Source: Vescimonas fastidiosa | GTDB lineage: Bacteria; Bacillota; Clostridia; Oscillospirales; Oscillospiraceae | DNA length: 64,000 bases | Assembly (NCBI RefSeq): GCF_018326305.1 | Contig: NZ_AP023416.1 | Span: forward strand, 62,001-126,000 | Direction: 5' to 3' | Shown: one piece after another, positions 1 to 64,000 of the stretch | Numbering within the stretch: position 1 is the stretch's first letter | Layout of the letters: every line of letters begins with the position of its first letter | Translations under genes and position numbers: made by a program | Notes under the pieces: model-generated | The model's database searches: none | What the model was told of the DNA's origin: nothing | The model's input: the letters and a program-made list of their open reading frames with translations, nothing else

Positions 1-230
1 ATAACGCCTTGTAGGGCGGGACCCATGTGTCCCGCCGCCCGCCGCACTCCTTGTAAAAATGTCATTGCGAGACCAGCGCGAACGCTGGTCGTGGCAATCC
101 GTACCCCCCCGCCTAAAAGCCTCCCCTGCGTAAGGGGAGGTGGCGCGAAGCGCCGGAAGGGTCGCCAACCACCACACCTTTTGTTCCGCACGCGGAGAGC
201 CAGGGGGCAGCCCGCCCTGCCATATAAAGC
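1..230. repeat. Intergenic repeat mosaic, no gene
   Basis: No convincing gene. The stretch holds remnants of dispersed repeats seen elsewhere in the window. A 42-nt palindromic element at 61-102 begins GTCATTGCGA and ends GGCAATCCGT, with an inner hairpin GACCAGCG/CGCTGGTC. It is followed by a degenerate version (about 113-165) of a second repeat rich in CCCC/GGGG. A GTAGGGCGGG...CCCGCC hairpin lies at 12-40. A long open frame crosses this interval on the plus strand but runs antisense to the EF-G-like gene and has no coding logic. Confidence 0.7.
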
Positions 231-269
231 AAAAACGCCCGGCCCGCCGATTTTTTTGGCGGGCCGGGA
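231..269 (-). terminator. Intrinsic terminator of the EF-G-like gene
   Basis: An 11-bp perfect stem CCCGGCCCGCC/GGCGGGCCGGG (239-249 with 259-269). On the minus strand it is followed by CGTTTTTG. It lies 28 nt past the stop codon of the EF-G-like gene. Confidence 0.85.
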
Positions 270-297
270 CGGTATGCACTTATTCCGTCGGATTCTC

Positions 298-2349
298 TTA
301 CTCTGCCTCTGCCATGGCCTTGGCCTCGGCAATGGCCTTCTCCTGGGCGGCGGCGGGGCAATCCTCGTAGCGCACGAAGGAGAACACAAAGGTGCCTCTG
401 GACTGGGTCATGGAGCGCAGGTCGATGGCGTAGGACATCATCTCCGCCATGGGCACCTCGGCCTCCAGCACGGTCTCGCCGTCGCCGGTGGGGTTCATGC
501 CCATGACGCGGCCCCGGCGCTTGTTCAGATCGCCCATGACATCGCCCACGAAGCTATCGGGCACGGTGACCTTCAGCTCGCCGATGGGCTCCATCAGCAC
601 GGGCTTGGCCTCGGGCAGAGCCTCCTTGAAGGCAAGGCCCGCTGCCAGCTGGAAGGCAATATCGGAGGAGTCAACGGGGTGATAGGAGCCGTCGGTCAGG
701 GTGGCCTTCAGGAACACCACGGGGTAGCCCGCCAGCACGCCGTTGAGGCAGCACTTGCGCAGGCCCTTTTCCACGGCGGGGAAATAGTTCTTGGGCACGG
801 AGCCGCCGAACACGGCCTCCTCAAAGATCATATCCTCCTGCTCATTCTGGGGCTCAAAGGTGATGACCACATCGCCGAACTGGCCGCTGCCGCCGGTCTG
901 CTTCTTATAGCGGCCGCGCTTTTCCACCTTGGAGCGGATCTTCTCCCGGTAAGCCACACGGGGGGCCGAAAGCTCCGTCTCCACGCCGAAGCGGCTCTTG
1001 AGCTTGGCGCACAGCACATCGATCTGAATATCGCCGGTGCCGGAGATAACGGTCTGGTGGGTCTCGGCGTTGTTGGACACATGGAAGGTGGGGTCCTCCT
1101 CGTTGAGCTTGTTGAGGCCGGTGCCCATCTTCTCCACCTCCTGCTTGACCTTGGGGGCAATGGCCCGCTCATAGCAGGGTGCGGGATACTCGATACCCTC
1201 CAGGATCACCACATTCTTGGCGTCGCACAGGGTGTTGCCGGTCTTGACCCGGTCCATCTTGCCGATGGCGCCGATGTCGCCGCAGCAGATTTCCTTGATC
1301 TCCTCGCCCTTCTTGCCCTTCATGCTGTACAGGCGGCCCAGCTTCTCGGTGTTGCCGGTGGCGGGGTTATACAGGGACATATCGCCGGTGACCTTGCCGC
1401 GCACGACCTTGATCATGGAGAACTTGCCGTACTGGTCGGAAATGGTCTTAAACACGATGGCAGCGGTGGGGCCATTGGGATCGAAGGCCACCTCCACCTC
1501 GTTGCCGCTCTCATCCTTAGCCTTCTCGGCGGGCATATCGGTGGCTACGGGCACCAGGTCCACGATGGTCTTCAGCAGCATATCCACGCCCAGACCGGTG
1601 ACGGCGGAGCCGCAGAGCACCGGGCACACACTGCCGTCCCGGACGCCGATCTTCAGGCCCTTGGCCATGTCGGCAGCGGACAGCTCCATGGTCTCGAAGA
1701 ACTTCTCCATCAGCTCCTCGTCGGCACCGGCGGCGGCCTCCATCAGCTCGGCGCGCAGGGCCTCCACCTCGTCGGCCATGTCGCCGGGGATGGCGCACTC
1801 GCCCTTGGCGTCGTAAGCCTTGTTGTGCAGCAGGTCCACAATGACGGTGACGGCCTTGTTGGCGTCGGCCTTGGTGGCCACGATGGGGGCGATGGCGGTG
1901 CCGAACTTAGCCTTGACGGCGTCCACGCAGGCGGCATAGTCTGCGTTGGCCTCCTCCACGCGGTTAATGAACATCATCCGGGGCTTCTTGCCCAGCATCT
2001 TCCAGGTGCGCTCCATGCCCACGCTGAGTCCGTCCTTGGCATTGCCCACGATGACGGCGCACTCGGCGGCGCGGATAGCGGACAGGGCCTCGCCGGAGAA
2101 GTCGAAGTTGCCGGGGGCGTCCATAACATTGATCTTGACATTATTATACTTCACGGGAGCAAAAGCCAGAGAAATGGAAATCTGGCGCTTGATCTCCTCG
2201 GCGTCGTAGTCGCAGGTGGTGTTGCCGTCCACGGTCTTGCCGAAACGATCGGTCCCCTTGGTCATAAAGAGCATCTGCTCAGCCAGGGTGGTCTTACCGG
2301 AGCCGCCGTGACCCAACAGGCAAATATTGCGAATTTCATTGGCAGTCAT
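298..2349 (-). CDS. EF-G-like translational GTPase paralogue (EF-G2 type)
   Basis: 683 residues covering the EF-G domain series: G domain, domain II from about residue 290, and domains III-V to the C terminus. The P-loop GHGGSGKT is intact (residues 13-20). The G3 motif reads DAPGNFDF (77-84) rather than DTPGHVDF, so Asn replaces the catalytic His of canonical EF-G. The G4 motif reads NRVE (129-132) instead of NKxD. This places it among the EF-G-like paralogues rather than as the housekeeping fusA, which would sit beside rpsL/rpsG/tuf. It may act on the ribosome in some specialised role, but the real substrate is unknown. It stands alone with its own promoter and terminator. It lacks resemblance to Tet(M)-type protection proteins beyond the shared family. 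Confidence 0.85.
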   Translation of the reverse strand: MTANEIRNICLLGHGGSGKTTLAEQMLFMTKGTDRFGKTVDGNTTCDYDAEEIKRQISISLAFAPVKYNNVKINVMDAPGNFDFSGEALSAIRAAECAVIVGNAKDGLSVGMERTWKMLGKKPRMMFINRVEEANADYAACVDAVKAKFGTAIAPIVATKADANKAVTVIVDLLHNKAYDAKGECAIPGDMADEVEALRAELMEAAAGADEELMEKFFETMELSAADMAKGLKIGVRDGSVCPVLCGSAVTGLGVDMLLKTIVDLVPVATDMPAEKAKDESGNEVEVAFDPNGPTAAIVFKTISDQYGKFSMIKVVRGKVTGDMSLYNPATGNTEKLGRLYSMKGKKGEEIKEICCGDIGAIGKMDRVKTGNTLCDAKNVVILEGIEYPAPCYERAIAPKVKQEVEKMGTGLNKLNEEDPTFHVSNNAETHQTVISGTGDIQIDVLCAKLKSRFGVETELSAPRVAYREKIRSKVEKRGRYKKQTGGSGQFGDVVITFEPQNEQEDMIFEEAVFGGSVPKNYFPAVEKGLRKCCLNGVLAGYPVVFLKATLTDGSYHPVDSSDIAFQLAAGLAFKEALPEAKPVLMEPIGELKVTVPDSFVGDVMGDLNKRRGRVMGMNPTGDGETVLEAEVPMAEMMSYAIDLRSMTQSRGTFVFSFVRYEDCPAAAQEKAIAEAKAMAEAE

Positions 2350-2413
2350 AGTTTAGATTTCTCCCTTCGTTTTTGGAAAATGTGCCAGGCCGCACATATC
2401 ACTCAATAAAGGA

Positions 2414-2442
2414 ATTATATAATATTTTTCAAGCTATGACAA
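2414..2442 (-). promoter_or_regulatory. Sigma-A promoter of the EF-G-like gene
   Basis: On the minus strand TTGTCA (2437-2442), a 17-nt spacer and TATAAT (2414-2419). It lies 65 nt upstream of the start codon, with SD GAAGGGAG at about 2361-2368. Confidence 0.85.
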
Positions 2443-2534
2443 ATACAATTTTCCGCCCGTTTTTTGTGAAAAGTGCCAGTTATTCCTGTGTTTTTCGGTA
2501 AATTCAGACCAAATCCGGCCGCAAGGTCTGCTTT

Positions 2535-2972
2535 TCACCCTATCAGCCACAGAATAACCCCGTAAACGGCGCTGGCCAGGGTGCCGAACACGATCACAGG
2601 CCCCGCCACCAGGAACATCTTGGCGGCCATTCCCGTGACGAAGCCCTCGGCCTTAAAGTCGATAGCTGGGGAGACCACGGCGTTGGCAAAGCCGGTGATA
2701 GGCACCAGGGTCCCGGCCCCGCCGTAGCGGGCAAGACGGTGGTAGAGGTTCAGGCCCGTAAGCAGGGCGGAGAGGAAAACCAAGCTGACGGAGGTGGCGG
2801 TAGCCGCCTCCTCCCGAGGCAGGCCCGCGGCAATATAGCCGTCCGAAATAAGCTGGCCCAGCACGCAGATGAGTCCGCCGATGAGGAAGGCCAGGGCCAT
2901 GTCCTTGCCCAGGGGCGACTTTTTTTGCTTTTGCCGCACATAGGCCCGGTACTTTTCAGGTGTTGTTTCCAT
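2535..2972 (-). CDS. spoVAC: Stage V sporulation protein AC
   Basis: 145 residues with a short basic cytoplasmic N terminus and several hydrophobic segments (about 27-47, 58-80, 90-106, 115-144). The stretches AFLIGGLICVLGQ and GGAGTLVPITGFANAV match the SpoVAC family (about 150 residues). SpoVA proteins form the inner-membrane channel that moves Ca-dipicolinic acid into the developing spore and out at germination. Start is the ATG at 2972, preceded by GGAAAGGATG. Neighbouring spoVAD and spoVAE are absent, so the gene is separated from the usual spoVA operon. A sigma-F/G-like promoter lies just upstream. Family call is confident; whether other spoVA genes exist elsewhere cannot be seen. Confidence 0.88.
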   Translation of the reverse strand: METTPEKYRAYVRQKQKKSPLGKDMALAFLIGGLICVLGQLISDGYIAAGLPREEAATATSVSLVFLSALLTGLNLYHRLARYGGAGTLVPITGFANAVVSPAIDFKAEGFVTGMAAKMFLVAGPVIVFGTLASAVYGVILWLIG

Positions 2973-3002
2973 GGGTACACATCCTTTCCGAAACGCTACC
3001 TC

Positions 3003-3032
3003 TATTTTGGTCCATTGCGCGCAGGCTTATTC
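3003..3032 (-). promoter_or_regulatory. Forespore (sigma-F/G-like) promoter for spoVAC
   Basis: Minus strand GAATA (3028-3032), an 18-nt spacer and CAAAATA (3003-3009). The known sigma-F/G pattern is GHATR-N18-CATNNTA, so only one core base deviates. It lies 31 nt upstream of the start codon, and the gene product is a forespore protein. Confidence 0.6.
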
Positions 3033-3099
3033 CCGCAAAAGCGCGCAGGTCTCCCGATTTCTCACAAACGGGCCTTGAAAGGCAAAAAAGGCAAAAAAA

Positions 3100-3610
3100 T
3101 AAACGGCGTTCCCGCCGACGCAGCTATTAAAAAAACCTCCCGGACCTTGCTGCACCCAGACGGCAAAATCCGGCTATAAAGAAGGTAGCCCTTGACTGCT
3201 TGGATCTCGCTGCAGTCAAGGGCTACCCTTCACTCTTGATATCTAACATCATTTTTTATACCTCGCTTTCTTCGGATTCATGGCACCTGTCTTTTGTCTG
3301 TTGCTCTTACGCCCTACCTATATGTAAACACCGCCGTGCGATGATCCTGCCGTTTATGACGGCTTTCATTAGGCGACTACAGTTTTTTTGTCGGTGCCAT
3401 CTTCCCCATACTCCAGCGGTTGGGGGTACTTCTTAGGTCATTGGACTCACCCTTTCTGTATCTAAAGCATAGCAAATATCGCAGCAGAAAGCAAGAGGGA
3501 TTCTATACGGAATCCCCACGGAAAATCTATGCATTACTACGAAAATAGTCCGATTACCGCCGGAGCTATTGACTATTATGCAAATAAATTATATAATGAT
3601 AGTGTTGTGA
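3100..3610. other. Low-GC gene-free stretch with hairpins
   Basis: About 500 nt of much lower GC than its surroundings and with no supportable ORF. It contains a 16-bp perfect inverted repeat, GGTAGCCCTTGACTGC at 3184-3199 with its complement at 3212-3227 (12-nt loop), and smaller hairpins such as CCGTTTATGACGG. No tRNA, known riboswitch or transposase remnant was recognised. It could be a decayed horizontally acquired locus or an unrecognised small RNA. Confidence 0.5.
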
Positions 3611-3655
3611 GTCGGGGTGTCGAAAGAGTTTTTTCGACACCCCGACCCAATTTTT
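3611..3655 (+). terminator. Strong hairpin, terminator-like
   Basis: A 15-bp perfect stem GTCGGGGTGTCGAAA/TTTCGACACCCCGAC (3611-3625 with 3632-3646). On the plus strand CCAATTTTT follows; on the minus strand the downstream sequence is not U-rich. It lies just past the 3' end of the TetR gene on the opposite strand, so it may stop plus-strand transcripts from the low-GC stretch. Confidence 0.5.
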
Positions 3656-3670
3656 GAAGCCTTGAAGCTG

Positions 3671-4240
3671 TCAGGCAAGGGGCTTTGCGCTCCGGCGCAG
3701 CAGGGAGAGGCTGGCCTTTACCACACGACTGACAAAGCGAATGGTTTCCTCCTTGCTGTATTTGTCATAGCCCTCCACGACCACATGCATCAGCCCGTTT
3801 GACAGATGGGTATACATCATGGCAAGCTCCGTCTCGCTGGCCTCGGGCAGCTCCCTGCGCCAGTAGGCAAGGCTGTCCTCCTTGGCCAGGGCAATCATGC
3901 GCATAAGCACCGCCGAGCCGGGATCGTCCAGGATCAAGACCCGGCAGGCCTCCTGATTCTGCTCGACCATGTCGTAAATGGCCTCGATCAGGGCCGTTAC
4001 ATCAAAGGAGTTGACATAGCGCAGAGATTTTTCAAACGCCACGATCAGCTCATTTTCAATGCTCTCCTTCAGAGCAAAGCAGTCGCTGTAATGGGCATAG
4101 AAGGTGGCGCGGTTGAGCTGCGCCAGTGCGCAGACCTCCTTCACCGTGATCCGGTTGACAGGCTTCTGCTGCAGCAGCTTCAAAAAGGACTGCTTGAGCA
4201 TCATCTGCGTATAGCGTTTTCTGGCATCCAGCTTCTCCAT
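3671..4240 (-). CDS. TetR/AcrR-family transcriptional regulator
   Basis: 189 residues. The N-terminal helix-turn-helix (about 10-55) includes ITVKEVCALAQLNRATFYAHY, the signature of TetR regulators. The all-helical remainder resembles the C-terminal ligand domain often called TetR_C_33. Start ATG at 4240 follows AGGAGGG with a proper spacing. The gene is divergent from the SDR gene at 4414, a usual layout for a local repressor of its neighbour; a CAGTATACTG palindrome overlaps the -10 box of the SDR promoter and could be its operator. Ligand unknown. Confidence 0.85.
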   Translation of the reverse strand: MEKLDARKRYTQMMLKQSFLKLLQQKPVNRITVKEVCALAQLNRATFYAHYSDCFALKESIENELIVAFEKSLRYVNSFDVTALIEAIYDMVEQNQEACRVLILDDPGSAVLMRMIALAKEDSLAYWRRELPEASETELAMMYTHLSNGLMHVVVEGYDKYSKEETIRFVSRVVKASLSLLRRSAKPLA

Positions 4241-4327
4241 ACAGAGCCCTCCTAAAAAAGTTTACAAAGTACGGCAACACTCCGCCGTCCACTGTTGCTT
4301 TTCTTACAACCCCGGGGCAAGTGCCGA

Positions 4328-4358
4328 TTGTTCCCGGTCTTTTCTTTCAGTATACTGT
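4328..4358 (+). promoter_or_regulatory. Promoter and possible operator of the SDR gene
   Basis: TTGTTC (4328-4333), a 17-nt spacer and TATACT (4351-4356). The palindrome CAGTATACTG (4349-4358) covers the -10 box and could bind the divergent TetR protein. Two ACTTGT direct repeats follow. Confidence 0.6.
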
Positions 4359-4413
4359 ACTTGTGAAAGATAAGCAACACTTGTATTTCTATTTTCGGGG
4401 AGGAGGTTTTTGT

Positions 4414-5427
4414 ATGTACAATAAATATCTCGTTACCGGTGCCACCGGCTTCCTGGGCAGAGCCGTTGTGGAGGAGCTGGCCCGCCGGGGCGCACAGGTA
4501 CACGCCCTTGCGCTGCCCGATGACCCCTACGCCCACTTGCTCCCGAAGGAGGTTCGCACCGTCACCGGCGATGTGTGCCAAAGCGATGGGCTGGCAGACT
4601 TTTTCGCAGATGCCGACAGCCGCACCTGCGTGATCCACTGTGCAGGCATCGTCTCCGTCGCCTCCCGGCCCGCCCCCAAGCTCTATCAGGTCAATGTAGG
4701 CGGGACATGGCGGATCCTCCGGCAATGCATAGCCCACGGCGTGGGGAAAATGGTCTATGTCAGCTCCGTTCACGCCATACCGGAAAAGCCCAGAGGCTGC
4801 CCCATTACAGAGGACTGCAAGCTCGCCCCGGGGCTTGTGGACGGCGACTATGCCAAGAGCAAGGCCACCGCCACCAATCTGGTGCTTGACGCGGCGGCTC
4901 AGGGGCTGAACGCCAGCGTCGTCTTTCCCTCCGGCATCATCGGCCCGGGGGATGTGCAGGGCGGGAGCTTCACCTCCATGGCCGAATCCTTTCTTGCCGG
5001 AAGGCTGCCCTTTGCCGTTCGCGGTGGGTATGATTTCGTGGATGTGCGGGATGTGGCCCAGGGTCTTTTGGCCTGCTGCGAAAAGGGTCTGCCTGGAAAG
5101 GGGTATATCCTCTCCGGACACTACTCCACCATCGGCAGGATGCTGCAGATGGTGGGGGCGGCAGCCCAGCGGCGCTATCGCCCTCTCTGCCTGCCCCTAA
5201 GCCTTGCAAAATTGGCCGCTCCCTGCTACGAGCGCCGAAGCCTGCGAGCGGGAAAGCAGCTGTTCTTCACCCCCTACTCCGTCTCCGTTCTCGGCTCCAA
5301 CGGGCAGTTCAGCCATAGCGCCGCCACGGAATGCTTTGCCTATGAGCCCCGGCCTATGGAGCAGACCCTGCAGGACATGACAGCCTGGCTCCTGAGTCGG
5401 GAAAAGCGGACTGCCGGCGGCAACTGA
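4414..5427 (+). CDS. NAD-dependent epimerase/dehydratase (extended SDR)
   Basis: 337 residues from the ATG at 4414, which follows AGGAGG at 4401-4406; a longer frame upstream has no SD and would overlap the promoter. The N terminus carries the Rossmann motif TGATGFLG (residues 8-15). The active-site pattern is present: VYVSSVHA for the Ser, and DYAKSKA for YxxxK. These place it in the extended short-chain dehydrogenase family acting on nucleotide sugars, dihydroflavonol-like compounds or related carbonyls. The substrate cannot be read from sequence. Probably controlled by the divergent TetR regulator. Confidence 0.82.
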   Translation: MYNKYLVTGATGFLGRAVVEELARRGAQVHALALPDDPYAHLLPKEVRTVTGDVCQSDGLADFFADADSRTCVIHCAGIVSVASRPAPKLYQVNVGGTWRILRQCIAHGVGKMVYVSSVHAIPEKPRGCPITEDCKLAPGLVDGDYAKSKATATNLVLDAAAQGLNASVVFPSGIIGPGDVQGGSFTSMAESFLAGRLPFAVRGGYDFVDVRDVAQGLLACCEKGLPGKGYILSGHYSTIGRMLQMVGAAAQRRYRPLCLPLSLAKLAAPCYERRSLRAGKQLFFTPYSVSVLGSNGQFSHSAATECFAYEPRPMEQTLQDMTAWLLSREKRTAGGN

Positions 5428-5473
5428 GGCCGCCGAAGGAGCCTGCCCTGCCGAGATAATATCCGTGTTTTTC

Positions 5474-5502
5474 TTGCCAATCGGTGAAAAAAAGGGTATA
5501 CT
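5474..5502 (+). promoter_or_regulatory. Promoter of ferredoxin-hemW
   Basis: TTGCCA (5474-5479), a 17-nt spacer and TATACT (5497-5502). Transcription would start near 5509, which excludes the in-frame ATG at 5503 as the ferredoxin start. Confidence 0.75.
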
Positions 5503-5565
5503 ATGGGGAACAAACGGTGCCAAAAAGGTGCCGACTCGGTGAAGGACAAAGGTGGTTTTGATTTT

Positions 5566-5799
5566 ATGGCTGACATGATCCATCCTTTTGGGAAGAAGAT
5601 CCATGATCTGGCGGAGGTGATCCCGGTGAACTGTACCGGGTGCGGCATCTGTGCCATGTGGTGCGTGATGCACTGCATTGACCAGCAGCCGGACGGCATC
5701 TACAAGGTCCGCACCGAGGACTGCATCGGCTGCCGCTCCTGCAAGGTGAACTGCCCCAGCGACGCCATCCGTCTATACCGACCCCAGCAGGAGGACTGA
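5566..5799 (+). CDS. Small 2[4Fe-4S] ferredoxin-like protein
   Basis: 77 residues from the ATG at 5566 (GGTGG 10 nt upstream; the ATG at 5503 lies on the promoter). Two cluster motifs are visible: CTGCGICAMWC and CIGCRSCKVNCP, each CxxCxxCxxxC, the second with the usual following Pro. It would carry electrons in the cytoplasm. The gene ends 3 nt before hemW and is almost certainly cotranscribed with it, so it could feed electrons to radical SAM or haem-related chemistry; that link is inference. Confidence 0.82.
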   Translation: MADMIHPFGKKIHDLAEVIPVNCTGCGICAMWCVMHCIDQQPDGIYKVRTEDCIGCRSCKVNCPSDAIRLYRPQQED

Positions 5800-5802
5800 G
5801 CC

Positions 5803-7008
5803 ATGAAGAAAAACACAGTACAAAAAGATCTGCCCTTGGGCCTCTATATCCACATCCCCTTTTGCCGGAGCAAATGCGCCTACTGCGACTTTTACTCTCT
5901 GGCAGGCGCAGAGGAGCGCATGGACGACTACTGCCGGGCCCTGGAGCGGCACCTGGCGGAGGTGGCACCCCAGGCGGAGTGCCACAAGGCGGACACGGTG
6001 TATTTCGGCGGCGGCACCCCCAGCTATCTGGGAGCGGAGCGGCTCTGCCGTCTGCTGGGCAGCATCCGGAAATTATATAAGGTGGACAAGCACGCGGAGA
6101 TCACCCTGGAGGCAAATCCCGACTCCGCCACGGACAGAAAGGCCCTGAAACGGCTGCGCAAGGCGGGGTTCAACCGTCTTTCCCTGGGGGTGCAGTCTAT
6201 GGATGACGCGCTTTTGCAGACCATCGGACGGATTCACACCCGGCAGCAGGTACAGGAGGCCGTGGCGGCAGCCCGGAAGGCGGGATTCAAAAATCTGAGC
6301 CTGGACCTGATTTACGGGCTGCCGGGGCAGACCATGGAGGGATGGGAAAAGACCCTGTCCGATGCAGTGGGCCTGCACCCGGAGCATCTGTCCTGCTACG
6401 GGCTGAAGCTGGAGGAGGGTACGCCGCTGTACCGGCGGCAGGGAGAGCTGACCTTCCCGGATGAGGATATGCAGGCGGATATGTACTTATATGCCGTGGA
6501 GTTTTTGAAGCAGTGCGGCTATGAACAGTATGAGATTTCCAACTTCGCCAAGCCCGGCTTTGCCTCCCGGCACAACCTGAAATACTGGCTTATGCAGGAG
6601 TACGCCGGATTCGGCCCCGGGGCACACTCGGACTTTGGAAATGTGCGCTACGGCTATGCGCGGGACCTGGAGCGATATTTGAAGGGAGAGCTTGTTCTGC
6701 AGGAGTCGGAGACGGTGGATTCCGACGAGCGGGAGCGGGAATACCTGATGCTCCGGCTGCGCACGGTGCAGGGGGTGGATCCCCGGGAATTTGAGTATCG
6801 GTTCCGGCAGAGATTTGCGCCGCTGGCGGCGCTGCTGCAGCAGTGCGCCCGGGAGGGGCTGGCAGAGCAGGACGGAAACGGCTGGCACCTGACAGCCAAG
6901 GGCTTTTTGGTGAGCAACCGCATTATCGGCCTGCTTCAGGATGAGCTGGCCCGGGAGAAAAACCGGCGGCTGGAGGCCGCAGCCCGAGGGGATTACCGGG
7001 TGGTGTAA
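5803..7008 (+). CDS. hemW: Radical SAM haem chaperone HemW
   Basis: 401 residues. The radical SAM cluster motif CxxxCxxC is at Cys21, Cys25 and Cys28 (CRSKCAYC) after YIHIPF. FGGGTPSYL follows for SAM binding, and a C-terminal HemW domain continues to the end. HemW proteins resemble oxygen-independent coproporphyrinogen oxidase HemN but bind haem and deliver it; many genomes mislabel them as HemN. The CAYC sequence without the extra Cys of HemN favours HemW. It follows the ferredoxin by 3 nt and ends at a strong terminator. Confidence 0.88.
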   Translation: MKKNTVQKDLPLGLYIHIPFCRSKCAYCDFYSLAGAEERMDDYCRALERHLAEVAPQAECHKADTVYFGGGTPSYLGAERLCRLLGSIRKLYKVDKHAEITLEANPDSATDRKALKRLRKAGFNRLSLGVQSMDDALLQTIGRIHTRQQVQEAVAAARKAGFKNLSLDLIYGLPGQTMEGWEKTLSDAVGLHPEHLSCYGLKLEEGTPLYRRQGELTFPDEDMQADMYLYAVEFLKQCGYEQYEISNFAKPGFASRHNLKYWLMQEYAGFGPGAHSDFGNVRYGYARDLERYLKGELVLQESETVDSDEREREYLMLRLRTVQGVDPREFEYRFRQRFAPLAALLQQCAREGLAEQDGNGWHLTAKGFLVSNRIIGLLQDELAREKNRRLEAAARGDYRVV

Positions 7009-7022
7009 AAAATACATAAGCT

Positions 7023-7057
7023 AAAAGGGAACGCCCGGGTGGGCGTTCCCTTTTTTT
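7023..7057 (+). terminator. Terminator of ferredoxin-hemW
   Basis: Stem AGGGAACGCCC/GGGCGTTCCCT (7026-7036 with 7041-7051), loop GGGT, then TTTTTTT. Confidence 0.95.
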
Positions 7058-7635
7058 GTGGGGGTGCGTTGGGTAGCGGGCGGACAGAGGCGTCCGCCCC
7101 TACGGATGACAAGGAACTTTGTGCAAGTCCGGGAGCGGGGCGATGTGGGGAGCGAACTGAGCGCTGCCGGTGGCAGAGGAAGCGAAGTGAGCGAGTGGCT
7201 GCGGTCAAAATTTCCAGCGTCCGCCGCAAGGCAGCGCAGAAATTTTGGGTACCGCAACAGGATCATCGGCCCCTACGGAGTGTTTACCGATAGGATTTCG
7301 TAGGGGGCGATACCCACATCGCCCCGGTCGTACCAGCTTCCCTGTTATGCGTAGGGCGGGGGTGCCCCCACGCCGCCGTGATGGTGCGGCGGTTATCGGG
7401 CGGCGGGCCGAGGGGAGCCCGCCTCTACGGAGGGTTACAAGGGGCGTGGAAGAACGGGCGGGGTAGAACCCCGCCCCTACGGAGGGTTACAAGGGGTGCG
7501 GTGAGGTGAGGAATCCCCCAGTCAGCTTCGCTGACAGCCCCCTTTAGGCAAGGGGGCCGGGGGACGGGGGATGCGGATTGTCACGGATGCTTTGCGCCCT
7601 CGCAATGACAGCGTTTTTTCATGAGGAGGGAAATG
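7058..7635. repeat. Composite intergenic repeat block
   Basis: 578 nt without a gene. In order: GGGCGGACAGAGGCGTCCGCCCC-type hairpin (about 7078-7103); a roughly 114-nt element at 7149-7262 that recurs inverted at 39281-39395; several GTAGGGGC...GCCCC units; a copy of the CCCC/GGGG repeat on the minus strand (7511-7558); and a degenerate inverted copy of the GTCATTGCGA element (7574-7609). Short plus-strand frames in this block are repeat translations, not genes. Confidence 0.8.
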
Positions 7636-7661
7636 AAAAACGCCCCGCTTGGGCGGGGCGT
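7636..7661 (-). terminator. Terminator of the 156-residue unknown gene
   Basis: Minus-strand stem ACGCCCCGC/GCGGGGCGT with loop CCAA, followed by TTTTC. It lies 18 nt past the stop codon at 7679. Confidence 0.9.
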
Positions 7662-7678
7662 GGGGTTCCTTATGTTTT

Positions 7679-8149
7679 TCAGTTGTCGGTGCGGTGGCGC
7701 CACTCCAGCTCCTGATCCAGATCGTATTTCAGCTTCTTATTTTCCTCTACCAGGTCGTCGTAGTGGCGGGACTGGACATAGTATTTCACAAAGGTGAAGG
7801 TGGCCTCGTTGAACTCCTCCTCCGTATACTCCGGCAGGAGGGAGCCGCCCTTGCGGCGCAGGCCCTGGACATTGATGACCACCAGGCGGCGGTGCTGCTC
7901 GGAGAGCTGGAACAGCTTCAGCTCCTGGGGTACATCCAGCCCCAGGTCGAAGGTCTCGTTCACAATTTGCAGCAGGCGCGCCTGCTCGGGCTTGGCGGAG
8001 ACGATGACGCCGTACTTCCCAAACAGCTTTTTCAAATAGTCTACGGAGACTTCCTCACGGGTGATGGTGCCCTTGCCGATGCCGGTGAGCATGGTGTTGG
8101 ACAGGTTCAGGCTAACATAGACCTCCTGACCGGTCTTGGGATAGCTCAT
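7679..8149 (-). CDS. Unknown protein with C-terminal coiled coil
   Basis: 156 residues from the ATG at 8149, preceded by AGGAGGT at the right distance; in-frame codons further upstream have no SD. The family was not recognised. The N-terminal half is mixed alpha/beta (GQEVYVSLNLSNTML onward) without a nucleotide or metal motif. The C terminus (about 125-156) is highly charged with heptad spacing, EENKKLKYDLDQELEW, and probably forms a coiled coil. There is no signal peptide or membrane segment, so it is cytoplasmic. It has its own SD and terminator and stands apart from both neighbours, so context gives no function. Confidence 0.75.
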   Translation of the reverse strand: MSYPKTGQEVYVSLNLSNTMLTGIGKGTITREEVSVDYLKKLFGKYGVIVSAKPEQARLLQIVNETFDLGLDVPQELKLFQLSEQHRRLVVINVQGLRRKGGSLLPEYTEEEFNEATFTFVKYYVQSRHYDDLVEENKKLKYDLDQELEWRHRTDN

Positions 8150-8346
8150 ACAAGTACCTCCTAATTTAATATGTCCCATAGGGCCGCCGGAAACGGCCTT
8201 TTTTCTTGTACTTTTACCGTACCACATTCCGGGTGGGATTGCAATAGGCATTCTGTTGCGGATGTGGTTTTTATGCGAAAAAAGCTTTATTTTTTGCAAA
8301 AAATCCTGTTTTTATGATTCCAAATGTACCAAACAATACGAATCTG

Positions 8347-9216
8347 TCAGACCCCGGCGAGGTCGAAGGGCGGTGTGTATTCCTCCCGGGCGGAGGTGCG
8401 CTCCTGGGTGAAGCCGTCCGTGATGCCGCAGTTTTCCATGTAGCGGACCGCCCCCCGGTACTCCGCCGCCGTGACAGGACGGGCCAGGCTTCCCCGGGCC
8501 CCGGGCTGGGGCGTATACTGGCTCATCAACGACACCAGCACCTCCCCAGGGCGGAAGGTGCGGGCGATCCAGTCCAGACAGAGACGGGTATTCTCCGGAT
8601 GACCGGGAAGCACCAGATGGCGGATGAGGACGCCCCGCCGGAGAAGGCCCTTTTCCATAACACAGGGGCCAGTCTGGCGGAACATCTCCCGGATGGCGGC
8701 GGTAGCCACGGGAAAATAGTCCGGGGCACAGGAGAGGTCCCGCGCCAGGTCTGCATCGGCGTATTTCAGGTCCGGCAGATATACCTGCACTTTCCCGTCT
8801 AATAGCTTCAGGGTCTCCACACTCTCGTAGCCGCCGCAGTTATATACCACCGGCACCGGCAGAGGCGGGTCCAGCGCCGGCAAAATAAACGGCACAAAGT
8901 GAGTGGGCGTCACCAGGTCGATGGTGGCGGCGCCCCGGGCGATAAGCTCCTCAAAAATCTCCCGCAGCCGGGAAGCGGACACGGGTCTGCCGAAGTTATC
9001 CCGGGAAATGGGGGCGTTTTGGCAGTAGGAGCAGCCCAGGTTGCAGCCGGAGAAGAACACGGTTCCCGCGCCCCGGGGGCCGCAGAGCACCGGCTCCTCC
9101 CAGGGGTGCAGGGCCGCCCGGGCCACCACCGGCGTGGCGGGCATCCGGCAGAAGCCGCGGCCCTCCCTTTCCGTTCTTTCGGCCCCGCAGCGGCGGGGAC
9201 AAAGCGTACAGATCAT
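8347..9216 (-). CDS. Radical SAM protein of the PflX/PflA-like family
   Basis: 289 residues from the ATG at 9216, whose ATGA overlaps the tdk stop codon; a longer frame to 9273 lies inside tdk and is less likely. An N-terminal Cys pattern CTLCPRRCG is followed by the radical SAM motif SGCNLGCSYCQN (CxxxCxxC). The family is COG1313, homologues of pyruvate-formate-lyase activating enzyme; these reduce SAM to generate a glycyl or substrate radical. The target protein is not identifiable, and no glycyl radical enzyme lies in the window. Last gene of a tight minus-strand cluster with tdk, mutY and another radical SAM gene. Confidence 0.82.
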   Translation of the reverse strand: MICTLCPRRCGAERTEREGRGFCRMPATPVVARAALHPWEEPVLCGPRGAGTVFFSGCNLGCSYCQNAPISRDNFGRPVSASRLREIFEELIARGAATIDLVTPTHFVPFILPALDPPLPVPVVYNCGGYESVETLKLLDGKVQVYLPDLKYADADLARDLSCAPDYFPVATAAIREMFRQTGPCVMEKGLLRRGVLIRHLVLPGHPENTRLCLDWIARTFRPGEVLVSLMSQYTPQPGARGSLARPVTAAEYRGAVRYMENCGITDGFTQERTSAREEYTPPFDLAGV

Positions 9217-9800
9217 CCCTTTAAGGGCTTGAAGTCCGGACCCAGATCCCCGGCCATCCAGTGGCGGCGGCAAAGGCCGATATACTTATCATTGGCTCCC
9301 AGCACCACCTGGGCTCCCTCCTTGACCACACGGCCGTGCTCGTCAAACCGGGCGTTGAAGGCGGCTTTTTTGCCGCACCAGCAGATGGTTTTTACCTCCT
9401 CCAGCTTATCCGCCAGGACCAGGAGCTGGTAGCTGCCGGGGAAAAGCTCCCCCTTAAAGTCGGCCTTCAGCCCGTAGCAGATAACGGGGATATTGCAGTC
9501 GTCCACCAGGTGGACCAGGTAGTAGACCTCCTCCTTGGTGAGGAACTGAGCCTCGTCCACAATGATGCAGGCGAATTTCTGCAGGTCGGAGTCGGCCATC
9601 TGCTGCATCTCGTGGAAGTAGATGCAGGGATGCTCCAGGCCGATGCGGGAGCGGACCATGTGGTCCCCGTCCCGTGTGTCCAGCTGGGGCTTCACCAAGA
9701 GGGTGTCCTGACCGCGCTCCTCATAATTAAACCGGGCCATGAGGGCGTTGGCGGATTTGCTGGAGCCCATGGCTCCGAATTTGAAGTAAAGCTGTGCCAT
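9213..9800 (-). CDS. tdk: Thymidine kinase (type II)
   Basis: 195 residues, the family's usual length. The P-loop is GAMGSSKS (residues 9-16), and VDEAQF marks the catalytic/Mg region. A structural zinc site is visible as CWCGKKA and the C-terminal CRRHW. It phosphorylates thymidine to dTMP for nucleotide salvage in the cytoplasm. The stop overlaps the start of the following radical SAM gene (ATGA); mutY lies 5 nt upstream. Confidence 0.95.
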   Translation of the reverse strand: MAQLYFKFGAMGSSKSANALMARFNYEERGQDTLLVKPQLDTRDGDHMVRSRIGLEHPCIYFHEMQQMADSDLQKFACIIVDEAQFLTKEEVYYLVHLVDDCNIPVICYGLKADFKGELFPGSYQLLVLADKLEEVKTICWCGKKAAFNARFDEHGRVVKEGAQVVLGANDKYIGLCRRHWMAGDLGPDFKPLKG

Positions 9801-9805
9801 TTACT

Positions 9806-10858
9806 TTATTCTCCTTCCCATTTTTGCAGGATGCGATTGGCTTTTTCAAAGGCGGAGGGGATGGCCTTTTGTCGGCGCTGCTCCTCCGAATACCACGACA
9901 GGTCCCCCTCGCCGGAAACCAGGACGGCATAGCCCTGCATCTGCCAGCGGACATGGGTGAATATGTGGACGGCCTGCCAGGACTCCTCCCAATGCAGGGG
10001 CGTAAGCCCCCAGGCGGCCAGCTGCCGGGCAGCCTGGGCTTCCGTGAGCAGGCCCGGAACATTGGGGTACTCCCAAAGCCCCGCCAGGAGGCCGGTCTTA
10101 GGGCGCTGCCCCAGGGCCACGGCGCCGTCCGGGCGGCGCAGAAGAAACACGGTTTTTTCCTCCGGACGCTTGTCCTTTTTAGGGGCGCGGACCGGGATAC
10201 GGGCCTGACTTCCCTCCCTTTCGGCGGTACAGAGGCCCCGGAGAGGACAGTCGGGGCAGCGGGGGGCGGCAGGCAGGCACAGGGCTGAGCCCAGGTCCAT
10301 AAGGGCCTGATTGAAGGCGCCGGGGCGATCCGAAGGAACCACCTCGGTCATCCAGCGGGTGATCTCTTTTTTGGTGGACTGCACATCCCGGTCCCAGCCG
10401 GTTATGCGGCTGGCAATGCGCAGAACATTGCCGTCCACCGCCGGAACGGGGAGTCCGAAGGCGATGGAGAGAATGGCTCCGGCGGTATAGTCCCCGATGC
10501 CCGGGAGGGCGATGAGCTCTTTATAGTCTGCCGGAAATGCACCGGCGTAGTCCTCTGCCACTATCCGTGCGGCCTTTTGCAGATTGCGGGCGCGGCTGTA
10601 ATAGCCCAGGCCCTCCCAGAGCTTCAGCAGCTCCTCCTCATCGCCCCGGGCCAAATCCTGCACCGTGGGGTAGCGGGCCATGAAGCGCTGAAAGTAGGGC
10701 AGCACGGCGGCCACCCGGGTCTGCTGGAGCATGATCTCCGACACCCAGGTGCGGTAGGCAGACACCTCCTCCCGCCAGGGAAGGACGCGTCGGTTTTCGT
10801 CGTACCAGGTCAGAAGGGGGCTGACGATGGCTTGCAATTTTTCAATATTTTGTTCCAT
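9806..10858 (-). CDS. mutY: A/G-specific adenine glycosylase
   Basis: 350 residues. The helix-hairpin-helix with LPGIGDYTAGAI (about 118-129) and the catalytic region AVDGNVLR are typical. The [4Fe-4S] ligands CxxxxxxCxxCxxxxxC are seen in CLPAAPRCPDCPLRGLC. The C-terminal third is the NUDIX-like domain that reads 8-oxoG. The enzyme removes adenine mispaired with 8-oxoguanine. It begins 3 nt after the upstream radical SAM gene and is followed by tdk after 5 nt. Confidence 0.95.
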   Translation of the reverse strand: MEQNIEKLQAIVSPLLTWYDENRRVLPWREEVSAYRTWVSEIMLQQTRVAAVLPYFQRFMARYPTVQDLARGDEEELLKLWEGLGYYSRARNLQKAARIVAEDYAGAFPADYKELIALPGIGDYTAGAILSIAFGLPVPAVDGNVLRIASRITGWDRDVQSTKKEITRWMTEVVPSDRPGAFNQALMDLGSALCLPAAPRCPDCPLRGLCTAEREGSQARIPVRAPKKDKRPEEKTVFLLRRPDGAVALGQRPKTGLLAGLWEYPNVPGLLTEAQAARQLAAWGLTPLHWEESWQAVHIFTHVRWQMQGYAVLVSGEGDLSWYSEEQRRQKAIPSAFEKANRILQKWEGE

Positions 10859-10861
10859 AGC

Positions 10862-11707
10862 TTATTTCAGAAAACGGCGGGCATAGCCGCAGCGGCGGCA
10901 CAGATCCTCGGAGGGCCGGCGAGCGGCAAAGCCTGCGGCCATGGCGGCGGCTCGAGAGCTTCGGAGGATCTCCGGCAGGGCTTGGGTGAAGAGATTTCCC
11001 AGGGCGATGGTGCCCTCGCTATCCAGGCAGCAGGGGGTGACGGTGCCGTCGCACAGCACCGCAAGCTGCCGCGTGAGGCCGTGGCAGAAGTTGGCCCCGG
11101 TCTCCGGGGCGCTCAGGTCCGGCCAGGCAAAGCGCTCCGCCCGCTCCAGGAAAAGATTTGGGGACAGGGTGCGGTTTCCACGGGCGTCTTGGGGCAGGGC
11201 TTCCGCATTTTGGCCGATTTGCCCGGATAGAAAGCGCAGGATCTCGGCGTTGCAGCGCTGGGCGGCGCCTTCGTTCCACAGGCGCAGGGCGCAGAGGGTA
11301 CCCTTTTGAGATAGGGGCAGGACAGCGTCCCACACACCGCGGAGGTAAGCGGTCATATCGCCGCTTTGTGCGCTGCCCTCGAAGCTGTGGAGGGAGACGC
11401 TGAGCTTGTGAAGACCCGGGGCAGAGAGAAGGGCATCCTTTTGCCGGGGCAGCAGGGTGCCGTTGGTGACCAGGCAGGTGCGAAAGCCCAGGCGATGAGC
11501 GATGGCAAGCAGCTCCGGCAGCTGCGGATGCAGCAGCGGCTCGCCCAAAACATGGAGATAGAGATAGTCGGTTTCGCCCCGGAGCTTTAGGGCCAGGGTC
11601 TCAAACTCCGCCGGGGTCATGGTGCGCGGAGGGCGACGGGTGCCGTGGCAGAAATCACAGGAGAGGTTGCAGCGGTTGGTGATCTCGATGTAGATGCGGT
11701 TACGCAT
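10862..11707 (-). CDS. Radical SAM protein with SPASM-like C terminus
   Basis: 281 residues from the ATG at 11707, preceded by GGGAGG; the longer frame to 11803 enters a repeat region and has no SD. The radical SAM motif CNLSCDFC is near the N terminus, followed by LGEPLLHPQL (the GE motif). C-terminal cysteines CDGTVTPCCLD and CRRCGYARR form a SPASM/twitch-like auxiliary cluster. Such proteins modify peptides or serve as sulfatase/heme maturases; no partner peptide gene is seen next to it. First gene of the cluster with mutY, tdk and the PflX-like gene. Confidence 0.8.
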   Translation of the reverse strand: MRNRIYIEITNRCNLSCDFCHGTRRPPRTMTPAEFETLALKLRGETDYLYLHVLGEPLLHPQLPELLAIAHRLGFRTCLVTNGTLLPRQKDALLSAPGLHKLSVSLHSFEGSAQSGDMTAYLRGVWDAVLPLSQKGTLCALRLWNEGAAQRCNAEILRFLSGQIGQNAEALPQDARGNRTLSPNLFLERAERFAWPDLSAPETGANFCHGLTRQLAVLCDGTVTPCCLDSEGTIALGNLFTQALPEILRSSRAAAMAAGFAARRPSEDLCRRCGYARRFLK

Positions 11708-11759
11708 GGGCGGCGGTCCCTCCCCCGAGTATTGATGTATGGAATTTATTTTATCATAT

Positions 11760-12060
11760 TTTGGGGCGGGGTGCAATGGGAGGTTGCAGGGAGTGCGGTA
11801 CATTGGGCGGACAGGGTCGTGCTTCCTTGGCGGTGCGTAGGGGAGGGGCTCTGCCCCTCCCGGCGGGCGGGGAAATCGCCGAAGCGCTGCCGGTGGCAGA
11901 AGAAGCGAGGCGGTTTCGAGGAAGTGCCCCGATTGGCGGCCACAACAGTGGCCGGGAATCGGTTGGCACGACGGTGGGCAAGAGAACCCCGCCCCTACGG
12001 ACAGCTCGGTGGCTGGTACGGCGGGCCGATGTAGGCATCGGCCCCTACGGAAGTTTTATT
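11760..12060 (+). repeat. Composite repeat block with a 114-nt element (copy 1)
   Basis: Gene-free. The core, 11869-11982, is one of three 114-nt copies (others 34491-34604 and 39117-39230). Its two inner hairpins, CTGCC/GGCAG and GGCCAC/GTGGCC, differ from the other copies on both arms so pairing is preserved. It is flanked by GTAGGGGC-type units. Confidence 0.8.
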
Positions 12061-12079
12061 GGGAGTGTGGGGGATATAA

Positions 12080-12115
12080 AAAGGAGCGGCATTCTTTTAG
12101 AATACCGCTCCTTTT
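12080..12115 (-). terminator. Terminator of the glycosidase-like gene
   Basis: Minus strand AAAAGGAGCGG, one mismatch, ATTCT paired back to the complement (12080-12115), followed by a T5 tract. It lies 22 nt past the stop at 12138. Confidence 0.85.
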
Positions 12116-12137
12116 ACACATTATATTTTTTGCTTTT

Positions 12138-13151
12138 TCAGTCCGTTATGAGGATATAGCTGCCGGTGACGGGAGGCGTTTGGGTCAGCTGGACCAGCCG
12201 GGTCTCGGCATTGAAATCGGCGGGGAGGGTGGCGGTCAGGGCGGCCAGGTCCACGGTCTCGGAGTCCGCATAGATGCGGTCAAAGAGAGCCAGGACCGCC
12301 GGGGTCAGGCCGCTGTTTTCCGGGGCGTTTTTCTCGATAGACACGGACAGGGCCGTGGTCTTGGGAAGGGTTTCCCGGAGGGCGGCGATGAGACTGGTGA
12401 GCACCGCCGGCTTATCCGTGCCGTCCGGCACCAGCATGGCGTCCATATTGCCCACGGCGGGCCAGCCGAAATTATCCAAAACGATCTCATCCACACCCAG
12501 ATCCGCCAGGTCCTTGCAGACCTGCTTGAGATAAGCCTGGGCTGGGGCCTTGGTGGGGTCCAGCCAGCACTGGCTGCTGTAGTCGTACCAGAGCCACTCG
12601 TCCCAGGTGCGCAGCAGACCCGCCTCATCCACATGGTTCTGGGCGTAACCGGTGTCGCCGAAGGCGCTGATGCGGGCCACCACATGCTTATCCGAGGCGG
12701 TGAGCTTCTTCAAATTCTCCGTGCTGACGGCGGAGCCCACGGTGCCCGATGCCTGGAAGGAGGGCTGATAGGTAAAGGTGCCGTCCGGGAGCTTTAAGGT
12801 GAGGACGACAGTCTTATCGCTGCCGCTTATGAGGGCGGTGACATCCTGCTCCAGGGCGCTATCCGGCTGAGCGGTGGCATGAATGACCTCAATGGTGGGG
12901 CCCTGGGGCTCATCCCGGGTGAAGTCTACATCGTCGGGGTTGGGGCTGTCGTCGGGGGTCTTGGTTTGATCGTCCTTCTTATTCAAAAAGGGAAGATCCA
13001 GGTGGACCTTGCCATTTTCATCGTAGACAAGGTGATTCTGGCAGTACAGGAAGGCGCCGCCTGCCAGCAGCAGAAGCACCAAAATGGGGATGAGTATTTT
13101 TTTCCAAAGCGGAGTCCGTCCGTGATAGCTATTATATCCCTTGGTGGCCAT
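12138..13151 (-). CDS. Membrane-anchored glycoside-hydrolase-like protein (DUF4015 type)
   Basis: 337 residues from the ATG at 13151, which follows AGGAGGT. Residues about 17-37 form one N-terminal membrane anchor; a linker rich in Asp, Pro and Lys follows. The outer domain includes the segment GVDEIVLDNFGWP, which resembles the beta-strand carrying acidic residues in DUF4015 putative glycosyl hydrolases. The domain is shorter than usual for that family. It would act outside the membrane on a polysaccharide; substrate unknown. rpiB ends 22 nt upstream, so it may share that transcript. Call by local resemblance only. Confidence 0.6.
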   Translation of the reverse strand: MATKGYNSYHGRTPLWKKILIPILVLLLLAGGAFLYCQNHLVYDENGKVHLDLPFLNKKDDQTKTPDDSPNPDDVDFTRDEPQGPTIEVIHATAQPDSALEQDVTALISGSDKTVVLTLKLPDGTFTYQPSFQASGTVGSAVSTENLKKLTASDKHVVARISAFGDTGYAQNHVDEAGLLRTWDEWLWYDYSSQCWLDPTKAPAQAYLKQVCKDLADLGVDEIVLDNFGWPAVGNMDAMLVPDGTDKPAVLTSLIAALRETLPKTTALSVSIEKNAPENSGLTPAVLALFDRIYADSETVDLAALTATLPADFNAETRLVQLTQTPPVTGSYILITD

Positions 13152-13173
13152 GAGGCACCTCCTTTTTGCGTTA

Positions 13174-13611
13174 TCAGGGCTGGATGCTGTCCAGCAGGGC
13201 CACGCGCCGGGCGTGGCGGCCTCCCTCAAACTCGGTATTCAGGAAGACCTCCACCATACGCCGGGCCAGGTTGGGGCCCACGATACCCGCACCCATGGCG
13301 ATGATATTGGCATCGTTATGGCGGCGGGTCATCTCGGCGCTGAGGCTGTCGGAGCAGAGGGCGCAGCGAATACCTTTCACCTTATTGGCGGCGATGGAAA
13401 TGCCGATGCCGGTGGTGCAGATGACGATGCCCTTGTCGCATTCGCCGGAAGAGACCAGACGGGCCACCTTTTCACCGTAAATGGGATAGTCTACGCTGTC
13501 GGTATTATAGCAGCCCACATCCTCAAAGTCGATGTCGTGCTCCTCCAGCCAAATGAGGATGTCCTGCTTGAGCAGATAGCCGCCGTGGTCGCAGCCGATG
13601 GCAATTTTCAT
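13174..13611 (-). CDS. rpiB: Ribose-5-phosphate isomerase B
   Basis: 145 residues. CDHGGYLLK near the N terminus and VICTTGIGISIAANK (about 63-77) with the catalytic Cys define RpiB of the LacAB_rpiB family. It interconverts ribose 5-phosphate and ribulose 5-phosphate in the pentose phosphate pathway, though some homologues act on allose phosphate or other sugars. It lies 19 nt after the PHP gene and 22 nt before the glycosidase-like gene, so the three minus-strand genes may form one unit continuing from dnaJ. Confidence 0.93.
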   Translation of the reverse strand: MKIAIGCDHGGYLLKQDILIWLEEHDIDFEDVGCYNTDSVDYPIYGEKVARLVSSGECDKGIVICTTGIGISIAANKVKGIRCALCSDSLSAEMTRRHNDANIIAMGAGIVGPNLARRMVEVFLNTEFEGGRHARRVALLDSIQP

Positions 13612-13630
13612 GGTGATGTCTCCTGTGTTC

Positions 13631-14443
13631 TTATAGTTTTTTGAATTCGGGCTTTCCGCCGGTAAAGGTGGTGAAATACCGGAATCCGCAGTCCCGGAGG
13701 AGCTGCTGGCGCTCCCTTATGACGCAGCCCACATCCTTGGTCTCGTGGGCGTCGGAGCCCAGGGTGATAATTTCGCCCCCCATCTCCCGGTACAGACGCA
13801 GCAGGTCTGCGTCCGGCAGGGGCCGGTTTCCGCGGTTGGTATTACACTCGATGCCCACACCCTTGGGAATGACGGTGGAGAAAATCTCCTGTACCCGGTC
13901 GCGCCAGGGGTCGAAGGTCAGGTCCATGTTCAGATGCTCCTTGAGATACCGCAGCGGCAGGGTCAGGTGACCCAGGACGCTGAAGCGGCCCCACCTGGCA
14001 ATGGCCAGAACGCTGTCTAAGTAATCCTCGATGACGGCGGCATAATAGTCGGGACTCTTTCCCGCCTCCAGGAAGTAAAGGTCCAAACAATGGAACTTTT
14101 CACTACAAGTATGCACCGAACCGATGGAAAAGTCCAGCTTTTTTGCAGAATTCAGCAAAATTTTCGCTCTGTCGAAGGCCAGATTGGCCTCCCCCAGCTC
14201 CGCGCCCAGCTTAATGGACAGTTTATCGCCAAATTTATCCACCGCTTCCAAATATTGGGTCATGGAAGCGTCCCAGTCAAAGCTGTCCCGGGGCTCATTA
14301 GACCCCCAATAGATGGTGTCCACATGGTCGGTGATGCAAATTTCATCCAGTCCGGCCCGGAGGGCGGCCTCCGCCGCCTGGGACATGGTCATCTTGCCGT
14401 CGGGAGAGCAGGTGCTGTGTACATGGTAATCCGCTGCGTACAT
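13631..14443 (-). CDS. PHP-domain phosphoesterase (histidinol-phosphatase-like)
   Basis: 270 residues from the ATG at 14443, whose SD overlaps the end of dnaJ. Metal motifs of the PHP fold are visible: DYHVHS (residues 5-10), ITDHVD, and SDAH near the C terminus. Similar to HisK/HisJ-type histidinol phosphatases, but no his gene is present, so another phosphate ester is equally possible. It begins 7 nt after dnaJ ends and is probably cotranscribed with the heat-shock operon. Confidence 0.8.
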   Translation of the reverse strand: MYAADYHVHSTCSPDGKMTMSQAAEAALRAGLDEICITDHVDTIYWGSNEPRDSFDWDASMTQYLEAVDKFGDKLSIKLGAELGEANLAFDRAKILLNSAKKLDFSIGSVHTCSEKFHCLDLYFLEAGKSPDYYAAVIEDYLDSVLAIARWGRFSVLGHLTLPLRYLKEHLNMDLTFDPWRDRVQEIFSTVIPKGVGIECNTNRGNRPLPDADLLRLYREMGGEIITLGSDAHETKDVGCVIRERQQLLRDCGFRYFTTFTGGKPEFKKL

Positions 14444-14450
14444 AGAGGCC

Positions 14451-15578
14451 TCACTTCTTCTTGAAAAAGCTCTTGCGCTTTTCGTAATTGTTTTCACCCA
14501 GGGTCTCGCTGAACCTGCGCAGGGCTTCCTTCTGCTCCTTATTCAGGCTGCGGGGCGTCTCAATGACCACGGTAACATACTGGTCACCCCGGCCACGGCC
14601 ATTGAGCACGGGAACACCCTTACCCTTGAGACGGAACACGGTGCCGGTCTGGGTGCCCTCGGGGATGGAATACTTCACCTTGCCGTCGATGGTGGGGATC
14701 TCCAGCTCTGCGCCCAGCACCGCCTGGGTGAAGGTGATGGGGGCCTCGCAGAACACATCCACGCCGTCACGGCGGAAAATCTCGTGGGGCTGGACCATAA
14801 CGGTGATGAGCAGGTCGCCTGCGGGACCGCCATTTTTACCGGCGCCCCCCTGCCCCCGCAGAGAAATGGTCTGGCCGTGGTCGATGCCGGCGGGGATATT
14901 GACCTTGATGGTCCTGCGCTTACGCACGGCGCCGCTGCCGCGGCAGTCGGAACAGGGCTGGTGAATGAGACGGCCTGTGCCGCCGCACTTGCGGCAGGGA
15001 CCGTTGGAGGCGAACACGCCCATAGGGGTCTGGCGGCGGGTCTGAACGGTGCCGGAGCCGTGGCAGTCGGGGCAAATCTCCGGCGTAGTGCCCGGGGCGC
15101 AGCCGCTGCCCTTACAGGTGGGGCACTGCTCGCTGCGCTCGATGGTGACGGACTTTTCGCAGCCGAAGGCCGCCTCCGTGAAGCTGATGGAGACACTGGC
15201 CCGGATGCTCTCACCCCGCTGGGGGGCATTGGGGTTGCGGCGCTGGCCGCCGAAGCCGCCGCCGAAAAAGCTGCCGAATATATCGCCCAGGTCGCCGAAG
15301 TCAAAGCCGCCGCCATAGGCACCGCCCCCGGCTCCCGCGCCGTAGTTGGGGTCTACCCCGGCAAAGCCGAACTGATCGTAGCGGGCCTTTTTCTCCGGGT
15401 CGGACAGGACCTCGTTGGCCTCATTGACCTCCTTGAACTTCTCCTCGGCCTCCTTATCGCCGGGGTTCATGTCCGGGTGGTACTTCCGGGCCAGCTTCTT
15501 ATATGCTTTTTTAATTTCGTCTTCCGAAGCGCCTTTTTGGATGCCCAGCACCTCGTAATAATCTCTTTTTTCAGCCAT
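14451..15578 (-). CDS. dnaJ: Chaperone protein DnaJ
   Basis: 375 residues. J domain at 5-70 with HPD ([10 protein letters not shown]), a Gly/Phe-rich linker, the zinc domain with four CxxCxGxG repeats ([32 protein letters not shown]), then the C-terminal substrate domains. It delivers unfolded protein to DnaK and stimulates its ATPase. Third of the chaperone genes downstream of CIRCE. Confidence 0.98.
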
Positions 15579-15605
15579 ACAATATTGCTCCTAACGCCAC
15601 AAACA

Positions 15606-15625
15606 GGGACAGGTGATCCTGCCCC
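15606..15625 (-). other. Hairpin between dnaK and dnaJ
   Basis: GGGGCAGG/CCTGTCCC with loop ATCA on the minus strand, followed by TGTTTGT. It may weaken readthrough from dnaK to dnaJ or shape mRNA processing. The U tract is poor. Confidence 0.4.
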
Positions 15626-15643
15626 TAATTTGCGGTTTTTTGG

Positions 15644-17488
<1,845 letters not shown>

Positions 17489-17562
17489 AATAATTGCCTC
17501 CTAAATCTATAAACGATTTTTGATTACTTTTATAACGGGACTGCGCCCGGAACATACCTATT

Positions 17563-18135
17563 TTAATTGGCCACCTTTACCATGGCGAAGCGGACCACTC
17601 TGTCACCCATCTGATAGCCCTTGCGGAATACCTCCGCCACCGTGTTCTCGGCGAGGTTTTCATCGTCGATGTGCATGACGGCGTTGTGCTTTTCCGGGTC
17701 AAAGGGCTGGCCCAGGGCCTCGATCTCGGTAACGCCCAGCTTCTCCAGTACGGCGGCGAACTGCTTGCAGATCATCTCCACGCCCTGGCGATGAGGATCG
17801 CCCTCCTCGAACTGGCTTACGGCCCGGTCCAGGTTATCCGCCACATCCAGGAAGGGCTTCACGGTGTCCAGCTTGGCATCGGAATAGATGCTCTCCTTCT
17901 CCTTGGCGGTGCGCTTACGGTAGTTGTCGTACTCGGCGGCCAGGCGAAGATATTTATCGTTGCCGTCGCTGAGGAGCTTTGCCAGGCTCTCGAACTGCTC
18001 CATCTGCTCCCGGCTGACGGTGAAGGTCTCCTCCACCTCCGGCACCTCCGGCGTTTCCTCTGTCGGGGTCTCCTGCGCGGTCTCCGGGGCGGTCTGCTCC
18101 GGCTGCTCCATATCCTTTTTCTTTTTTTCACTCAT
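17563..18135 (-). CDS. grpE: Nucleotide exchange factor GrpE
   Basis: 190 residues. An acidic, Glu/Pro/Thr-rich N terminus leads into the long coiled-coil dimer helix, then the beta domain with VGDRVVRFAMVKVAN-like end (GYQMGDRVVRFAMV). Releases ADP from DnaK. Its start overlaps the hrcA stop (ATGA), so translation is coupled. Confidence 0.96.
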   Translation of the reverse strand: MSEKKKKDMEQPEQTAPETAQETPTEETPEVPEVEETFTVSREQMEQFESLAKLLSDGNDKYLRLAAEYDNYRKRTAKEKESIYSDAKLDTVKPFLDVADNLDRAVSQFEEGDPHRQGVEMICKQFAAVLEKLGVTEIEALGQPFDPEKHNAVMHIDDENLAENTVAEVFRKGYQMGDRVVRFAMVKVAN

Positions 18136-19184
18136 TTTTTATTCTCCTCTCCCGGGGGTAGCTCCCGGGGCTTTTCAAACATACGGCTGAGGCTCTCGGC
18201 AAAGTAGCTGAGCCGGGCCGCCACAGTGGCATAGTCCATGCGGGTGGGGCCTACCACCCCCACAAGGCCCCGCATATTCTCGCCTATATCATAGCTGGCA
18301 ATGACCACACTGCTGTCCTTCAGGGCGTCGTTTACATTCTCCGGGCCGATGAGAATCTGCATAGGAGCCCCGCCCACGGGAACAGGCAGGTCCTCCTTGC
18401 TGTCGGAAATAAAACTCATAAGCTCGTGGGCCTTGTCGGCGTCCCGATACTCCGGGAACTTCAAAATCTGGCTGGCGCCGCCGGTAAACACCTGCTGGGT
18501 CTGGGCCTGGGTGAGCAGCTCTCCGGCGTAGTCCACCACTTGGTTGAGCAGCAGAAACCACTGGCCCTCCACCTGGTCGCTGAGATTCATCAGGTGTCCG
18601 TTCATCTCCGGGGCGGAGATGCCGATAAAGTGGGTGTTGAGCAGGTGGCTGATTTGGCGCAGATGCTCCTCCTCCACCAATAATTGCAGGTGCATGAGCT
18701 GGCTTTTGACCCGGCTGTCGGACAGCATCACCACGGCAATAAAGCTATCGCTGCTGACGGCAATAAGTTCGAAGCGCCGGACCGTAACGGCCTGCTTATG
18801 ATCGGCCACGGCATAGGCCGGGTAGCCCACCAGGGTGGAAGCCATCTGCCCCGCCCGAGCCACCACCTGATCGATCTGCTGCATCCGGCCGCCCAGAGCG
18901 GAGGTGATCTTCTCGGCCTCCTCGCTTGTGACGGTCTTGTGCTCCATGAGCTCGTTGACATACAGCCGGTAGCCCTTGGCCGACGGGATACGCCCGGCGG
19001 AGGTGTGGGGCTGCTCCAAATAGCCCATTTCCTCCAGGTCCGCCAGCTCGTTGCGCACGGTGGCGGAGCTGATCTTGCCGGGCATCCGCTCCACAACGGT
19101 CTTGGAGCCGATAGGCTCGGCAGACTGGATGTAGCCCTCGGTGACGATCTTCAGTATTTGCTTTTTTCGATCTGTCATTTCCAT
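18132..19184 (-). CDS. hrcA: Heat-inducible transcription repressor HrcA
   Basis: 350 residues from the ATG at 19184 (GGAG just upstream); the frame continues to 19205 but that would run into the CIRCE operator. The N-terminal winged helix (about 1-100) with ATVRNELADLEEMGYLEQPHTSAGR is highly characteristic. The central GAF-like and C-terminal domains follow. It binds CIRCE and represses this operon and groESL until chaperones are titrated. First gene of hrcA-grpE-dnaK-dnaJ. Confidence 0.97.
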   Translation of the reverse strand: MEMTDRKKQILKIVTEGYIQSAEPIGSKTVVERMPGKISSATVRNELADLEEMGYLEQPHTSAGRIPSAKGYRLYVNELMEHKTVTSEEAEKITSALGGRMQQIDQVVARAGQMASTLVGYPAYAVADHKQAVTVRRFELIAVSSDSFIAVVMLSDSRVKSQLMHLQLLVEEEHLRQISHLLNTHFIGISAPEMNGHLMNLSDQVEGQWFLLLNQVVDYAGELLTQAQTQQVFTGGASQILKFPEYRDADKAHELMSFISDSKEDLPVPVGGAPMQILIGPENVNDALKDSSVVIASYDIGENMRGLVGVVGPTRMDYATVAARLSYFAESLSRMFEKPRELPPGEENKK

Positions 19185-19198
19185 AGCTTTCTCCGTTT

Positions 19199-19225
19199 TT
19201 AGCACTCTATTCTCCCGAGTGCTAA
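19199..19225 (-). promoter_or_regulatory. CIRCE operator of hrcA-grpE-dnaK-dnaJ
   Basis: TTAGCACTC-N9-GAGTGCTAA, a perfect match to the CIRCE consensus, located between the -10 box and the hrcA start. Bound by HrcA. Confidence 0.98.
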
Positions 19226-19229
19226 ACGC

Positions 19230-19258
19230 AGTTTACCACCTGTTTCCGCAGATGTCAA
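19230..19258 (-). promoter_or_regulatory. Sigma-A promoter of the hrcA operon
   Basis: Minus strand TTGACA (19253-19258), a 17-nt spacer and TAAACT (19230-19235). CIRCE starts 4 nt downstream of the -10 box. Confidence 0.9.
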
Positions 19259-19360
19259 GAGGTGTCAATGTTAAACTATTGTGAACACGGAGCGTTTTTG
19301 CCGCGGGGTCGGCGCAGCGGGCCGGGAAGGCCGCAGCCTCCGGATCAAGGGCAGAATAAG

Positions 19361-19393
19361 CCCGCCCTTCGGCGCATGGCACCGAAGGGCGGG
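19361..19393 (-). terminator. Probable terminator of ktrBA
   Basis: 12-bp perfect stem CCCGCCCTTCGG/CCGAAGGGCGGG with a 9-nt loop, 51 nt past the ktrA stop. The minus-strand 3' side reads CTTATTCTG, a weak U tract. Nothing else was recognised in 19259-19444. Confidence 0.55.
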
Positions 19394-19444
19394 TACATCC
19401 GTTCCTGCCGCTATCGCAGAATTTCTTTACCGTCCGTAGGGCGC

Positions 19445-20092
19445 TTACAGACGGAAGTGTTTTTTCAGCCGCTGGTTTTCTCCCAGCACCAGCAAGGTCA
19501 CGCTCCCGTCCAGCACGGTTTCCGGCGAGACATTTACCTCGGTTTTACCGTTTCGCTTCACGCCGAGGATATTGACGCCGTATTTCCTGCGGATATCCAG
19601 CTGGCCAATGCTGTGGCCCTGCCAGCTTTCCGGCACGGCGACCTCGATGATGGCGTGGTTTTCATCCAGCTCTATGTAGTCGAAGATGTGGTTGGCGGTA
19701 TAGCGAATGGCCGCCCATTTTGCCAGCTGCTTTTCCGGGTAGGCCACTGCGTCCGCGCCGTTACGCAGCAGGAATTTCGCCTGCACATCCCGCTCGGCCC
19801 GGGACACCACATATTTTGCGCCCAGCTCCTTGAGCAGCGATGTTGTTTCCAGAGAGTTCTGAAAGCTCCCGCTGATGGTAACATAGCAAACATCATAGTT
19901 GCCAACACCCAGCGAGCGCAGAAAATCCACCCGGGTGCTGTCGCCGATCTGCGCGTTGGTGACAAAGGGCATACACTCGTTGACCCGCTCCTCGTCCCTG
20001 TCCACCGCCATTACCTGGTGTCCCAGCCTGCTCAGCTCCATAGCCAAATGCCGCCCGAAGCGGCCAAGTCCAATCAATAATACGCTTTTCAT
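19445..20092 (-). CDS. ktrA: Potassium uptake regulatory subunit (KtrA/TrkA, RCK)
   Basis: 215 residues. The Rossmann motif GLGRFGRHLA is at 8-17, with the acidic residue closing strand two in AVDRDEE, so NAD(H) or ATP/ADP binding is expected. An RCK-C domain fills about 135-215. It forms the cytoplasmic ring gating the KtrB channel. It lies 12 nt after ktrB on the same strand. Confidence 0.93.
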   Translation of the reverse strand: MKSVLLIGLGRFGRHLAMELSRLGHQVMAVDRDEERVNECMPFVTNAQIGDSTRVDFLRSLGVGNYDVCYVTISGSFQNSLETTSLLKELGAKYVVSRAERDVQAKFLLRNGADAVAYPEKQLAKWAAIRYTANHIFDYIELDENHAIIEVAVPESWQGHSIGQLDIRRKYGVNILGVKRNGKTEVNVSPETVLDGSVTLLVLGENQRLKKHFRL

Positions 20093-20104
20093 CGTGTACT
20101 CCTT

Positions 20105-21445
20105 TCAGCCTACGGTGATTTTTTCCTGGGGATACCGGGCATAAGTGAGATCATGCCCGGAAAATGCGGCGTAGATCAGGGTCAGTCCCCCTACACGCCC
20201 GAAGAACATCAGCAGAATGAGTATTCCCTGGGACAGCGTACCCAACTGTGGTGTCAGGCCCAGTGTCAGGCCCACCGTTCCCGCAGCGGAGGCCGTTTCA
20301 TAGAGGCAGGCCCCCAGCGGCAGCCCCTCCACAGCGCCGATGATCGCCGCGCCGGCAACGGTCAGCGCCAAATACAGCAGCAGAATGGCGGCAGCGTTCC
20401 GCACAGCGGAGGGCTCCAGCCGGCGCCTAAAAAGCTGCGGGTCCTCCCGCCTGAAAAAGGCGGCCACCGCGTTGGCGGCCAGCACAGCCAGCGTTGTCAC
20501 CTTCATACCGCCTGCGGTGGAGCCGGGGGCGCCGCCGGTGAGCATCAGCAGGATCGTAACCGCCCGGGAGATATTGCTCATTTCCGTCAGATCCACTGTA
20601 TTGTAGCCGGCCGTTCGGGGCGTGACCGCCTGAAAGAGCGACGCCAAAATGCGCTGCCCTGTGGGAAGGTTCGAAAAGTCCGTCAGGAAAAACAGCAGCG
20701 CCGGAAGCACAATCAAAACTGCCGATACGCTCAAAATGACCTTGCTCTGCATACGGTAGCGCCGCAGGTGCAGGCCGTGGGTGCAAACATCATCCCATGT
20801 CAGAAAGCCGATGCCGCCCACGACGATCAGCAGCATAATGACGATATTCACCAGTGGATCGGCGGCATACGCCGTCAGGGAGGGGTACAGCGTCCCGGCA
20901 CGGCCGAGAATATCGAATCCCGCGTTGCAGAAGGCGGAAATAGAGTGAAAGACCGCCATCCATACCCCCCGCAGGCCGTAGTCCCGGCAAAAGGCCGGCA
21001 GCAGCGCCAGGGCGCCCACCAGCTCTACCAGGAATGTCCCCCTGAGAATAAATCTCGTCAGGCGCACGATGCCGCCCACCGCCGGAGCAGAGATGGCATC
21101 CTGCATGGCGCTGCGCTCCTGCAGCGAGATATTTTTCCCCGAGAGCATCAGAAATGTTACAGCCGCCGTAATGACGCCCAGTCCGCCCACCTGGATCAGT
21201 AGCAGAATAACCCCCTGGCCGAACGAGGACCAGTAGGTGCCGGTGTCCTGCACCACCAGTCCCGTCACGCAGACGGCGGAGGTGGAGGTAAAAAGCGCCT
21301 GGGAAAACGGCGTCCAAGCCCGCTTAGCCGCCGAGAGCGGCAGCATCAGCACCAGGGCGCCCAGCAGGATAACCCCCGCAAAGCCTAAAATCATGATCTG
21401 AAAGGATGTTAAGCGGCGTTTCCGCCGGAAACCTGTCTCTGTCAC
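20105..21445 (-). CDS. ktrB: Potassium uptake transmembrane subunit (KtrB/TrkH)
   Basis: 446 residues if it starts at the GTG at 21445, which has GGAGG eight nt upstream; the GTG at 21454 lies directly against the SD. Four pore loops of the TrkH/KtrB fold can be read: TSTSAVCVTGL, HSISAFCNAGF, TPRTAGYNTV and ETASAAGTVGLT, each with the selectivity Gly. It conducts K+ (often Na+-coupled) across the membrane under KtrA control. A TATACT -10 box lies at about minus-strand 21494-21499, with only a short leader and no c-di-AMP riboswitch recognised. Confidence 0.92.
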   Translation of the reverse strand: MTETGFRRKRRLTSFQIMILGFAGVILLGALVLMLPLSAAKRAWTPFSQALFTSTSAVCVTGLVVQDTGTYWSSFGQGVILLLIQVGGLGVITAAVTFLMLSGKNISLQERSAMQDAISAPAVGGIVRLTRFILRGTFLVELVGALALLPAFCRDYGLRGVWMAVFHSISAFCNAGFDILGRAGTLYPSLTAYAADPLVNIVIMLLIVVGGIGFLTWDDVCTHGLHLRRYRMQSKVILSVSAVLIVLPALLFFLTDFSNLPTGQRILASLFQAVTPRTAGYNTVDLTEMSNISRAVTILLMLTGGAPGSTAGGMKVTTLAVLAANAVAAFFRREDPQLFRRRLEPSAVRNAAAILLLYLALTVAGAAIIGAVEGLPLGACLYETASAAGTVGLTLGLTPQLGTLSQGILILLMFFGRVGGLTLIYAAFSGHDLTYARYPQEKITVG

Positions 21446-21607
21446 ACAGCTCACCTCCTAAAATGGACCTTACTCCCAATTTCGCGTACAGTAGTATAGC
21501 ACGGTTTTTCTATTTTGGCTGTATAGATTTTGTTAAACATAGGCAGCGTGCCGAAAAAATTCTTTTCACCCCGCTGCCTATACCTTTGAAAAAGCCTCCG
21601 GACGGAG

Positions 21608-21658
21608 TTGATAGAAGTGTTTTTCTATGATAGAATCAAGGTAACACACTTCTGGAGG
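21608..21658 (+). promoter_or_regulatory. Promoter of the MATE gene with inverted repeat
   Basis: TTGATA (21608-21613), a 17-nt spacer and TAGAAT (21631-21636). AGAAGTGT (21613-21620) and its complement ACACTTCT (21646-21653) flank the -10 box, a possible operator. SD GGAGG at 21654-21658. Confidence 0.7.
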
Positions 21659-21665
21659 TGCGACC

Positions 21666-23168
21666 TTGAAAACGGATCCCCTGGCTCAGCTGCGCGCCGG
21701 CGCGCCGCTGACTACCCGTCAGCAGCTGTCCCTGACGCTGCAGCTCAGTTGGCCGGCCATTATGGCAAAGCTCGCCACCATCATCATGCAGTATATCGAT
21801 GCAGCTATGGTGGGCCGTCTGGGTGCGGCCCAGGCGGCGGCGGTGGGGCTGGTGGCCTCCACCACCTGGCTCTTCGGAGAGCTGTCTTATGCGGCGGCTA
21901 TGGGCTTCAATGTGCTGACGGCCCAGCGGGTAGGCGGCGGCCGCTTGGCCGAGGCCCGCAATATCCTCAAGCAGGCGCTGGTGCTGTGCCTGGGGTTCAG
22001 CGTGGTCATGGCAATGCTGGCGGCGGCACTGTCCGGGCCGCTGCCCGGAATACTTCGGGCAGACCGGGACATTTGGCAGGATGCCTCCGCCTACTTCCTG
22101 GTGTATAGCCTGTTTCTGCCCGCCCTCCAGCTCAATAATGTGGCGGCCGGCCAGCTGCAGGCCACAGGCAATATGCGCACGCCCGGTATCTGCATGGTGG
22201 TCATGTGCGTGCTGGATGTCGTGTTCAACACCCTGTTTATTTTCCCTACCGGTACCATCCGGCTCGGCTCCCTGGCCCTCCCCGGCGCCGGGCTGGGCAC
22301 GGCAGGCGCCGCGCTGGGTACAGGCCTTGCTGAGCTGGTGATCGCTCTGTATCTGCTGCATTTTGTTCTGCGCCGCAATCCGGTGCTCCGTTTGCAAAAA
22401 GGCGAGCCTCTGCGTTTTAATCGGACACAGCTATGCACCATGCTCTGCATTGCCGCGCCTGTGGCCTCGGAGAAGGTCATACTGACCACAGCGCAGATCG
22501 TGTGTACCGCTATCGTGGCGCCCCTGGGCATGGTGGCCATCGCCGCCAACTCCTTTGCGGTCACGGCGGAGAGTCTGTGCTATATGCCCGCCTTCGGAAT
22601 TCAGGGGGCCGCGGCTATGCTGGTGGGGCAGTGCGTGGGCGCAGGGCGGCGGCAGATGGCCCGCCGGCTGGGCTGGGTCACGGTGCTGCTGGGTGTAGTC
22701 ATCATGGTCATCACCAGCGGGCTACTGTATCTCTTAGCTCCGCAGATGATGGCAATATTGACACCGAACCCGGACATCATCGCCCTGGGCACCCGTGTTC
22801 TGCGCATCGAGGCCTTTGCCGAGCCTCTGTTCGGCGCATCCATCGTGGCCGGCGGCGTATTTCAGGGCGCCGGCAGCACGCTGATACCCACGCTTTTCAA
22901 TTTGGGAACTATGTGGGGCATCCGCATACCCCTGGCGTGGCTGGCTGCGCCCCGCTGGGGGCTGCCCGGCGTATGGGCGGCTATGTGCCTGGAGCTGTGC
23001 GTCCGGGGTATTCTCTATCTGATACGGATGGCCGGCAAGCGCTGGCTCCCCGTCCTGGAAGCCCAAGGTGCCGCCCACAGCGTGTCCGCAGCGGAAGGGG
23101 GCCCAGTATCCACACCCCCCGAGGGGGAGATGGCAGGAGACGGTATGCCTGCCGTCAAGGACAGATAA
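21666..23168 (+). CDS. MATE-family efflux transporter
   Basis: 500 residues, starting at a TTG seven nt after GGAGG. About twelve hydrophobic segments arranged as two similar halves, with QLSWPAIMAKLATIIMQYID near the N terminus and GIQGAAAMLVGQCVGAG in the second half, typical of MATE/DinF-NorM proteins. It would export drugs or metabolites using a Na+ or H+ gradient; substrate unknown. The last 35 residues are hydrophilic and rich in Pro, Glu and Gly. Single-gene unit ending at a bidirectional terminator shared with ftsH. Confidence 0.9.
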   Translation: MKTDPLAQLRAGAPLTTRQQLSLTLQLSWPAIMAKLATIIMQYIDAAMVGRLGAAQAAAVGLVASTTWLFGELSYAAAMGFNVLTAQRVGGGRLAEARNILKQALVLCLGFSVVMAMLAAALSGPLPGILRADRDIWQDASAYFLVYSLFLPALQLNNVAAGQLQATGNMRTPGICMVVMCVLDVVFNTLFIFPTGTIRLGSLALPGAGLGTAGAALGTGLAELVIALYLLHFVLRRNPVLRLQKGEPLRFNRTQLCTMLCIAAPVASEKVILTTAQIVCTAIVAPLGMVAIAANSFAVTAESLCYMPAFGIQGAAAMLVGQCVGAGRRQMARRLGWVTVLLGVVIMVITSGLLYLLAPQMMAILTPNPDIIALGTRVLRIEAFAEPLFGASIVAGGVFQGAGSTLIPTLFNLGTMWGIRIPLAWLAAPRWGLPGVWAAMCLELCVRGILYLIRMAGKRWLPVLEAQGAAHSVSAAEGGPVSTPPEGEMAGDGMPAVKDR

Positions 23169-23229
23169 GCTAACAACGAAAAAGTGCTGAAAGGAAGGCT
23201 TTTCGCCCATAATTTCCGCCCATAAAATG

Positions 23230-23264
23230 CCCCGGCCCGCAGGTCAGCACCCTGCAGGCCGGGG
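23230..23264. terminator. Bidirectional terminator between MATE and ftsH genes
   Basis: CCCCGGCC, one mismatch, then GCAGG/CCTGC closing back to GGCCGGGG (23230-23264). Plus strand continues ATGCTTTATT and minus strand GCATTTTATG, so it can serve both convergent genes. Confidence 0.8.
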
Positions 23265-23314
23265 ATGCTTTATTCTCTTGGCAATCTGCACTGTTTCAGC
23301 CCGGCGCAGGGGGG

Positions 23315-25531
<2,217 letters not shown>

Positions 25532-25573
25532 AGTCGGCCTCCTTCCGCTTAGAAAGACATTGCGATCAATGGA

Positions 25574-25602
25574 AGTATATCATACAAAGCACAAGCAAAC
25601 AA
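25574..25602 (-). promoter_or_regulatory. Promoter of ftsH
   Basis: Minus strand TTGTTT (25597-25602), a 17-nt spacer and TATACT (25574-25579). Confidence 0.7.
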
Positions 25603-25680
25603 GGGCGGAAAACCCCCGCCGTGTAAAATTTCTATGAATTGACCTTTCTATTATGCCCCGCGTGTGCTATACTAAAAACT

Positions 25681-25858
25681 GTCGAAAAATCCTTTGGATT
25701 TTTCCGACAAAAGGATTGCAGTCTGCTGCGCGCATAATTTTTGCGCCGGGCGCAAAAATTCCACACTGGCAGCCTGAGAGGTATTTTCCCCCACGCACAT
25801 GTCGCGGTGAAAAATGATTTTAATTTTTCGCGTCTGCGGACGCGAACTCTGCGAGGCT
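25681..25858 (-). repeat. Structured 180-nt repeat element, copy A
   Basis: 178 nt read on the minus strand from GCCTCGCAGAG to a closing hairpin. In order: hairpin H1 (TTCGCGTC/GACGCGAA), a conserved core hairpin TTTTTCACCGCG.../...CGTGGGGGAAAA, the conserved segment CTCAGGCTGCCAGTGTGG, hairpin H2 (TTTTTGCGCC/GGCGCAAAAA), GCGCGCAGCAGACTGCAA, and hairpin H3 (GTCGGAAAAATCC/GGATTTTTCGAC). Copies B (35975) and C (61820) keep the order and core but have different stem sequences that still pair. It lies between divergent ftsH and rlmB. Confidence 0.85.
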
Positions 25859-25893
25859 TTTCATTTCTTATTCTTATATAGCGAGGATCATCT

Positions 25894-26667
25894 ATGAGAG
25901 ACAACGACAAACAGAGGTCCCTGCCCCAGGCGGAGGCGGACGGCATCATCGAGGGCCGCAACGCCGTCATCGAGGCCCTGCGCTCCGGGGAGACCATCGA
26001 CAAAATTTACCTGGCCAAGGGGGAGACGGACAAGACCCTGGGCCACATCGCCTCCCGGGCCCGGGAAAAGGGCATCGTGGTGGTGGAGGCCGACCGGCGC
26101 AAGCTGGACGGCATGAGCCGCACCCACGCCCATCAGGGAGTCATAGCCCTGGCGGCCATGCGGGAATATGTGTCCGTGCAGTCCCTGCTGGACGCCGCCG
26201 CTGAAAAGGGTGAGGCGCCGCTGCTGGTGGTCTGCGACGAGATCTCCGACCCCCACAATCTGGGGGCCATCCTCCGCACCGCCGAGTGTGCCGGGGCCCA
26301 CGGGGTCATCATTCCCATGCGCCGCTCCGCCGGTCTCACGGCCATTGTGGGCAAAACCTCCGCAGGCGCAGTGAGCTATATACCCGTGGCAAGGGTTTCT
26401 AACCTCCCGGCTACATTGGAGGAGCTGAAAAAGAAGGGCGTGTGGGTCTACGGCACCGCCGCCGAGGGGACGACCTCCCTCTACGATGCCGATCTCAAGG
26501 GCCCGGCGGCCATTGTCATCGGCTCCGAGGGCAGCGGCATGGGCCGTCTGGTCCGAGAGAAATGCGACTTTCTGGTGAGCATTCCCATGAAGGGGCATAT
26601 TTCCTCTCTCAACGCCTCCGCTGCCGCAGCAATTTTGTTATATGAGGCGGTGCGCCGCCGGATGTAA
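25894..26667 (+). CDS. rlmB: TrmH/SpoU-family 2'-O-methyltransferase (RlmB-like)
   Basis: 257 residues. An N-terminal substrate-binding domain with IIEGRNAVIEALRSG leads to the SPOUT knot: motif 1 DEISDPHNLGAILRTAECAG, motif 2 IVIGSEGSGM, motif 3 SIPMKGHISSLNASAAAAI. This is the order found in RlmB, which methylates the 2'-O of G2251 in 23S rRNA using SAM; related enzymes modify tRNA. SD GCGAGG precedes the ATG at 25894. The next gene starts 10 nt downstream. Confidence 0.92.
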   Translation: MRDNDKQRSLPQAEADGIIEGRNAVIEALRSGETIDKIYLAKGETDKTLGHIASRAREKGIVVVEADRRKLDGMSRTHAHQGVIALAAMREYVSVQSLLDAAAEKGEAPLLVVCDEISDPHNLGAILRTAECAGAHGVIIPMRRSAGLTAIVGKTSAGAVSYIPVARVSNLPATLEELKKKGVWVYGTAAEGTTSLYDADLKGPAAIVIGSEGSGMGRLVREKCDFLVSIPMKGHISSLNASAAAAILLYEAVRRRM

Positions 26668-26677
26668 GCGAGGACAA

Positions 26678-28834
26678 ATGAGCAAATACACCGAGGAAGA
26701 ACTGAATCGGGTCCTGTCCGACACCGGAGAGCTGCTGAAAGACATTCCCCTGTCTCAGGACTATGACCTGGAGGACATTTTGGCGGAGTTCGGCACAGGC
26801 GCCACCAAGCCCAAGGCGCCGAGCCGGCCGGAGAGCCCGGAGCCGGAAGCGTCCCCCCCTGTGGCGGAGGAGTCGGAGCCTGCCCCGGCGCCCCCGCCTG
26901 CGGAGCTTGCCCCGGAGCCGGAAACGGCGGAGGAACCCGCCCCCGCCGGGGACGAGACTGCCGAAGCCGCCTCCGACCCGGAGGAGCCGAAGGAGCGGCT
27001 AGTGTCCCTGGAGGATGTGATGGACCGCACCGTATCCGCCGTCATGGAGGAGGAGTCCGCCCAGCGGCAGATGGAGATGGCCCAGGAGGAGGCAGCGGCC
27101 CGCAAGGCCAAAAGAGCTGCCCTGCGCCGGGCACGCCTGGCGGCCTGCAGGTCCTTTTTCCGGAAGCTGATGGCGGCTAAATCCCGTCCCATCCCGAAGG
27201 AGGATGAGGAGGCCCTCCCTCCGGAGCCGGACATGGATGAGGCGGAGTTCGAGCAAAAGCGCCTGTGCCGCCGCCACCGGGGGGCAGCATTGCGCTGCCT
27301 GCTGCCCGCGGCTTTGCTGGTGGGCATCACGGCGGCGGAGGCCCTTGTGACCCTGCCCGCCTTTTGGACGGATACCCCCGCCCTCCGCTTCGGTACGGTG
27401 GGCGGCCTGCTGCTGCTGGAGGCAGCCTTTGCCCTGCCCCTGTGGCGGGAAATGGCCGCGCTTTTCCGGGAGCGCCGCTTCAGCTGCGCCGCCGGCGCGC
27501 TGGTGCTTTTCCTATCCTGCATCGCCGACTGCGTATGGTGCCTGGTCAGAGGGGGCGAGCATCTGCCCCTGGCCGGGGCGGCGGCGCTGGTGATCTTCTG
27601 CTGCCAGTGGGGCGCTTTCCTGCGGTGTGAAGGCCGCCGGGAGAGCTTTCACCTGGCCAATCTCGGAGGCACCCCGCCCTGGGGTGTTTCAAAAACCGAG
27701 GCAGGCGCCGTGAAGCAAAGCGGACGGATAGACGGCTTTTACACCCACACCATGACCCCGGATCCCATAGAAAAAGGGCAAAACCTGCTTCTGCCTCTGC
27801 TGCTGGCCACGGCCTGCGTTTTGGCCGGGGTGGTATGCCTGTCGGATGTAAAGCCCGGGCAGCCCTTCTGGGTGCTCACGGCCCTGCTGACGGCGGCCAT
27901 GCCCCTGTCTCTCCCTGTGGCGGGAGCGCTGCCCACGCGGCTGCTGGCCCGGCGTCTCAGCCACAGCGGCTGCGCCGTGGCGGGGTATTGCGGGGCAAAG
28001 AATGTCAGCGGCTTTCGCCGCATTATCATTACCGATGAGGACCTGTTCCCCTCCGGCACCCTGTCTCTCCACGGGCTGAAGATTTACGGGGAGGAGCTGG
28101 GCCGGGTGCTGTCCTATGCGGTGGCCGTAGCCCGGGCGGCGGACAGCCAGGCCCTGCCGCTTTTGGAGCAGATGCTCTCGGATAACGGTGGACACGCAGA
28201 AAAGCTGGACGATTTCCGCTGGTATGAGGAGGGCGGTGCCGGCGGCTCCATCCACGGGGAGACGGTGCTTCTGGGCAGCGCCTATTTCATGCGCAAGCAA
28301 AAGGTACGCCTGCCCAAGGATCTGAAGGTCCCCTCGGGGCTGTTTTTGGCGGTGGACGGCCAGCTCACAGCCATTTTTGCCCTGCGCTATCAGCCCTCTC
28401 GCAATGTGGACTGGGCGCTCCGGGCGCTGCGGCGCAACCGGGTGATCCCGGTGCTGGCGGTGCGGGGGTGCAACCTCACCCCGGATTTCCTGCGCCGAAG
28501 CTTCAAGGTGGATGCAAAGCCCATTTATCCGGATGTGCAGACCCGGCTCACCCTGCTGGAAAAGACCCGGGCGGTGGCCCCGGCCCACGCGCTTATTTAC
28601 CGGGACGGGCTCATGCCCTATGCAGAAACCGTGCTGGGCTGCCGAAAACTGCTGCTGGCGGTGCGCCGGACCGGGGCTCTGGTGTGCCTGGCGGCGGTGG
28701 CGGGCCTGCTGCTGTGCTACTACCTCACGGGTATCGGCGGCTATGCATCCCTGACCCCTCTGCGGCTGGTGCTGTTCCAGCTCTTGTGGCTGCTGCCGGG
28801 CCTGCTGCTGGCGGGGCAGGTGAAATATTTCTAA
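26678..28834 (+). CDS. P-type-ATPase-like membrane protein lacking catalytic motifs
   Basis: 718 residues from the ATG at 26678 (GCGAGG upstream, 10 nt after rlmB). Residues 1-200 are cytoplasmic, acidic and Pro/Glu/Ala-rich, ending in a basic helical part. About four hydrophobic segments (roughly 205-330) and two more (375-430) precede a cytoplasmic domain and two C-terminal segments (about 660-715). That domain resembles the heavy-metal P-type ATPase N/P region: HGETVLLGSAYFM, LAVDGQLTAIFALRYQ, ALRALRRNRVIPVLAV, KPIYPDVQTRLTLLEK. However DKTGT is replaced by DLFPSGTL (Phe457 at the Asp position), TGDN by VRGCN and GDGxND by YRDGLMP. It should be unable to form the phospho-enzyme. A sensor or scaffold role is possible; function unknown. 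Confidence 0.7.
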   Translation: MSKYTEEELNRVLSDTGELLKDIPLSQDYDLEDILAEFGTGATKPKAPSRPESPEPEASPPVAEESEPAPAPPPAELAPEPETAEEPAPAGDETAEAASDPEEPKERLVSLEDVMDRTVSAVMEEESAQRQMEMAQEEAAARKAKRAALRRARLAACRSFFRKLMAAKSRPIPKEDEEALPPEPDMDEAEFEQKRLCRRHRGAALRCLLPAALLVGITAAEALVTLPAFWTDTPALRFGTVGGLLLLEAAFALPLWREMAALFRERRFSCAAGALVLFLSCIADCVWCLVRGGEHLPLAGAAALVIFCCQWGAFLRCEGRRESFHLANLGGTPPWGVSKTEAGAVKQSGRIDGFYTHTMTPDPIEKGQNLLLPLLLATACVLAGVVCLSDVKPGQPFWVLTALLTAAMPLSLPVAGALPTRLLARRLSHSGCAVAGYCGAKNVSGFRRIIITDEDLFPSGTLSLHGLKIYGEELGRVLSYAVAVARAADSQALPLLEQMLSDNGGHAEKLDDFRWYEEGGAGGSIHGETVLLGSAYFMRKQKVRLPKDLKVPSGLFLAVDGQLTAIFALRYQPSRNVDWALRALRRNRVIPVLAVRGCNLTPDFLRRSFKVDAKPIYPDVQTRLTLLEKTRAVAPAHALIYRDGLMPYAETVLGCRKLLLAVRRTGALVCLAAVAGLLLCYYLTGIGGYASLTPLRLVLFQLLWLLPGLLLAGQVKYF

Positions 28835-28930
28835 GCCTGCAGCTTGGGGCTCTCGATGCCCTCCGGCTCCTCCTCCCGATGATTCGGCACAACCACGGCA
28901 GCGGAAGAAATGGCCGCAATCCCATGTAAA

Positions 28931-28965
28931 AAAATACGCCCGGAGGATTCTTCCATCCTCCGGGC
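28931..28965 (-). terminator. Terminator in the convergent rlmB-tRNA gap
   Basis: GCCCGGAGGAT/ATCCTCCGGGC with loop TCTTCC; on the minus strand GTATTTTTTT follows. It probably backs up the tRNA terminator. Between it and 28834 only a short ORF-like remnant on the minus strand is seen. Confidence 0.8.
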
Positions 28966-28993
28966 ATAAATAGCAGCAGGAATTATTTTTGAT

Positions 28994-29051
28994 AAAAATG
29001 AAAAATCCGAACTCGCTCCTCCTGGGGAAGAAGTTCGGATTTTTCATTTTT
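28994..29051 (-). terminator. Terminator of the tRNA cluster
   Basis: A 20-bp perfect stem (28994-29013 with 29032-29051), minus arm beginning AAAAATGAAAAATCCGAACT, 18-nt loop. Its first base overlaps the encoded CCA end of tRNA-Val. Confidence 0.85.
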
Positions 29052-29127
29052 GGTGGAGACTGCTGGACTCGAACCAGTGACCTCCTGCGTGTGAAGCAGG
29101 CGCTCTAACCAGCTGAGCTAAGCCTCC
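29051..29127 (-). tRNA. tRNA-Val (anticodon CAC)
   Basis: 77 nt including CCA. Acceptor GGAGGCT/AGTCTCC, D arm TAGCTCAGCTGGTTAGAGC, anticodon stem CCTGC/GCAGG with loop TTCACAC, T arm GGTTCGAGTCC. Anticodon CAC reads GUG. Confidence 0.95.
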
Positions 29128-29157
29128 TTATTCGGCAACCCGTTACGGATTGCCTTG

Positions 29158-29232
29158 TGGTGACCCGTACGGGACTCGAACCCATGTTACAGCCGTGAAA
29201 GGGCCGTGTCTTAACCACTTGACCAACGGGCC
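29158..29232 (-). tRNA. tRNA-Glu (anticodon TTC)
   Basis: 75 nt including CCA. Acceptor GGCCCGT/ACGGGTC, anticodon stem CGGCC/GGCTG with loop CTTTCAC, T arm GGGTTCGAGTCCC. Anticodon TTC reads GAA/GAG. Confidence 0.95.
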
Positions 29233-29250
29233 GTTTTTTTGAAAGGGGGT

Positions 29251-29277
29251 CCCCTGAGATGCTCTGCATCTCAGGGG
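29251..29277 (-). other. Hairpin between tRNA-Met and tRNA-Glu
   Basis: 12-bp perfect stem CCCCTGAGATGC/GCATCTCAGGGG with a 3-nt loop and no U tract after it. Probably a processing or stability element in the tRNA precursor rather than a terminator. Confidence 0.5.
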
Positions 29278-29281
29278 AAAA

Positions 29282-29358
29282 TGGTAGCGGCGACTGGATT
29301 TGAACCGGTGACACTGCGGGTATGAACCGCATGCTCTAGCCAACTGAGCTACGCCGCC
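29282..29358 (-). tRNA. tRNA-Met (elongator, anticodon CAT)
   Basis: 77 nt including CCA. Begins GGCGGCGTAGCTCAG and ends GCCGCTACCA, close to the Bacillus elongator tRNA-Met; the anticodon stem TGCGG/CCGCA holds loop TTCATAC. A G1-U72 pair rather than the C1-A72 mismatch argues against initiator tRNA. Confidence 0.93.
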
Positions 29359-29509
29359 ATGTATCCACCCCTGACAGGCAAGAGTTATGATACCATACCC
29401 GTCCCGGAATGTCAATTCTTTTTTTCAAAAACCCGTGCATTTTTTAACCCGGGACATACACCGGCCCCGCCGATGCCGCATAGAGTGGAGAGCGGAAAGG
29501 AGAGGGCCT

Positions 29510-30751
29510 ATGGAAAAGAAAACTGTGCTGAAAAACTATGGATTTTTGGCCGTGATGCTGCTGGCCATGCTCACCGGCTGCCTGTTCGGCCAGCTGCTGC
29601 CCAAGGCGGCTGAAGCCGTGAAGCCCCTGGGGACGGTGTTCATCAACATGATGTTCTGCGTGGTGGTGCCGCTGGTGTTCGTGTCCATCGCCGGAGCCGT
29701 GGCCAACATGGGGAGCCTGCGCCGGGCGGGGAAGATCATGGGCGTCACGGTGGCGGTGTTCGTGGTCACGGGGACCATCGCGGCGGTGCTTATGTTCGTG
29801 CTGATGAAGCTGGTGCCGCCGGTGCTGACGCCCTGGCAGGAGATCCCGGCGGGAGAAATAGGGGCCCACGCCTCCACCTCGGAGATGCTGGTGAATTTCT
29901 TCACCGTGGAGGATTTCGCGGGCCTGCTGAGCCGCAAGGCCATGCTGCCGCTGATCGTGTTCTCGGTGCTTTTCGGCTTTGCCGCCAACATGGCAGGCGG
30001 GGCGGAGACAGCGGTGGCCAAGTGGCTAAGCGGCATGACGGAGGTCATGCTGAAATTCGTAAAAATCATCACCTACTATGCGCCGGTGGCCTTTTTCGCC
30101 ATCTTCGCAAACCTTGTAGCCACCTACGGCCCTCAGATCGCCGGGGCCTATGGCCGGGCGCTGGCGGTGTATTATCCCCTGTGCCTGGTGTATGTGTTCA
30201 CGGCGTTCCCGCTGTTTTCCCGGTTCGGCGGCGGACGCCGGGGGCCGGGGGTGATGCTGCGCAACATCGGCCGGCCCGCCCTGGTGTCCCTGGGCACCTG
30301 CTCCTCGGTGGCCACCATCCCCTCCAACCTGGAGGCGGCGGAGCGCAGCGGCATCAGCCGGGATGTGGCGGAAATGGTCATCCCCCTGGGCGCCACCATG
30401 CACATGGACGGCTCCTGCTTTAGCTGCGTGCTGAAGGTGGCCTTCGTATGGGGGGTGTTCGGTCAGGAGCTGCGCTGGAGCAGTCTGCCGGCTGTGGTAA
30501 CGGTAGCGGTGCTGTCGTCGGTGGGCATGAGCGGCGTACCCGGCGGCGGCTACATAGGCGAGTACATTATATGCTCCCTGTTTTTCCCCACGCAGATGGA
30601 GCTGGCCTTCCCCATCCTGGTGGCCATCGGCAACCTGGTTGACCCACCGGCCACCATGATAAACGCCTCCGGGGACTATGTGATCTCGTTCATCGTTTCC
30701 CGTTTCGCAGACGGGAAAAACTGGCTGGAAAAGGCCCTGGCCAAGGAGTAA
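29510..30751 (+). CDS. Dicarboxylate/amino acid:cation symporter (DAACS)
   Basis: 413 residues from the ATG at 29510 after GGAAAGGAGAG; a longer frame begins inside the tRNA promoter region and is rejected. About eight membrane helices plus two re-entrant loops. Loop HP1 contains LGTCSSVATIPSN (the Ser-rich motif), TM7 has GATMHMDGSCF (cf. NMDGT), and HP2 has SSVGMSGVPGGG. TM8 has NLVDPPATMINASGD, cf. DRxxT/NxxGD. Family of GltP, DctA and SstT; imports glutamate, serine or C4-dicarboxylates with Na+ or H+. The Pro-Pro in the substrate-contact region of TM8 leaves specificity open. Confidence 0.9.
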   Translation: MEKKTVLKNYGFLAVMLLAMLTGCLFGQLLPKAAEAVKPLGTVFINMMFCVVVPLVFVSIAGAVANMGSLRRAGKIMGVTVAVFVVTGTIAAVLMFVLMKLVPPVLTPWQEIPAGEIGAHASTSEMLVNFFTVEDFAGLLSRKAMLPLIVFSVLFGFAANMAGGAETAVAKWLSGMTEVMLKFVKIITYYAPVAFFAIFANLVATYGPQIAGAYGRALAVYYPLCLVYVFTAFPLFSRFGGGRRGPGVMLRNIGRPALVSLGTCSSVATIPSNLEAAERSGISRDVAEMVIPLGATMHMDGSCFSCVLKVAFVWGVFGQELRWSSLPAVVTVAVLSSVGMSGVPGGGYIGEYIICSLFFPTQMELAFPILVAIGNLVDPPATMINASGDYVISFIVSRFADGKNWLEKALAKE

Positions 30752-30772
30752 GAAAATTTTCCCGACAGACCG

Positions 30773-30815
30773 AAGCAAGGCGGCACACCTGCGTGCGCCG
30801 CCTTGCTTTATACTT
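30773..30815. terminator. Bidirectional terminator between symporter and groEL
   Basis: AAGCAAGGCGGC/GCCGCCTTGCTT (30773-30784 with 30797-30808), 12-nt loop, then TATACTTT on the plus strand. Located between convergent genes. Confidence 0.8.
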
Positions 30816-30837
30816 TGGTAATTGACTTTTCGGGGGA

Positions 30838-32484
<1,647 letters not shown>

Positions 32485-32516
32485 CTATATTGCAGATAAT
32501 GATTTTACAAAAGAAT

Positions 32517-32622
32517 GTCACTGCGAGGGAGCGAAGCGACCGTGGGAATCCGTAACACCCTTTGCATAAGGCCGGGGAGAACGGATTGCCACGACCAGTC
32601 TGCGGACTGGTCTCGCAATGAC
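32517..32622. repeat. Inverted pair of GTCATTGCGA elements inside groESL
   Basis: Two copies of the 42-nt palindromic element face each other: 32517-32553 on the plus strand (GTCACTGCGAGG...AATCCGT) and 32581-32622 on the minus strand, which has a perfect GACCAGTC/GACTGGTC hairpin. Together they can fold as a larger hairpin in the groES-groEL mRNA. Confidence 0.9.
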
Positions 32623-32636
32623 AGCGCAGAAGTTTT

Positions 32637-32921
32637 TTATTCAACAATCGCCAGAATGTCGCCCTGCTTCACAATGATGTACTCCACATCCTCCAGGGTG
32701 ATCTTGGTGCCGGCATATTTATCGGTAATGACCTTGTCACCGGGCTTCACGGTCATGGTCACGGGGTTGCCGTCCACCATACCGCCGGGGCCCACGGCGA
32801 TAACCTCCGCCACAGAGGGCTTCTCCTTGGCAGAGCCGGTGAGGATGATGCCGCCCTTGGTGGTCTCCTCCGCCTCGGTCATTTTCAAAACCACGCGGTC
32901 AGAAAGCGGTGTCAGTTTCAT
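32637..32921 (-). CDS. groES: 10-kDa co-chaperonin GroES
   Basis: 94 residues from the ATG at 32921, which follows AAGGAGG; the frame extends to 32972 but that would enter CIRCE. MKLTPLSDRVVLKM opening, the mobile loop around KGGIILTGSAKEKP, and the end YIIVKQGDILAIVE are standard. Caps GroEL. First gene of the operon. Confidence 0.97.
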   Translation of the reverse strand: MKLTPLSDRVVLKMTEAEETTKGGIILTGSAKEKPSVAEVIAVGPGGMVDGNPVTMTVKPGDKVITDKYAGTKITLEDVEYIIVKQGDILAIVE

Positions 32922-32960
32922 GGTTGTTTTCCTCCTTATATCCTTTTTATTAAACAAATT

Positions 32961-32997
32961 CAGCGTTAGCACTCAAAACGCAGGAGTGCTAACGCTG
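32961..32997 (-). promoter_or_regulatory. CIRCE operator of groESL, extended
   Basis: TTAGCACTC-N9-GAGTGCTAA perfect at 32966-32992. The arms continue to 14 bp each, CAGCGTTAGCACTC with its exact complement (32961-32974 and 32984-32997). Confidence 0.98.
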
Positions 32998-33028
32998 ATT
33001 ATAATACCACATCTCTATCGATTTTCAA
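32998..33028 (-). promoter_or_regulatory. Sigma-A promoter of groESL
   Basis: Minus strand TTGAAA (33023-33028), then TATTAT (33001-33006, 16-nt spacer) or TATAAT (32998-33003, 19-nt). CIRCE begins at the -10 box. Confidence 0.8.
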
Positions 33029-33061
33029 GGGGTATTTTGGAAAATTACAAAAAATTCACAT

Positions 33062-34009
33062 TTACTCCCCAGTGGGCGCGGTCTCCCGGGCAGTGGCGTT
33101 GCAGGAGCAGCCGTCGGGGCCGAAGAAGTTCAGCTTCTGATCTGCCAGGCGGATGTGGACATGATCGGTGGTGATGCACTCGCCGTCCAGGCAGGTGACA
33201 ATGTCCTTTTTCTCCGAGTCGATGACGATGTCCTTGGCGGTGGAGCAGTGCGCCAGATGAGGGAAGCGGTGGTACTCGCCCTTGGAGTAGGGGCCCACAA
33301 ATTTCAGGAAAGTGCTGCGGCTCACCTTGTCCACCACCAGGGTGTTCAGTACGCCGTCGTCCATCCGGGCCTCCGCCACGGGCATGAAGCCGCCGCCGTA
33401 ATAGCGTCCGTTGCACACGGCCACCACGGCGTAGTCCTTCTCCACGGAAACACCGTCCAGTGTCACGGTCCAGTGGGTGCCGATACCCTTAAAGAGGAAG
33501 TTCACCGCCAGAGACACGATGTAGCTGCTCTTGCCGTCCAGAATGGGGCTTTCGCTGAACTTGTGGACATCCTTGGCCACCCTTGCGTCAATGCCGGAGC
33601 AGGCAATGGTCAGGGCGATCCGGTCATTGGCCTGGATGGCATCTATGGGAAACTGCGGCCCGTCCCACAGATTTTCCGCGTCCCGGAATTTCTCCATATC
33701 GCTGCCGAAGTTCTTGAGGAAGTCGTTGCCGGTGCCAATGGGGATGACGCTCATAGCGGCGTTATCGTAGCCGATGATGCCGTTGGCCACCTCGTTTACG
33801 GTGCCGTCGCCGCCGCAGGCGTAAAAGCGCAGCTCCTCGCCGGTCTGGCAGAGCTTTTTGGCCAGCTCCGTTGCGTGGCCCTGACGCTTGGTGAGAATGC
33901 ACTGCACATCCAGGTCGTGCCGGGTGCGCAGGGAATCCGCCATGTCATAAATGCGCTGGCGGCTGTCGGACTTCCCCGCCGTAGGATTGATAATAAAAAT
34001 ATGTTTCAT
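33062..34009 (-). CDS. Diacylglycerol/lipid kinase (DagK/YegS family)
   Basis: 315 residues from the ATG at 34009, which follows GGAGGG. The kinase core motifs are present: FIINPTAGKSD, ACGGDGTVNEVANGI and IPIGTGNDFLKN. The C-terminal beta domain has the usual NGRYYGGGF and a substrate-side CLDGE. It likely phosphorylates diacylglycerol or a related lipid to return it to phospholipid synthesis, as DgkB does in Gram-positives. The last 14 residues with CSCNATARE are atypical. Stands alone between groESL and a repeat block. Confidence 0.88.
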   Translation of the reverse strand: MKHIFIINPTAGKSDSRQRIYDMADSLRTRHDLDVQCILTKRQGHATELAKKLCQTGEELRFYACGGDGTVNEVANGIIGYDNAAMSVIPIGTGNDFLKNFGSDMEKFRDAENLWDGPQFPIDAIQANDRIALTIACSGIDARVAKDVHKFSESPILDGKSSYIVSLAVNFLFKGIGTHWTVTLDGVSVEKDYAVVAVCNGRYYGGGFMPVAEARMDDGVLNTLVVDKVSRSTFLKFVGPYSKGEYHRFPHLAHCSTAKDIVIDSEKKDIVTCLDGECITTDHVHIRLADQKLNFFGPDGCSCNATARETAPTGE

Positions 34010-34129
34010 AAGACCCTCCGCTATGGAAAAGAATAAAAACACATGCGTTCATTATAGCAGGCACAAAGCAGAATTTGTGTACAAACTGAAAACAAATGCC
34101 CCGCACGCTGTTCGCAAAACTTCCGGCTC

Positions 34130-34720
34130 CTCCGTAGGGGCCGATGCCTACATCGGCCCGCTCCCGGGCTTGCACAAATTTCCTTGTCATTCGTAGGGGC
34201 GGACGCCTCTGTCCGCCCGCCGATGCTGTACCGCACCTCTTGTAAAAGGTGTCATTGCGAGACCAGTGCGCACACTGGCTGTGGCAATCCGTAACTCCCG
34301 TCCTTATAGGCCCCCTTGCCTAAAGGGGGCTGACACGGCGAAGCCGTGACTGGGGGATTCTTTCCCCGTACCCACGGCAGGGCACACGGGCCCTGCCCTA
34401 CAAAAATATTGCACACCCACATCGGGCGGACAGGGTCGTCCGCCCCTACAAGCCGTTCCGTAGGGGCGACCCTCGCGGTCGCCCGCGGGAGGGGAAATCG
34501 GCGAAGCGCCGCCAGTGGCGGATGAAGCGAGCCGGTTTCGAGGAAGTGCCCCGATTGGCGGGCACAACAGTGCCCGTCAGTCGGTTGGCACGACGGTGGG
34601 CAAGAAAGCCCCTCCCCTACGCACCGCAAGATACGCTTCCGTAGGGGCCGATGCCCACATCGGCCCGCCGTACCGCGCCCCTTGCAAAAGCAGTGTTATT
34701 GCGAGGGCGCTCCGCGCCCC
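34130..34720 (+). repeat. Composite repeat block with 114-nt element (copy 2)
   Basis: Gene-free 590 nt. In order: GTAGGGGCCGATGCC...GGCCCG units; the 42-nt element at 34251-34292; the CCCC/GGGG repeat at 34311-34360; GGGCGGACAGGGTCGTCCGCCCC; the 114-nt element at 34491-34604; another GTAGGGGCC unit; and a truncated GTTATTGCGAGG copy near 34695. Same module order as parts of 38640-39560. Confidence 0.85.
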
Positions 34721-34727
34721 TCAAAAG

Positions 34728-35843
34728 TCACACATTCCCGTACATAAACAGATCGCATTTGAGCATCCCGTTATAGAGCTTGCGCTTCTTGTCCGCCGGG
34801 CGGCCAAAGGTGCGCTCGAACTCCGTGTGGCTGCTGAGCACCAGGGTCCGCCAGCCCTGGGGCAGACGCCTCCAAACCCGGCCCAGCTCCCGGTACAGCT
34901 CCTCCGCCTCCGCCCGGTCCATGAGCCGCTCTCCGTAGGGAGGATTGGTCACCAGCTGACCGTATTGGCTGTCCCGGCGGAAGTCCTTCATATCCGCCAC
35001 CTCGAAGCGGACGCAGTCCTCCACCCCGGCCTTCACGGCATTGCTCCGGGCAATTTCGATGGCCCGGGGGTCGATGTCCCCGCCCCAAATGTCGTATACG
35101 CCGCTGAATTCCTTATCCATGGCCTCCTCCGCCGCATCGAGCCAGGCCCTTTGGGGCAGGAAGCCCCACCTTTGGGCGTCAAAGCTGCGGTCCAGGCCCG
35201 GGGCCCGGTTCTTGGCGATGAGGGCCGCCTCAATGGGAATGGTCCCGCTGCCACAGAAGGGGTCGCAGAAGGGGTCCCGCCCCCGATAACGGGACAGCAG
35301 CACCATGGCCGCCGCCAGGGTCTCCCGCAGGGGTGCCTCCACTCCCACGGCCCGGTAGCCCCGCTTGTAAAGCCCTTCGCCGGAGCCGTCCAGCCCGATG
35401 ACCACCTGATCCTTGAAAATGGAGAACCGCACCTGGTACTTTACTCCCGTCTCCGGGAACTGCTCCAGGCCGTACCGGCTCTTCAGCCGCTCCACCATGG
35501 CCTTTTTCACGATGGACTGGCAGGCCGGAGCGGAATGGAGCTGACTGGTGATGGAGTAGCCCTTCACCGGGAAGGCCCCGTCCCGGGGGATATAGTCCTC
35601 CCAGGCAATGGCCTTCACCCCCTGAAAAAGCTCCTCAAAGCTCCGAGCCGGGAATTCCCCCAGCACCAGCAGCACTCTCGCGCCGCAGCGGAGGTTTATG
35701 TTGAGCCTTGCGCAGTCGTCCGGTGTCCCGTCGCAGAAAATACGCCCGTTCTCCACCCGGACATTTTTAAGGCCCAGCCGTTTTACCTCGTCACCCACCA
35801 ATTTTTCCAGCCCCAGCAGGCAGGGGATCATATAAGTTGCCAT
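34728..35843 (-). CDS. THUMP-domain class I RNA methyltransferase (RlmL N-terminal-like)
   Basis: 371 residues from the ATG at 35843 after GAGGAG; the longer frame upstream lacks an SD. N-terminal ferredoxin-like/THUMP domain (about 1-160), then a Rossmann methyltransferase with FCDPFCGSGTIPIEAA (motif I), GGDIDPRAI and the catalytic NPPYGER. Family COG0116 (YpsC/RlmK-L), which puts m2G on 23S rRNA or related N2-guanine sites using SAM. Bacillus YpsC is the closest known type. Precise target not readable. Confidence 0.88.
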   Translation of the reverse strand: MATYMIPCLLGLEKLVGDEVKRLGLKNVRVENGRIFCDGTPDDCARLNINLRCGARVLLVLGEFPARSFEELFQGVKAIAWEDYIPRDGAFPVKGYSITSQLHSAPACQSIVKKAMVERLKSRYGLEQFPETGVKYQVRFSIFKDQVVIGLDGSGEGLYKRGYRAVGVEAPLRETLAAAMVLLSRYRGRDPFCDPFCGSGTIPIEAALIAKNRAPGLDRSFDAQRWGFLPQRAWLDAAEEAMDKEFSGVYDIWGGDIDPRAIEIARSNAVKAGVEDCVRFEVADMKDFRRDSQYGQLVTNPPYGERLMDRAEAEELYRELGRVWRRLPQGWRTLVLSSHTEFERTFGRPADKKRKLYNGMLKCDLFMYGNV

Positions 35844-35974
35844 ACAAGCTCTCCTCGAGATCGGTTTCATTCTCTCCTCAGTATAGAATAGAAATCCTAA
35901 AAGTGCAAGAAAAACAGTGGTTTTCCTCTCTGTTATCCTGTATAATAGAGGCAAGTAAACCCTGCGGCCCAAAT

Positions 35975-36151
35975 GCCTCGCAGAGTTTGCGCCCGCAGGC
36001 GCAAAAAATTGGGATCATTTTTCACCGCGACATGCGCGTGGGGAAAAATACTTCTCAGGCTGCCAGTGTGGAATTTTGAGCCAAGGGCTCAAAATTATGC
36101 GCGCAGCAGACTGCAAGCCTTTTGTCGGAAAATTCCGAAGGAATTTTCGAC
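35975..36151 (+). repeat. Structured 180-nt repeat element, copy B
   Basis: 177 nt from GCCTCGCAGAG to the closing hairpin. H1 TTTGCGCC/GGCGCAAA, core CACCGCGACATGCGCGTGGG, CTCAGGCTGCCAGTGTGG, H2 TTTTGAGCC/GGCTCAAAA, GCGCGCAGCAGACTGCAA, H3 GTCGGAAAATTCC/GGAATTTTCGAC. Compared with copy A all three stems differ at matching positions on both arms. It lies between divergent genes, upstream of the XRE-NfeD gene. Confidence 0.85.
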
Positions 36152-36262
36152 AGCGAGGTGTGCAAATTCAAGTTGCGCAAAAAAATCTTGTAAGAAACCC
36201 CAGGTTGATAGACAAGCCCCCGCTTTTTTGCTACCATAGAACCACACAGAGGGAGGAAAGAT

Positions 36263-37057
36263 ATGGCTTTTGGAGAACAACTGCAGCTCTTGCGCCGCCG
36301 GTCCGGCCTGACCCAGGAGCAGTTTGCCGAGGAGCTTCGGGTCTCGCGCCAGGCGGTGAGCAAGTGGGAAAGCGGCAAGGGCTATCCCGAGGTGGAGAAG
36401 CTGCTCTACATCTGTCAGCGCTACGATGTAACCCTGAACGACCTGTTTGAGCAGGGGGATAACGAGCCCATTTCCCGGGAAATTTCTCCCGCCGTCCCGC
36501 TGAAGGCGTCGGTGGCCGCCTTTGTGAGCAATCTGTCCCCCCGGAACAAGTGGCTAAGCGCCGGCATCCTGCTGGGCGTGGCGCTGCTGGCCGGCTTTAT
36601 GGGCCTGTGTCTGAAAGGAGGAAAAGCGGAAATGGAAATGATCGTTTGGATCGCCGCCATGGTGGTCTTTGGCGTGGTGGAGGCCGTTACGGTGGGGCTG
36701 GTGTCTATCTGGTTCGTGCTGGGCAGTGCAGCGGGGCTCATCGCCGCCATCTGCGAGGCACCCATATGGCTGCAGGTGCTGCTGTTTTTCATCGTGTCCA
36801 TTGCAGCGCTCATAGCCACCCGTCCCCTGGTGCGCAAAATGATGGACAAGAACATCGTCCCCACCAATGCCGATGCGGTGCTGGGCAAGGAGGCCCGGGT
36901 CACGGAAGCCATCGATAACACCGTTCCCTCCGGGGCGGTGTATGTAGACGGCAAAACCTGGTCCGCCCGCAGCGAATCCGGTGAAACGCTGCCGGAGGGT
37001 ACCCTGGTGCGCACCGTTCGTATGGAGGGCGTAAAGCTGTTCGTGGAGCGGCTATAA
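36263..37057 (+). CDS. XRE regulator fused to NfeD-like membrane protein
   Basis: 264 residues. The N-terminal helix-turn-helix (5-60, SGLTQEQFAEELRVSRQAVSKWESGKGYP) is a classic XRE domain. A first membrane segment lies at about 95-115, then NfeD-like segments (125-200) and a C-terminal OB fold (about 205-264, GKEARVTEAI...GAVYVDGKTW). NfeD proteins pair with SPFH proteins, and an SPFH gene follows 39 nt downstream. At the junction is AAAGGAGG (36614-36621) followed by in-frame ATGs at 36632 and 36638, so a free NfeD of about 141 residues may also be made. SD GGGAGGAAAG precedes the ATG at 36263. Confidence 0.85.
   Translation: MAFGEQLQLLRRRSGLTQEQFAEELRVSRQAVSKWESGKGYPEVEKLLYICQRYDVTLNDLFEQGDNEPISREISPAVPLKASVAAFVSNLSPRNKWLSAGILLGVALLAGFMGLCLKGGKAEMEMIVWIAAMVVFGVVEAVTVGLVSIWFVLGSAAGLIAAICEAPIWLQVLLFFIVSIAALIATRPLVRKMMDKNIVPTNADAVLGKEARVTEAIDNTVPSGAVYVDGKTWSARSESGETLPEGTLVRTVRMEGVKLFVERL
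36614..36634 (+). promoter_or_regulatory. Internal ribosome binding site within the XRE-NfeD gene
   Basis: AAAGGAGG at 36614-36621, 10 nt before an in-frame ATG at 36632 (Met124), exactly where the NfeD-like part begins. It could start a separate NfeD protein. Confidence 0.6.
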
Positions 37058-37096
37058 TAAACAACATTTTATATTATTGAACAGGGAGGAAAAAAC

Positions 37097-38014
37097 ATGT
37101 TCGGAGACATCAATATCGGAACCGTTGCTTTGGCGATCCTGGTGGTGCTGATTCTGATCCTTATCGTCAGCAATATTCAGATCGTCCAGCAGTCCAAGGC
37201 CTATGTGGTGGAGCGCCTGGGCGCATTCCACGCCGTGTGGGGCGTGGGCCTGCACCTGAAGGTGCCCTTCATTGAGCGCGTGGTGAAAAAGGTGAGCCTG
37301 AAGGAGCAGGTGGCGGATTTCGATCCCCAGCCCGTGATCACCAAGGACAATGTCACCATGCAGATCGACACCGTCATCTATTTCCAGATCACCGACCCCA
37401 AGCTCTACACCTATGGCGTGGAGTATCCCATGAGCGCCATTGAGAATCTCACCGCCACCACCCTGCGTAATATCATCGGTGAGCTGGAGCTGGACCAGAG
37501 CCTCACCAGCCGCGACACCATCAACGCCAAAATGCGCTCCATTCTGGACGAGGCCACGGACCCCTGGGGCATCAAGGTCAACCGGGTGGAGCTGAAGAAC
37601 ATCCTCCCGCCCCGGGAAATTCAGAACGCCATGGAAAAGCAGATGAAGGCCGAGCGTGAGCGCCGGGAATCCATTCTCCAGGCCGAGGGTGAGAAGGCCA
37701 GCAAGATCCTGGTGGCCGAGGGCGAGAAGCAGTCCGCCATTCTGAAGGCCGACGCCCAGAAGCAGGCCCGTATCATGCAGGCCGAGGGCGAGGCCACCGC
37801 CATTTTGAAGGTGAAGCAGGCCATGGCGGATTCTCTGAAGCTGCTGAACGAGGCCGCCCCCAACGACCAGGTCATCAAGCTCAAGGCCCTGGAGGCCCTG
37901 GAAAAGGTAGCCGACGGCAAGGCCACCAAGCTCATTATCCCCAGCGAAATTCAGGGTCTGGCGGGTCTCGCCGCCAGTGCCAAGGCCATCCTGGACGATA
38001 AGCCGGAGGCATAA
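37097..38014 (+). CDS. SPFH/Band 7 (stomatin-like) membrane protein
   Basis: 305 residues. One N-terminal membrane segment (about 8-26), then the Band 7 domain (30-200) with VERLGAFH and KVPFIERV, and a long Ala/Glu/Lys coiled coil (200-265) with the repeated QAEGEAT pattern. Related to QmcA and prokaryotic stomatins, which scaffold membrane microdomains and control proteases. SD GGGAGG before ATG. Partner of the upstream NfeD-like gene and probably cotranscribed with the two small genes that follow. Confidence 0.92.
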   Translation: MFGDINIGTVALAILVVLILILIVSNIQIVQQSKAYVVERLGAFHAVWGVGLHLKVPFIERVVKKVSLKEQVADFDPQPVITKDNVTMQIDTVIYFQITDPKLYTYGVEYPMSAIENLTATTLRNIIGELELDQSLTSRDTINAKMRSILDEATDPWGIKVNRVELKNILPPREIQNAMEKQMKAERERRESILQAEGEKASKILVAEGEKQSAILKADAQKQARIMQAEGEATAILKVKQAMADSLKLLNEAAPNDQVIKLKALEALEKVADGKATKLIIPSEIQGLAGLAASAKAILDDKPEA

Positions 38015-38019
38015 AGCAT

Positions 38020-38226
38020 ATGGCCAAGAAGGAAAATGACCGCTTCATAAAGGTGCTGGAGGAAAGCGGGATCATCACCAGCTCGGAGGTTTGGGTGGAC
38101 ACCCAGACGGGCGTGCAGTACCTCTATCACGCCTGCGGCAGCTCCGGTGGGCTGACAGTCCTGGTGGACGCCGAGGGCAAGCCCCTGCTGCACCGCCGCA
38201 CCCCGGATGCCCCGGAGTATAAATAA
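38020..38226 (+). CDS. Small DUF6440-type protein
   Basis: 68 residues. VDTQTGVQYLYHACGSSGGLTVLVDAEGKPLL matches the DUF6440 pattern (a two-stranded cofactor-less fold with TGVxYL and GGLTxLxD). Cytoplasmic, function unknown. Begins 5 nt after the SPFH gene and precedes the YbjQ-like gene by 15 nt, so it belongs to the same operon. Confidence 0.75.
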   Translation: MAKKENDRFIKVLEESGIITSSEVWVDTQTGVQYLYHACGSSGGLTVLVDAEGKPLLHRRTPDAPEYK

Positions 38227-38241
38227 TAGGGAGGAAAACAC

Positions 38242-38562
38242 ATGATCGTAACCACTACCCCCTCTGTGGAGGGCCGCCGTATCACGGAATATAAGGGCGT
38301 TGTTTTCGGTGAGGTCATTGCCGGTGTGAACTTCGTCAAGGACTTTGTGGCCGGGCTCAGCAACTTCTTCGGCGGCCGCTCCGGCACCTACGAGGAGGAG
38401 CTCATCAACGCCCGCCAGCAGGCCCTGGACGAAATGGAGCAGCGGGCGGCCCAGCTGGGCGCCGATGCCGTGGTGGGTGTGGACATTGACTATGAGGTCC
38501 TGGGCGCCGATAACGGCATGCTGATGGTCACCGCCAGCGGTACGGCCGTGCGTCTGGACTGA
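38242..38562 (+). CDS. YbjQ/UPF0145 family protein
   Basis: 106 residues, the usual size. [20 protein letters not shown] opening, [10 protein letters not shown] in the middle and ALGADAVVG-like [17 protein letters not shown] are diagnostic of the YbjQ family, pentameric proteins once called heavy-metal-binding. Function unknown. SD GGGAGG. Last gene before a strong terminator. Confidence 0.9.
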
Positions 38563-38591
38563 TCCGCCCATATAAACCGCATCAAATTATG

Positions 38592-38627
38592 CGCACAGGC
38601 GGGGCTTTGCCCCGCCTGTGCGATTTT
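38592..38627 (+). terminator. Terminator of the NfeD-SPFH operon
   Basis: 14-bp stem CGCACAGGCGGGGC/GCCCCGCCTGTGCG with loop TTT, followed by ATTTTT. Confidence 0.95.
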
Positions 38628-38639
38628 TCGCCGCCAAGC

Positions 38640-39560
38640 GCCGTGATCCTTGTGCAATGTCATTGCGAAGCCAGTGCGCACACTGGCTGTGGCAATCCGT
38701 CCCCGTCCCTTCGGCCCCTTTGCCTAAAGGGGGCTGGCACGGCGAAGCCGTGACTGGGGGATTCTTCTCTGCGCCGCACCTCTTGTTACGCTCCGTAGGG
38801 GCCGATGCCTACATCGGCCCGAACCACCGCATTTCTTGCAAAAAACTGTCATTGCGAAGCCAGTGCGCACACTGGCTGTGGCAATCCGTCCCCGTCCCCT
38901 CGGCCCCCTTGCCTAAAGGGGGCTGGCACGGCGAAGTCGTGACTGGGGGATTCCTCACCGCACCGCACCTCTTGTAACCCTCCGTAGGGGCGGGGTTCTA
39001 CCCCGCCCGCTCTTCCGCGCCCCTTGTAACGGACGTGGGGCGATGTGGGCATCGCCCCCTACGAAATCCTATCGGTAGCCCCTCCGTAGGGGCGACCCTT
39101 GCGGTCGCCCGCGGGAGGGGAAATCGGCGAAGCGCCGCCAGTGGCGGATGAAGCGAGCCGGTTTCGAGGAAGTGCCCCGATTGGCGGGCACGACAGTGCC
39201 CGTCAGTCGGCTGGCACGGCGGTGGGCAAGAGAGCCCCTCCCCTACGCACCCCGAGATACGCTTCCGTAGGGGCCGATGACCCTGTTGCGGTGCCCAAAA
39301 TTTTTGCGCTGCCTTACGGCGGACGCTTAAAATTTTGACCGCGGCCACTCGCTCACTTCGCTTCCTCTGCCACCGGCAGCGCTCAGTTCGCTCCCTACAT
39401 CGGCCCGAATCAAGTTTTCCTGCACTCCCCGGCAGGGCACGCGGGCCCTGCCCTACAAAAATGCCCTGTAGGGCGGCACCCATGTGTGCCGCCGCACACT
39501 GCACCTCCGTAAAACGCAATGTCATTGCGAGGGGGCACAGCACCCGTGGCAATCCGTCCC
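38640..39560. repeat. Longest composite repeat array (920 nt)
   Basis: No gene. Modules in order: 42-nt element (38659-38700), CCCC/GGGG repeat (38713-38764), GTAGGGGCC unit, 42-nt element (38848-38889, identical inner hairpin CCAGTG/CACTGG), CCCC/GGGG repeat (38903-38953), GTAGGGGC units, 114-nt element copy 3 (39117-39230), long element inverted (39281-39395), GGGCCCTGCCC units, 42-nt element (39521-39557). The first two modules form a direct tandem duplication of about 190 nt. Small frames here are repeat translations. Confidence 0.9.
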
Positions 39561-39632
39561 CGTCCCTAATGCCGTCAAAAAATCAGAGGCAGACATGGCA
39601 TAGCCGTGCCTGCCTCTGATTTTTCTGTATTT

Positions 39633-40904
39633 TTACCGCCCGGTCATAATGTTGAGAATCACCCGGTCCGTCTCGTGCATGCCCTTGGAGGCTAAAACCC
39701 CTACATTGCGGATAGTTTCCTCCACATCCGCGCCCTCTATGCCATCGCCGGACCGGAAGTTGTTGCCGCCCAGGTACATGTTGTATCCCAGGATGCCCGT
39801 ATCCACGGCCATGGCGATTTTGCTGGCACAGCTGGCCTTGGCCCCGTCACAGATGCACCCGGAGATCATGGCCACGGCGTTGCAGATGGTGCGGCTGATG
39901 CCGTCGTAATCCGCGCCCCGGAGCCAGGCGATGCCACAGCCTGCTCCCACCCCGGCGGACACCGCGCCGCAGTAGGCGCTGAGCCGTCCGATACCGGTTT
40001 TTTGGTGAATGGTAATAAGGTCGGACAGGGCTACGGCTCTGAGGATATTCTCTTCATCTGCGCCCAAAAACAGGCCATACCGCCACACAGGCACCGAAGC
40101 AGTGATGCCCTGGTTGCCGCTGCCGGAACAGATGACCACCGGCATCTCGCACCCGTTCATCCGTGCATCGGACCCCGCCGCAGCCCAGGCCCGGGCCTCA
40201 GTCTCGATGCCGCTGCCTGTGGAGAGCAAGGTGGAGCCGATGTTGGCGCCCCAATCATCCCGGAGCCCCTCGGCGGCAATGGCGCCGTTGCACGCCAGCT
40301 GCCGGCTGATGCAGGGCCGTATCCGTTCTATGTCCACGGTTTCTATAAAGGTAAGAATGTCTTTCACATTCAGGACGCTCTTGTCCTGGAGGTTGTCCTC
40401 GGCAGAGGCGCTCTCGGGCTTTTCCAGCAGCACCCGGCCATCTTTTTCAATGTACACCAGGTTGGTGTGGTTGTTGGCCACCCGAGTCACGGCCTTGTGC
40501 CCACCCAGCCAGCCCGCGAGCCGGATGTCCAGCAGGCAGGGGGTCTCCGGACAGGTAACGGTGATGTCTGTGGTGTCCAAATATTCCTGGATATGCTTCG
40601 CGTCCTCCTCGGTGGCCTTGGCCAGCACCTGCAGCTCTGCGTCGGCGTCTCCGGCCACGATGCCCACGGCGATGGCGGCCTCAATGCCCCGCCGTCCGCC
40701 CGTGTTGGGCACCACCACGGATTTCACATTTTTCAGGATGTTTCCGCTGATCTCGGCCAGCACTTTTTCCGGTTTACCGCCCAGCACCTCGCGCAGCTTT
40801 GCAGCACAATACGCGACGGCGATGGGCTCTGTACACCCGGTGGCCAGGCGAAGCTCCTCCGCCAAAATGGCGCAGTAGGCTTCCCTTTTCCTTTCGTTCA
40901 ACAT
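39633..40904 (-). CDS. L-cysteine desulfidase / serine dehydratase alpha-like (CyuA family)
   Basis: 423 residues from the ATG at 40904 (GAGGAG upstream); the TTG at 40922 precedes the SD and is rejected. Family UPF0597/COG3681. LATGCTEPIAVAYC opens the protein, NTGGRRGIEAA is conserved, and cysteines in GCGIAW, SGCICDGAKASC and CGAVSAG could hold a [4Fe-4S] cluster as in serine dehydratases. E. coli CyuA (YhaM) degrades cysteine to pyruvate, sulfide and ammonia. The activity here is inferred from the family. Confidence 0.85.
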   Translation of the reverse strand: MLNERKREAYCAILAEELRLATGCTEPIAVAYCAAKLREVLGGKPEKVLAEISGNILKNVKSVVVPNTGGRRGIEAAIAVGIVAGDADAELQVLAKATEEDAKHIQEYLDTTDITVTCPETPCLLDIRLAGWLGGHKAVTRVANNHTNLVYIEKDGRVLLEKPESASAEDNLQDKSVLNVKDILTFIETVDIERIRPCISRQLACNGAIAAEGLRDDWGANIGSTLLSTGSGIETEARAWAAAGSDARMNGCEMPVVICSGSGNQGITASVPVWRYGLFLGADEENILRAVALSDLITIHQKTGIGRLSAYCGAVSAGVGAGCGIAWLRGADYDGISRTICNAVAMISGCICDGAKASCASKIAMAVDTGILGYNMYLGGNNFRSGDGIEGADVEETIRNVGVLASKGMHETDRVILNIMTGR

Positions 40905-40967
40905 TCTTACCGCACTCCTCAATATTCATTTGTATAGAACCCCGAGCCTCTGGGGAAAAGGACAAAA

Positions 40968-41037
40968 GCCTCGCAGAGCTTGCCGCCCGCAGCAGACTGT
41001 AAAACTTTTGGCAGAAAATTCCGCAGGAATTTTTGCC
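40968..41037 (+). repeat. Structured repeat element, copy D (internally deleted)
   Basis: 70 nt: the left end GCCTCGCAGAGCTTGCCGCC joins directly to GCAGCAGACTG and hairpin H3 (GGCAGAAAATTCC/GGAATTTTTGCC). The core and H2 of the full element are missing. It ends 7 nt before the dCMP deaminase stop codon on the opposite strand. Confidence 0.8.
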
Positions 41038-41044
41038 AGGCATG

Positions 41045-41536
41045 TCAGCCCCCGATATTCTCCGCAAACGGCAGGTCGTCGCCGGCCACCCAGTCCGCCA
41101 CATTCACCACCTCGAACTCTGTGGGCGTCTTGCGGATCACCACCCGGGCAATACCGGCGTTGATGACCAGACGCCGACACATGGCGCAGCTGGTAGCGTC
41201 GCCCAAAATTTCGCCGGTCTGCGCGTTTTTGCCCACCAGGTACAGGGTGCCGCCCACCATGTCCCGCCGGGAGGCGGAGATAATGGCGTTGGCCTCGGCG
41301 TGGACGCTGCGGCACAGCTCATACCGCTCGCCCCGGGGCACCCGCAGGGCCTCTCGGGAGCAGTAGCCCATGTCCACACAGTTGCGCCGCCCCCGGGGCG
41401 CGCCGTTGTAGCCGGTGGAGATGATCTCATCATTCTTTACAATGATGGCGCCGTAAATGCGCCGCAGGCAGGTGGCCCGCTCCAAAACGGTCTGGGCAAT
41501 GTCCAGATAATAGTTCTCTTTGCTGATGCGCTCCAT
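41045..41536 (-). CDS. comEB: dCMP deaminase / ComEB-like cytidine deaminase
   Basis: 163 residues from the ATG at 41536 with GGAGG seven nt upstream; the GTG two codons before is too close to the SD. Zinc and catalytic residues are in HAEANAI and TSCAMCRR (CxxC), with STGYNGAPRG near the N terminus. Converts dCMP to dUMP for dTTP synthesis. The name ComEB is positional in Bacillus; no competence genes are adjacent here. Confidence 0.92.
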   Translation of the reverse strand: MERISKENYYLDIAQTVLERATCLRRIYGAIIVKNDEIISTGYNGAPRGRRNCVDMGYCSREALRVPRGERYELCRSVHAEANAIISASRRDMVGGTLYLVGKNAQTGEILGDATSCAMCRRLVINAGIARVVIRKTPTEFEVVNVADWVAGDDLPFAENIGG

Positions 41537-41585
41537 AGTCACACCTCCGTGGGATTTATCGGAAAAATCTAAAATTTTCAGTCAC

Positions 41586-42338
41586 TCAAAATCTATCGTC
41601 GGGATAGAAGGTGTCATCCTCCGCGGGCTCCTCCCCCGGCAGACTTCCGATGCCCTTTTCGGCCTTGATAGCGTCAAAGTAGGCCAGGTTCGTCTGCTGC
41701 ACATAGGGGGCGACCCAGATGGTGAGGATGCCCGCCGTCAGCGCGCACAGGAGACTCCAGCCCAAAAAGGTCACATCCAGCACAAACAGATCCAGCTTGT
41801 AGCCCTTGGTCTGGGCCTTGCTCATGGCCAGGGCCTCCATGACCCCCAGCTCCGGGTTTTCGCAGAGGTTATACAGGGCAAAGCGGTAGCGGTAGGCGGC
41901 GATGATGCCCGGCACGATGAACAGGCAGGCCCACAGGAACACAAACACCCCTATCAGCACATTCAGTAAAATGATCTTCCCCGCAAAGCCGAACCCCTCA
42001 AACAGCGTGTCGTAGGGCATTACCTTGCCCCGGCGCACCCCCAGGTGGTAGAGGACCCATCCGGCGCCCAGCACACAGCCCAGCAGCCACACAAAAACGC
42101 TCACAAACAGCACCACCGGCGTAGGGAAAGCGGGGTGGCAGAAAAGATAGGAGGATCTGACCAGGATCTCCATGTCTCCCACCTGCACCCATACGCCCTC
42201 GTTGGCGCCCACATAGTCCTCGGCCAGGGCCAGGGCCGCCTGGATCAGCAGAAAAATCAGCGTGATCCTGTACGCCGACACCCGGGCGGATTTTGTCAGG
42301 GCCTTTGCGCCCCGCTTCAGTTCAATACGGTTTAACAT
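41586..42338 (-). CDS. DUF975 family membrane protein
   Basis: 250 residues from the ATG at 42338. Six hydrophobic segments; FIVPGIIAAYRYRFALYNLCENP and the AMSKAQTKGYKLDLFVLD stretch are characteristic of DUF975. Such proteins are common in clostridia and lactic bacteria, function unknown. The C terminus is acidic (EEPAEDDTFYPDD). A promoter lies at 42371-42399. Confidence 0.85.
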   Translation of the reverse strand: MLNRIELKRGAKALTKSARVSAYRITLIFLLIQAALALAEDYVGANEGVWVQVGDMEILVRSSYLFCHPAFPTPVVLFVSVFVWLLGCVLGAGWVLYHLGVRRGKVMPYDTLFEGFGFAGKIILLNVLIGVFVFLWACLFIVPGIIAAYRYRFALYNLCENPELGVMEALAMSKAQTKGYKLDLFVLDVTFLGWSLLCALTAGILTIWVAPYVQQTNLAYFDAIKAEKGIGSLPGEEPAEDDTFYPDDRF

Positions 42339-42370
42339 AAATAATACACCCTTCACAGTATAATTTTGCA

Positions 42371-42399
42371 ATATAATATAATATGGTATAGCGTGTCAA
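42371..42399 (-). promoter_or_regulatory. Promoter of the DUF975 gene
   Basis: Minus strand TTGACA (42394-42399), a 17-nt spacer and TTATAT (42371-42376). Confidence 0.65.
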
Positions 42400-42402
42400 A
42401 AA

Positions 42403-42460
42403 GCCTCCCAGAGCTTGCCGCCCGCCAGCGGCAGCCTCCCTGCCGGAAAATCTCCGGGTT
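42403..42460 (+). repeat. Possible degenerate structured repeat, copy E
   Basis: Begins GCCTCCCAGAGCTTGCCGCC, close to the left end of copies C and D, then a short CTGCCGGAAAATC/CCGGGTTTTT remnant. The core is absent. The rest of 42339-42692 is low in GC and shows no gene. Confidence 0.5.
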
Positions 42461-42649
42461 TTTAACATTTTTATTTTATCATGCAGCCCGGAAAAACACA
42501 AGGCCGGAATGCCCCTCCGCCGGCTTTTTTCGGGACTTTGGCGGCGTCATTGGGTCATTTTTATACATTCTTTTCCAAAATTTACCCCAAATCCCACAGG
42601 ATAGGGGTGGACAAAGGGCCGATTTTGTTGTAATATTATTTTCAGTATG

Positions 42650-42668
42650 GGGTGGCATCGGGCCACCC
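42650..42668 (+). other. Hairpin in the rnf leader
   Basis: GGGTGGC/GCCACCC with loop ATCGG, 24 nt before the rnfC start codon; SD GAGGTG follows. No U tract. It may stabilise the long rnf mRNA. Confidence 0.5.
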
Positions 42669-42692
42669 TGAAGTAAGATGAGGTGAAAGACA

Positions 42693-44066
42693 ATGGCACA
42701 AGCTTTCTTTGGCGGCGTTCATCCCAATGATATGAAGGCCGCAACCAATGAAAAGGCCATCGAGCAGCTGGCAGCGCCGGCTGAGGTGGTCATCCCCATG
42801 TCTATGCACATCGGTGCGCCTTGTAAGCCCGTGGTTTCCGTGGGCGACAAGGTGACTGTGGGCCAGCTGATCGGCGAGCCCGGCGGTTTCGTATCCGCAC
42901 CCATTCATGCCAGCGTTTCCGGCACTGTAAAGGCCGTGGAGCCCCGCCCCTTCTCTATGGGCGGCACCATGATGAGCGTGGTCATTGAAAACGATAAGCA
43001 GAACACCGTGTGTCCCGACATTCATCCCGTAGCCGATCCCGACAGCCTGACTCCCGAGCAGCTGGTAGAGATCGTCAAGAACGCCGGCATCGTCGGCCAG
43101 GGCGGCGCGACCTTCCCCACTCATGTGAAGATCAGCTCCGGCCTGGGCAAGGTGGACTATGTCCTCATTAACGCTGCCGAGTGCGAGCCCTACATCACCG
43201 GCGACCACCGCACCATGCTGGAGCGGCCCGAGCAGGTCATCAAGGGCGCTACCCTTTTGGCCAAGTGCTTCGGTGTGGATAAGGTCTACATCGGCGTGGA
43301 GGCCAACAAGCAGAACGCAGCCGATGTGCTCAACCAGACCATCGCCGAGCTGAAGGCTCCCGTGGTGGTGGAGGTGCTGCACACCCGCTACCCCCAGGGC
43401 GCTGAAAAGCAGCTCTGCCAGGCCATCTCCGGCCGGCAGGTTCCCTCCGGCAAGCTCCCCGCTGACGCCGGCTGCTGCATTTTTAACCTGAACACCACCT
43501 GTTCTATTTACAAGGCCGTTTACACCGGTATGCCCGTGGTGAGCAAGATCGTCACCGTCTCCGGCTCCGGCGTCATCGAGCCCAAGAACATTGAGTGCCC
43601 CATTGGCACCCCCATTACCGACCTGTTCGACGCCTGCGGCGGCCTGCGGGAGGACACCTACAAGCTGATTATGGGCGGCCCCATGATGGGTCTTGCCCAG
43701 TACGATGTGGATGTCACCGTGGGTAAGGGCACCGGCGCCATGCTGGCCTTTGCCGGCGACGAGGAGAAGTATGTGGCCGAGCCCCAGTGCATCCGCTGCG
43801 GCAAGTGCGTGGGCGTGTGCCCCATGCGCCTGGAGCCCGTCTTCATGTATAAGTATCTGGAAAAGGGCGATGTGGACACCTGGCAGAACTTCTACCACGG
43901 CATGGACTGCATCGAGTGCGGTGCCTGCGCCTACACCTGCCCCGCCCGTCTGCCCCTGACCCATATGTTCCGCATGGGCAAGCAGAAGGTCAATAACGCA
44001 AGAATGGCTGCCAAGGCAAAGGCCGAGGCCGAGAAAAAGGCAGCCGAAGAGAAGAAGGAGGCGTAA
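42693..44066 (+). CDS. rnfC: Rnf complex subunit RnfC
   Basis: 457 residues. GGVHP motif near the N terminus, the NADH/FMN-binding region with GIVGQGGATFPTHVK, and two [4Fe-4S] motifs, CIRCGKCVGVCP and CIECGACAYTCP. The C terminus is a charged Lys/Ala/Glu helix. RnfC is the peripheral NADH-oxidising subunit of the ferredoxin:NAD+ oxidoreductase that pumps Na+ or H+. First gene of rnfCDGEAB. Confidence 0.97.
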   Translation: MAQAFFGGVHPNDMKAATNEKAIEQLAAPAEVVIPMSMHIGAPCKPVVSVGDKVTVGQLIGEPGGFVSAPIHASVSGTVKAVEPRPFSMGGTMMSVVIENDKQNTVCPDIHPVADPDSLTPEQLVEIVKNAGIVGQGGATFPTHVKISSGLGKVDYVLINAAECEPYITGDHRTMLERPEQVIKGATLLAKCFGVDKVYIGVEANKQNAADVLNQTIAELKAPVVVEVLHTRYPQGAEKQLCQAISGRQVPSGKLPADAGCCIFNLNTTCSIYKAVYTGMPVVSKIVTVSGSGVIEPKNIECPIGTPITDLFDACGGLREDTYKLIMGGPMMGLAQYDVDVTVGKGTGAMLAFAGDEEKYVAEPQCIRCGKCVGVCPMRLEPVFMYKYLEKGDVDTWQNFYHGMDCIECGACAYTCPARLPLTHMFRMGKQKVNNARMAAKAKAEAEKKAAEEKKEA

Positions 44067-44069
44067 GCA

Positions 44070-45098
44070 ATGACGGATTATAAAAGCTTGAAGCTCATCG
44101 CATCCTCCTCTCCTCATATCCGCTCCAATGAGGACACCCGCTCCATCATGCTGGATGTGATCATCGCTCTCATGCCCGCTCTCATCATGGGCATCTATGT
44201 GTTCGGCTGGCGCGCGCTGACGGTCACCCTGGTGTCCGTGGCGGCCTGCGTGGTTTGGGAGTGGCTGTACCGCAAGGTCATGAAAAAGACCAACTCCATC
44301 GGCGACCTGTCCGCTGTGGTCACCGGTATCCTGCTGGCCTTTGTCTGCCCCGTGCAGATCCCCTACTGGATGATTATTATCGGCGCGTTCTTCTCCATCG
44401 TGCTGGTTAAGCAGCTCTACGGCGGTATCGGCTGCAACTTCCTCAACCCCGCTCTGGCGGGCCGTGCGATCCTCCTGGCCAGCTATGCCTCCGTCATGGC
44501 AGGCAACTGGGTCAAGGTGGGTGAGAAGGCTCTGGTGGTTGGCAGCAATGCCGACATCGTCACCGCCGCCACCCCCATGATGCTCATGAAGGGTGTGGAC
44601 GCCGCCGGTTGGGAGACCCTCACCAGTACATACACCCTGGGCGATATGTTCATCGGCCGCATCGGCGGCTCTCTGGGTGAGGTTTCCTCTCTGATGCTCC
44701 TGCTGGGCGGCATCTATCTGCTGCTGCGCAAGGTCATCTCCTGGCAGACCCCCGTGGCCTTCATCGCCACCGTGGCCGTCATCACCCTCATCTCCGCTCC
44801 CACCGGTGTCAGCGGCGTGGAATACATGGCTTACAATGTGTTCGGCGGCGGCCTGATGCTGGGTGCCATCTTCATGGCTACCGACTATGCCACCTCCCCC
44901 GTCACCAAGCTGGGTCAGGCCATCTTCGGTATCGGCTGCGGCCTGATCACCGTGTTCATCCGCCGCTTCGGCTCCTATCCCGAGGGCGTTTGCTACTCCA
45001 TCATGATCATGAACTGCACCACCTGGCTGCTGGATAAGTATGTCCGTCCCACCATCTACGGTGCGCTGAAGAAAGAAAAGAAGGAGGCGGCGAAGTAA
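44070..45098 (+). CDS. rnfD: Rnf complex subunit RnfD
   Basis: 342 residues, many membrane helices (NqrB/RnfD family). The covalent FMN site is seen as VTAATPMM, corresponding to the S/TxATP pattern where Thr is flavinylated. Starts 3 nt after rnfC; its TAA overlaps the ATG of rnfG by one base. Confidence 0.96.
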   Translation: MTDYKSLKLIASSSPHIRSNEDTRSIMLDVIIALMPALIMGIYVFGWRALTVTLVSVAACVVWEWLYRKVMKKTNSIGDLSAVVTGILLAFVCPVQIPYWMIIIGAFFSIVLVKQLYGGIGCNFLNPALAGRAILLASYASVMAGNWVKVGEKALVVGSNADIVTAATPMMLMKGVDAAGWETLTSTYTLGDMFIGRIGGSLGEVSSLMLLLGGIYLLLRKVISWQTPVAFIATVAVITLISAPTGVSGVEYMAYNVFGGGLMLGAIFMATDYATSPVTKLGQAIFGIGCGLITVFIRRFGSYPEGVCYSIMIMNCTTWLLDKYVRPTIYGALKKEKKEAAK

Positions 45099-45691
45099 TG
45101 AAGATTTCCGGTAAGTTTATCCTCAAGGTCGCCGGTACTCTTACGGTCATCTCCTTGGTGGTTGCCGCCCTCCTGGGCTTTGTTAACAGCATCACCAAGG
45201 ACAAGATCGCCGAGATCGACGCCGAAAATACCCGCATCGCCATGAGCGCCGTGGCCCCCGAGGGCAGCGAGTTCGGCGATAAAATGGAAGTGACCGATGA
45301 AATGGTCGCCGCTGCCTCCCAGCATGGCGGCAAGCTGACGGAGCTGTATCCCGTTACCAACGGCGGCGCCGAGTCCGGCTATGTGATGAAGGTCTCCGCC
45401 TCCGGCTCCCAGGGCACCATCGTCATGATGGTGGGCGTGGATGCCAATAAGGCCATCACGGGTATCTCCGTGGTCAGCCATGCCGAGACCTCCGGCATCG
45501 GTACCAAGGTCGTGGACAATGAGCCCAACAGCGCCGGTGTGCCCGTTCTGGATCAGTTCGTGGGTCTCAGCGGTGCCGGCACCCTGAATGTGGGCAGCAC
45601 TATCACCGCCATTTCCGGTGCCACCGTCTCCACCAAGGGCATCACCATGGGCGCCAACGCAGCCCTGGCTGTTGCCGACCTCTTGGGCTAA
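45098..45691 (+). CDS. rnfG: Rnf complex subunit RnfG
   Basis: 197 residues. One N-terminal membrane helix, then an outer FMN-binding domain with the flavinylation motif SGATVSTKG. Start overlaps the stop of rnfD. Carries electrons between RnfD and the membrane core. Confidence 0.96.
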   Translation: MKISGKFILKVAGTLTVISLVVAALLGFVNSITKDKIAEIDAENTRIAMSAVAPEGSEFGDKMEVTDEMVAAASQHGGKLTELYPVTNGGAESGYVMKVSASGSQGTIVMMVGVDANKAITGISVVSHAETSGIGTKVVDNEPNSAGVPVLDQFVGLSGAGTLNVGSTITAISGATVSTKGITMGANAALAVADLLG

Positions 45692-45709
45692 GAAAGGAGG
45701 AGCTGATTT

Positions 45710-46357
45710 ATGAATTTCAGTAAGCAACTCAAAGAGGGTCTCATTACACAGAACCCCGTTCTGGTCCAGGTGCTTGGTATGTGCTCCACCATGGCCATCA
45801 CCACCTCGTTTTTCAACGGTCTGGGCATGGGCGTCAGCGTGCTGATCATCCTGACCCTGTCCAATATTTTCATTTCCCTGCTTCGTAAGATCATTCCCAA
45901 CGAAGTGCGTATCGCCTGCTACATCGTGGTCATCGCCGGCTTCGTTACCTGCGTTGACCTGCTGCTGAAGGCCTTCGTTCCCGCGCTGTCCAGCTCCCTG
46001 GGCGTGTTCATCCCCCTGATCGTGGTGAACTGCATCATCCTGGGCCGTGCAGAGGGCTTTGCCTCTAAGAACGGCATCGGCGCCTCCGCTGTGGACGGCG
46101 TCTGCCAGGGCATCGGCTACACGCTGGTGCTGATCGTCATGTGCGTTATCCGTGAGTTCCTGGGCAGCGGCAAGTTCGGCGGCGGCCTTCTGGGCGGCGG
46201 CGCCCTGGGCAAGGCCCCCGGCATCACCATTATCCCCGAGGAGTTCGGCATCAAGGTCCTCACGCTGCCTGTGGGCGGCTTCCTGACCCTGGGTTGCCTC
46301 ATTGCTCTCATGCAGTGGGCCCTGGCTAAGAGTGCTAAGAAAAAGGAGGGTAAGTAA
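45710..46357 (+). CDS. rnfE: Rnf complex subunit RnfE
   Basis: 215 residues, six membrane helices of the NqrD/RnfE family, with GMCSTMAIT-like LGMCSTMAITTSF and the paired Cys in CVDLLLK/CIILGRAEGFA that coordinate iron with RnfA. SD AAAGGAGG. Confidence 0.96.
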   Translation: MNFSKQLKEGLITQNPVLVQVLGMCSTMAITTSFFNGLGMGVSVLIILTLSNIFISLLRKIIPNEVRIACYIVVIAGFVTCVDLLLKAFVPALSSSLGVFIPLIVVNCIILGRAEGFASKNGIGASAVDGVCQGIGYTLVLIVMCVIREFLGSGKFGGGLLGGGALGKAPGITIIPEEFGIKVLTLPVGGFLTLGCLIALMQWALAKSAKKKEGK

Positions 46358-46360
46358 GTT

Positions 46361-46948
46361 ATGAGTTTTACAACTTTGCTGGCCATCTCCCTTGGCGCTA
46401 TTCTCACCAATAACTTTATCTTTGCCCAGTTCCTGGGTATCTGCCCCTTCTTGGGCGTGTCCAAGAAGATCGACACCGCCGTGGGCATGGGCGCCGCCGT
46501 GACCTTCGTTATGGGCCTGGCCTCCGCTCTGTGCTACCCGGTGAACTCCCTGCTCAACAAGCTGGACCTGGGCTATATGCAGACCGTGGCCTTCATCCTG
46601 GTCATCGCGGGCCTGGTGCAGTTCGTGGAAATGTTCCTGAAGAAGAACATCCCCACCCTGTACACCGCCCTGGGCGTCTACCTGCCCCTGATCACCACCA
46701 ACTGCGCCGTTTTGGGTGTGGCTCTGCTGAATGTGCAGAACGACTATAACTTCATCGAGTCCGTGATCTACGGTATCACCGGCGGTCTGGGCTTCCTGCT
46801 GGCCATCTTCCTGTTTGCCGCCGTGCGTGAGCAGCTGGAGGTCTCCAGCGAGAACCCCAAGGCCTTCGATGGTTTCCCCATTGCTCTGGTCACTGCCGGC
46901 CTGATCGCCCTGGCGTTCATGGGCTTCAGCGGCCTGAAGGTCTGGTAA
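46361..46948 (+). CDS. rnfA: Rnf complex subunit RnfA
   Basis: 195 residues, six membrane helices of the NqrE/RnfA family. NNFIFAQFLGICPFLGVSKK and TNCAVLGVAL hold the Cys of the intramembrane iron site. 3 nt after rnfE. Confidence 0.97.
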   Translation: MSFTTLLAISLGAILTNNFIFAQFLGICPFLGVSKKIDTAVGMGAAVTFVMGLASALCYPVNSLLNKLDLGYMQTVAFILVIAGLVQFVEMFLKKNIPTLYTALGVYLPLITTNCAVLGVALLNVQNDYNFIESVIYGITGGLGFLLAIFLFAAVREQLEVSSENPKAFDGFPIALVTAGLIALAFMGFSGLKVW

Positions 46949-46963
46949 GGAGGAAAAGAGAAT

Positions 46964-47875
46964 ATGAATATTTTGTATGCAGTCATCGTTTTAGGTGTAC
47001 TTGCAATCGTGTTCGGTCTGATCCTGGCCGTGGCCGCTAAGGTCTTTGAAGTGGAAGTAGACCCCCGCCTGCCCGAGATTCAGGCAGCCCTGGCCGGCGC
47101 CAACTGCGGCGGCTGCGGCTATCCCGGCTGCGGCGGCTGCGCCGAGGCCATTCTGGCCGGCAAGGCTCCCGTTACCGCCTGCGCTCCTGCCGGTCCCGAG
47201 GGCGCTGCTAAGATTGCTGCCATCATGGGCATGGCGGCTCCCTCCGGCGACAAGATGGTCGCCCATGTGCTCTGCAATGGCGGCTGCAATGCCAAGGATA
47301 ACTTTGAGTATCGCGGCGTTACCGACTGCCTGGCTGCCACCAAGGTCTGCGGCGGCAACTCCAAGGCCTGCCGCTACGGCTGCTTCGGCTTCGGCTCCTG
47401 CGTAGCCGCCTGCAAGTTCGACGCCATCCATGTGGAAAACGGCGTGGCCGTGGTGGACAAGGAAAAGTGCACCAACTGCGGCGCTTGCCGTGAGGCTTGC
47501 CCCCACCACCTGATCGTGGAGGTCCCCTATAAGCAGAAGGTGTTTGTCAACTGCTCCAATAAGGACAAGGGCCCCGCCGTCACCAAGGTCTGCGCCAATT
47601 CCTGCATCGCCTGCGGCATGTGCGAGCGCACCTGTAAGTTCGATGCCATCCATGTTGTGAACAATGTGGCCGTCATCGACTACTCCAAGTGCAAGAACTG
47701 CACCATGTGCGCCAAGGCCTGCCCCCGCAACGCCATTGAGCCCATCCCCACTCCCGAGGAGAAGGAGAAGTTCAAGGCTGCGCAGAAGGCTGCCGCCGAG
47801 AAGAAGGCCGCTGCTGCCAAGGCTGCCGCTGAGGCCGCTCAGGCTGCCGCGCCCGAGGCTCCCAAGGCTGAGTAA
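46964..47875 (+). CDS. rnfB: Rnf complex subunit RnfB
   Basis: 303 residues. N-terminal membrane helix, a Cys-rich NCGGCGYPGCGGC cluster, further Cys-rich motifs CTNCGACREACP, CIACGMCERTC and CKNCTMCAKACP, then an Ala/Lys/Glu-rich tail. It accepts electrons from reduced ferredoxin. Last gene, followed by a strong terminator. The order CDGEAB matches clostridial and Acetobacterium rnf operons. Confidence 0.97.
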   Translation: MNILYAVIVLGVLAIVFGLILAVAAKVFEVEVDPRLPEIQAALAGANCGGCGYPGCGGCAEAILAGKAPVTACAPAGPEGAAKIAAIMGMAAPSGDKMVAHVLCNGGCNAKDNFEYRGVTDCLAATKVCGGNSKACRYGCFGFGSCVAACKFDAIHVENGVAVVDKEKCTNCGACREACPHHLIVEVPYKQKVFVNCSNKDKGPAVTKVCANSCIACGMCERTCKFDAIHVVNNVAVIDYSKCKNCTMCAKACPRNAIEPIPTPEEKEKFKAAQKAAAEKKAAAAKAAAEAAQAAAPEAPKAE

Positions 47876-47885
47876 AATCCTCAAT

Positions 47886-47922
47886 AAAAAACGACCGTCC
47901 CACCCGGACGGTCGTTTTTTCT
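47886..47922 (+). terminator. Terminator of rnfCDGEAB
   Basis: 15-bp perfect stem AAAAAACGACCGTCC/GGACGGTCGTTTTTT with loop CACCC. Confidence 0.97.
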
Positions 47923-47939
47923 ATACAAAAAAGGCTCCC

Positions 47940-48190
47940 CTGCGCACCGCAAGATACACTTCCGTAGGGGCCGATGCCCACATCGGCCCGCCCCACTGCA
48001 CTCCTTGTAACCTGTCATTGCGAGGCCAGTTCGCAAACTGGCTGTGGCAATCCGTACCCCGTCCCCTCGGCCCCCTTGCCTAAAGGGGGCTGGCACGGCG
48101 AAGCCGTGCCTGGGGGATTCCGCTCTCCCCTACCCCCCTTGCAACGCTGTCCGTAGGGGCGGGGTTCTACCCCGCCGCAATTTTCCCGCC
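47940..48190 (+). repeat. Composite repeat block before folT
   Basis: GTAGGGGCCGATGCC unit, the 42-nt element at 48014-48055 (inner hairpin CCAGTT/AACTGG), the CCCC/GGGG repeat at 48070-48120 and a GTAGGGGCGGGGTTCTACCCCGCC unit. No gene. Confidence 0.85.
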
Positions 48191-48198
48191 GCACCCCA

Positions 48199-48227
48199 TT
48201 GCAAATCCCCGGCAAAGGGTGTATACT
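48199..48227 (+). promoter_or_regulatory. Promoter of the folT leader
   Basis: TTGCAA (48199-48204), a 17-nt spacer and TATACT (48222-48227). RNA would start about 10 nt before the riboswitch. Confidence 0.8.
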
Positions 48228-48243
48228 GTCCCCATCAACATCA

Positions 48244-48347
48244 GGCAGAGTAGGAAAATGTGTGTCCAGTGCCGCCGGGACGGGGAGTTGTCCGGCGGAC
48301 GAAATGACGGCCCACCGTCTGCAGTGCATTTTCCGCATCCCGCTGCC
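48244..48347 (+). promoter_or_regulatory. Tetrahydrofolate (THF) riboswitch
   Basis: P1 GGCAG/CTGCC (48244-48248 with 48343-48347), internal loop AGTA facing GCATCCCG, P2 GGAAAATG/CATTTTCC (48253-48260 with 48327-48334), then a junction with a GC-rich arm. The AGTA and GCATCC bulge sequences are the conserved features of the THF (folT) class. The downstream gene is a folate transporter. Confidence 0.85.
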
Positions 48348-48383
48348 GCATAGTGCCCTGCCCGGCGGCTCCGTGCCGTCTTG

Positions 48384-48438
48384 CTCCTCTGTGCGGCTGT
48401 TCCGGCAAAACTCCGGACTGCCGATGAATACAGAGGAG
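48384..48438 (+). promoter_or_regulatory. SD-sequestering hairpin of the THF riboswitch
   Basis: CTCCTCTGT (48384-48392) is the exact complement of ACAGAGGAG (48430-48438), which contains the folT ribosome binding site. The inner part GTTCCGG...CCGGACT adds pairing. No U tract follows, so the control appears translational. Confidence 0.75.
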
Positions 48439-48446
48439 GTATTTTT

Positions 48447-49043
48447 ATGCCCATTTTTCAGTCCCCATTTTCCCCCGCCTACTGGCGCACCGCCGCCCAG
48501 GAGATGAAAAACTACCGCTCCCTGGTTTTTTCCGCCCTGATGATCGCCGCCTGTATCGTCCTCAGCCACTGCACCATCCGGGTAGGGGAGGGCCTCTCCG
48601 TCAGCGTCACCTTCCTGGCCCGAGCCCTTTGCTCCCTGGTCTGCGGCCCGGTGATGGTGATTCTCTTCGGCGCAGCAGAGGACACCCTCAGCTTCTTCCT
48701 CTCCTCCGGCGGCTACCCCTACTTCCCCGGCTATATGCTCACCACCATCTCCGGCTGCCTGATCTACGCCCTGTTTTTCTATCGCACCCGCATCACCTGG
48801 CGGCGCATCATCCTGGCCAAGCTCATCACCAATGTTCAGAATGTCCTTCTGGGCTCTCTCTGGAGCGCCATCCTTTACAGCAAGGGCTACCTGTACTATA
48901 TGACCACCAGCGCCGTGAAAAACGCCCTGTACCTGCCCCTGCAGATTCTCCTTCTGGGCTTTCTTTTCCAGGCCATTCTTCCCGCCCTGCAAAAGCAGGG
49001 AAAGCTCCCCCCTCAGCTCCCGGAGGGCCGCATCCCCTGGTAA
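48447..49043 (+). CDS. folT: ECF folate transporter S component FolT
   Basis: 198 residues from the ATG at 48447 after GAGGAGG. Six hydrophobic segments; ALMIAACIVLSHCTI, LARALCSLVCGPVMVILFG and YFPGYMLTTISGCLIYALFFYRT resemble FolT substrate-binding subunits. It captures folate and works with a shared EcfAA'T energising module, not in the window. The THF riboswitch upstream supports the substrate. Confidence 0.9.
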   Translation: MPIFQSPFSPAYWRTAAQEMKNYRSLVFSALMIAACIVLSHCTIRVGEGLSVSVTFLARALCSLVCGPVMVILFGAAEDTLSFFLSSGGYPYFPGYMLTTISGCLIYALFFYRTRITWRRIILAKLITNVQNVLLGSLWSAILYSKGYLYYMTTSAVKNALYLPLQILLLGFLFQAILPALQKQGKLPPQLPEGRIPW

Positions 49044-49059
49044 AAAGAAAATTCTCCCT

Positions 49060-49085
49060 AGGCCGCCCCACCGGGCGGCCTTAAA
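49060..49085 (+). terminator. Terminator of folT
   Basis: AGGCCGCCC/GGGCGGCCT with loop CACC, then TAAAATAT; modest U content. Confidence 0.65.
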
Positions 49086-49169
49086 ATATATTCGGCAAAA
49101 TTTTCCGTGGGTTTTTCCGTCTCATCGTGTATAATGGAGTAGAAACCAACACCGAGAGGAGGCGAGGGC

Positions 49170-49708
49170 TTGGAGCAGGATATGATTCGGCGGCTGCGAG
49201 ATCGGGATGAAGCGGGCATGGCCGACCTGCTGCTGCACTTTGGGCCGCTGATGCGGTACATCATTGCGCCCATTTTACCCAATCCCCAGGATCGGGAGGA
49301 CTGCCTGTCCGAGGTGACGCTGCGCATCTGGGAGAAAATCGACCAATTCGACCCTCGGCGCGGCAGCTGGAACGCCTGGCTGACGGCCATCACCCGCAAC
49401 ACGGCTCTCAACCACCGCCGGGCCGCCCAAGCCACTGCGGTGCAGAGGTTCTTTCCCAAGACACCCCGGCCTCGTCCCTCACCCCGGAAGAGGCGCTGCT
49501 GCAAAAAGAACGGCAGGAGGCCGTGCAAGCCGCTTTAGAGCGTCTGCACGCTCGGGATCGGGTGCTGTTTTACCGGAAATACTACTACCTGCAGCCCACG
49601 GCGCAAATCGCCGCCGAGCTGGGCATGACAGAGCGGGCTGTGGAGGGCCGGCTGTACCGGCTGAAAAAGCAGCTGCGCAAGATGCTGGGAGGTGAGAACC
49701 ATGGTTGA
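49170..49708 (+). pseudogene. Sigma-70-like factor interrupted by a frameshift
   Basis: Two frames together make one protein of about 180 residues. Frame one, from a TTG at 49170 after AGGAGG, has the sigma region 2 pattern QDREDCLSEVTLRIWEKIDQFDPRRGSWNAWLTAITRN and then fails after NHRRAAQATAVQ. The -1 frame continues LSQDTPASSLTPEEALLQKERQE into region 4, LFYRKYYYLQPTAQIAAELGMTERAVEGRLYRLKKQLRKML, ending at 49708. The shift lies around 49430-49460. No slippery heptamer in the right frame was seen, so a single-base loss or sequencing error is the likely cause. A TATAAT box lies at about 49130. It overlaps the next gene by 8 nt. Confidence 0.8.
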
Positions 49709-51191
49709 CCCGAGAGGAAATTCCCCCAAAGAGATCGACCTGGAGACGCTGTTTGCCGAGAGCTTCTCCGCCCTGCCGCCGGACGAGGTGGTGGAAAAAG
49801 TGAATCCCTTCCGCCGGGCCGTGAACCGGGTACTCATCGGCATGGCCCTGTGTACCCTGACGCTGAACTTTTGGGGGCTGAACTACATTCTGCCCACCGT
49901 GGGCATGGTGCTGAGCCTGCTGGGCTTCCGGGCCCTGCGGCGGGAAAACGGCTGTTTCACCGCCTGCTTCGTGCTGACGCTCCTGCGCTGCGTCCAGTTC
50001 TTCCCCACCATCGTTCTGAACGCCTTCCCCTGCCGGGATGATTTCATTCCCGAGCGCGTCACCACCACTCTGGCTCAGGTCTTCTTTGCGGCGCAGCTGC
50101 TGGGCCTATTCTGCCTGTGGCTGGGGCTGCGGGCGGTGCAGCGGAAGGCGAACCTGCCGCCCAAGGCAGGCGGGGTCCTGGCGCTGCTGGTGTGGTATGC
50201 GGTCATGTATGTACTGGCGCTGATCGAGTACCCCGGGCTCTACTTGCCGCTGCTTTTGATGGTCATTTTCATTGTCATCCTGTGTCGCATCCGCAAAACC
50301 GCCAAAGCCCTGGGCGAGGCAGGGTATACTATGCACCCGGCGCCGGTGAGGGTGCCGGACCTATGGCTTGCGATCCTGCTGGCGGCAGCGCTGGTGCTGG
50401 GCTGCGCCGCCGGGTACCTCTTCGGCGCCCAGCACCCCATGGACTGGCATCCACTGGAGGAGGCTGAGACGGCGAAAACGGCGGAAATCAAGGCCGATCT
50501 TTTAGACCTGGGCTTCCCGGAGAGCATTCTCAGCGACCTGGCCGAGGAGGATCTGGCCGCCTGCGCCGGAGCCCTGCGGGTGGATGTGGAGAGCAAGGTT
50601 TACAGCCCGACCCTGAGACACGAGAAAACCTCCAACAAGCGTCTGCGTATCACCGGCATTGCCGTGCAGGTGCCCGGCGAGAACGAGACTTGGGTCATCC
50701 TCCACCATTTCCTCTGGGAGACAGGCCCCGAATTCTTCGGCACGGACTGTCTGCAAGTCTGGCCCTTGTATCAACTCGGGCCCGAAGGCTGGGTCAAGGG
50801 CGGCGATGTCACCGGGCGGCTGCTCTATGACCGGGACGGCCAGACCTACACCGCCCCTTACTACTTCTTGGGCGAGGCCATTGGCACGGACACAGGATTC
50901 ATGTCTCTGGGCACAACGAAAACTGACATTTACGCCGGGTTCTCCCTACCCCGGGAGGGGGAAAACCGGCGGGGGTATCTGGCCTACACCGCGTTCAATA
51001 CGAAGGGTGTTTATGCTATCATCAGCTACTTTAACTACACCCACCAGCACACCTGGTTCCAGTATCCCGCCACCACAGCCCTAAAGGCGCAGATGAACGC
51101 TCGCGCCTCCAACTATATGGACCCCTTTGCAAGGGAAATGACCCAGTTTTGGTTTGTTCCGTCGCAGGAGCATTTGCGGTGGCCGGACTAA
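49701..51191 (+). CDS. Membrane protein paired with the sigma factor
   Basis: 496 residues from the ATG at 49701, with GGAGG eight nt upstream; its first bases overlap the sigma gene, so the two are translationally coupled. A short N-terminal cytoplasmic part (about 1-40) precedes hydrophobic segments in the range 45-240, followed by a soluble outer domain of about 250 residues. Position suggests an anti-sigma or signal-receiving partner, but no zinc-finger anti-sigma motif (HxxxCxxC) is visible. Family not recognised. Confidence 0.7.
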   Translation: MVDPRGNSPKEIDLETLFAESFSALPPDEVVEKVNPFRRAVNRVLIGMALCTLTLNFWGLNYILPTVGMVLSLLGFRALRRENGCFTACFVLTLLRCVQFFPTIVLNAFPCRDDFIPERVTTTLAQVFFAAQLLGLFCLWLGLRAVQRKANLPPKAGGVLALLVWYAVMYVLALIEYPGLYLPLLLMVIFIVILCRIRKTAKALGEAGYTMHPAPVRVPDLWLAILLAAALVLGCAAGYLFGAQHPMDWHPLEEAETAKTAEIKADLLDLGFPESILSDLAEEDLAACAGALRVDVESKVYSPTLRHEKTSNKRLRITGIAVQVPGENETWVILHHFLWETGPEFFGTDCLQVWPLYQLGPEGWVKGGDVTGRLLYDRDGQTYTAPYYFLGEAIGTDTGFMSLGTTKTDIYAGFSLPREGENRRGYLAYTAFNTKGVYAIISYFNYTHQHTWFQYPATTALKAQMNARASNYMDPFAREMTQFWFVPSQEHLRWPD

Positions 51192-51202
51192 GAAAATTCG
51201 CG

Positions 51203-51234
51203 AAAAAAGCCAAGCCCCCGGGCTTGGCTTTTTT
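51203..51234 (+). terminator. Terminator of the sigma-membrane protein pair
   Basis: AAAAAAGCCAAGCC/GGCTTGGCTTTTTT with loop CCCG. Confidence 0.95.
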
Positions 51235-51252
51235 GCAGTGGGAACACAGCCC

Positions 51253-51280
51253 TTGCATTTTGCACCGAAACGGGTATAAT
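51253..51280 (+). promoter_or_regulatory. Promoter of mntA-hepT
   Basis: TTGCAT (51253-51258), a 16-nt spacer and TATAAT (51275-51280). Confidence 0.75.
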
Positions 51281-51311
51281 AAAAGTAAGAAAACTTTCGG
51301 GAGGGATGTGC

Positions 51312-51641
51312 ATGGTCTACACAATGGACGACTTGCGGCGGATCATTGCGCCCATCGCCGCGCAATATGGGCTGCGGGCCGTGTATGTCTTCGGCTCCTA
51401 CGCCCGGGGCGAGGCGGACGCCGACAGCGACATCGACCTGCTGGTGGACCTGACGGGCACGAACATTCGGTCGCTGCTGGCCCTGGGCAGCGTCTACTGC
51501 GACCTGGAATCGGCGCTGGGCAAGAGCATCGACCTCCTCCCGGTCAGCTCCCTGGAGCAGGGCAGTCAAAGCGCGTCCGATGCCCTGTTTCGAGACGCGG
51601 TGCAGAAAGAGAGGGTGCGAATTTATGATGCAGCAAGCTGA
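51312..51641 (+). CDS. mntA: MntA-type nucleotidyltransferase antitoxin
   Basis: 109 residues from the ATG at 51312 (GGGAGG at a proper distance; the ATG at 51306 sits on the SD). The minimal nucleotidyltransferase signature is complete: VFGSYARGEADADSDIDLLVD, i.e. GSxxRG and DxD. In type VII toxin-antitoxin systems MntA adenylylates a Tyr of the HEPN toxin HepT to silence it. It overlaps hepT by 17 nt. Confidence 0.9.
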   Translation: MVYTMDDLRRIIAPIAAQYGLRAVYVFGSYARGEADADSDIDLLVDLTGTNIRSLLALGSVYCDLESALGKSIDLLPVSSLEQGSQSASDALFRDAVQKERVRIYDAAS

Positions 51642-51972
51642 CAGGCAGAGACTAACGCATATTTACGAATACTGCGTGTCCATCGAAAACGCCATTGGGC
51701 GGTTTGGCAATGGTTTTGAAGCCTTTGACAGCGACGAAGATTTTCAGCACGCCCTGTCCTTCTGCCTTTTGCAGATCGGCGAGCCGGGCGGCGGCCTGTC
51801 CGAGGAGTACCGCCGGGAGACGGCCAGCCGGGTGCAGTGGGGACCCATGAAAGCCATGCGGAACATGGTCGCCCACGGCTACGGGAAGATGGACCGCCAG
51901 ATCATTTGGGAGACGGCAACCACGGATATTCCCGCATCGAAAGCATTTTGCATGGAGCAGTTGGGCCTTTAA
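51625..51972 (+). CDS. hepT: HepT-type HEPN-domain toxin (DUF86-like)
   Basis: 115 residues from the ATG at 51625. All-helical HEPN fold with the RNase motif Rx4HxY at Arg79, His84 and Tyr86 (RNMVAHGY). In this family the toxin cuts RNA, and the Tyr is the site modified by MntA. Overlap with mntA ensures paired expression. The catalytic residues are intact on both partners, so the pair looks functional. Confidence 0.88.
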   Translation: MMQQADRQRLTHIYEYCVSIENAIGRFGNGFEAFDSDEDFQHALSFCLLQIGEPGGGLSEEYRRETASRVQWGPMKAMRNMVAHGYGKMDRQIIWETATTDIPASKAFCMEQLGL

Positions 51973-51984
51973 GGCCCTCCGCCC

Positions 51985-52013
51985 TTGACATCCGCCCGGT
52001 TTTATCCTACAAT
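51985..52013 (+). promoter_or_regulatory. Strong sigma-A promoter of the TM1266-ABC operon
   Basis: TTGACA (51985-51990), a 17-nt spacer and TACAAT (52008-52013). It begins 12 nt after the hepT stop. Confidence 0.9.
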
Positions 52014-52019
52014 ACAGCC

Positions 52020-52161
52020 AAGCTCCTGACGCCAAAAGTCTTTTCTTGCGGCGGAAGATGCGCCATAGAGAGAATTGCCCACCCCACGGTGGGTCTTTTG
52101 GCCGCGTCGAAGAAGCGATGCGGCTTTTTTGCCGCGAAAAATCCATCCGGGAGGTAATCAC
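52020..52161 (+). promoter_or_regulatory. Structured leader RNA with two terminator-like hairpins
   Basis: About 140 nt between promoter and start codon. Hairpin 1 is CCCACC/GGTGGG (52078-52093) followed by TCTTTT. Hairpin 2 is GCCGCGTCG/CGATGCGGC (52101-52124) followed by TTTTTT. GCGGC (52120-52124) can pair instead with GCCGC at 52131-52135. The segment 52020-52077 could be a sensor. No known riboswitch class was recognised. Confidence 0.6.
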
Positions 52162-52425
52162 ATGGAAACCAGAGTCGCCCTTATCGGCATCATCGTAACG
52201 CAGGAGTCGTCGGTAGCGGCCCTGAACGAGCTGCTGCACCAGTACGGCCACTACATCATCGGCCGCATGGGACTTCCCTACCGGGAAAAGGGCGTGAACA
52301 TCATCTCCGTGGTGCTGGACGCGCCCCAGGACGCCATCTCCGCCCTCAGCGGTAAAATCGGCCGCCTGGAGGGGGTCAGCGCCAAGACCCAGTATTCCCA
52401 TGTCATCACCCCCGGAGAAAACTAA
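52162..52425 (+). CDS. TM1266-type iron-only hydrogenase system regulator
   Basis: 87 residues from the ATG at 52162 after GGGAGG. TRVALIGIIVTQESSVAALNELLHQYGHYIIGRMGLPY and ISVVLDAPQDAISALSGKIGRL are the signature of the TM1266 family, an ACT-like (NikR C-terminal-like) fold found next to HydE/F/G maturases. It has no DNA-binding domain. Here it leads an ABC transporter operon rather than hydrogenase genes. Role inferred from family only. Confidence 0.88.
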   Translation: METRVALIGIIVTQESSVAALNELLHQYGHYIIGRMGLPYREKGVNIISVVLDAPQDAISALSGKIGRLEGVSAKTQYSHVITPGEN

Positions 52426-52447
52426 GGCAAAAGAAAGGAATCCCGCT

Positions 52448-53434
52448 ATGAAAAAGATCACTTCCCTGCTCCTGGCCCTGCTGCTGGTTCTGAGCCTGGC
52501 CGCCTGCACCGTGCAGCCCCGTCAGGAGGACTATCAGTCCGTGAATGTTCGCCTGGGCGGCCTGAAGGGTCCCACCTCCATGGGCATGGCCAAGCTGCTG
52601 GACGACGCCGAAAACGGCCTCACCGCCAACACCTATGCCTTTACCATGGCCGCCTCCGCCAGCGAGCTGACCCCCCAGCTCATCAAGGGGGAGCTGGACA
52701 TTTTGGCCGTGCCCGCCAATGTGGGAGCCATTCTCTATAACCAGACCCAGGGCCAGGTGGAGCTTATTGCCGCCAGCACCTTGGGCGTGCTGTACATTGT
52801 GGAAAAGGGCGGCCAGACCGTGACGGATGTGAAGTCCCTGGCCGGTAAGACCCTCTACGCCACCGGCAAGGGGGCCACTCCGGAATACGCTCTGACCTAT
52901 TTGCTGGCCCAAAACGGACTGACCCTGGGCCGGGATGTAACCGTGGAGTGGAAGAGCGAGCCCTCGGAGATCGTGGCCCTTATGGCCCAGGAGGAACACG
53001 CCATCGCCATGCTGCCCCAGCCCTTCGTCACCGTGGCCCAGGGCAAGCTGGAGGGTCTGCAGGTGTCCCTGGACCTCTCCGCCCAGTGGGACAAGCTGGG
53101 CGTTGACAGCCGCCTGGTCACAGCGGGCCTGCTGGTGCGCAAGGCCTTTGCCGACGAGCATCCCCAGGCTGTGGCTAAGTTCCTGGAGGAGTACGCCGCC
53201 AGCACCGACTATGCCAACACCCACGCCGCCGAGACGGCTGCCTTGGTAGAGAAAATGGGCATCGTCAGCGCCGCCGTGGCGGAGAAGGCCCTGCCCGGGT
53301 GCAACCTGGTCTGCATCACCGGCAAGGAGATGAAAACCGCCGTAAACGGCTATCTCCAGACCCTGTATGACCTGAAGAGTGAGTCCGTAGGCGGCGCCAT
53401 GCCCACGGATGGCTTCTACTGGCTGGGCGCATGA
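52448..53434 (+). CDS. ABC transporter substrate-binding lipoprotein (NMT1/SsuA-like)
   Basis: 328 residues from the ATG at 52448 (GAAAGGAAT upstream). Lipoprotein signal with LSLAAC, Cys20 lipidated. LGGLKGPTSMGMAKLLDDA and the following two-lobed fold match the NMT1/THI5-like and TauA/SsuA group, which bind pyrimidine precursors, sulfonates or nitrate-like solutes. The ligand cannot be told. Its stop overlaps the start of the permease gene. Confidence 0.85.
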   Translation: MKKITSLLLALLLVLSLAACTVQPRQEDYQSVNVRLGGLKGPTSMGMAKLLDDAENGLTANTYAFTMAASASELTPQLIKGELDILAVPANVGAILYNQTQGQVELIAASTLGVLYIVEKGGQTVTDVKSLAGKTLYATGKGATPEYALTYLLAQNGLTLGRDVTVEWKSEPSEIVALMAQEEHAIAMLPQPFVTVAQGKLEGLQVSLDLSAQWDKLGVDSRLVTAGLLVRKAFADEHPQAVAKFLEEYAASTDYANTHAAETAALVEKMGIVSAAVAEKALPGCNLVCITGKEMKTAVNGYLQTLYDLKSESVGGAMPTDGFYWLGA

Positions 53435-54186
53435 GTCGAGCCCGGCTGCAAAAGCTTTTCGCCGCCCTGCTGGCCCTGGCCGTGTGGCAGGGGGCGGCGC
53501 TGCTGGTCCACGCCCCCATCCTGCTGCCCTCCCCCCTGCAGGTGGCAGGACGCCTGCGTGCGCTGGTGGTCACGGCGGATTTTTGGGGCACCGTCGGCTT
53601 TAGTCTGCTGCGCATTGCCGGGGGCTTTCTCCTGGCGCTGGCGGCGGCCACGGTGCTGGCCTTCGGGGCAGGACGGTTTTCCCTGCTGGAAATCCTGCTG
53701 CGGCCCTATGTGCTGGCCATTAAGTCCGTGCCGGTGGCGTCATTCATCATTTTAGCGCTGATATGGCTGCAAACCTCCCAGCTGTCGCTGTTTATCTCCT
53801 TTCTCATGGTTTTTCCGGTGCTTTACACCAATGCGCTGGCGGGCATCCGCAGCGCAGACAGGCAGCTTTTGGAGATGGCCCGGGTGTTCCGGGTCCCCTG
53901 GAAGCGGCGGGTGCGGATGATCTACCTGCCGGCGGTGGAGCCGTTTTTGCTGGCAGGCTGCGCCACATCCCTGGGCATGAGCTGGAAGGCCGGGGTGGCG
54001 GCGGAGGTCATCGGCGTGGTAGGCGGCTCCCTGGGGGAGCGGCTGTATGACGCGAAGATCTACCTGATGACCGCGGACCTTCTGGCCTGGACGGTGGTCA
54101 TTGTGGCCCTGAGTGCCGGGTTTGAAAAGCTGGTTTTGTGGCTGCTTCGGCGCATCCTTCGCCAGATAGGAGGTGTGCCGGCATGA
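53431..54186 (+). CDS. ABC transporter permease (SsuC/TauC-like)
   Basis: 251 residues, about six membrane helices. The EAA loop is seen as ARVFRVPWKRRVRMIYLPAVEPFLLAG, with SLGMSWKAGVAAEVIG after it. Starts at an ATGA overlap with the binding-protein gene and ends at an ATGA overlap with the ATPase gene. Confidence 0.88.
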   Translation: MSRARLQKLFAALLALAVWQGAALLVHAPILLPSPLQVAGRLRALVVTADFWGTVGFSLLRIAGGFLLALAAATVLAFGAGRFSLLEILLRPYVLAIKSVPVASFIILALIWLQTSQLSLFISFLMVFPVLYTNALAGIRSADRQLLEMARVFRVPWKRRVRMIYLPAVEPFLLAGCATSLGMSWKAGVAAEVIGVVGGSLGERLYDAKIYLMTADLLAWTVVIVALSAGFEKLVLWLLRRILRQIGGVPA

Positions 54187-54749
54187 AAATTCAGCATCTG
54201 TGCAAAGCCTTTGACGGCAAGATGGTTTTGGATCATGTGTCTCTGACTCTGGAGAGCGGTGGGACGGCCTGCCTTATGGCCCCCTCGGGCCGGGGCAAGA
54301 CCACCCTGCTGCGGTGCATCGCCGGGCTGGAGACGCCCGACAGCGGGCAAATTACGGACCTGCCGGAGCGTATTGCCTATGTGTTTCAGGAGGACCGTCT
54401 GTGTGACGGATTTTCCGCTGTGGACAATATCCGCCTGGTCACGGGCAAGGCTCTGGGCGAGGGCGAAATTCGCCGGCATCTGGAGGAGCTGGGGCTGGCG
54501 GGGAGCCTGGACCAGCCGGTCCGGGAGCTTTCCGGCGGTATGCGGCGGCGGGTGGTTATTTCCCGGGCGGTTTGCTTCGGCGCCGACCTTCTGCTGCTGG
54601 ACGAGCCCTTCAAGGGACTGGATGACGAGGCCCGGCAGCAAACGGCGGACTACATTCTCCGGCACCGAGGGGCCGCCGCGATTTTGTGCGTGACCCATGA
54701 CCGAGAGGACGCCGCCGCCCTGGGCGGCGCGGACATCGTGACATTTTAA
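54183..54749 (+). CDS. ABC transporter ATP-binding protein
   Basis: 188 residues from the ATG at 54183, shorter than the usual 240-260 of NitT/TauT ATPases. Walker A APSGRGKTT, signature LSGGMRRRV and Walker B LLLLDEPFKGLD are intact, with a His switch in VTHDRED. The C-terminal extension is missing and the protein ends soon after the switch; likely still functional as the core is complete. Overlaps the permease gene by ATGA. Confidence 0.88.
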   Translation: MKIQHLCKAFDGKMVLDHVSLTLESGGTACLMAPSGRGKTTLLRCIAGLETPDSGQITDLPERIAYVFQEDRLCDGFSAVDNIRLVTGKALGEGEIRRHLEELGLAGSLDQPVRELSGGMRRRVVISRAVCFGADLLLLDEPFKGLDDEARQQTADYILRHRGAAAILCVTHDREDAAALGGADIVTF

Positions 54750-54750
54750 A

Positions 54751-54787
54751 AATATAGGGGCGGGATAAATCCCGCCCCTATATTTTT
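54751..54787. terminator. Bidirectional terminator after the ABC operon
   Basis: AATATAGGGGCGGGA/TCCCGCCCCTATATT with loop TAAA, then TTTT on the plus strand; A-rich on the other side. Confidence 0.9.
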
Positions 54788-54794
54788 TATTGTC

Positions 54795-55010
54795 TCACTC
54801 CAGCGCCTCGCCCAGAGCTTCCAGGCGGTCTATGATTTCATCCACCAGATCCTCCAGGACTTCATGCTCCTCGGCCCAGTCCACAAATTCCTCGCTGGTC
54901 TCATCCTCCGGCTCATCCTCATCCATGGCCTCCAGCTCCTGACGGATGTCCGAGAGATACGCCCGTAGCTCCTCCGGGTCCATGGTGTCCGGATCGCGAT
55001 ATAGGTCCAT
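54795..55010 (-). CDS. Small acidic unknown protein
   Basis: 71 residues, extremely acidic (many Asp/Glu), mostly helical (PEELRAYLSDIRQELEAMDED...VLEDLVDEIIDRLEALGEAL). AAGGGGG lies seven nt before the ATG at 55010. No family recognised; cytoplasmic. It ends beside a shared terminator, and no further gene is cotranscribed downstream. Confidence 0.65.
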   Translation of the reverse strand: MDLYRDPDTMDPEELRAYLSDIRQELEAMDEDEPEDETSEEFVDWAEEHEVLEDLVDEIIDRLEALGEALE

Positions 55011-55141
55011 TTTATGTCCCCCTTTATGTCACCTTCTTGTCTCCGATTTTGCCACAAACTGCACCAAAGTGCAAGCAAAATTCACCGCTTTTTGGCCGCA
55101 AACCGATGCTCGTGTGCGGCCTATATGGCTCCGAAGAATTT

Positions 55142-56476
55142 TTATTGTGCCTTTTCTGCCCTGTCATCCGGCACTGACAGCTTCGTTACCGTGGCATAGG
55201 AGATCTGATGCTCCTTGACTTCTTTGATATGTATATGCAATCCCTTGAAGTCCAGTTCTATGCTTTGCTCCCCGTCATGGGGGATCATGTCAAGCTCGCC
55301 AAAGACAAGGCCGGTGAAGGTGTCTACCTCCTCCCTGCCTATCTCCACATCCAATGCCTGCTCGATGTCGTGGAGCTCCACATTGCCAACGATGGCCCAG
55401 GTGTTCTCATCCAACCGTTCCACATGGGGTTCGGCGGCGCCCTCTTCCGCGGTATCCTCCCCCAGGTCGCCTACCAACCGCTGCACCAAATCATTCAGGG
55501 TGATAATCCCCTCTAAGCCGCCATGCTCGTCCAGCACAACGGCCATGGCATTGCGGGTTTTCTTCATCTTCCGGAACAGCACATCCGCCTTGATGGTTTC
55601 CGGCACAAAGAAGGGCGGCTTCACGGCACGCTGCATGACATTCTCCCGGCTCTTGTCATCCAGCCGGAAATAGTCCTTGGCATTGAGAATGCCGATGATA
55701 TTGTCGGTGGAGTCCCGGCACACGGGATAGAGGGTATAGCGGCTGTCATGGATGACCCGGGCCCACTCCTCCATGGGGTCCTCCAGCCAAAGAATAGCGA
55801 CATCCGTGCGATGGACCGCAATCTCCTCGGCGGTCAGATCGTCAAATGCGAAGATATTCCGAATAAATGTCTTTTCCTCCTCGTCAATAGCACCCTTTTC
55901 GCTGCCGGCATCTACCATCAGGAGAATCTCCTCCTCGTTGACCGACTCCTCCACTTCGTTGGGGTCAATGCCCAGCAGCCGCAAAATGCTATTGGTGGAC
56001 ACGGACAGGAGCCACACGATGGGACGGAACACAACGGAAATGCCGTTGACCAGCCCGGAGATACGCAGGCCAAGGGCCTCCGCCCTCTTCAGCGCAATTC
56101 GCTTGGGAACCAGCTCGCCAAACACCAGGGTAAAGTAGGACAGGATCAGCGTGATGACCACAACGGCGATAGAGTCCAGGGTTGCCCTGGGAATGTTCAC
56201 GCCCAGGCCCAGCAGCCAGTCCACCAGCGGGTCGGAAAAATTGTCGGCGGCAAATGCAGAGCCCAGGAAGCCGGACAGGGTAATGGCCACCTGAATGGTT
56301 GCAAGGAACCGGGCTGGCTCACGGGTCAGCTTGTATAAGCGCCCGGCCCGTTTATCTCCCCCGTCCGCCATTCGTTCCAGTTTTGTTTCGTTTATAGAGA
56401 GTACCGCCAGCTCCGCAGATGCAAAAACGGCATTCAGTGCGATCAGTACCAGCTGTAAAATAATCAATCCTAACAT
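55142..56476 (-). CDS. CNNM/CorC-family transporter (hemolysin C-like)
   Basis: 444 residues: DUF21/CNNM membrane domain with four hydrophobic segments (about 1-150; AELAVLSINETKLERMA and GELVPKRIAL are typical), then two CBS domains (about 205-335; YTLYPVCRD, LDEHGGLEGIITLNDLVQRLVG) and the C-terminal CorC_HlyC domain. Bacterial homologues (CorC, CorB, MpfA) transport or export Mg2+; some were named hemolysins. The CBS pair likely binds nucleotide. The gene is led by an unusual leader peptide and terminator (see 56528-56639). Confidence 0.92.
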   Translation of the reverse strand: MLGLIILQLVLIALNAVFASAELAVLSINETKLERMADGGDKRAGRLYKLTREPARFLATIQVAITLSGFLGSAFAADNFSDPLVDWLLGLGVNIPRATLDSIAVVVITLILSYFTLVFGELVPKRIALKRAEALGLRISGLVNGISVVFRPIVWLLSVSTNSILRLLGIDPNEVEESVNEEEILLMVDAGSEKGAIDEEEKTFIRNIFAFDDLTAEEIAVHRTDVAILWLEDPMEEWARVIHDSRYTLYPVCRDSTDNIIGILNAKDYFRLDDKSRENVMQRAVKPPFFVPETIKADVLFRKMKKTRNAMAVVLDEHGGLEGIITLNDLVQRLVGDLGEDTAEEGAAEPHVERLDENTWAIVGNVELHDIEQALDVEIGREEVDTFTGLVFGELDMIPHDGEQSIELDFKGLHIHIKEVKEHQISYATVTKLSVPDDRAEKAQ

Positions 56477-56527
56477 TTATTTTGACCTTTCTATATCCAT
56501 TATATCTTTCAAATTCTTCAAAATAGC

Positions 56528-56564
56528 AAAAAACACAGCCCAAGCGGAAACCGTTCCGCACGGG
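56528..56564 (-). terminator. Attenuator terminator upstream of the CNNM gene
   Basis: Minus strand GGG/CCC and GCGGAA/TTCCGC stem with an internal AC/AA mismatch (56539-56549 with 56554-56564), loop CGGT, then GGGCTGTGTTTTTT. An alternative hairpin GCACG/CGTGC (about 56558-56570) uses part of its first arm. The terminator lies 51 nt before the CNNM start codon. Confidence 0.75.
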
Positions 56565-56570
56565 TCGTGC

Positions 56571-56639
56571 CTAACATCTGTATTTGAACAAAATGGCGTT
56601 GTTTCGGTCAGGGGCAGGGCAACTGTCTCCGGCTTCCAT
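56571..56639 (-). CDS. 22-residue leader peptide of the CNNM gene
   Basis: ATG at 56639 preceded by AAAAGGAGGTC, a near-perfect SD. The peptide reads MEAGDSCPAPDR followed by NNAILFKYRC and stops at 56571. Acidic residues and two Pro lie within the first 12 codons, the pattern that makes nascent chains unstable in E. coli MgtL (MEPDPTPLP...). The stop is 7 nt from the attenuator hairpin. Peptide reality is inferred from the SD, promoter and position. Confidence 0.65.
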   Translation of the reverse strand: MEAGDSCPAPDRNNAILFKYRC

Positions 56640-56672
56640 AAAATTGATCGACCTCCTTTTATTTTTAACGCC

Positions 56673-56701
56673 ATTATAGAGGATAGCGTAGAGAAATGCA
56701 A
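56673..56701 (-). promoter_or_regulatory. Promoter of the CNNM leader
   Basis: Minus strand TTGCAT (56696-56701), a 17-nt spacer and TATAAT (56673-56678). RNA starts about 26 nt before the leader peptide ATG. Confidence 0.88.
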
Positions 56702-56787
56702 GCCGTTCCGCCGATGATGGGGCAATCTGTACGGTGTTTTTACACCCTATACTCTCCTGACAATGATAAAAAAAGGCGTCGGTACGG

Positions 56788-56827
56788 AAAAAACCACGGG
56801 GCATCGAAAGGACGGCCCGTGGTTTTT
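56788..56827 (-). terminator. Terminator of metQNI
   Basis: CCACGGG/CCCGTGG with a 15-nt loop; minus strand continues TTTTTTCCG. Between it and the CNNM promoter (56702-56787) nothing was recognised. Confidence 0.85.
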
Positions 56828-56847
56828 CGGTTATTTTTCTTTCCGCG

Positions 56848-57549
56848 TTATTTTTTTAGGCGCTTGTCGCAGCGGATAGCCAGCTTCGTGCCGATGGTTT
56901 GCAGCACCTGCACCAGCAGCACCAGCAGGATCACCGCCACCAGCATCACCAGGTACTTATAGCGGTAATAGCCGTAGTCGATGGCGATCTTGCCCAGGCC
57001 GCCGCCGCCGATGATGCCGCTCATGGCCGAGTAGCCCAGAATGGTGGTCAGGGCGATGGTCACATTTTGCAGCAGGCTGGGGACGCTCTCGGGAATCATC
57101 ACCCGGCAGATGATCTGCAGGGGGGTGGCGCCCATGCTCTGGGCGGCCTCGATGATATTGGGGTCCACCTCCCGGAGACTGCCCTCCACCAATCTGGCGA
57201 TAAACGGGAAGGCCGCTACCACCAAAGGCACAATGGTGGCCGCTGTGCCCACGGCGGTGCCGATGATAAGCCGGGACAGAGGAAACACCATGATCATCAA
57301 AATCAGAAACGGCACAGACCGCAGCAGATTGATGAGCACATTCAGCACATGGAGAACGCCCTTAGGCAGGGGCAGCACGCCGCCCTTTTCTCCCACCACC
57401 AGCAGCACGCCCAAAGGCAGGCCGATAACAGTGGCCAGGAGGGTGGAGAGCAGGGTCACATAGAGCGTTTCCCAAATAGCAAAGGGTATCTGCGGCAGGA
57501 CCGCCTGCAGATCCGCCAGGGACGACGGGGAAAACAAATCACTGTACAT
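56848..57549 (-). CDS. metI: Methionine ABC transporter permease MetI
   Basis: 233 residues, five or six membrane helices. [31 protein letters not shown] is the EAA loop of MetI, and [19 protein letters not shown] is typical of D-methionine permeases. The start overlaps the end of metN by 11 nt. Last gene of metQNI. Confidence 0.95.
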
Positions 57550-58546
57550 GGTGCTCCACCTCCTCTACCTGAATATTGGGATAGGCCTTAATGAAGTCCA
57601 CGGCCCGGTCAAAGTGGGCGCTGGGGATGCCCAGGAGCATACTGCCGTAGACCTCCCGGGACAGCTTTTGGGTGCTGGCGGAGATGACATTGCAGTAGAT
57701 GCTCTCCTCCGCCGCCAGCCGGGCAACCAAGGGAATACCGGTGGTCTGGCTATCACGGAAAATGAGGCGCACACGGCGCTCCGAGGCGGGATCGGACACC
57801 AGGGCGTCGGCCCCGCCGGGGAACACCAGCCGGCGGCCGGCTGCGGACTTGGGGGCGGCAAACACCGCCGACACCAGGCCCTCCTCGGCCACCTCGCCGC
57901 CGTCCAGGATGGCGACCTTATCGCAAATTTCCTTCACCACGCTCATCTGGTGGGTGATGATGACCACGGTGATGCCCAGCTCCCGGTTCAGCTCCCGGAT
58001 CAGCTGGAGAATCTGGTGGGTGGTGTTGGGGTCCAGGGCGCTGGTGGCTTCATCGCACAGCAGCACCTTGGGATTGGTGGCAAGAGCCCGGGCGATGGCG
58101 ATGCGCTGCTGCTGGCCGCCGGAGAGCTGGGCCGGGTAAGCATTGGCCTTATCCGGCAGGCCTACCAGGTCCAGAAGCTCCCGGGCGCGCTTTTCCGCAT
58201 CGGCCTTCTTCATGCCGCTCAGCTCCATGGGGAAGCACACATTGCGCAGGCAGGTGCGCTGCATGAGGAGGTTGAAGTGCTGGAAGATCATGGTGATCTC
58301 CCGGCGAGCCCGGCGCAGGTCCTTGGCGGACATCTGCTCCAGCTCCTGACCGTCCACCCAAATCTCCCCGGAGGTGGGCCGCTCCAGCAGGTTCATGCAC
58401 CGAACCAGGGTGCTTTTGCCGGCGCCGCTCATGCCGATGATGCCGTAAATTTCGCCCTTTTCTATCGTGAGGGAAACATCCTTCAGCGCTTCCACTTCTC
58501 CCCCACCGGAGTCAAATGTTTTGCATATATGCTTGAGCTCGATCAT
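57539..58546 (-). CDS. metN: Methionine ABC transporter ATP-binding protein MetN
   Basis: 335 residues. Walker [10 protein letters not shown], signature [15 protein letters not shown], Walker [13 protein letters not shown]. The C-terminal NIL domain (about 250-335) binds methionine and gives feedback inhibition of transport. 22 nt after metQ. Confidence 0.97.
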
Positions 58547-58568
58547 GTTTGTTTCCCTCGTTTCAAAA

Positions 58569-59429
58569 TTACTTGGTCAGGGCGTCCAGAGAGGTCTGCT
58601 TGCCGCCGTAGAGGCCCATGGGCTCCACATGGATGGTGGCGATGGACACGATGTGGGTGCCCTGCTCCTTATTGAAGTCCTCCAGGTAGGGCAGGTGCTG
58701 GAAGTAGTTGGCGTCCACGGTGCCGTCGTCTACCACGGTGTTGGGCACAACATAGTCATTGTAGCTCTGGATATCCAAGGTGATGCCCTTAGCGGCCAGG
58801 ATGGTCTTGGCAACCTCCAGGATCTCGGCGTGGGGGGTGGGGGAGGCAGCGATGGTGATGGTGGTGCCGTTCAGTGCAGCGTAGTCAAGGGAGGAATCAT
58901 AGCCGTCGGTGGGGTTGGTAACGGTGCTGACCACGGAGCCGGCATACTTCTCGGTGATGAAGTCAGCCACCTGCTTGCTCTCCAGAGCAGCCTTCAGGGC
59001 CAGGATCTTGGGCAGGTTCTCATTGCCTTCCTTGACGCAGAGGATGTTGCCGTAGGCGGAGGAGGAGCCCTCGATGGCCAGAGCATCCTTCAGGGGATTG
59101 AGGCCGGCGTTGATGGCGTAGTTGGAGTTGATAACGGCGTAGTCCACATCCTGCTTCACATTGGGCAGCTGGGCGGCCTCAGCCTCTACGATCTCCACAT
59201 TGTGGGGATTTTCCACGATGTCGTTCTTGGTGGCAGTGATGCCGGCGCCGTCCTTCAGCTTGATGATGCCCTGCTGCTCCAGCAGAAGGAGGGCACGGGC
59301 CTCGTTGGTCGTGTCGTTGGGAACGGCGATCTGAATGGTGGTGGTCTTCTTGCCGCAGCCGGTGAGGGCCAGGGCCAGGGTCAGCACAAGGGCCAGGACC
59401 AGAGCGGTGAGCTTGGTAGTCTTTTTCAT
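58569..59429 (-). CDS. metQ: Methionine-binding lipoprotein MetQ
   Basis: 286 residues. Lipoprotein signal ending LTGC, Cys25. NlpA/MetQ fold with [18 protein letters not shown] and [12 protein letters not shown], typical of MetQ. SD AAAAGGAG upstream. First structural gene of metQNI, behind a two-ORF leader with attenuator. Confidence 0.95.
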
Positions 59430-59508
59430 GGTTTTATTCTCCTTTTTAATAATATAATGATGTCGGATTTTATGGGAAATGGGGCTATTGCCTCGGTTAC
59501 ACTTGCTT

Positions 59509-59574
59509 TTATCGAATCGTGCCCGGAGGACACATTCGGTGACCCGTGGCGAAGAGACGGTAGAGCTTTTTCAT
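59509..59574 (-). CDS. Second small ORF in the metQNI leader
   Basis: 21 codons from the ATG at 59574, preceded by AAAGGAGGATGACCCC, a strong SD. Reads MKKLYRLFATGHRMCPPGTIR. It lies between the attenuator terminator and metQ, so it is translated only on read-through transcripts. Function unknown; it could tune metQ translation or mRNA stability. Confidence 0.5.
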   Translation of the reverse strand: MKKLYRLFATGHRMCPPGTIR

Positions 59575-59593
59575 GGGGTCATCCTCCTTTGCC

Positions 59594-59632
59594 AAAAATA
59601 ATACAGCGGGAAGCCAAATGACTTCCCGCTGT
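59594..59632 (-). terminator. Attenuator terminator of metQNI
   Basis: 11-bp perfect stem ACAGCGGGAAG/CTTCCCGCTGT (59603-59613 with 59622-59632), loop of 8; minus strand continues ATTATTTTTGG. It lies 31 nt after the stop of the Met-rich leader peptide. Confidence 0.9.
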
Positions 59633-59663
59633 GGTAAGCGATACCCGCGGCCCTAATGACCGC

Positions 59664-59771
59664 TCAGGCGTTTTGGGAAAGCAGATGGCTGTTTTGCGCG
59701 CAAGAAAACATGCACATGCACATGGGCATGCACATCTGCATCATCATCATGCTGCGGCCAAACTGCTTCAT
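59664..59771 (-). CDS. Methionine-rich leader peptide of metQNI
   Basis: 35 codons from the ATG at 59771, preceded by GAAAGGAG with good spacing. Residues 8-21 read MMMMQMCMPMCMCM: nine Met and three Cys in 14 codons, 10 Met in all. The peptide then ends FSCAQNSHLLSQNA. It is preceded by a consensus promoter and followed by a strong terminator and the methionine transporter, the arrangement of amino-acid attenuators such as trpL. Ribosome stalling at the Met run when charged tRNA-Met is low would be expected to allow read-through. The peptide has no signal or known family. Confidence 0.85.
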   Translation of the reverse strand: MKQFGRSMMMMQMCMPMCMCMFSCAQNSHLLSQNA

Positions 59772-59807
59772 ACTGCTTTCTCCTTTCGTCTGTTTTTTGT
59801 TGTTGGC

Positions 59808-59836
59808 ATAGTACACCCGGAGGGCGCATCTGTCAA
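59808..59836 (-). promoter_or_regulatory. Promoter of the metQNI leader
   Basis: Minus strand TTGACA (59831-59836), a 17-nt spacer and TACTAT (59808-59813). RNA would begin about 30 nt before the leader peptide. No S-box, T-box or SAM riboswitch elements in the leader. Confidence 0.92.
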
Positions 59837-59950
59837 CCGGGTTTTTCACATTTTGTCATTTTTTCTAAAAAAGAAAAATTTATCACCTCGTGCTTTGTGA
59901 ATTGGACAAGGTTTTTTCGCATTTCAGGGGGCGCACAGCCAAAAAAATAA

Positions 59951-59979
59951 TGGCAATTCCCCGGAGAATATGGTATACT
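59951..59979 (+). promoter_or_regulatory. Promoter of the ornithine-racemase-like gene
   Basis: TGGCAA (59951-59956), a 17-nt spacer and TATACT (59974-59979). Confidence 0.65.
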
Positions 59980-60010
59980 GTCTTTATCTGTGAAAGATCG
60001 AGGTAGGATC

Positions 60011-61108
60011 ATGGATAGAAAATTTCCCCGCATTGTAATAGATCGGGACAAGCTGCGCAACAACTGCACCCAAATCGTCAAGCACTGTGAGGCCCGGGGC
60101 ATAGCCGTGGCCGGTGTGATAAAGGGGGCAGGCGGACTGCCGGAGATTGCCCGGCTGTACCGCAGCTGCGGCGCAGCGCAGCTTGCCACCAGCCGCCTGG
60201 AGCAGATGGAGCTGTGGCGTCGGGAGGGTATCCCGGGGCCGTATATGCTGCTGCGGGTGCCGGGGCTTTCGGAGCTGCCGGAGGTGGCTCGGCTGGCGGG
60301 CTACTCCCTGCAGAGCGATGCCACCACCCTGGATGCGCTGAACAGCGTCTGCGCCGAGCAGGGCGTCACCCATCGGGTGATCATTATGGCTGATCTGGGG
60401 GATCTGCGGGAAGGCTTTTGGGATAAGACGGAGATGGTGGAGGTCTGCTGCCATGTGGAGCAGGGGCTTGACCACCTGCACCTGGCCGGTGTGGGGGTAA
60501 ACCTGGGCTGCTACGGCGCGGTGAAGCCTACGCCGGAGAATATGGGGCAGCTGGTGGACATTGCCCGGGCCGTGGAGGCACGGATCGGCCGACAGCTGGA
60601 GATCGTCTCCGGCGGCGCCACCAGCAGCTACACCCTGGTCCACTGGGGTACTATGCCCCAGGGCATCAACCATCTGCGCATCGGCGAGACGGCCTTACTG
60701 GCCAAGGACCTGCAGGTGGATTGGGGCATCAGCGACATGGATTACCTGCTCCGGGGCACCATGCGCCTGGAGGCGGAGATCATCGAGCTGCGGAAAAAGC
60801 CCACCCATCCTGTGGGAGAGACGGTCATAGACGCCTTTGGCAACCGCCCCACCTTTGTGGATCGGGGTATGCGACTGCGAGCCCTGGCGGCCTTTGGCCG
60901 AGCGGATGTGGGGCAGGTGGAGACCCTTCTCTGCCGGGAGCCGGGTATGACGGTCATAGGCGGCTCCTCGGACCACTGTATTTTGGATGTGGAGGATTGC
61001 CCCCGGGCCCTGCGGGTGGGGGATGTGGTGTCCTTTGACCTGAGCTACAGCCATATGCTCTACGCCACCGGCCGGACGGACATAGCGGTGGTTTTTAACG
61101 GCGCATGA
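60011..61108 (+). CDS. Alanine/ornithine racemase-family PLP enzyme (Orr-like)
   Basis: 365 residues from the ATG at 60011 (GAGGTAGG upstream). Fold-III PLP barrel: PRIVIDRDKLRNNC opening, Lys in GVIKGAGG as the Schiff-base residue, HLAGVGVNLGCYG and SGGATSSYTL as phosphate-binding parts. The group includes ornithine racemase (Orr) of clostridial oxidative ornithine breakdown and YhfX-like proteins. The partner genes oraS/oraE are not here, so substrate is uncertain. Confidence 0.8.
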   Translation: MDRKFPRIVIDRDKLRNNCTQIVKHCEARGIAVAGVIKGAGGLPEIARLYRSCGAAQLATSRLEQMELWRREGIPGPYMLLRVPGLSELPEVARLAGYSLQSDATTLDALNSVCAEQGVTHRVIIMADLGDLREGFWDKTEMVEVCCHVEQGLDHLHLAGVGVNLGCYGAVKPTPENMGQLVDIARAVEARIGRQLEIVSGGATSSYTLVHWGTMPQGINHLRIGETALLAKDLQVDWGISDMDYLLRGTMRLEAEIIELRKKPTHPVGETVIDAFGNRPTFVDRGMRLRALAAFGRADVGQVETLLCREPGMTVIGGSSDHCILDVEDCPRALRVGDVVSFDLSYSHMLYATGRTDIAVVFNGA

Positions 61109-61165
61109 CAGCATCACCCTTTCGCAAATATATTGTTTGCAAAATTTTATTAGGAGGATAGTCCA

Positions 61166-61582
61166 TTGAACGAAAGTAGTATTTCCATTTTTATCGTGCA
61201 GGCGGCCCTGGCCCTGTTCACCTTCTTTGTGGCAGCACCCTGTGTGCTGAATGCCATCTCCACCTTTACCGTGCAGGCTCGGCTGGCCAAGACCATGGTG
61301 GAGGAGGGTGTCATCACGGAGGCGGATCGGCGTCTGCTCCAGCCGAAAAAGCAGATCGCAGGCGTGGTCATTTCGGTAATCTTGGTTGGCGCGTTGGTGG
61401 CCGTGGCCGCCCGGACCGCGCCCTATGGGTTCTTTAGCTGCGGCATTGCCGCCATCGCCGGTGTGCTGAAATATCGGCGCATTTTGGAGTTCAACAGTCT
61501 CACCGTCTCCCGCTTTAAGAACACCTACCAAAGCGTTATGAACAAGAGCAAGTACGACCAATATGTGAAAAAGATGTTCTGA
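61166..61582 (+). CDS. Small membrane protein of unknown function
   Basis: 138 residues starting at a TTG that follows AGGAGG with good spacing. Two or three hydrophobic segments (about 7-30, 62-83, 87-103) and a basic tail (KNTYQSVMNKSKYDQYVKKMF). Family not recognised. It lies 57 nt after the racemase-like gene and ends at a strong terminator, so the two may be cotranscribed. Confidence 0.7.
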   Translation: MNESSISIFIVQAALALFTFFVAAPCVLNAISTFTVQARLAKTMVEEGVITEADRRLLQPKKQIAGVVISVILVGALVAVAARTAPYGFFSCGIAAIAGVLKYRRILEFNSLTVSRFKNTYQSVMNKSKYDQYVKKMF

Positions 61583-61597
61583 GATGAAACGGCAGAG

Positions 61598-61627
61598 GGC
61601 GGTACGCGAAAGCGTACCGCCTTTTTT
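61598..61627 (+). terminator. Terminator after the small membrane protein gene
   Basis: 10-bp perfect stem GGCGGTACGC/GCGTACCGCC with tetraloop GAAA, then TTTTTT. Confidence 0.97.
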
Positions 61628-61645
61628 CGTTGGTGCGGCAGGGAT

Positions 61646-61688
61646 GCGAATTGCCACAGCCAGTGTGCGCACCGGCTGTGGCAGTGAC
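61646..61688. repeat. Palindromic variant of the 42-nt element
   Basis: TGCCACAGCC and GGCTGTGGCA arms around AGTGTGCGCACC. It looks like a hybrid of two right halves of the GTCATTGCGA element. Followed by a GGGCGGACAGAGGCGTCCGCCCC unit at about 61715-61740. Confidence 0.65.
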
Positions 61689-61819
61689 AGGGTTACACAG
61701 AAAGTGCGGTGGGGCGGGCGGACAGAGGCGTCCGCCCCTACGAAACGATAAGAGGCGTGGTTGGTCGTGGCATGCCGTATACGCATACATACGCATATAC
61801 ACTATATACACCCGCAAAA

Positions 61820-62000
61820 GCCTCGCAGAGTTTGCCGCCCGCAGGCGGCAAAAAAATTCAAATCATTTTTCACCGCGACATGTGCGTGGGGAAAAATACC
61901 TCTCAGGCTGCCAGTGTGGAATTTTGTCGCTTGCGACAAAATTATGCGCGCAGCAGACTGCAAACCCCTTTGGCAGAAAATTCCGTAGGAATTTTCTGCC
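61820..62000 (+). repeat. Structured 180-nt repeat element, copy C
   Basis: 181 nt. H1 TTTGCCGCC/GGCGGCAAA, core CACCGCGACATGTGCGTGGG, CTCAGGCTGCCAGTGTGG, H2 TTTTGTCGC/GCGACAAAA, GCGCGCAGCAGACTGCAA, H3 GGCAGAAAATTCC/GGAATTTTCTGCC. The stems differ from copies A and B on both arms; the linkers are nearly identical. It lies between convergent genes. Confidence 0.88.
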
Positions 62001-62006
62001 AGTAAA

Positions 62007-62034
62007 AAAAGAGACGCCCGGAGGCGTCTCTTTT
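62007..62034 (-). terminator. Terminator of the nhaC gene
   Basis: AAAAGAGACGCC/GGCGTCTCTTTT with a 4-nt loop; minus strand continues with T7. Confidence 0.95.
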
Positions 62035-62055
62035 CTGTCGTATGTAGGCTGTATC

Positions 62056-63741
62056 TTACTTGCCGGCCATGGCCTTGTTGGCCTCGGCCATTTCGGCGAA
62101 GATACCGGCGTGCTTCTTGGACACCACAGCCTTGATGACCAGCAGAGTGGCGATCATCAGGACGATAGCGATAATCATGCAGATCACAACATTCTGCACC
62201 AGACCGGCGATGAGGAAGCTGACGAAGGAAACGGCAGCCACGGTCACGCCGTAGGGAATCTGGGTGGACACATGGTTCAGGTGGAAGCAGTGGGCACCGG
62301 CAGAAGCCATGATGGTGGTATCGGAGATGGGGGACAGGTGGTCGCCGCACACGCCGCCGGCGCAGGAAGCTGCCAGGCCGATGGACAGCAGGGTGATCTG
62401 GCTATTCCAATCGAACACGGCGCAGACCAGCGGGACCATGATGCCGATGGTGCCCCAGGAGGTACCGGTGGCGAAGCCGATGAAGCAGGCCACGATGAAG
62501 ATGACGCAGGGCAGGAACTTGGCAAGGCTGCCGGTGTTCGCCATGACGCCCTCCACGAAGGTACCCACCTGCAGACCGTCGTCACGGCACAGGCCGCACA
62601 GGGTCCAGGCGAAGCAGAGGATCAGGATGGGGGAGATCATCTGAATGAAGCCGTTGGGGATGGACTCCATGGACTTCTCAAACTTAATCAGGCCGCGCAG
62701 CCAGTAATAAATGAAGGTGAACACCAGGGCCACGATGGAGCCCAGGCACAGGCCGTTACCGGCGGCAGCGTCGGAGAAGGACATAATGAAGTTGTGGTAG
62801 TTGTCGCTCTCGGCATCCCACATACCACCGGTCCAAATCAGGCCGACGATACACAGAGCAATCAGAATGATAACGGGGAGCAACAGGTCCAGAACGGAGG
62901 AGTGCTTGGCACCTTCCTCATAATCGTCGGCACCGGCGAAGGGACGCTCGGGGGTGGTGAACAGGTCGTTCTTGACCTGGGCATTGTACTCATGCTTGAG
63001 CATGGGACCGTAGTCGATGTTCAGCAGAGAGGTGACAATGACCATCACCAGGGTCAGGATGCAGTAATAGTTGAAGGGGATCTGGCTCAGGAACATGCTG
63101 ATACGGGAGCCGGGGAAACCATCGGGCACATAGGAGGCAACGGCGGCGGCCCAGGAGGACACGGGAGCCAGCATGCAGACGGGAGCGGCGGTAGCATCGA
63201 TGATGTAGGCCAGCTTAGCCCGGGAGATGTGATGGCTCTCGGTGACGGGACGCATCACGGCACCCACGGTCAGGCAGTTGAAGTAGTCGTCGATGAAGAT
63301 CAGCACACCCAGGAGCATGGTCATCATCTGCGCGCCGGAGCGGGTCTTAACGGACTTGGTAGCCCAGCGGCCAAAGGCTGCGGAGCCGCCGGCCTTGTTC
63401 ATCAGGTCCACCATGATACCCAGGATGACCAGGAAGATCAGGATGGAGATGTCGATGGCGTTGATCATGCCGACACTCTCGCCGGCACCGATGAAGTTTA
63501 CGACGGTCTGCCAGGGGCTGAAGTCAGCCAGCAGCAGAGCGCCCACCAGGCAGCCCAGGAACAGGGACGAATACACTTCCTTGCTGATCAGGGCCAGGGC
63601 GATAGCGACCACGGGGGGGAACAGGGCCCAACCGGTGGCCACGAAGCCGGAACCATCGTTGGCCACCTTAGCGATGACCAGGGCGATGACCACGACCGCC
63701 AGCGCAATAAAATACGCTATTTTGGTACTTTTCTTTTCCAT
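62056..63741 (-). CDS. nhaC: NhaC-family Na+/H+ antiporter
   Basis: 561 residues with about twelve to thirteen hydrophobic segments. GTSWGTIGIMVPLVCAVFDW, CAGGVCGDHLSPISDTTIMASAGAHCFHLNHVSTQIPYG and DDYFNCLTVGAVMRPVTE match the NhaC family, where conserved Asp and His residues carry ions. Members exchange Na+ for H+ or, in some cases, malate/lactate or amino acids. Substrate beyond cations is unresolved. It stands alone with its own promoter and terminator. Confidence 0.9.
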   Translation of the reverse strand: MEKKSTKIAYFIALAVVVIALVIAKVANDGSGFVATGWALFPPVVAIALALISKEVYSSLFLGCLVGALLLADFSPWQTVVNFIGAGESVGMINAIDISILIFLVILGIMVDLMNKAGGSAAFGRWATKSVKTRSGAQMMTMLLGVLIFIDDYFNCLTVGAVMRPVTESHHISRAKLAYIIDATAAPVCMLAPVSSWAAAVASYVPDGFPGSRISMFLSQIPFNYYCILTLVMVIVTSLLNIDYGPMLKHEYNAQVKNDLFTTPERPFAGADDYEEGAKHSSVLDLLLPVIILIALCIVGLIWTGGMWDAESDNYHNFIMSFSDAAAGNGLCLGSIVALVFTFIYYWLRGLIKFEKSMESIPNGFIQMISPILILCFAWTLCGLCRDDGLQVGTFVEGVMANTGSLAKFLPCVIFIVACFIGFATGTSWGTIGIMVPLVCAVFDWNSQITLLSIGLAASCAGGVCGDHLSPISDTTIMASAGAHCFHLNHVSTQIPYGVTVAAVSFVSFLIAGLVQNVVICMIIAIVLMIATLLVIKAVVSKKHAGIFAEMAEANKAMAGK

Positions 63742-63777
63742 AGTGTGTGATTTACCTCCTCAAGTTTTGGTTCTTTT

Positions 63778-63806
63778 ATCCTACCCTGAATTGGCTGAAT
63801 TGTCAA
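63778..63806 (-). promoter_or_regulatory. Promoter of the nhaC gene
   Basis: Minus strand TTGACA (63801-63806), a 17-nt spacer and TAGGAT (63778-63783); SD GAGGAGG precedes the start. Confidence 0.85.
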
Positions 63807-64000
63807 TATTTCGTTTTCACCTTTATCTCTTAATTTTGAACAAATTATGAATCCCCTTTTTGCTCAAATCGTCAAATTTCTGTCGCTTTTATATATTTTT
63901 TGCGGTTAAAGCCAGTGTATTAACGGGTTCTTTATACTTTTTTTGTTAATTTATATTTTTTTCTTAACGGTTATTAAGCGGGCATTTCTTTCGTTACAGG
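63807..64000. other. AT-rich end of window, no gene
   Basis: Clearly richer in A+T than the rest, with runs such as TTTATATTTTTT. It is probably an upstream control region of a gene beyond the window. No ORF, RNA or repeat was recognised. Confidence 0.5.

Follow-up and report, generated by a model that had tools for sequence, protein, structure and literature searches.

The metQNI genes of Vescimonas fastidiosa are very probably controlled by a classical leader-peptide transcription attenuator, in which a short Met-rich reading frame (ORF1) and the intrinsic terminator behind it would sense elongator Met-tRNA. Computation establishes each part of this arrangement: an SD-preceded ORF with a run of Met codons, an intrinsic terminator, an antiterminator that co-evolves with it, and cognate downstream genes. 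The initial annotation of this DNA had proposed a Met-codon attenuator of metQNI, and comparison of leaders strongly supports that proposal through the Met run, the terminators, the antiterminator and the link to Met genes.

Layout of the metQNI leader

The leader lies in the window, the 64,000-nt stretch of DNA analyzed here, whose positions are used throughout. On the minus strand the elements follow in the order promoter, SD, ORF1, terminator, second SD, ORF2, metQ, metN and metI. Those up to the terminator are:

59808–59836, minus strand: sigma-70-type promoter TTGACA-17-TACTAT, 10/12 consensus matches
59664–59771, minus strand: ORF1, a 35-codon Met/Cys-rich leader peptide, SD AAAGGAG upstream
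59709–59750, minus strand: Met run, ORF1 codons 8–21 (9 Met, 3 Cys), the proposed Met-tRNA sensing stretch
59675–59690, minus strand: antiterminator strand in the ORF1 tail, AGCCA 59690–59686, UG 59683–59682 and UUUCCC 59680–59675 (RNAduplex, swap tests)
59594–59632, minus strand: intrinsic terminator, 13-bp stem 59632–59603, 4-nt loop, U-rich tail 59602–59594, −23.6 kcal/mol
59612–59627, minus strand: antiterminator partner, GGGAAG 59627–59622 (5’ arm), CA 59620–59619 and UGGCU 59616–59612 (RNAduplex)

The claimed TTGACA-17-TACTAT promoter was found at 59836–59808, and is the top of 7 such sites in 56700–60100, where shuffles give 1.7 expected. ORF1 runs from an ATG at 59771 to a TGA ending at 59664 and encodes MKQFGRSMMMMQMCMPMCMCMFSCAQNSHLLSQNA; the sequence bears out the annotated 35 codons, with nine Met (residues 8, 9, 10, 11, 13, 15, 17, 19 and 21) and three Cys (residues 14, 18 and 20) between residues 8 and 21. 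This composition is exceptional among the window’s SD-preceded ORFs of 20–62 aa, 322 of 323 of which do not exceed 4 Met in any 15 residues, against 9 in ORF1.

Conservation and gene context of ORF1

Searching 60 relatives for MetQ gave matches in 27, including 15 close single-piece homologues, all of the same genus and with the source genome counted among them. The search of related genomes for Met-rich ORFs, suggested in the initial annotation, found one upstream of metQ in all 15 of these loci, with the Met run kept. ORF1 equivalents in other clades stand upstream of metQ, metN, metY or metA. An ORF1 profile matched 9/394 genomes of the order, 27/300 of the family and 4/391 of the class, the source genome being included each time; most sampled genomes have no match, and the distribution is thus patchy. 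The profile matches occupy 37 distinct places, 35 of them before Met genes and two (L072 and L073) chance matches. For 80 metQ loci of named genomes, the top-ranking 80 of 591 homologues, an SD-preceded ORF with at least 5 Met in 15 residues occurs upstream in 36 on the sense strand, compared with 1 antisense and 0 in shuffled windows. Named genomes in which ORF1 is present include an uncultured Clostridiales genome whose MetQ is 94% identical (L133) and that of Oscillibacter sp. ER4 (L137).

For comparison, 77 distinct leaders were collected, distinct in the sense of distinct peptides, some of them closely related, and 75 were kept. One dropped entry (L092-) is a chance ORF on the opposite strand with a hairpin of −2.6; for the other (L100-) a hairpin of −6.8 was taken from a later site because the ORF frame extends beyond its own terminator. 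The next gene in the 75 leaders is metQ (54 by motif, plus L172), metN (11), metY-like (8) or metA (1), proportions that are biased since many leaders were gathered via MetQ; the profile matches are the fairer sample of downstream genes. These calls were made by motif, with one by eye, and six were spot-checked with NCBIfam. The genes following L069, L087 and L098 are O-acetylhomoserine sulfhydrylases and that following L083 is MetA, all above cut-off, and the best matches for those following L081 and L172 are MetN and MetQ/NlpA, respectively, both below cut-off.

In the peptide alignments, the invariant columns include several of Met and none of Cys. This bears on the proposal that ORF1 is a nascent arrest peptide sensing a ligand such as free Met, SAM, Cys or a metal rather than Met-tRNA supply, with the same terminator and antiterminator responding to the arrest. 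Alternation of M and C at conserved positions and an enrichment of Cys to 9% of residues would fit such a peptide. However, only the Met columns are invariant, some leaders have R, G, Y or S in place of Cys, the Met-rich window lacks Cys in 8/75, and the length and tail of the peptide vary, the tail being constrained by RNA pairing; arrest by ligand is therefore improbable. The Cys codons may still add sulfur sensing, as suggested in the initial annotation: the 9% share of Cys would favor this, and the variable Cys columns and the 8/75 leaders lacking Cys speak against it.

A structured RNA, either a riboswitch or a T-box-like element, could instead be the sensor, with the ORF incidental. The leader RNA (59590–59800) does fold strongly, at z = −6.0 with equal stability in 0/200 shuffles, and T-boxes precede metQ in some relatives: in Faecalibacterium a T-box stands before a permuted metQ (L211; E 8e-20, 88.2 bits against a gathering score of 93), T-boxes were seen by eye upstream of two further Faecalibacterium metQ genes (L206 and L210), and another lies upstream of metQ in a Lachnospiraceae MAG (L202). 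In the window leader, however, Rfam finds no SAM riboswitch, T-box or other match even at E ≤ 1, and the reading frame and its Met codons are kept across divergent leaders, making an RNA sensor of this kind very improbable. The source genome has one SAM riboswitch match, away from the metQNI leader. Elsewhere in the window, a THF riboswitch (Rfam RF01831) lies at 48244–48347.

A co-evolving antiterminator

By computation, the leader contains an antiterminator that is mutually exclusive with the terminator. The terminator had been annotated before metQ with an 11-bp stem; it is present at 59632–59603, and the stem is 13 bp with a 4-nt loop. A hairpin followed by a U tract at E ≤ −10 is found in 75/75 kept leaders (median −19.4) versus 124/750 shuffles; before rows were dropped the count was 75/77, the two dropped leaders being the sole weaker rows.

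In the window, the ORF1 tail and the terminator pair as AGCCA:UGGCU, UG:CA and UUUCCC:GGGAAG, where UGGCU covers the terminator loop and the inner 3’ arm. A possible pairing of CTTTCCC with GGGAAG had been noticed in the initial annotation; it is one half of the antiterminator, although CTTTCCC lies at 59681–59675 rather than 59672–59678. Folding for mutually exclusive helices supplied the other half, AGCCA:UGGCU, and the computed antiterminator co-evolves with its terminator but does not switch at equilibrium. It also appears in the MFE structure of the window’s truncated transcript. The same plan recurs in the 75 leaders, with a block of the UUUCC type pairing with the 5’ arm and a second block with the loop and inner 3’ arm. 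Compensatory pairs are seen between loci: AGCCA:UGGCU in L001, AGCCG:CGGCU in L003, GUCAAAG:CUUUGAC in L006, GGUCAUCA:UGAUGACC in L007 and UUUCCAAC:GUUGGAAG in L015.

Across the leaders, the RNAduplex mean z between the ORF1 tail and the terminator is −1.41 ± 0.12, versus −0.17 ± 0.14 for the Met run. When native partners are compared with swapped ones, z is −11.3 (n=75), −8.3 after dereplication (n=48) and −4.8 within the genus (n=15). Control segments give no signal in this test (Met run z −0.5, spacer +2.0, downstream +2.0); the reversed tail retains z −4.3 and is not null, so base composition may contribute to the swap signal. In only 5/75 leaders does the native terminator rank first among all partners, and it is outdone by an average of 21% of foreign terminators. 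Significance for single sequences is modest: their duplexes reach p ≤ 0.05 in 23/75 leaders, with p = 0.06 for the window, and a first antiterminator test, in which the 5’ and 3’ arms were taken separately, gave a weak signal (mean z −0.37 and −0.09).

When the transcript is truncated 5 nt into the 3’ arm, 61% of the 5’ arm and loop is paired with the tail, versus 34% with shuffled tails; the native value lies above the shuffled one in 69/75 leaders (Wilcoxon p 9e-14; window 58% versus 42%), and 34/75 exceed at least 95% of 25 shuffles. A switch computed at equilibrium failed: the terminator prevails even with a ribosome placed in the Met run, and only 3/75 leaders switch. The mean equilibrium probability of the terminator is 0.89 with the ribosome stalled versus 0.96 with it at the stop codon, and 0.98 in both states for the window. 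Since the terminator prevails at equilibrium in 72/75 leaders, the antiterminator must form co-transcriptionally, before the 3’ arm is complete. Dependence on co-transcriptional kinetics is usual for leader-peptide attenuators.

The co-evolution of tail and terminator also weighs on the idea that ORF1 encodes a functional Met/Cys-rich small peptide, for example a metal- or redox-binding one, followed by an ordinary terminator, with metQNI expressed by read-through or from another promoter. The strong promoter and SD that ORF1 has of its own would fit such a peptide. This reading would leave aside that 35/37 profile places precede Met genes and that a terminator stands nearby in all 75 kept leaders, with which the tail co-evolves; moreover, the peptide has no Pfam match and a single sub-threshold NCBIfam match (E 0.14). 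A free-standing function for the peptide is accordingly hardly to be expected.

Proposed mechanism and relation to known systems

We infer translation of ORF1, the ribosome footprint, stalling and a response to methionine. Under attenuation by Met-tRNA supply, a ribosome with ample Met-tRNA would cross the Met run and reach the stop codon, where its presumed geometry would have it cover the tail strand AGCCA..UUUCCC; with the tail covered, the terminator would fold and transcription would end before metQ. When Met-tRNA is scarce, the ribosome would stall in the Met run and leave the tail free; the tail would then pair with the newly made 5’ arm and loop while the 3’ arm of the terminator is still incomplete. 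Antitermination of this kind would allow the polymerase to continue into ORF2 and metQNI.

S-box and T-box RNAs are the textbook means by which Firmicutes regulate methionine genes. By comparison, many Clostridia appear to place a peptide-coding attenuator, and not an S-box or T-box, before metQ, metN, metY or metA. Leader-peptide attenuation itself is already known. Like trpL and hisL, ORF1 is a short translated ORF in its predicted role, with a run of cognate codons, a terminator and a mutually exclusive antiterminator. Unlike them, it would sense Met, it stands in Clostridia before metQ, metN, metY and metA, its tail is itself the antiterminator strand, and in some loci a second leader ORF follows.

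A comparable published case is metL of Streptomyces lividans, which precedes metNIQ and is a short ORF with Met and Cys codons (..RCMCRRMCAF); it is reported to be leaderless, 29 aa long, with two Met besides the start and without a typical Rho-independent terminator (PMC8079986). Met runs, a terminator and an antiterminator distinguish ORF1 from metL. Among the matches listed for the open-access literature, no other methionine leader-peptide attenuator was found. Attenuation of the same type is described in Firmicutes for other amino acids, His (PMC2965389) and Leu in the S. aureus ilv-leu operon (PMC5794164), and the available excerpts of these reports mention no tandem second ORF. The S. 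aureus met leader is a T-box, a tRNA-sensing transcription attenuator of methionine genes, in which the RNA binds uncharged tRNA directly; the excerpt of that work mentions no leader peptide (PMC3771891). Cys leader peptides of Actinobacteria have runs of Cys codons in the leader ORF and no terminator, and a conserved RNA element upstream of Met operons is reported there as absent (PMC1262725). They share with ORF1 a run of sulfur-amino-acid codons, Cys in theirs and Met here.

The ORF1 leaders and the T-box of Faecalibacterium may thus represent one tRNA-sensing device replacing another. Leaders of the ORF1 and ORF2 kinds would also account for short ORFs seen upstream of methionine genes.

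metQNI and methionine supply

The genes downstream of the leader are:

58569–59429, minus strand: metQ, methionine-binding lipoprotein, circularly permuted
57539–58546, minus strand: metN, ABC ATPase with NIL domain
56848–57549, minus strand: metI, permease

NCBIfam Met models are the best matches of all three, below curated cut-offs. In MetQ, residues 188–285 match 4ib2_A 10–107 and residues 33–167 match 111–249, revealing a circular permutation. The permuted order is common to 20 aligned leader-linked MetQs, and four other members of the genus have the pieces in canonical order; no report of a permuted MetQ/NlpA was found among the literature matches listed. In the source genome, metY was not found with a 155-aa probe that was positive in two control genomes, a Cys/Met-meta PLP scan gave partial matches only (3/7 above the family cut-off), and a metH scan gave two pieces, both below cut-off. 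Import may be the main source of methionine.

A second leader ORF

The initial annotation overlooked a short, SD-preceded ORF between the terminator and metQ. This ORF2 is a separable second leader module and the most novel part of the leader:

59509–59574, minus strand: ORF2, MKKLYRLFATGHRMCPPGTIR, with SD AAAGGAGG, 3’ of the terminator, in-frame equivalent in 14/15 genus loci
59533–59538, minus strand: CGA-AUG codon pair of ORF2, within CGAATGTGTCC
59519–59533, minus strand: small hairpin GUGUCC-UCC-GGGCAC, overlapping the ORF2 end (by eye)

Each of the 14 genus loci has an SD-like site after the terminator and CGA-AUG-UGU in frame; no equivalent was seen in L007. The hairpin is kept in 12 of the 14 loci with the motif; L011 and L015 have lost it. 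As the cause of CGAATGTGTCC, a repressor-binding DNA operator (palindrome GTGTCC-N3-GGACAC) was considered. The pattern CGAATGTGTCY occurs 22 times across 32 genus genomes; 14 of these sites lie upstream of metQ and the other 8 at unrelated positions, and the pattern reversed as a control gives 20 matches, so an operator regulon was rejected.

Relatives of ORF2 in other families read ..EKLVRANFRFGRM(C or stop) and precede metY or metQ. An ORF2 DNA pattern occurs in 49/384 genomes at 52 places, compared with 7 places for the reversed control pattern. Of the 30 places inspected, 29 precede metY, mostly without ORF1 (26 assigned by a long ORF and 3 recognized by eye at the start); L115 is the exception. 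In 17 RFGR-type ORF2s of other clades, selected without the codon pattern, the final Arg is CGA in 17/17 and AUG follows in 16/17; six codons occur for the Arg earlier in the motif, and 2/164 Arg codons in metQ of the 80 named loci are CGA. In L082, a degenerate ORF2 with a broken frame that is not among the 17, CGG replaces CGA (by eye). Two CGA-AUG pairs occur in the ORF2 of Oscillibacter sp. MSJ-31 (L134), which has no ORF1 by the criteria used here.

Pairing between the end of the RFGR-type ORF2 and the following gene’s SD is favored (41 loci, mean z −0.96 ± 0.24), versus a mean z of +0.07 ± 0.13 in 51 loci with other ORF2 types; these counts come from scoring 92/120 candidates, and some plainly spurious ORFs are left in them. 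The corresponding swap test gives z −3.6 (p 0.00045, n=29 dereplicated). The signal is statistical, and several single loci have no pairing. For the RMC[PL] type found in the window, anti-SD pairing was not detected by swapping (p 0.12, n=20, comprising the genus and a few others; p 0.26, n=15 dereplicated), nor does the window ORF2 end pair with the metQ SD (z +0.5).

In other clades, ORF2s of the RFGR type resemble translational attenuators acting on metY or metQ. As in attenuators of the ermC type, pairing is possible between the uORF end and the next SD; unlike those, ORF2 has the CGA-AUG pair, and the pairing goes undetected in the window’s type. It is conceivable, if somewhat doubtful, that some Met operons of these Clostridia have two stacked ribosome-read sensors, ORF1 as a transcription attenuator and then ORF2 as a translational attenuator with a CGA-AUG pause, and that ORF2s form a new and widespread family of uORFs that does not depend on ORF1. 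The ORF2 ribosome would pause with AUG in its A site and, in its P site, CGA, the rarest Arg codon of the neighboring metQ, so that decoding of a single Met codon would be the sensor. By covering the anti-SD within the uORF, a ribosome paused there would make the SD of metY or metQ accessible. With its CGA-AUG pair, ORF2 allows one to test directly whether a single codon can become an amino-acid sensor through a slow codon pair.

Two further features were observed by eye near metY. At L125, a degenerate Met/Arg/Cys ORF1, a terminator-like hairpin and then ORF2 precede metY. Many metY promoters (L103–L132 and L099–L102) have inverted repeats, for example ACCTAC..GTAGGT, that overlap the −35/−10 region and that we take to be perhaps a CymR/Rrf2-like operator.
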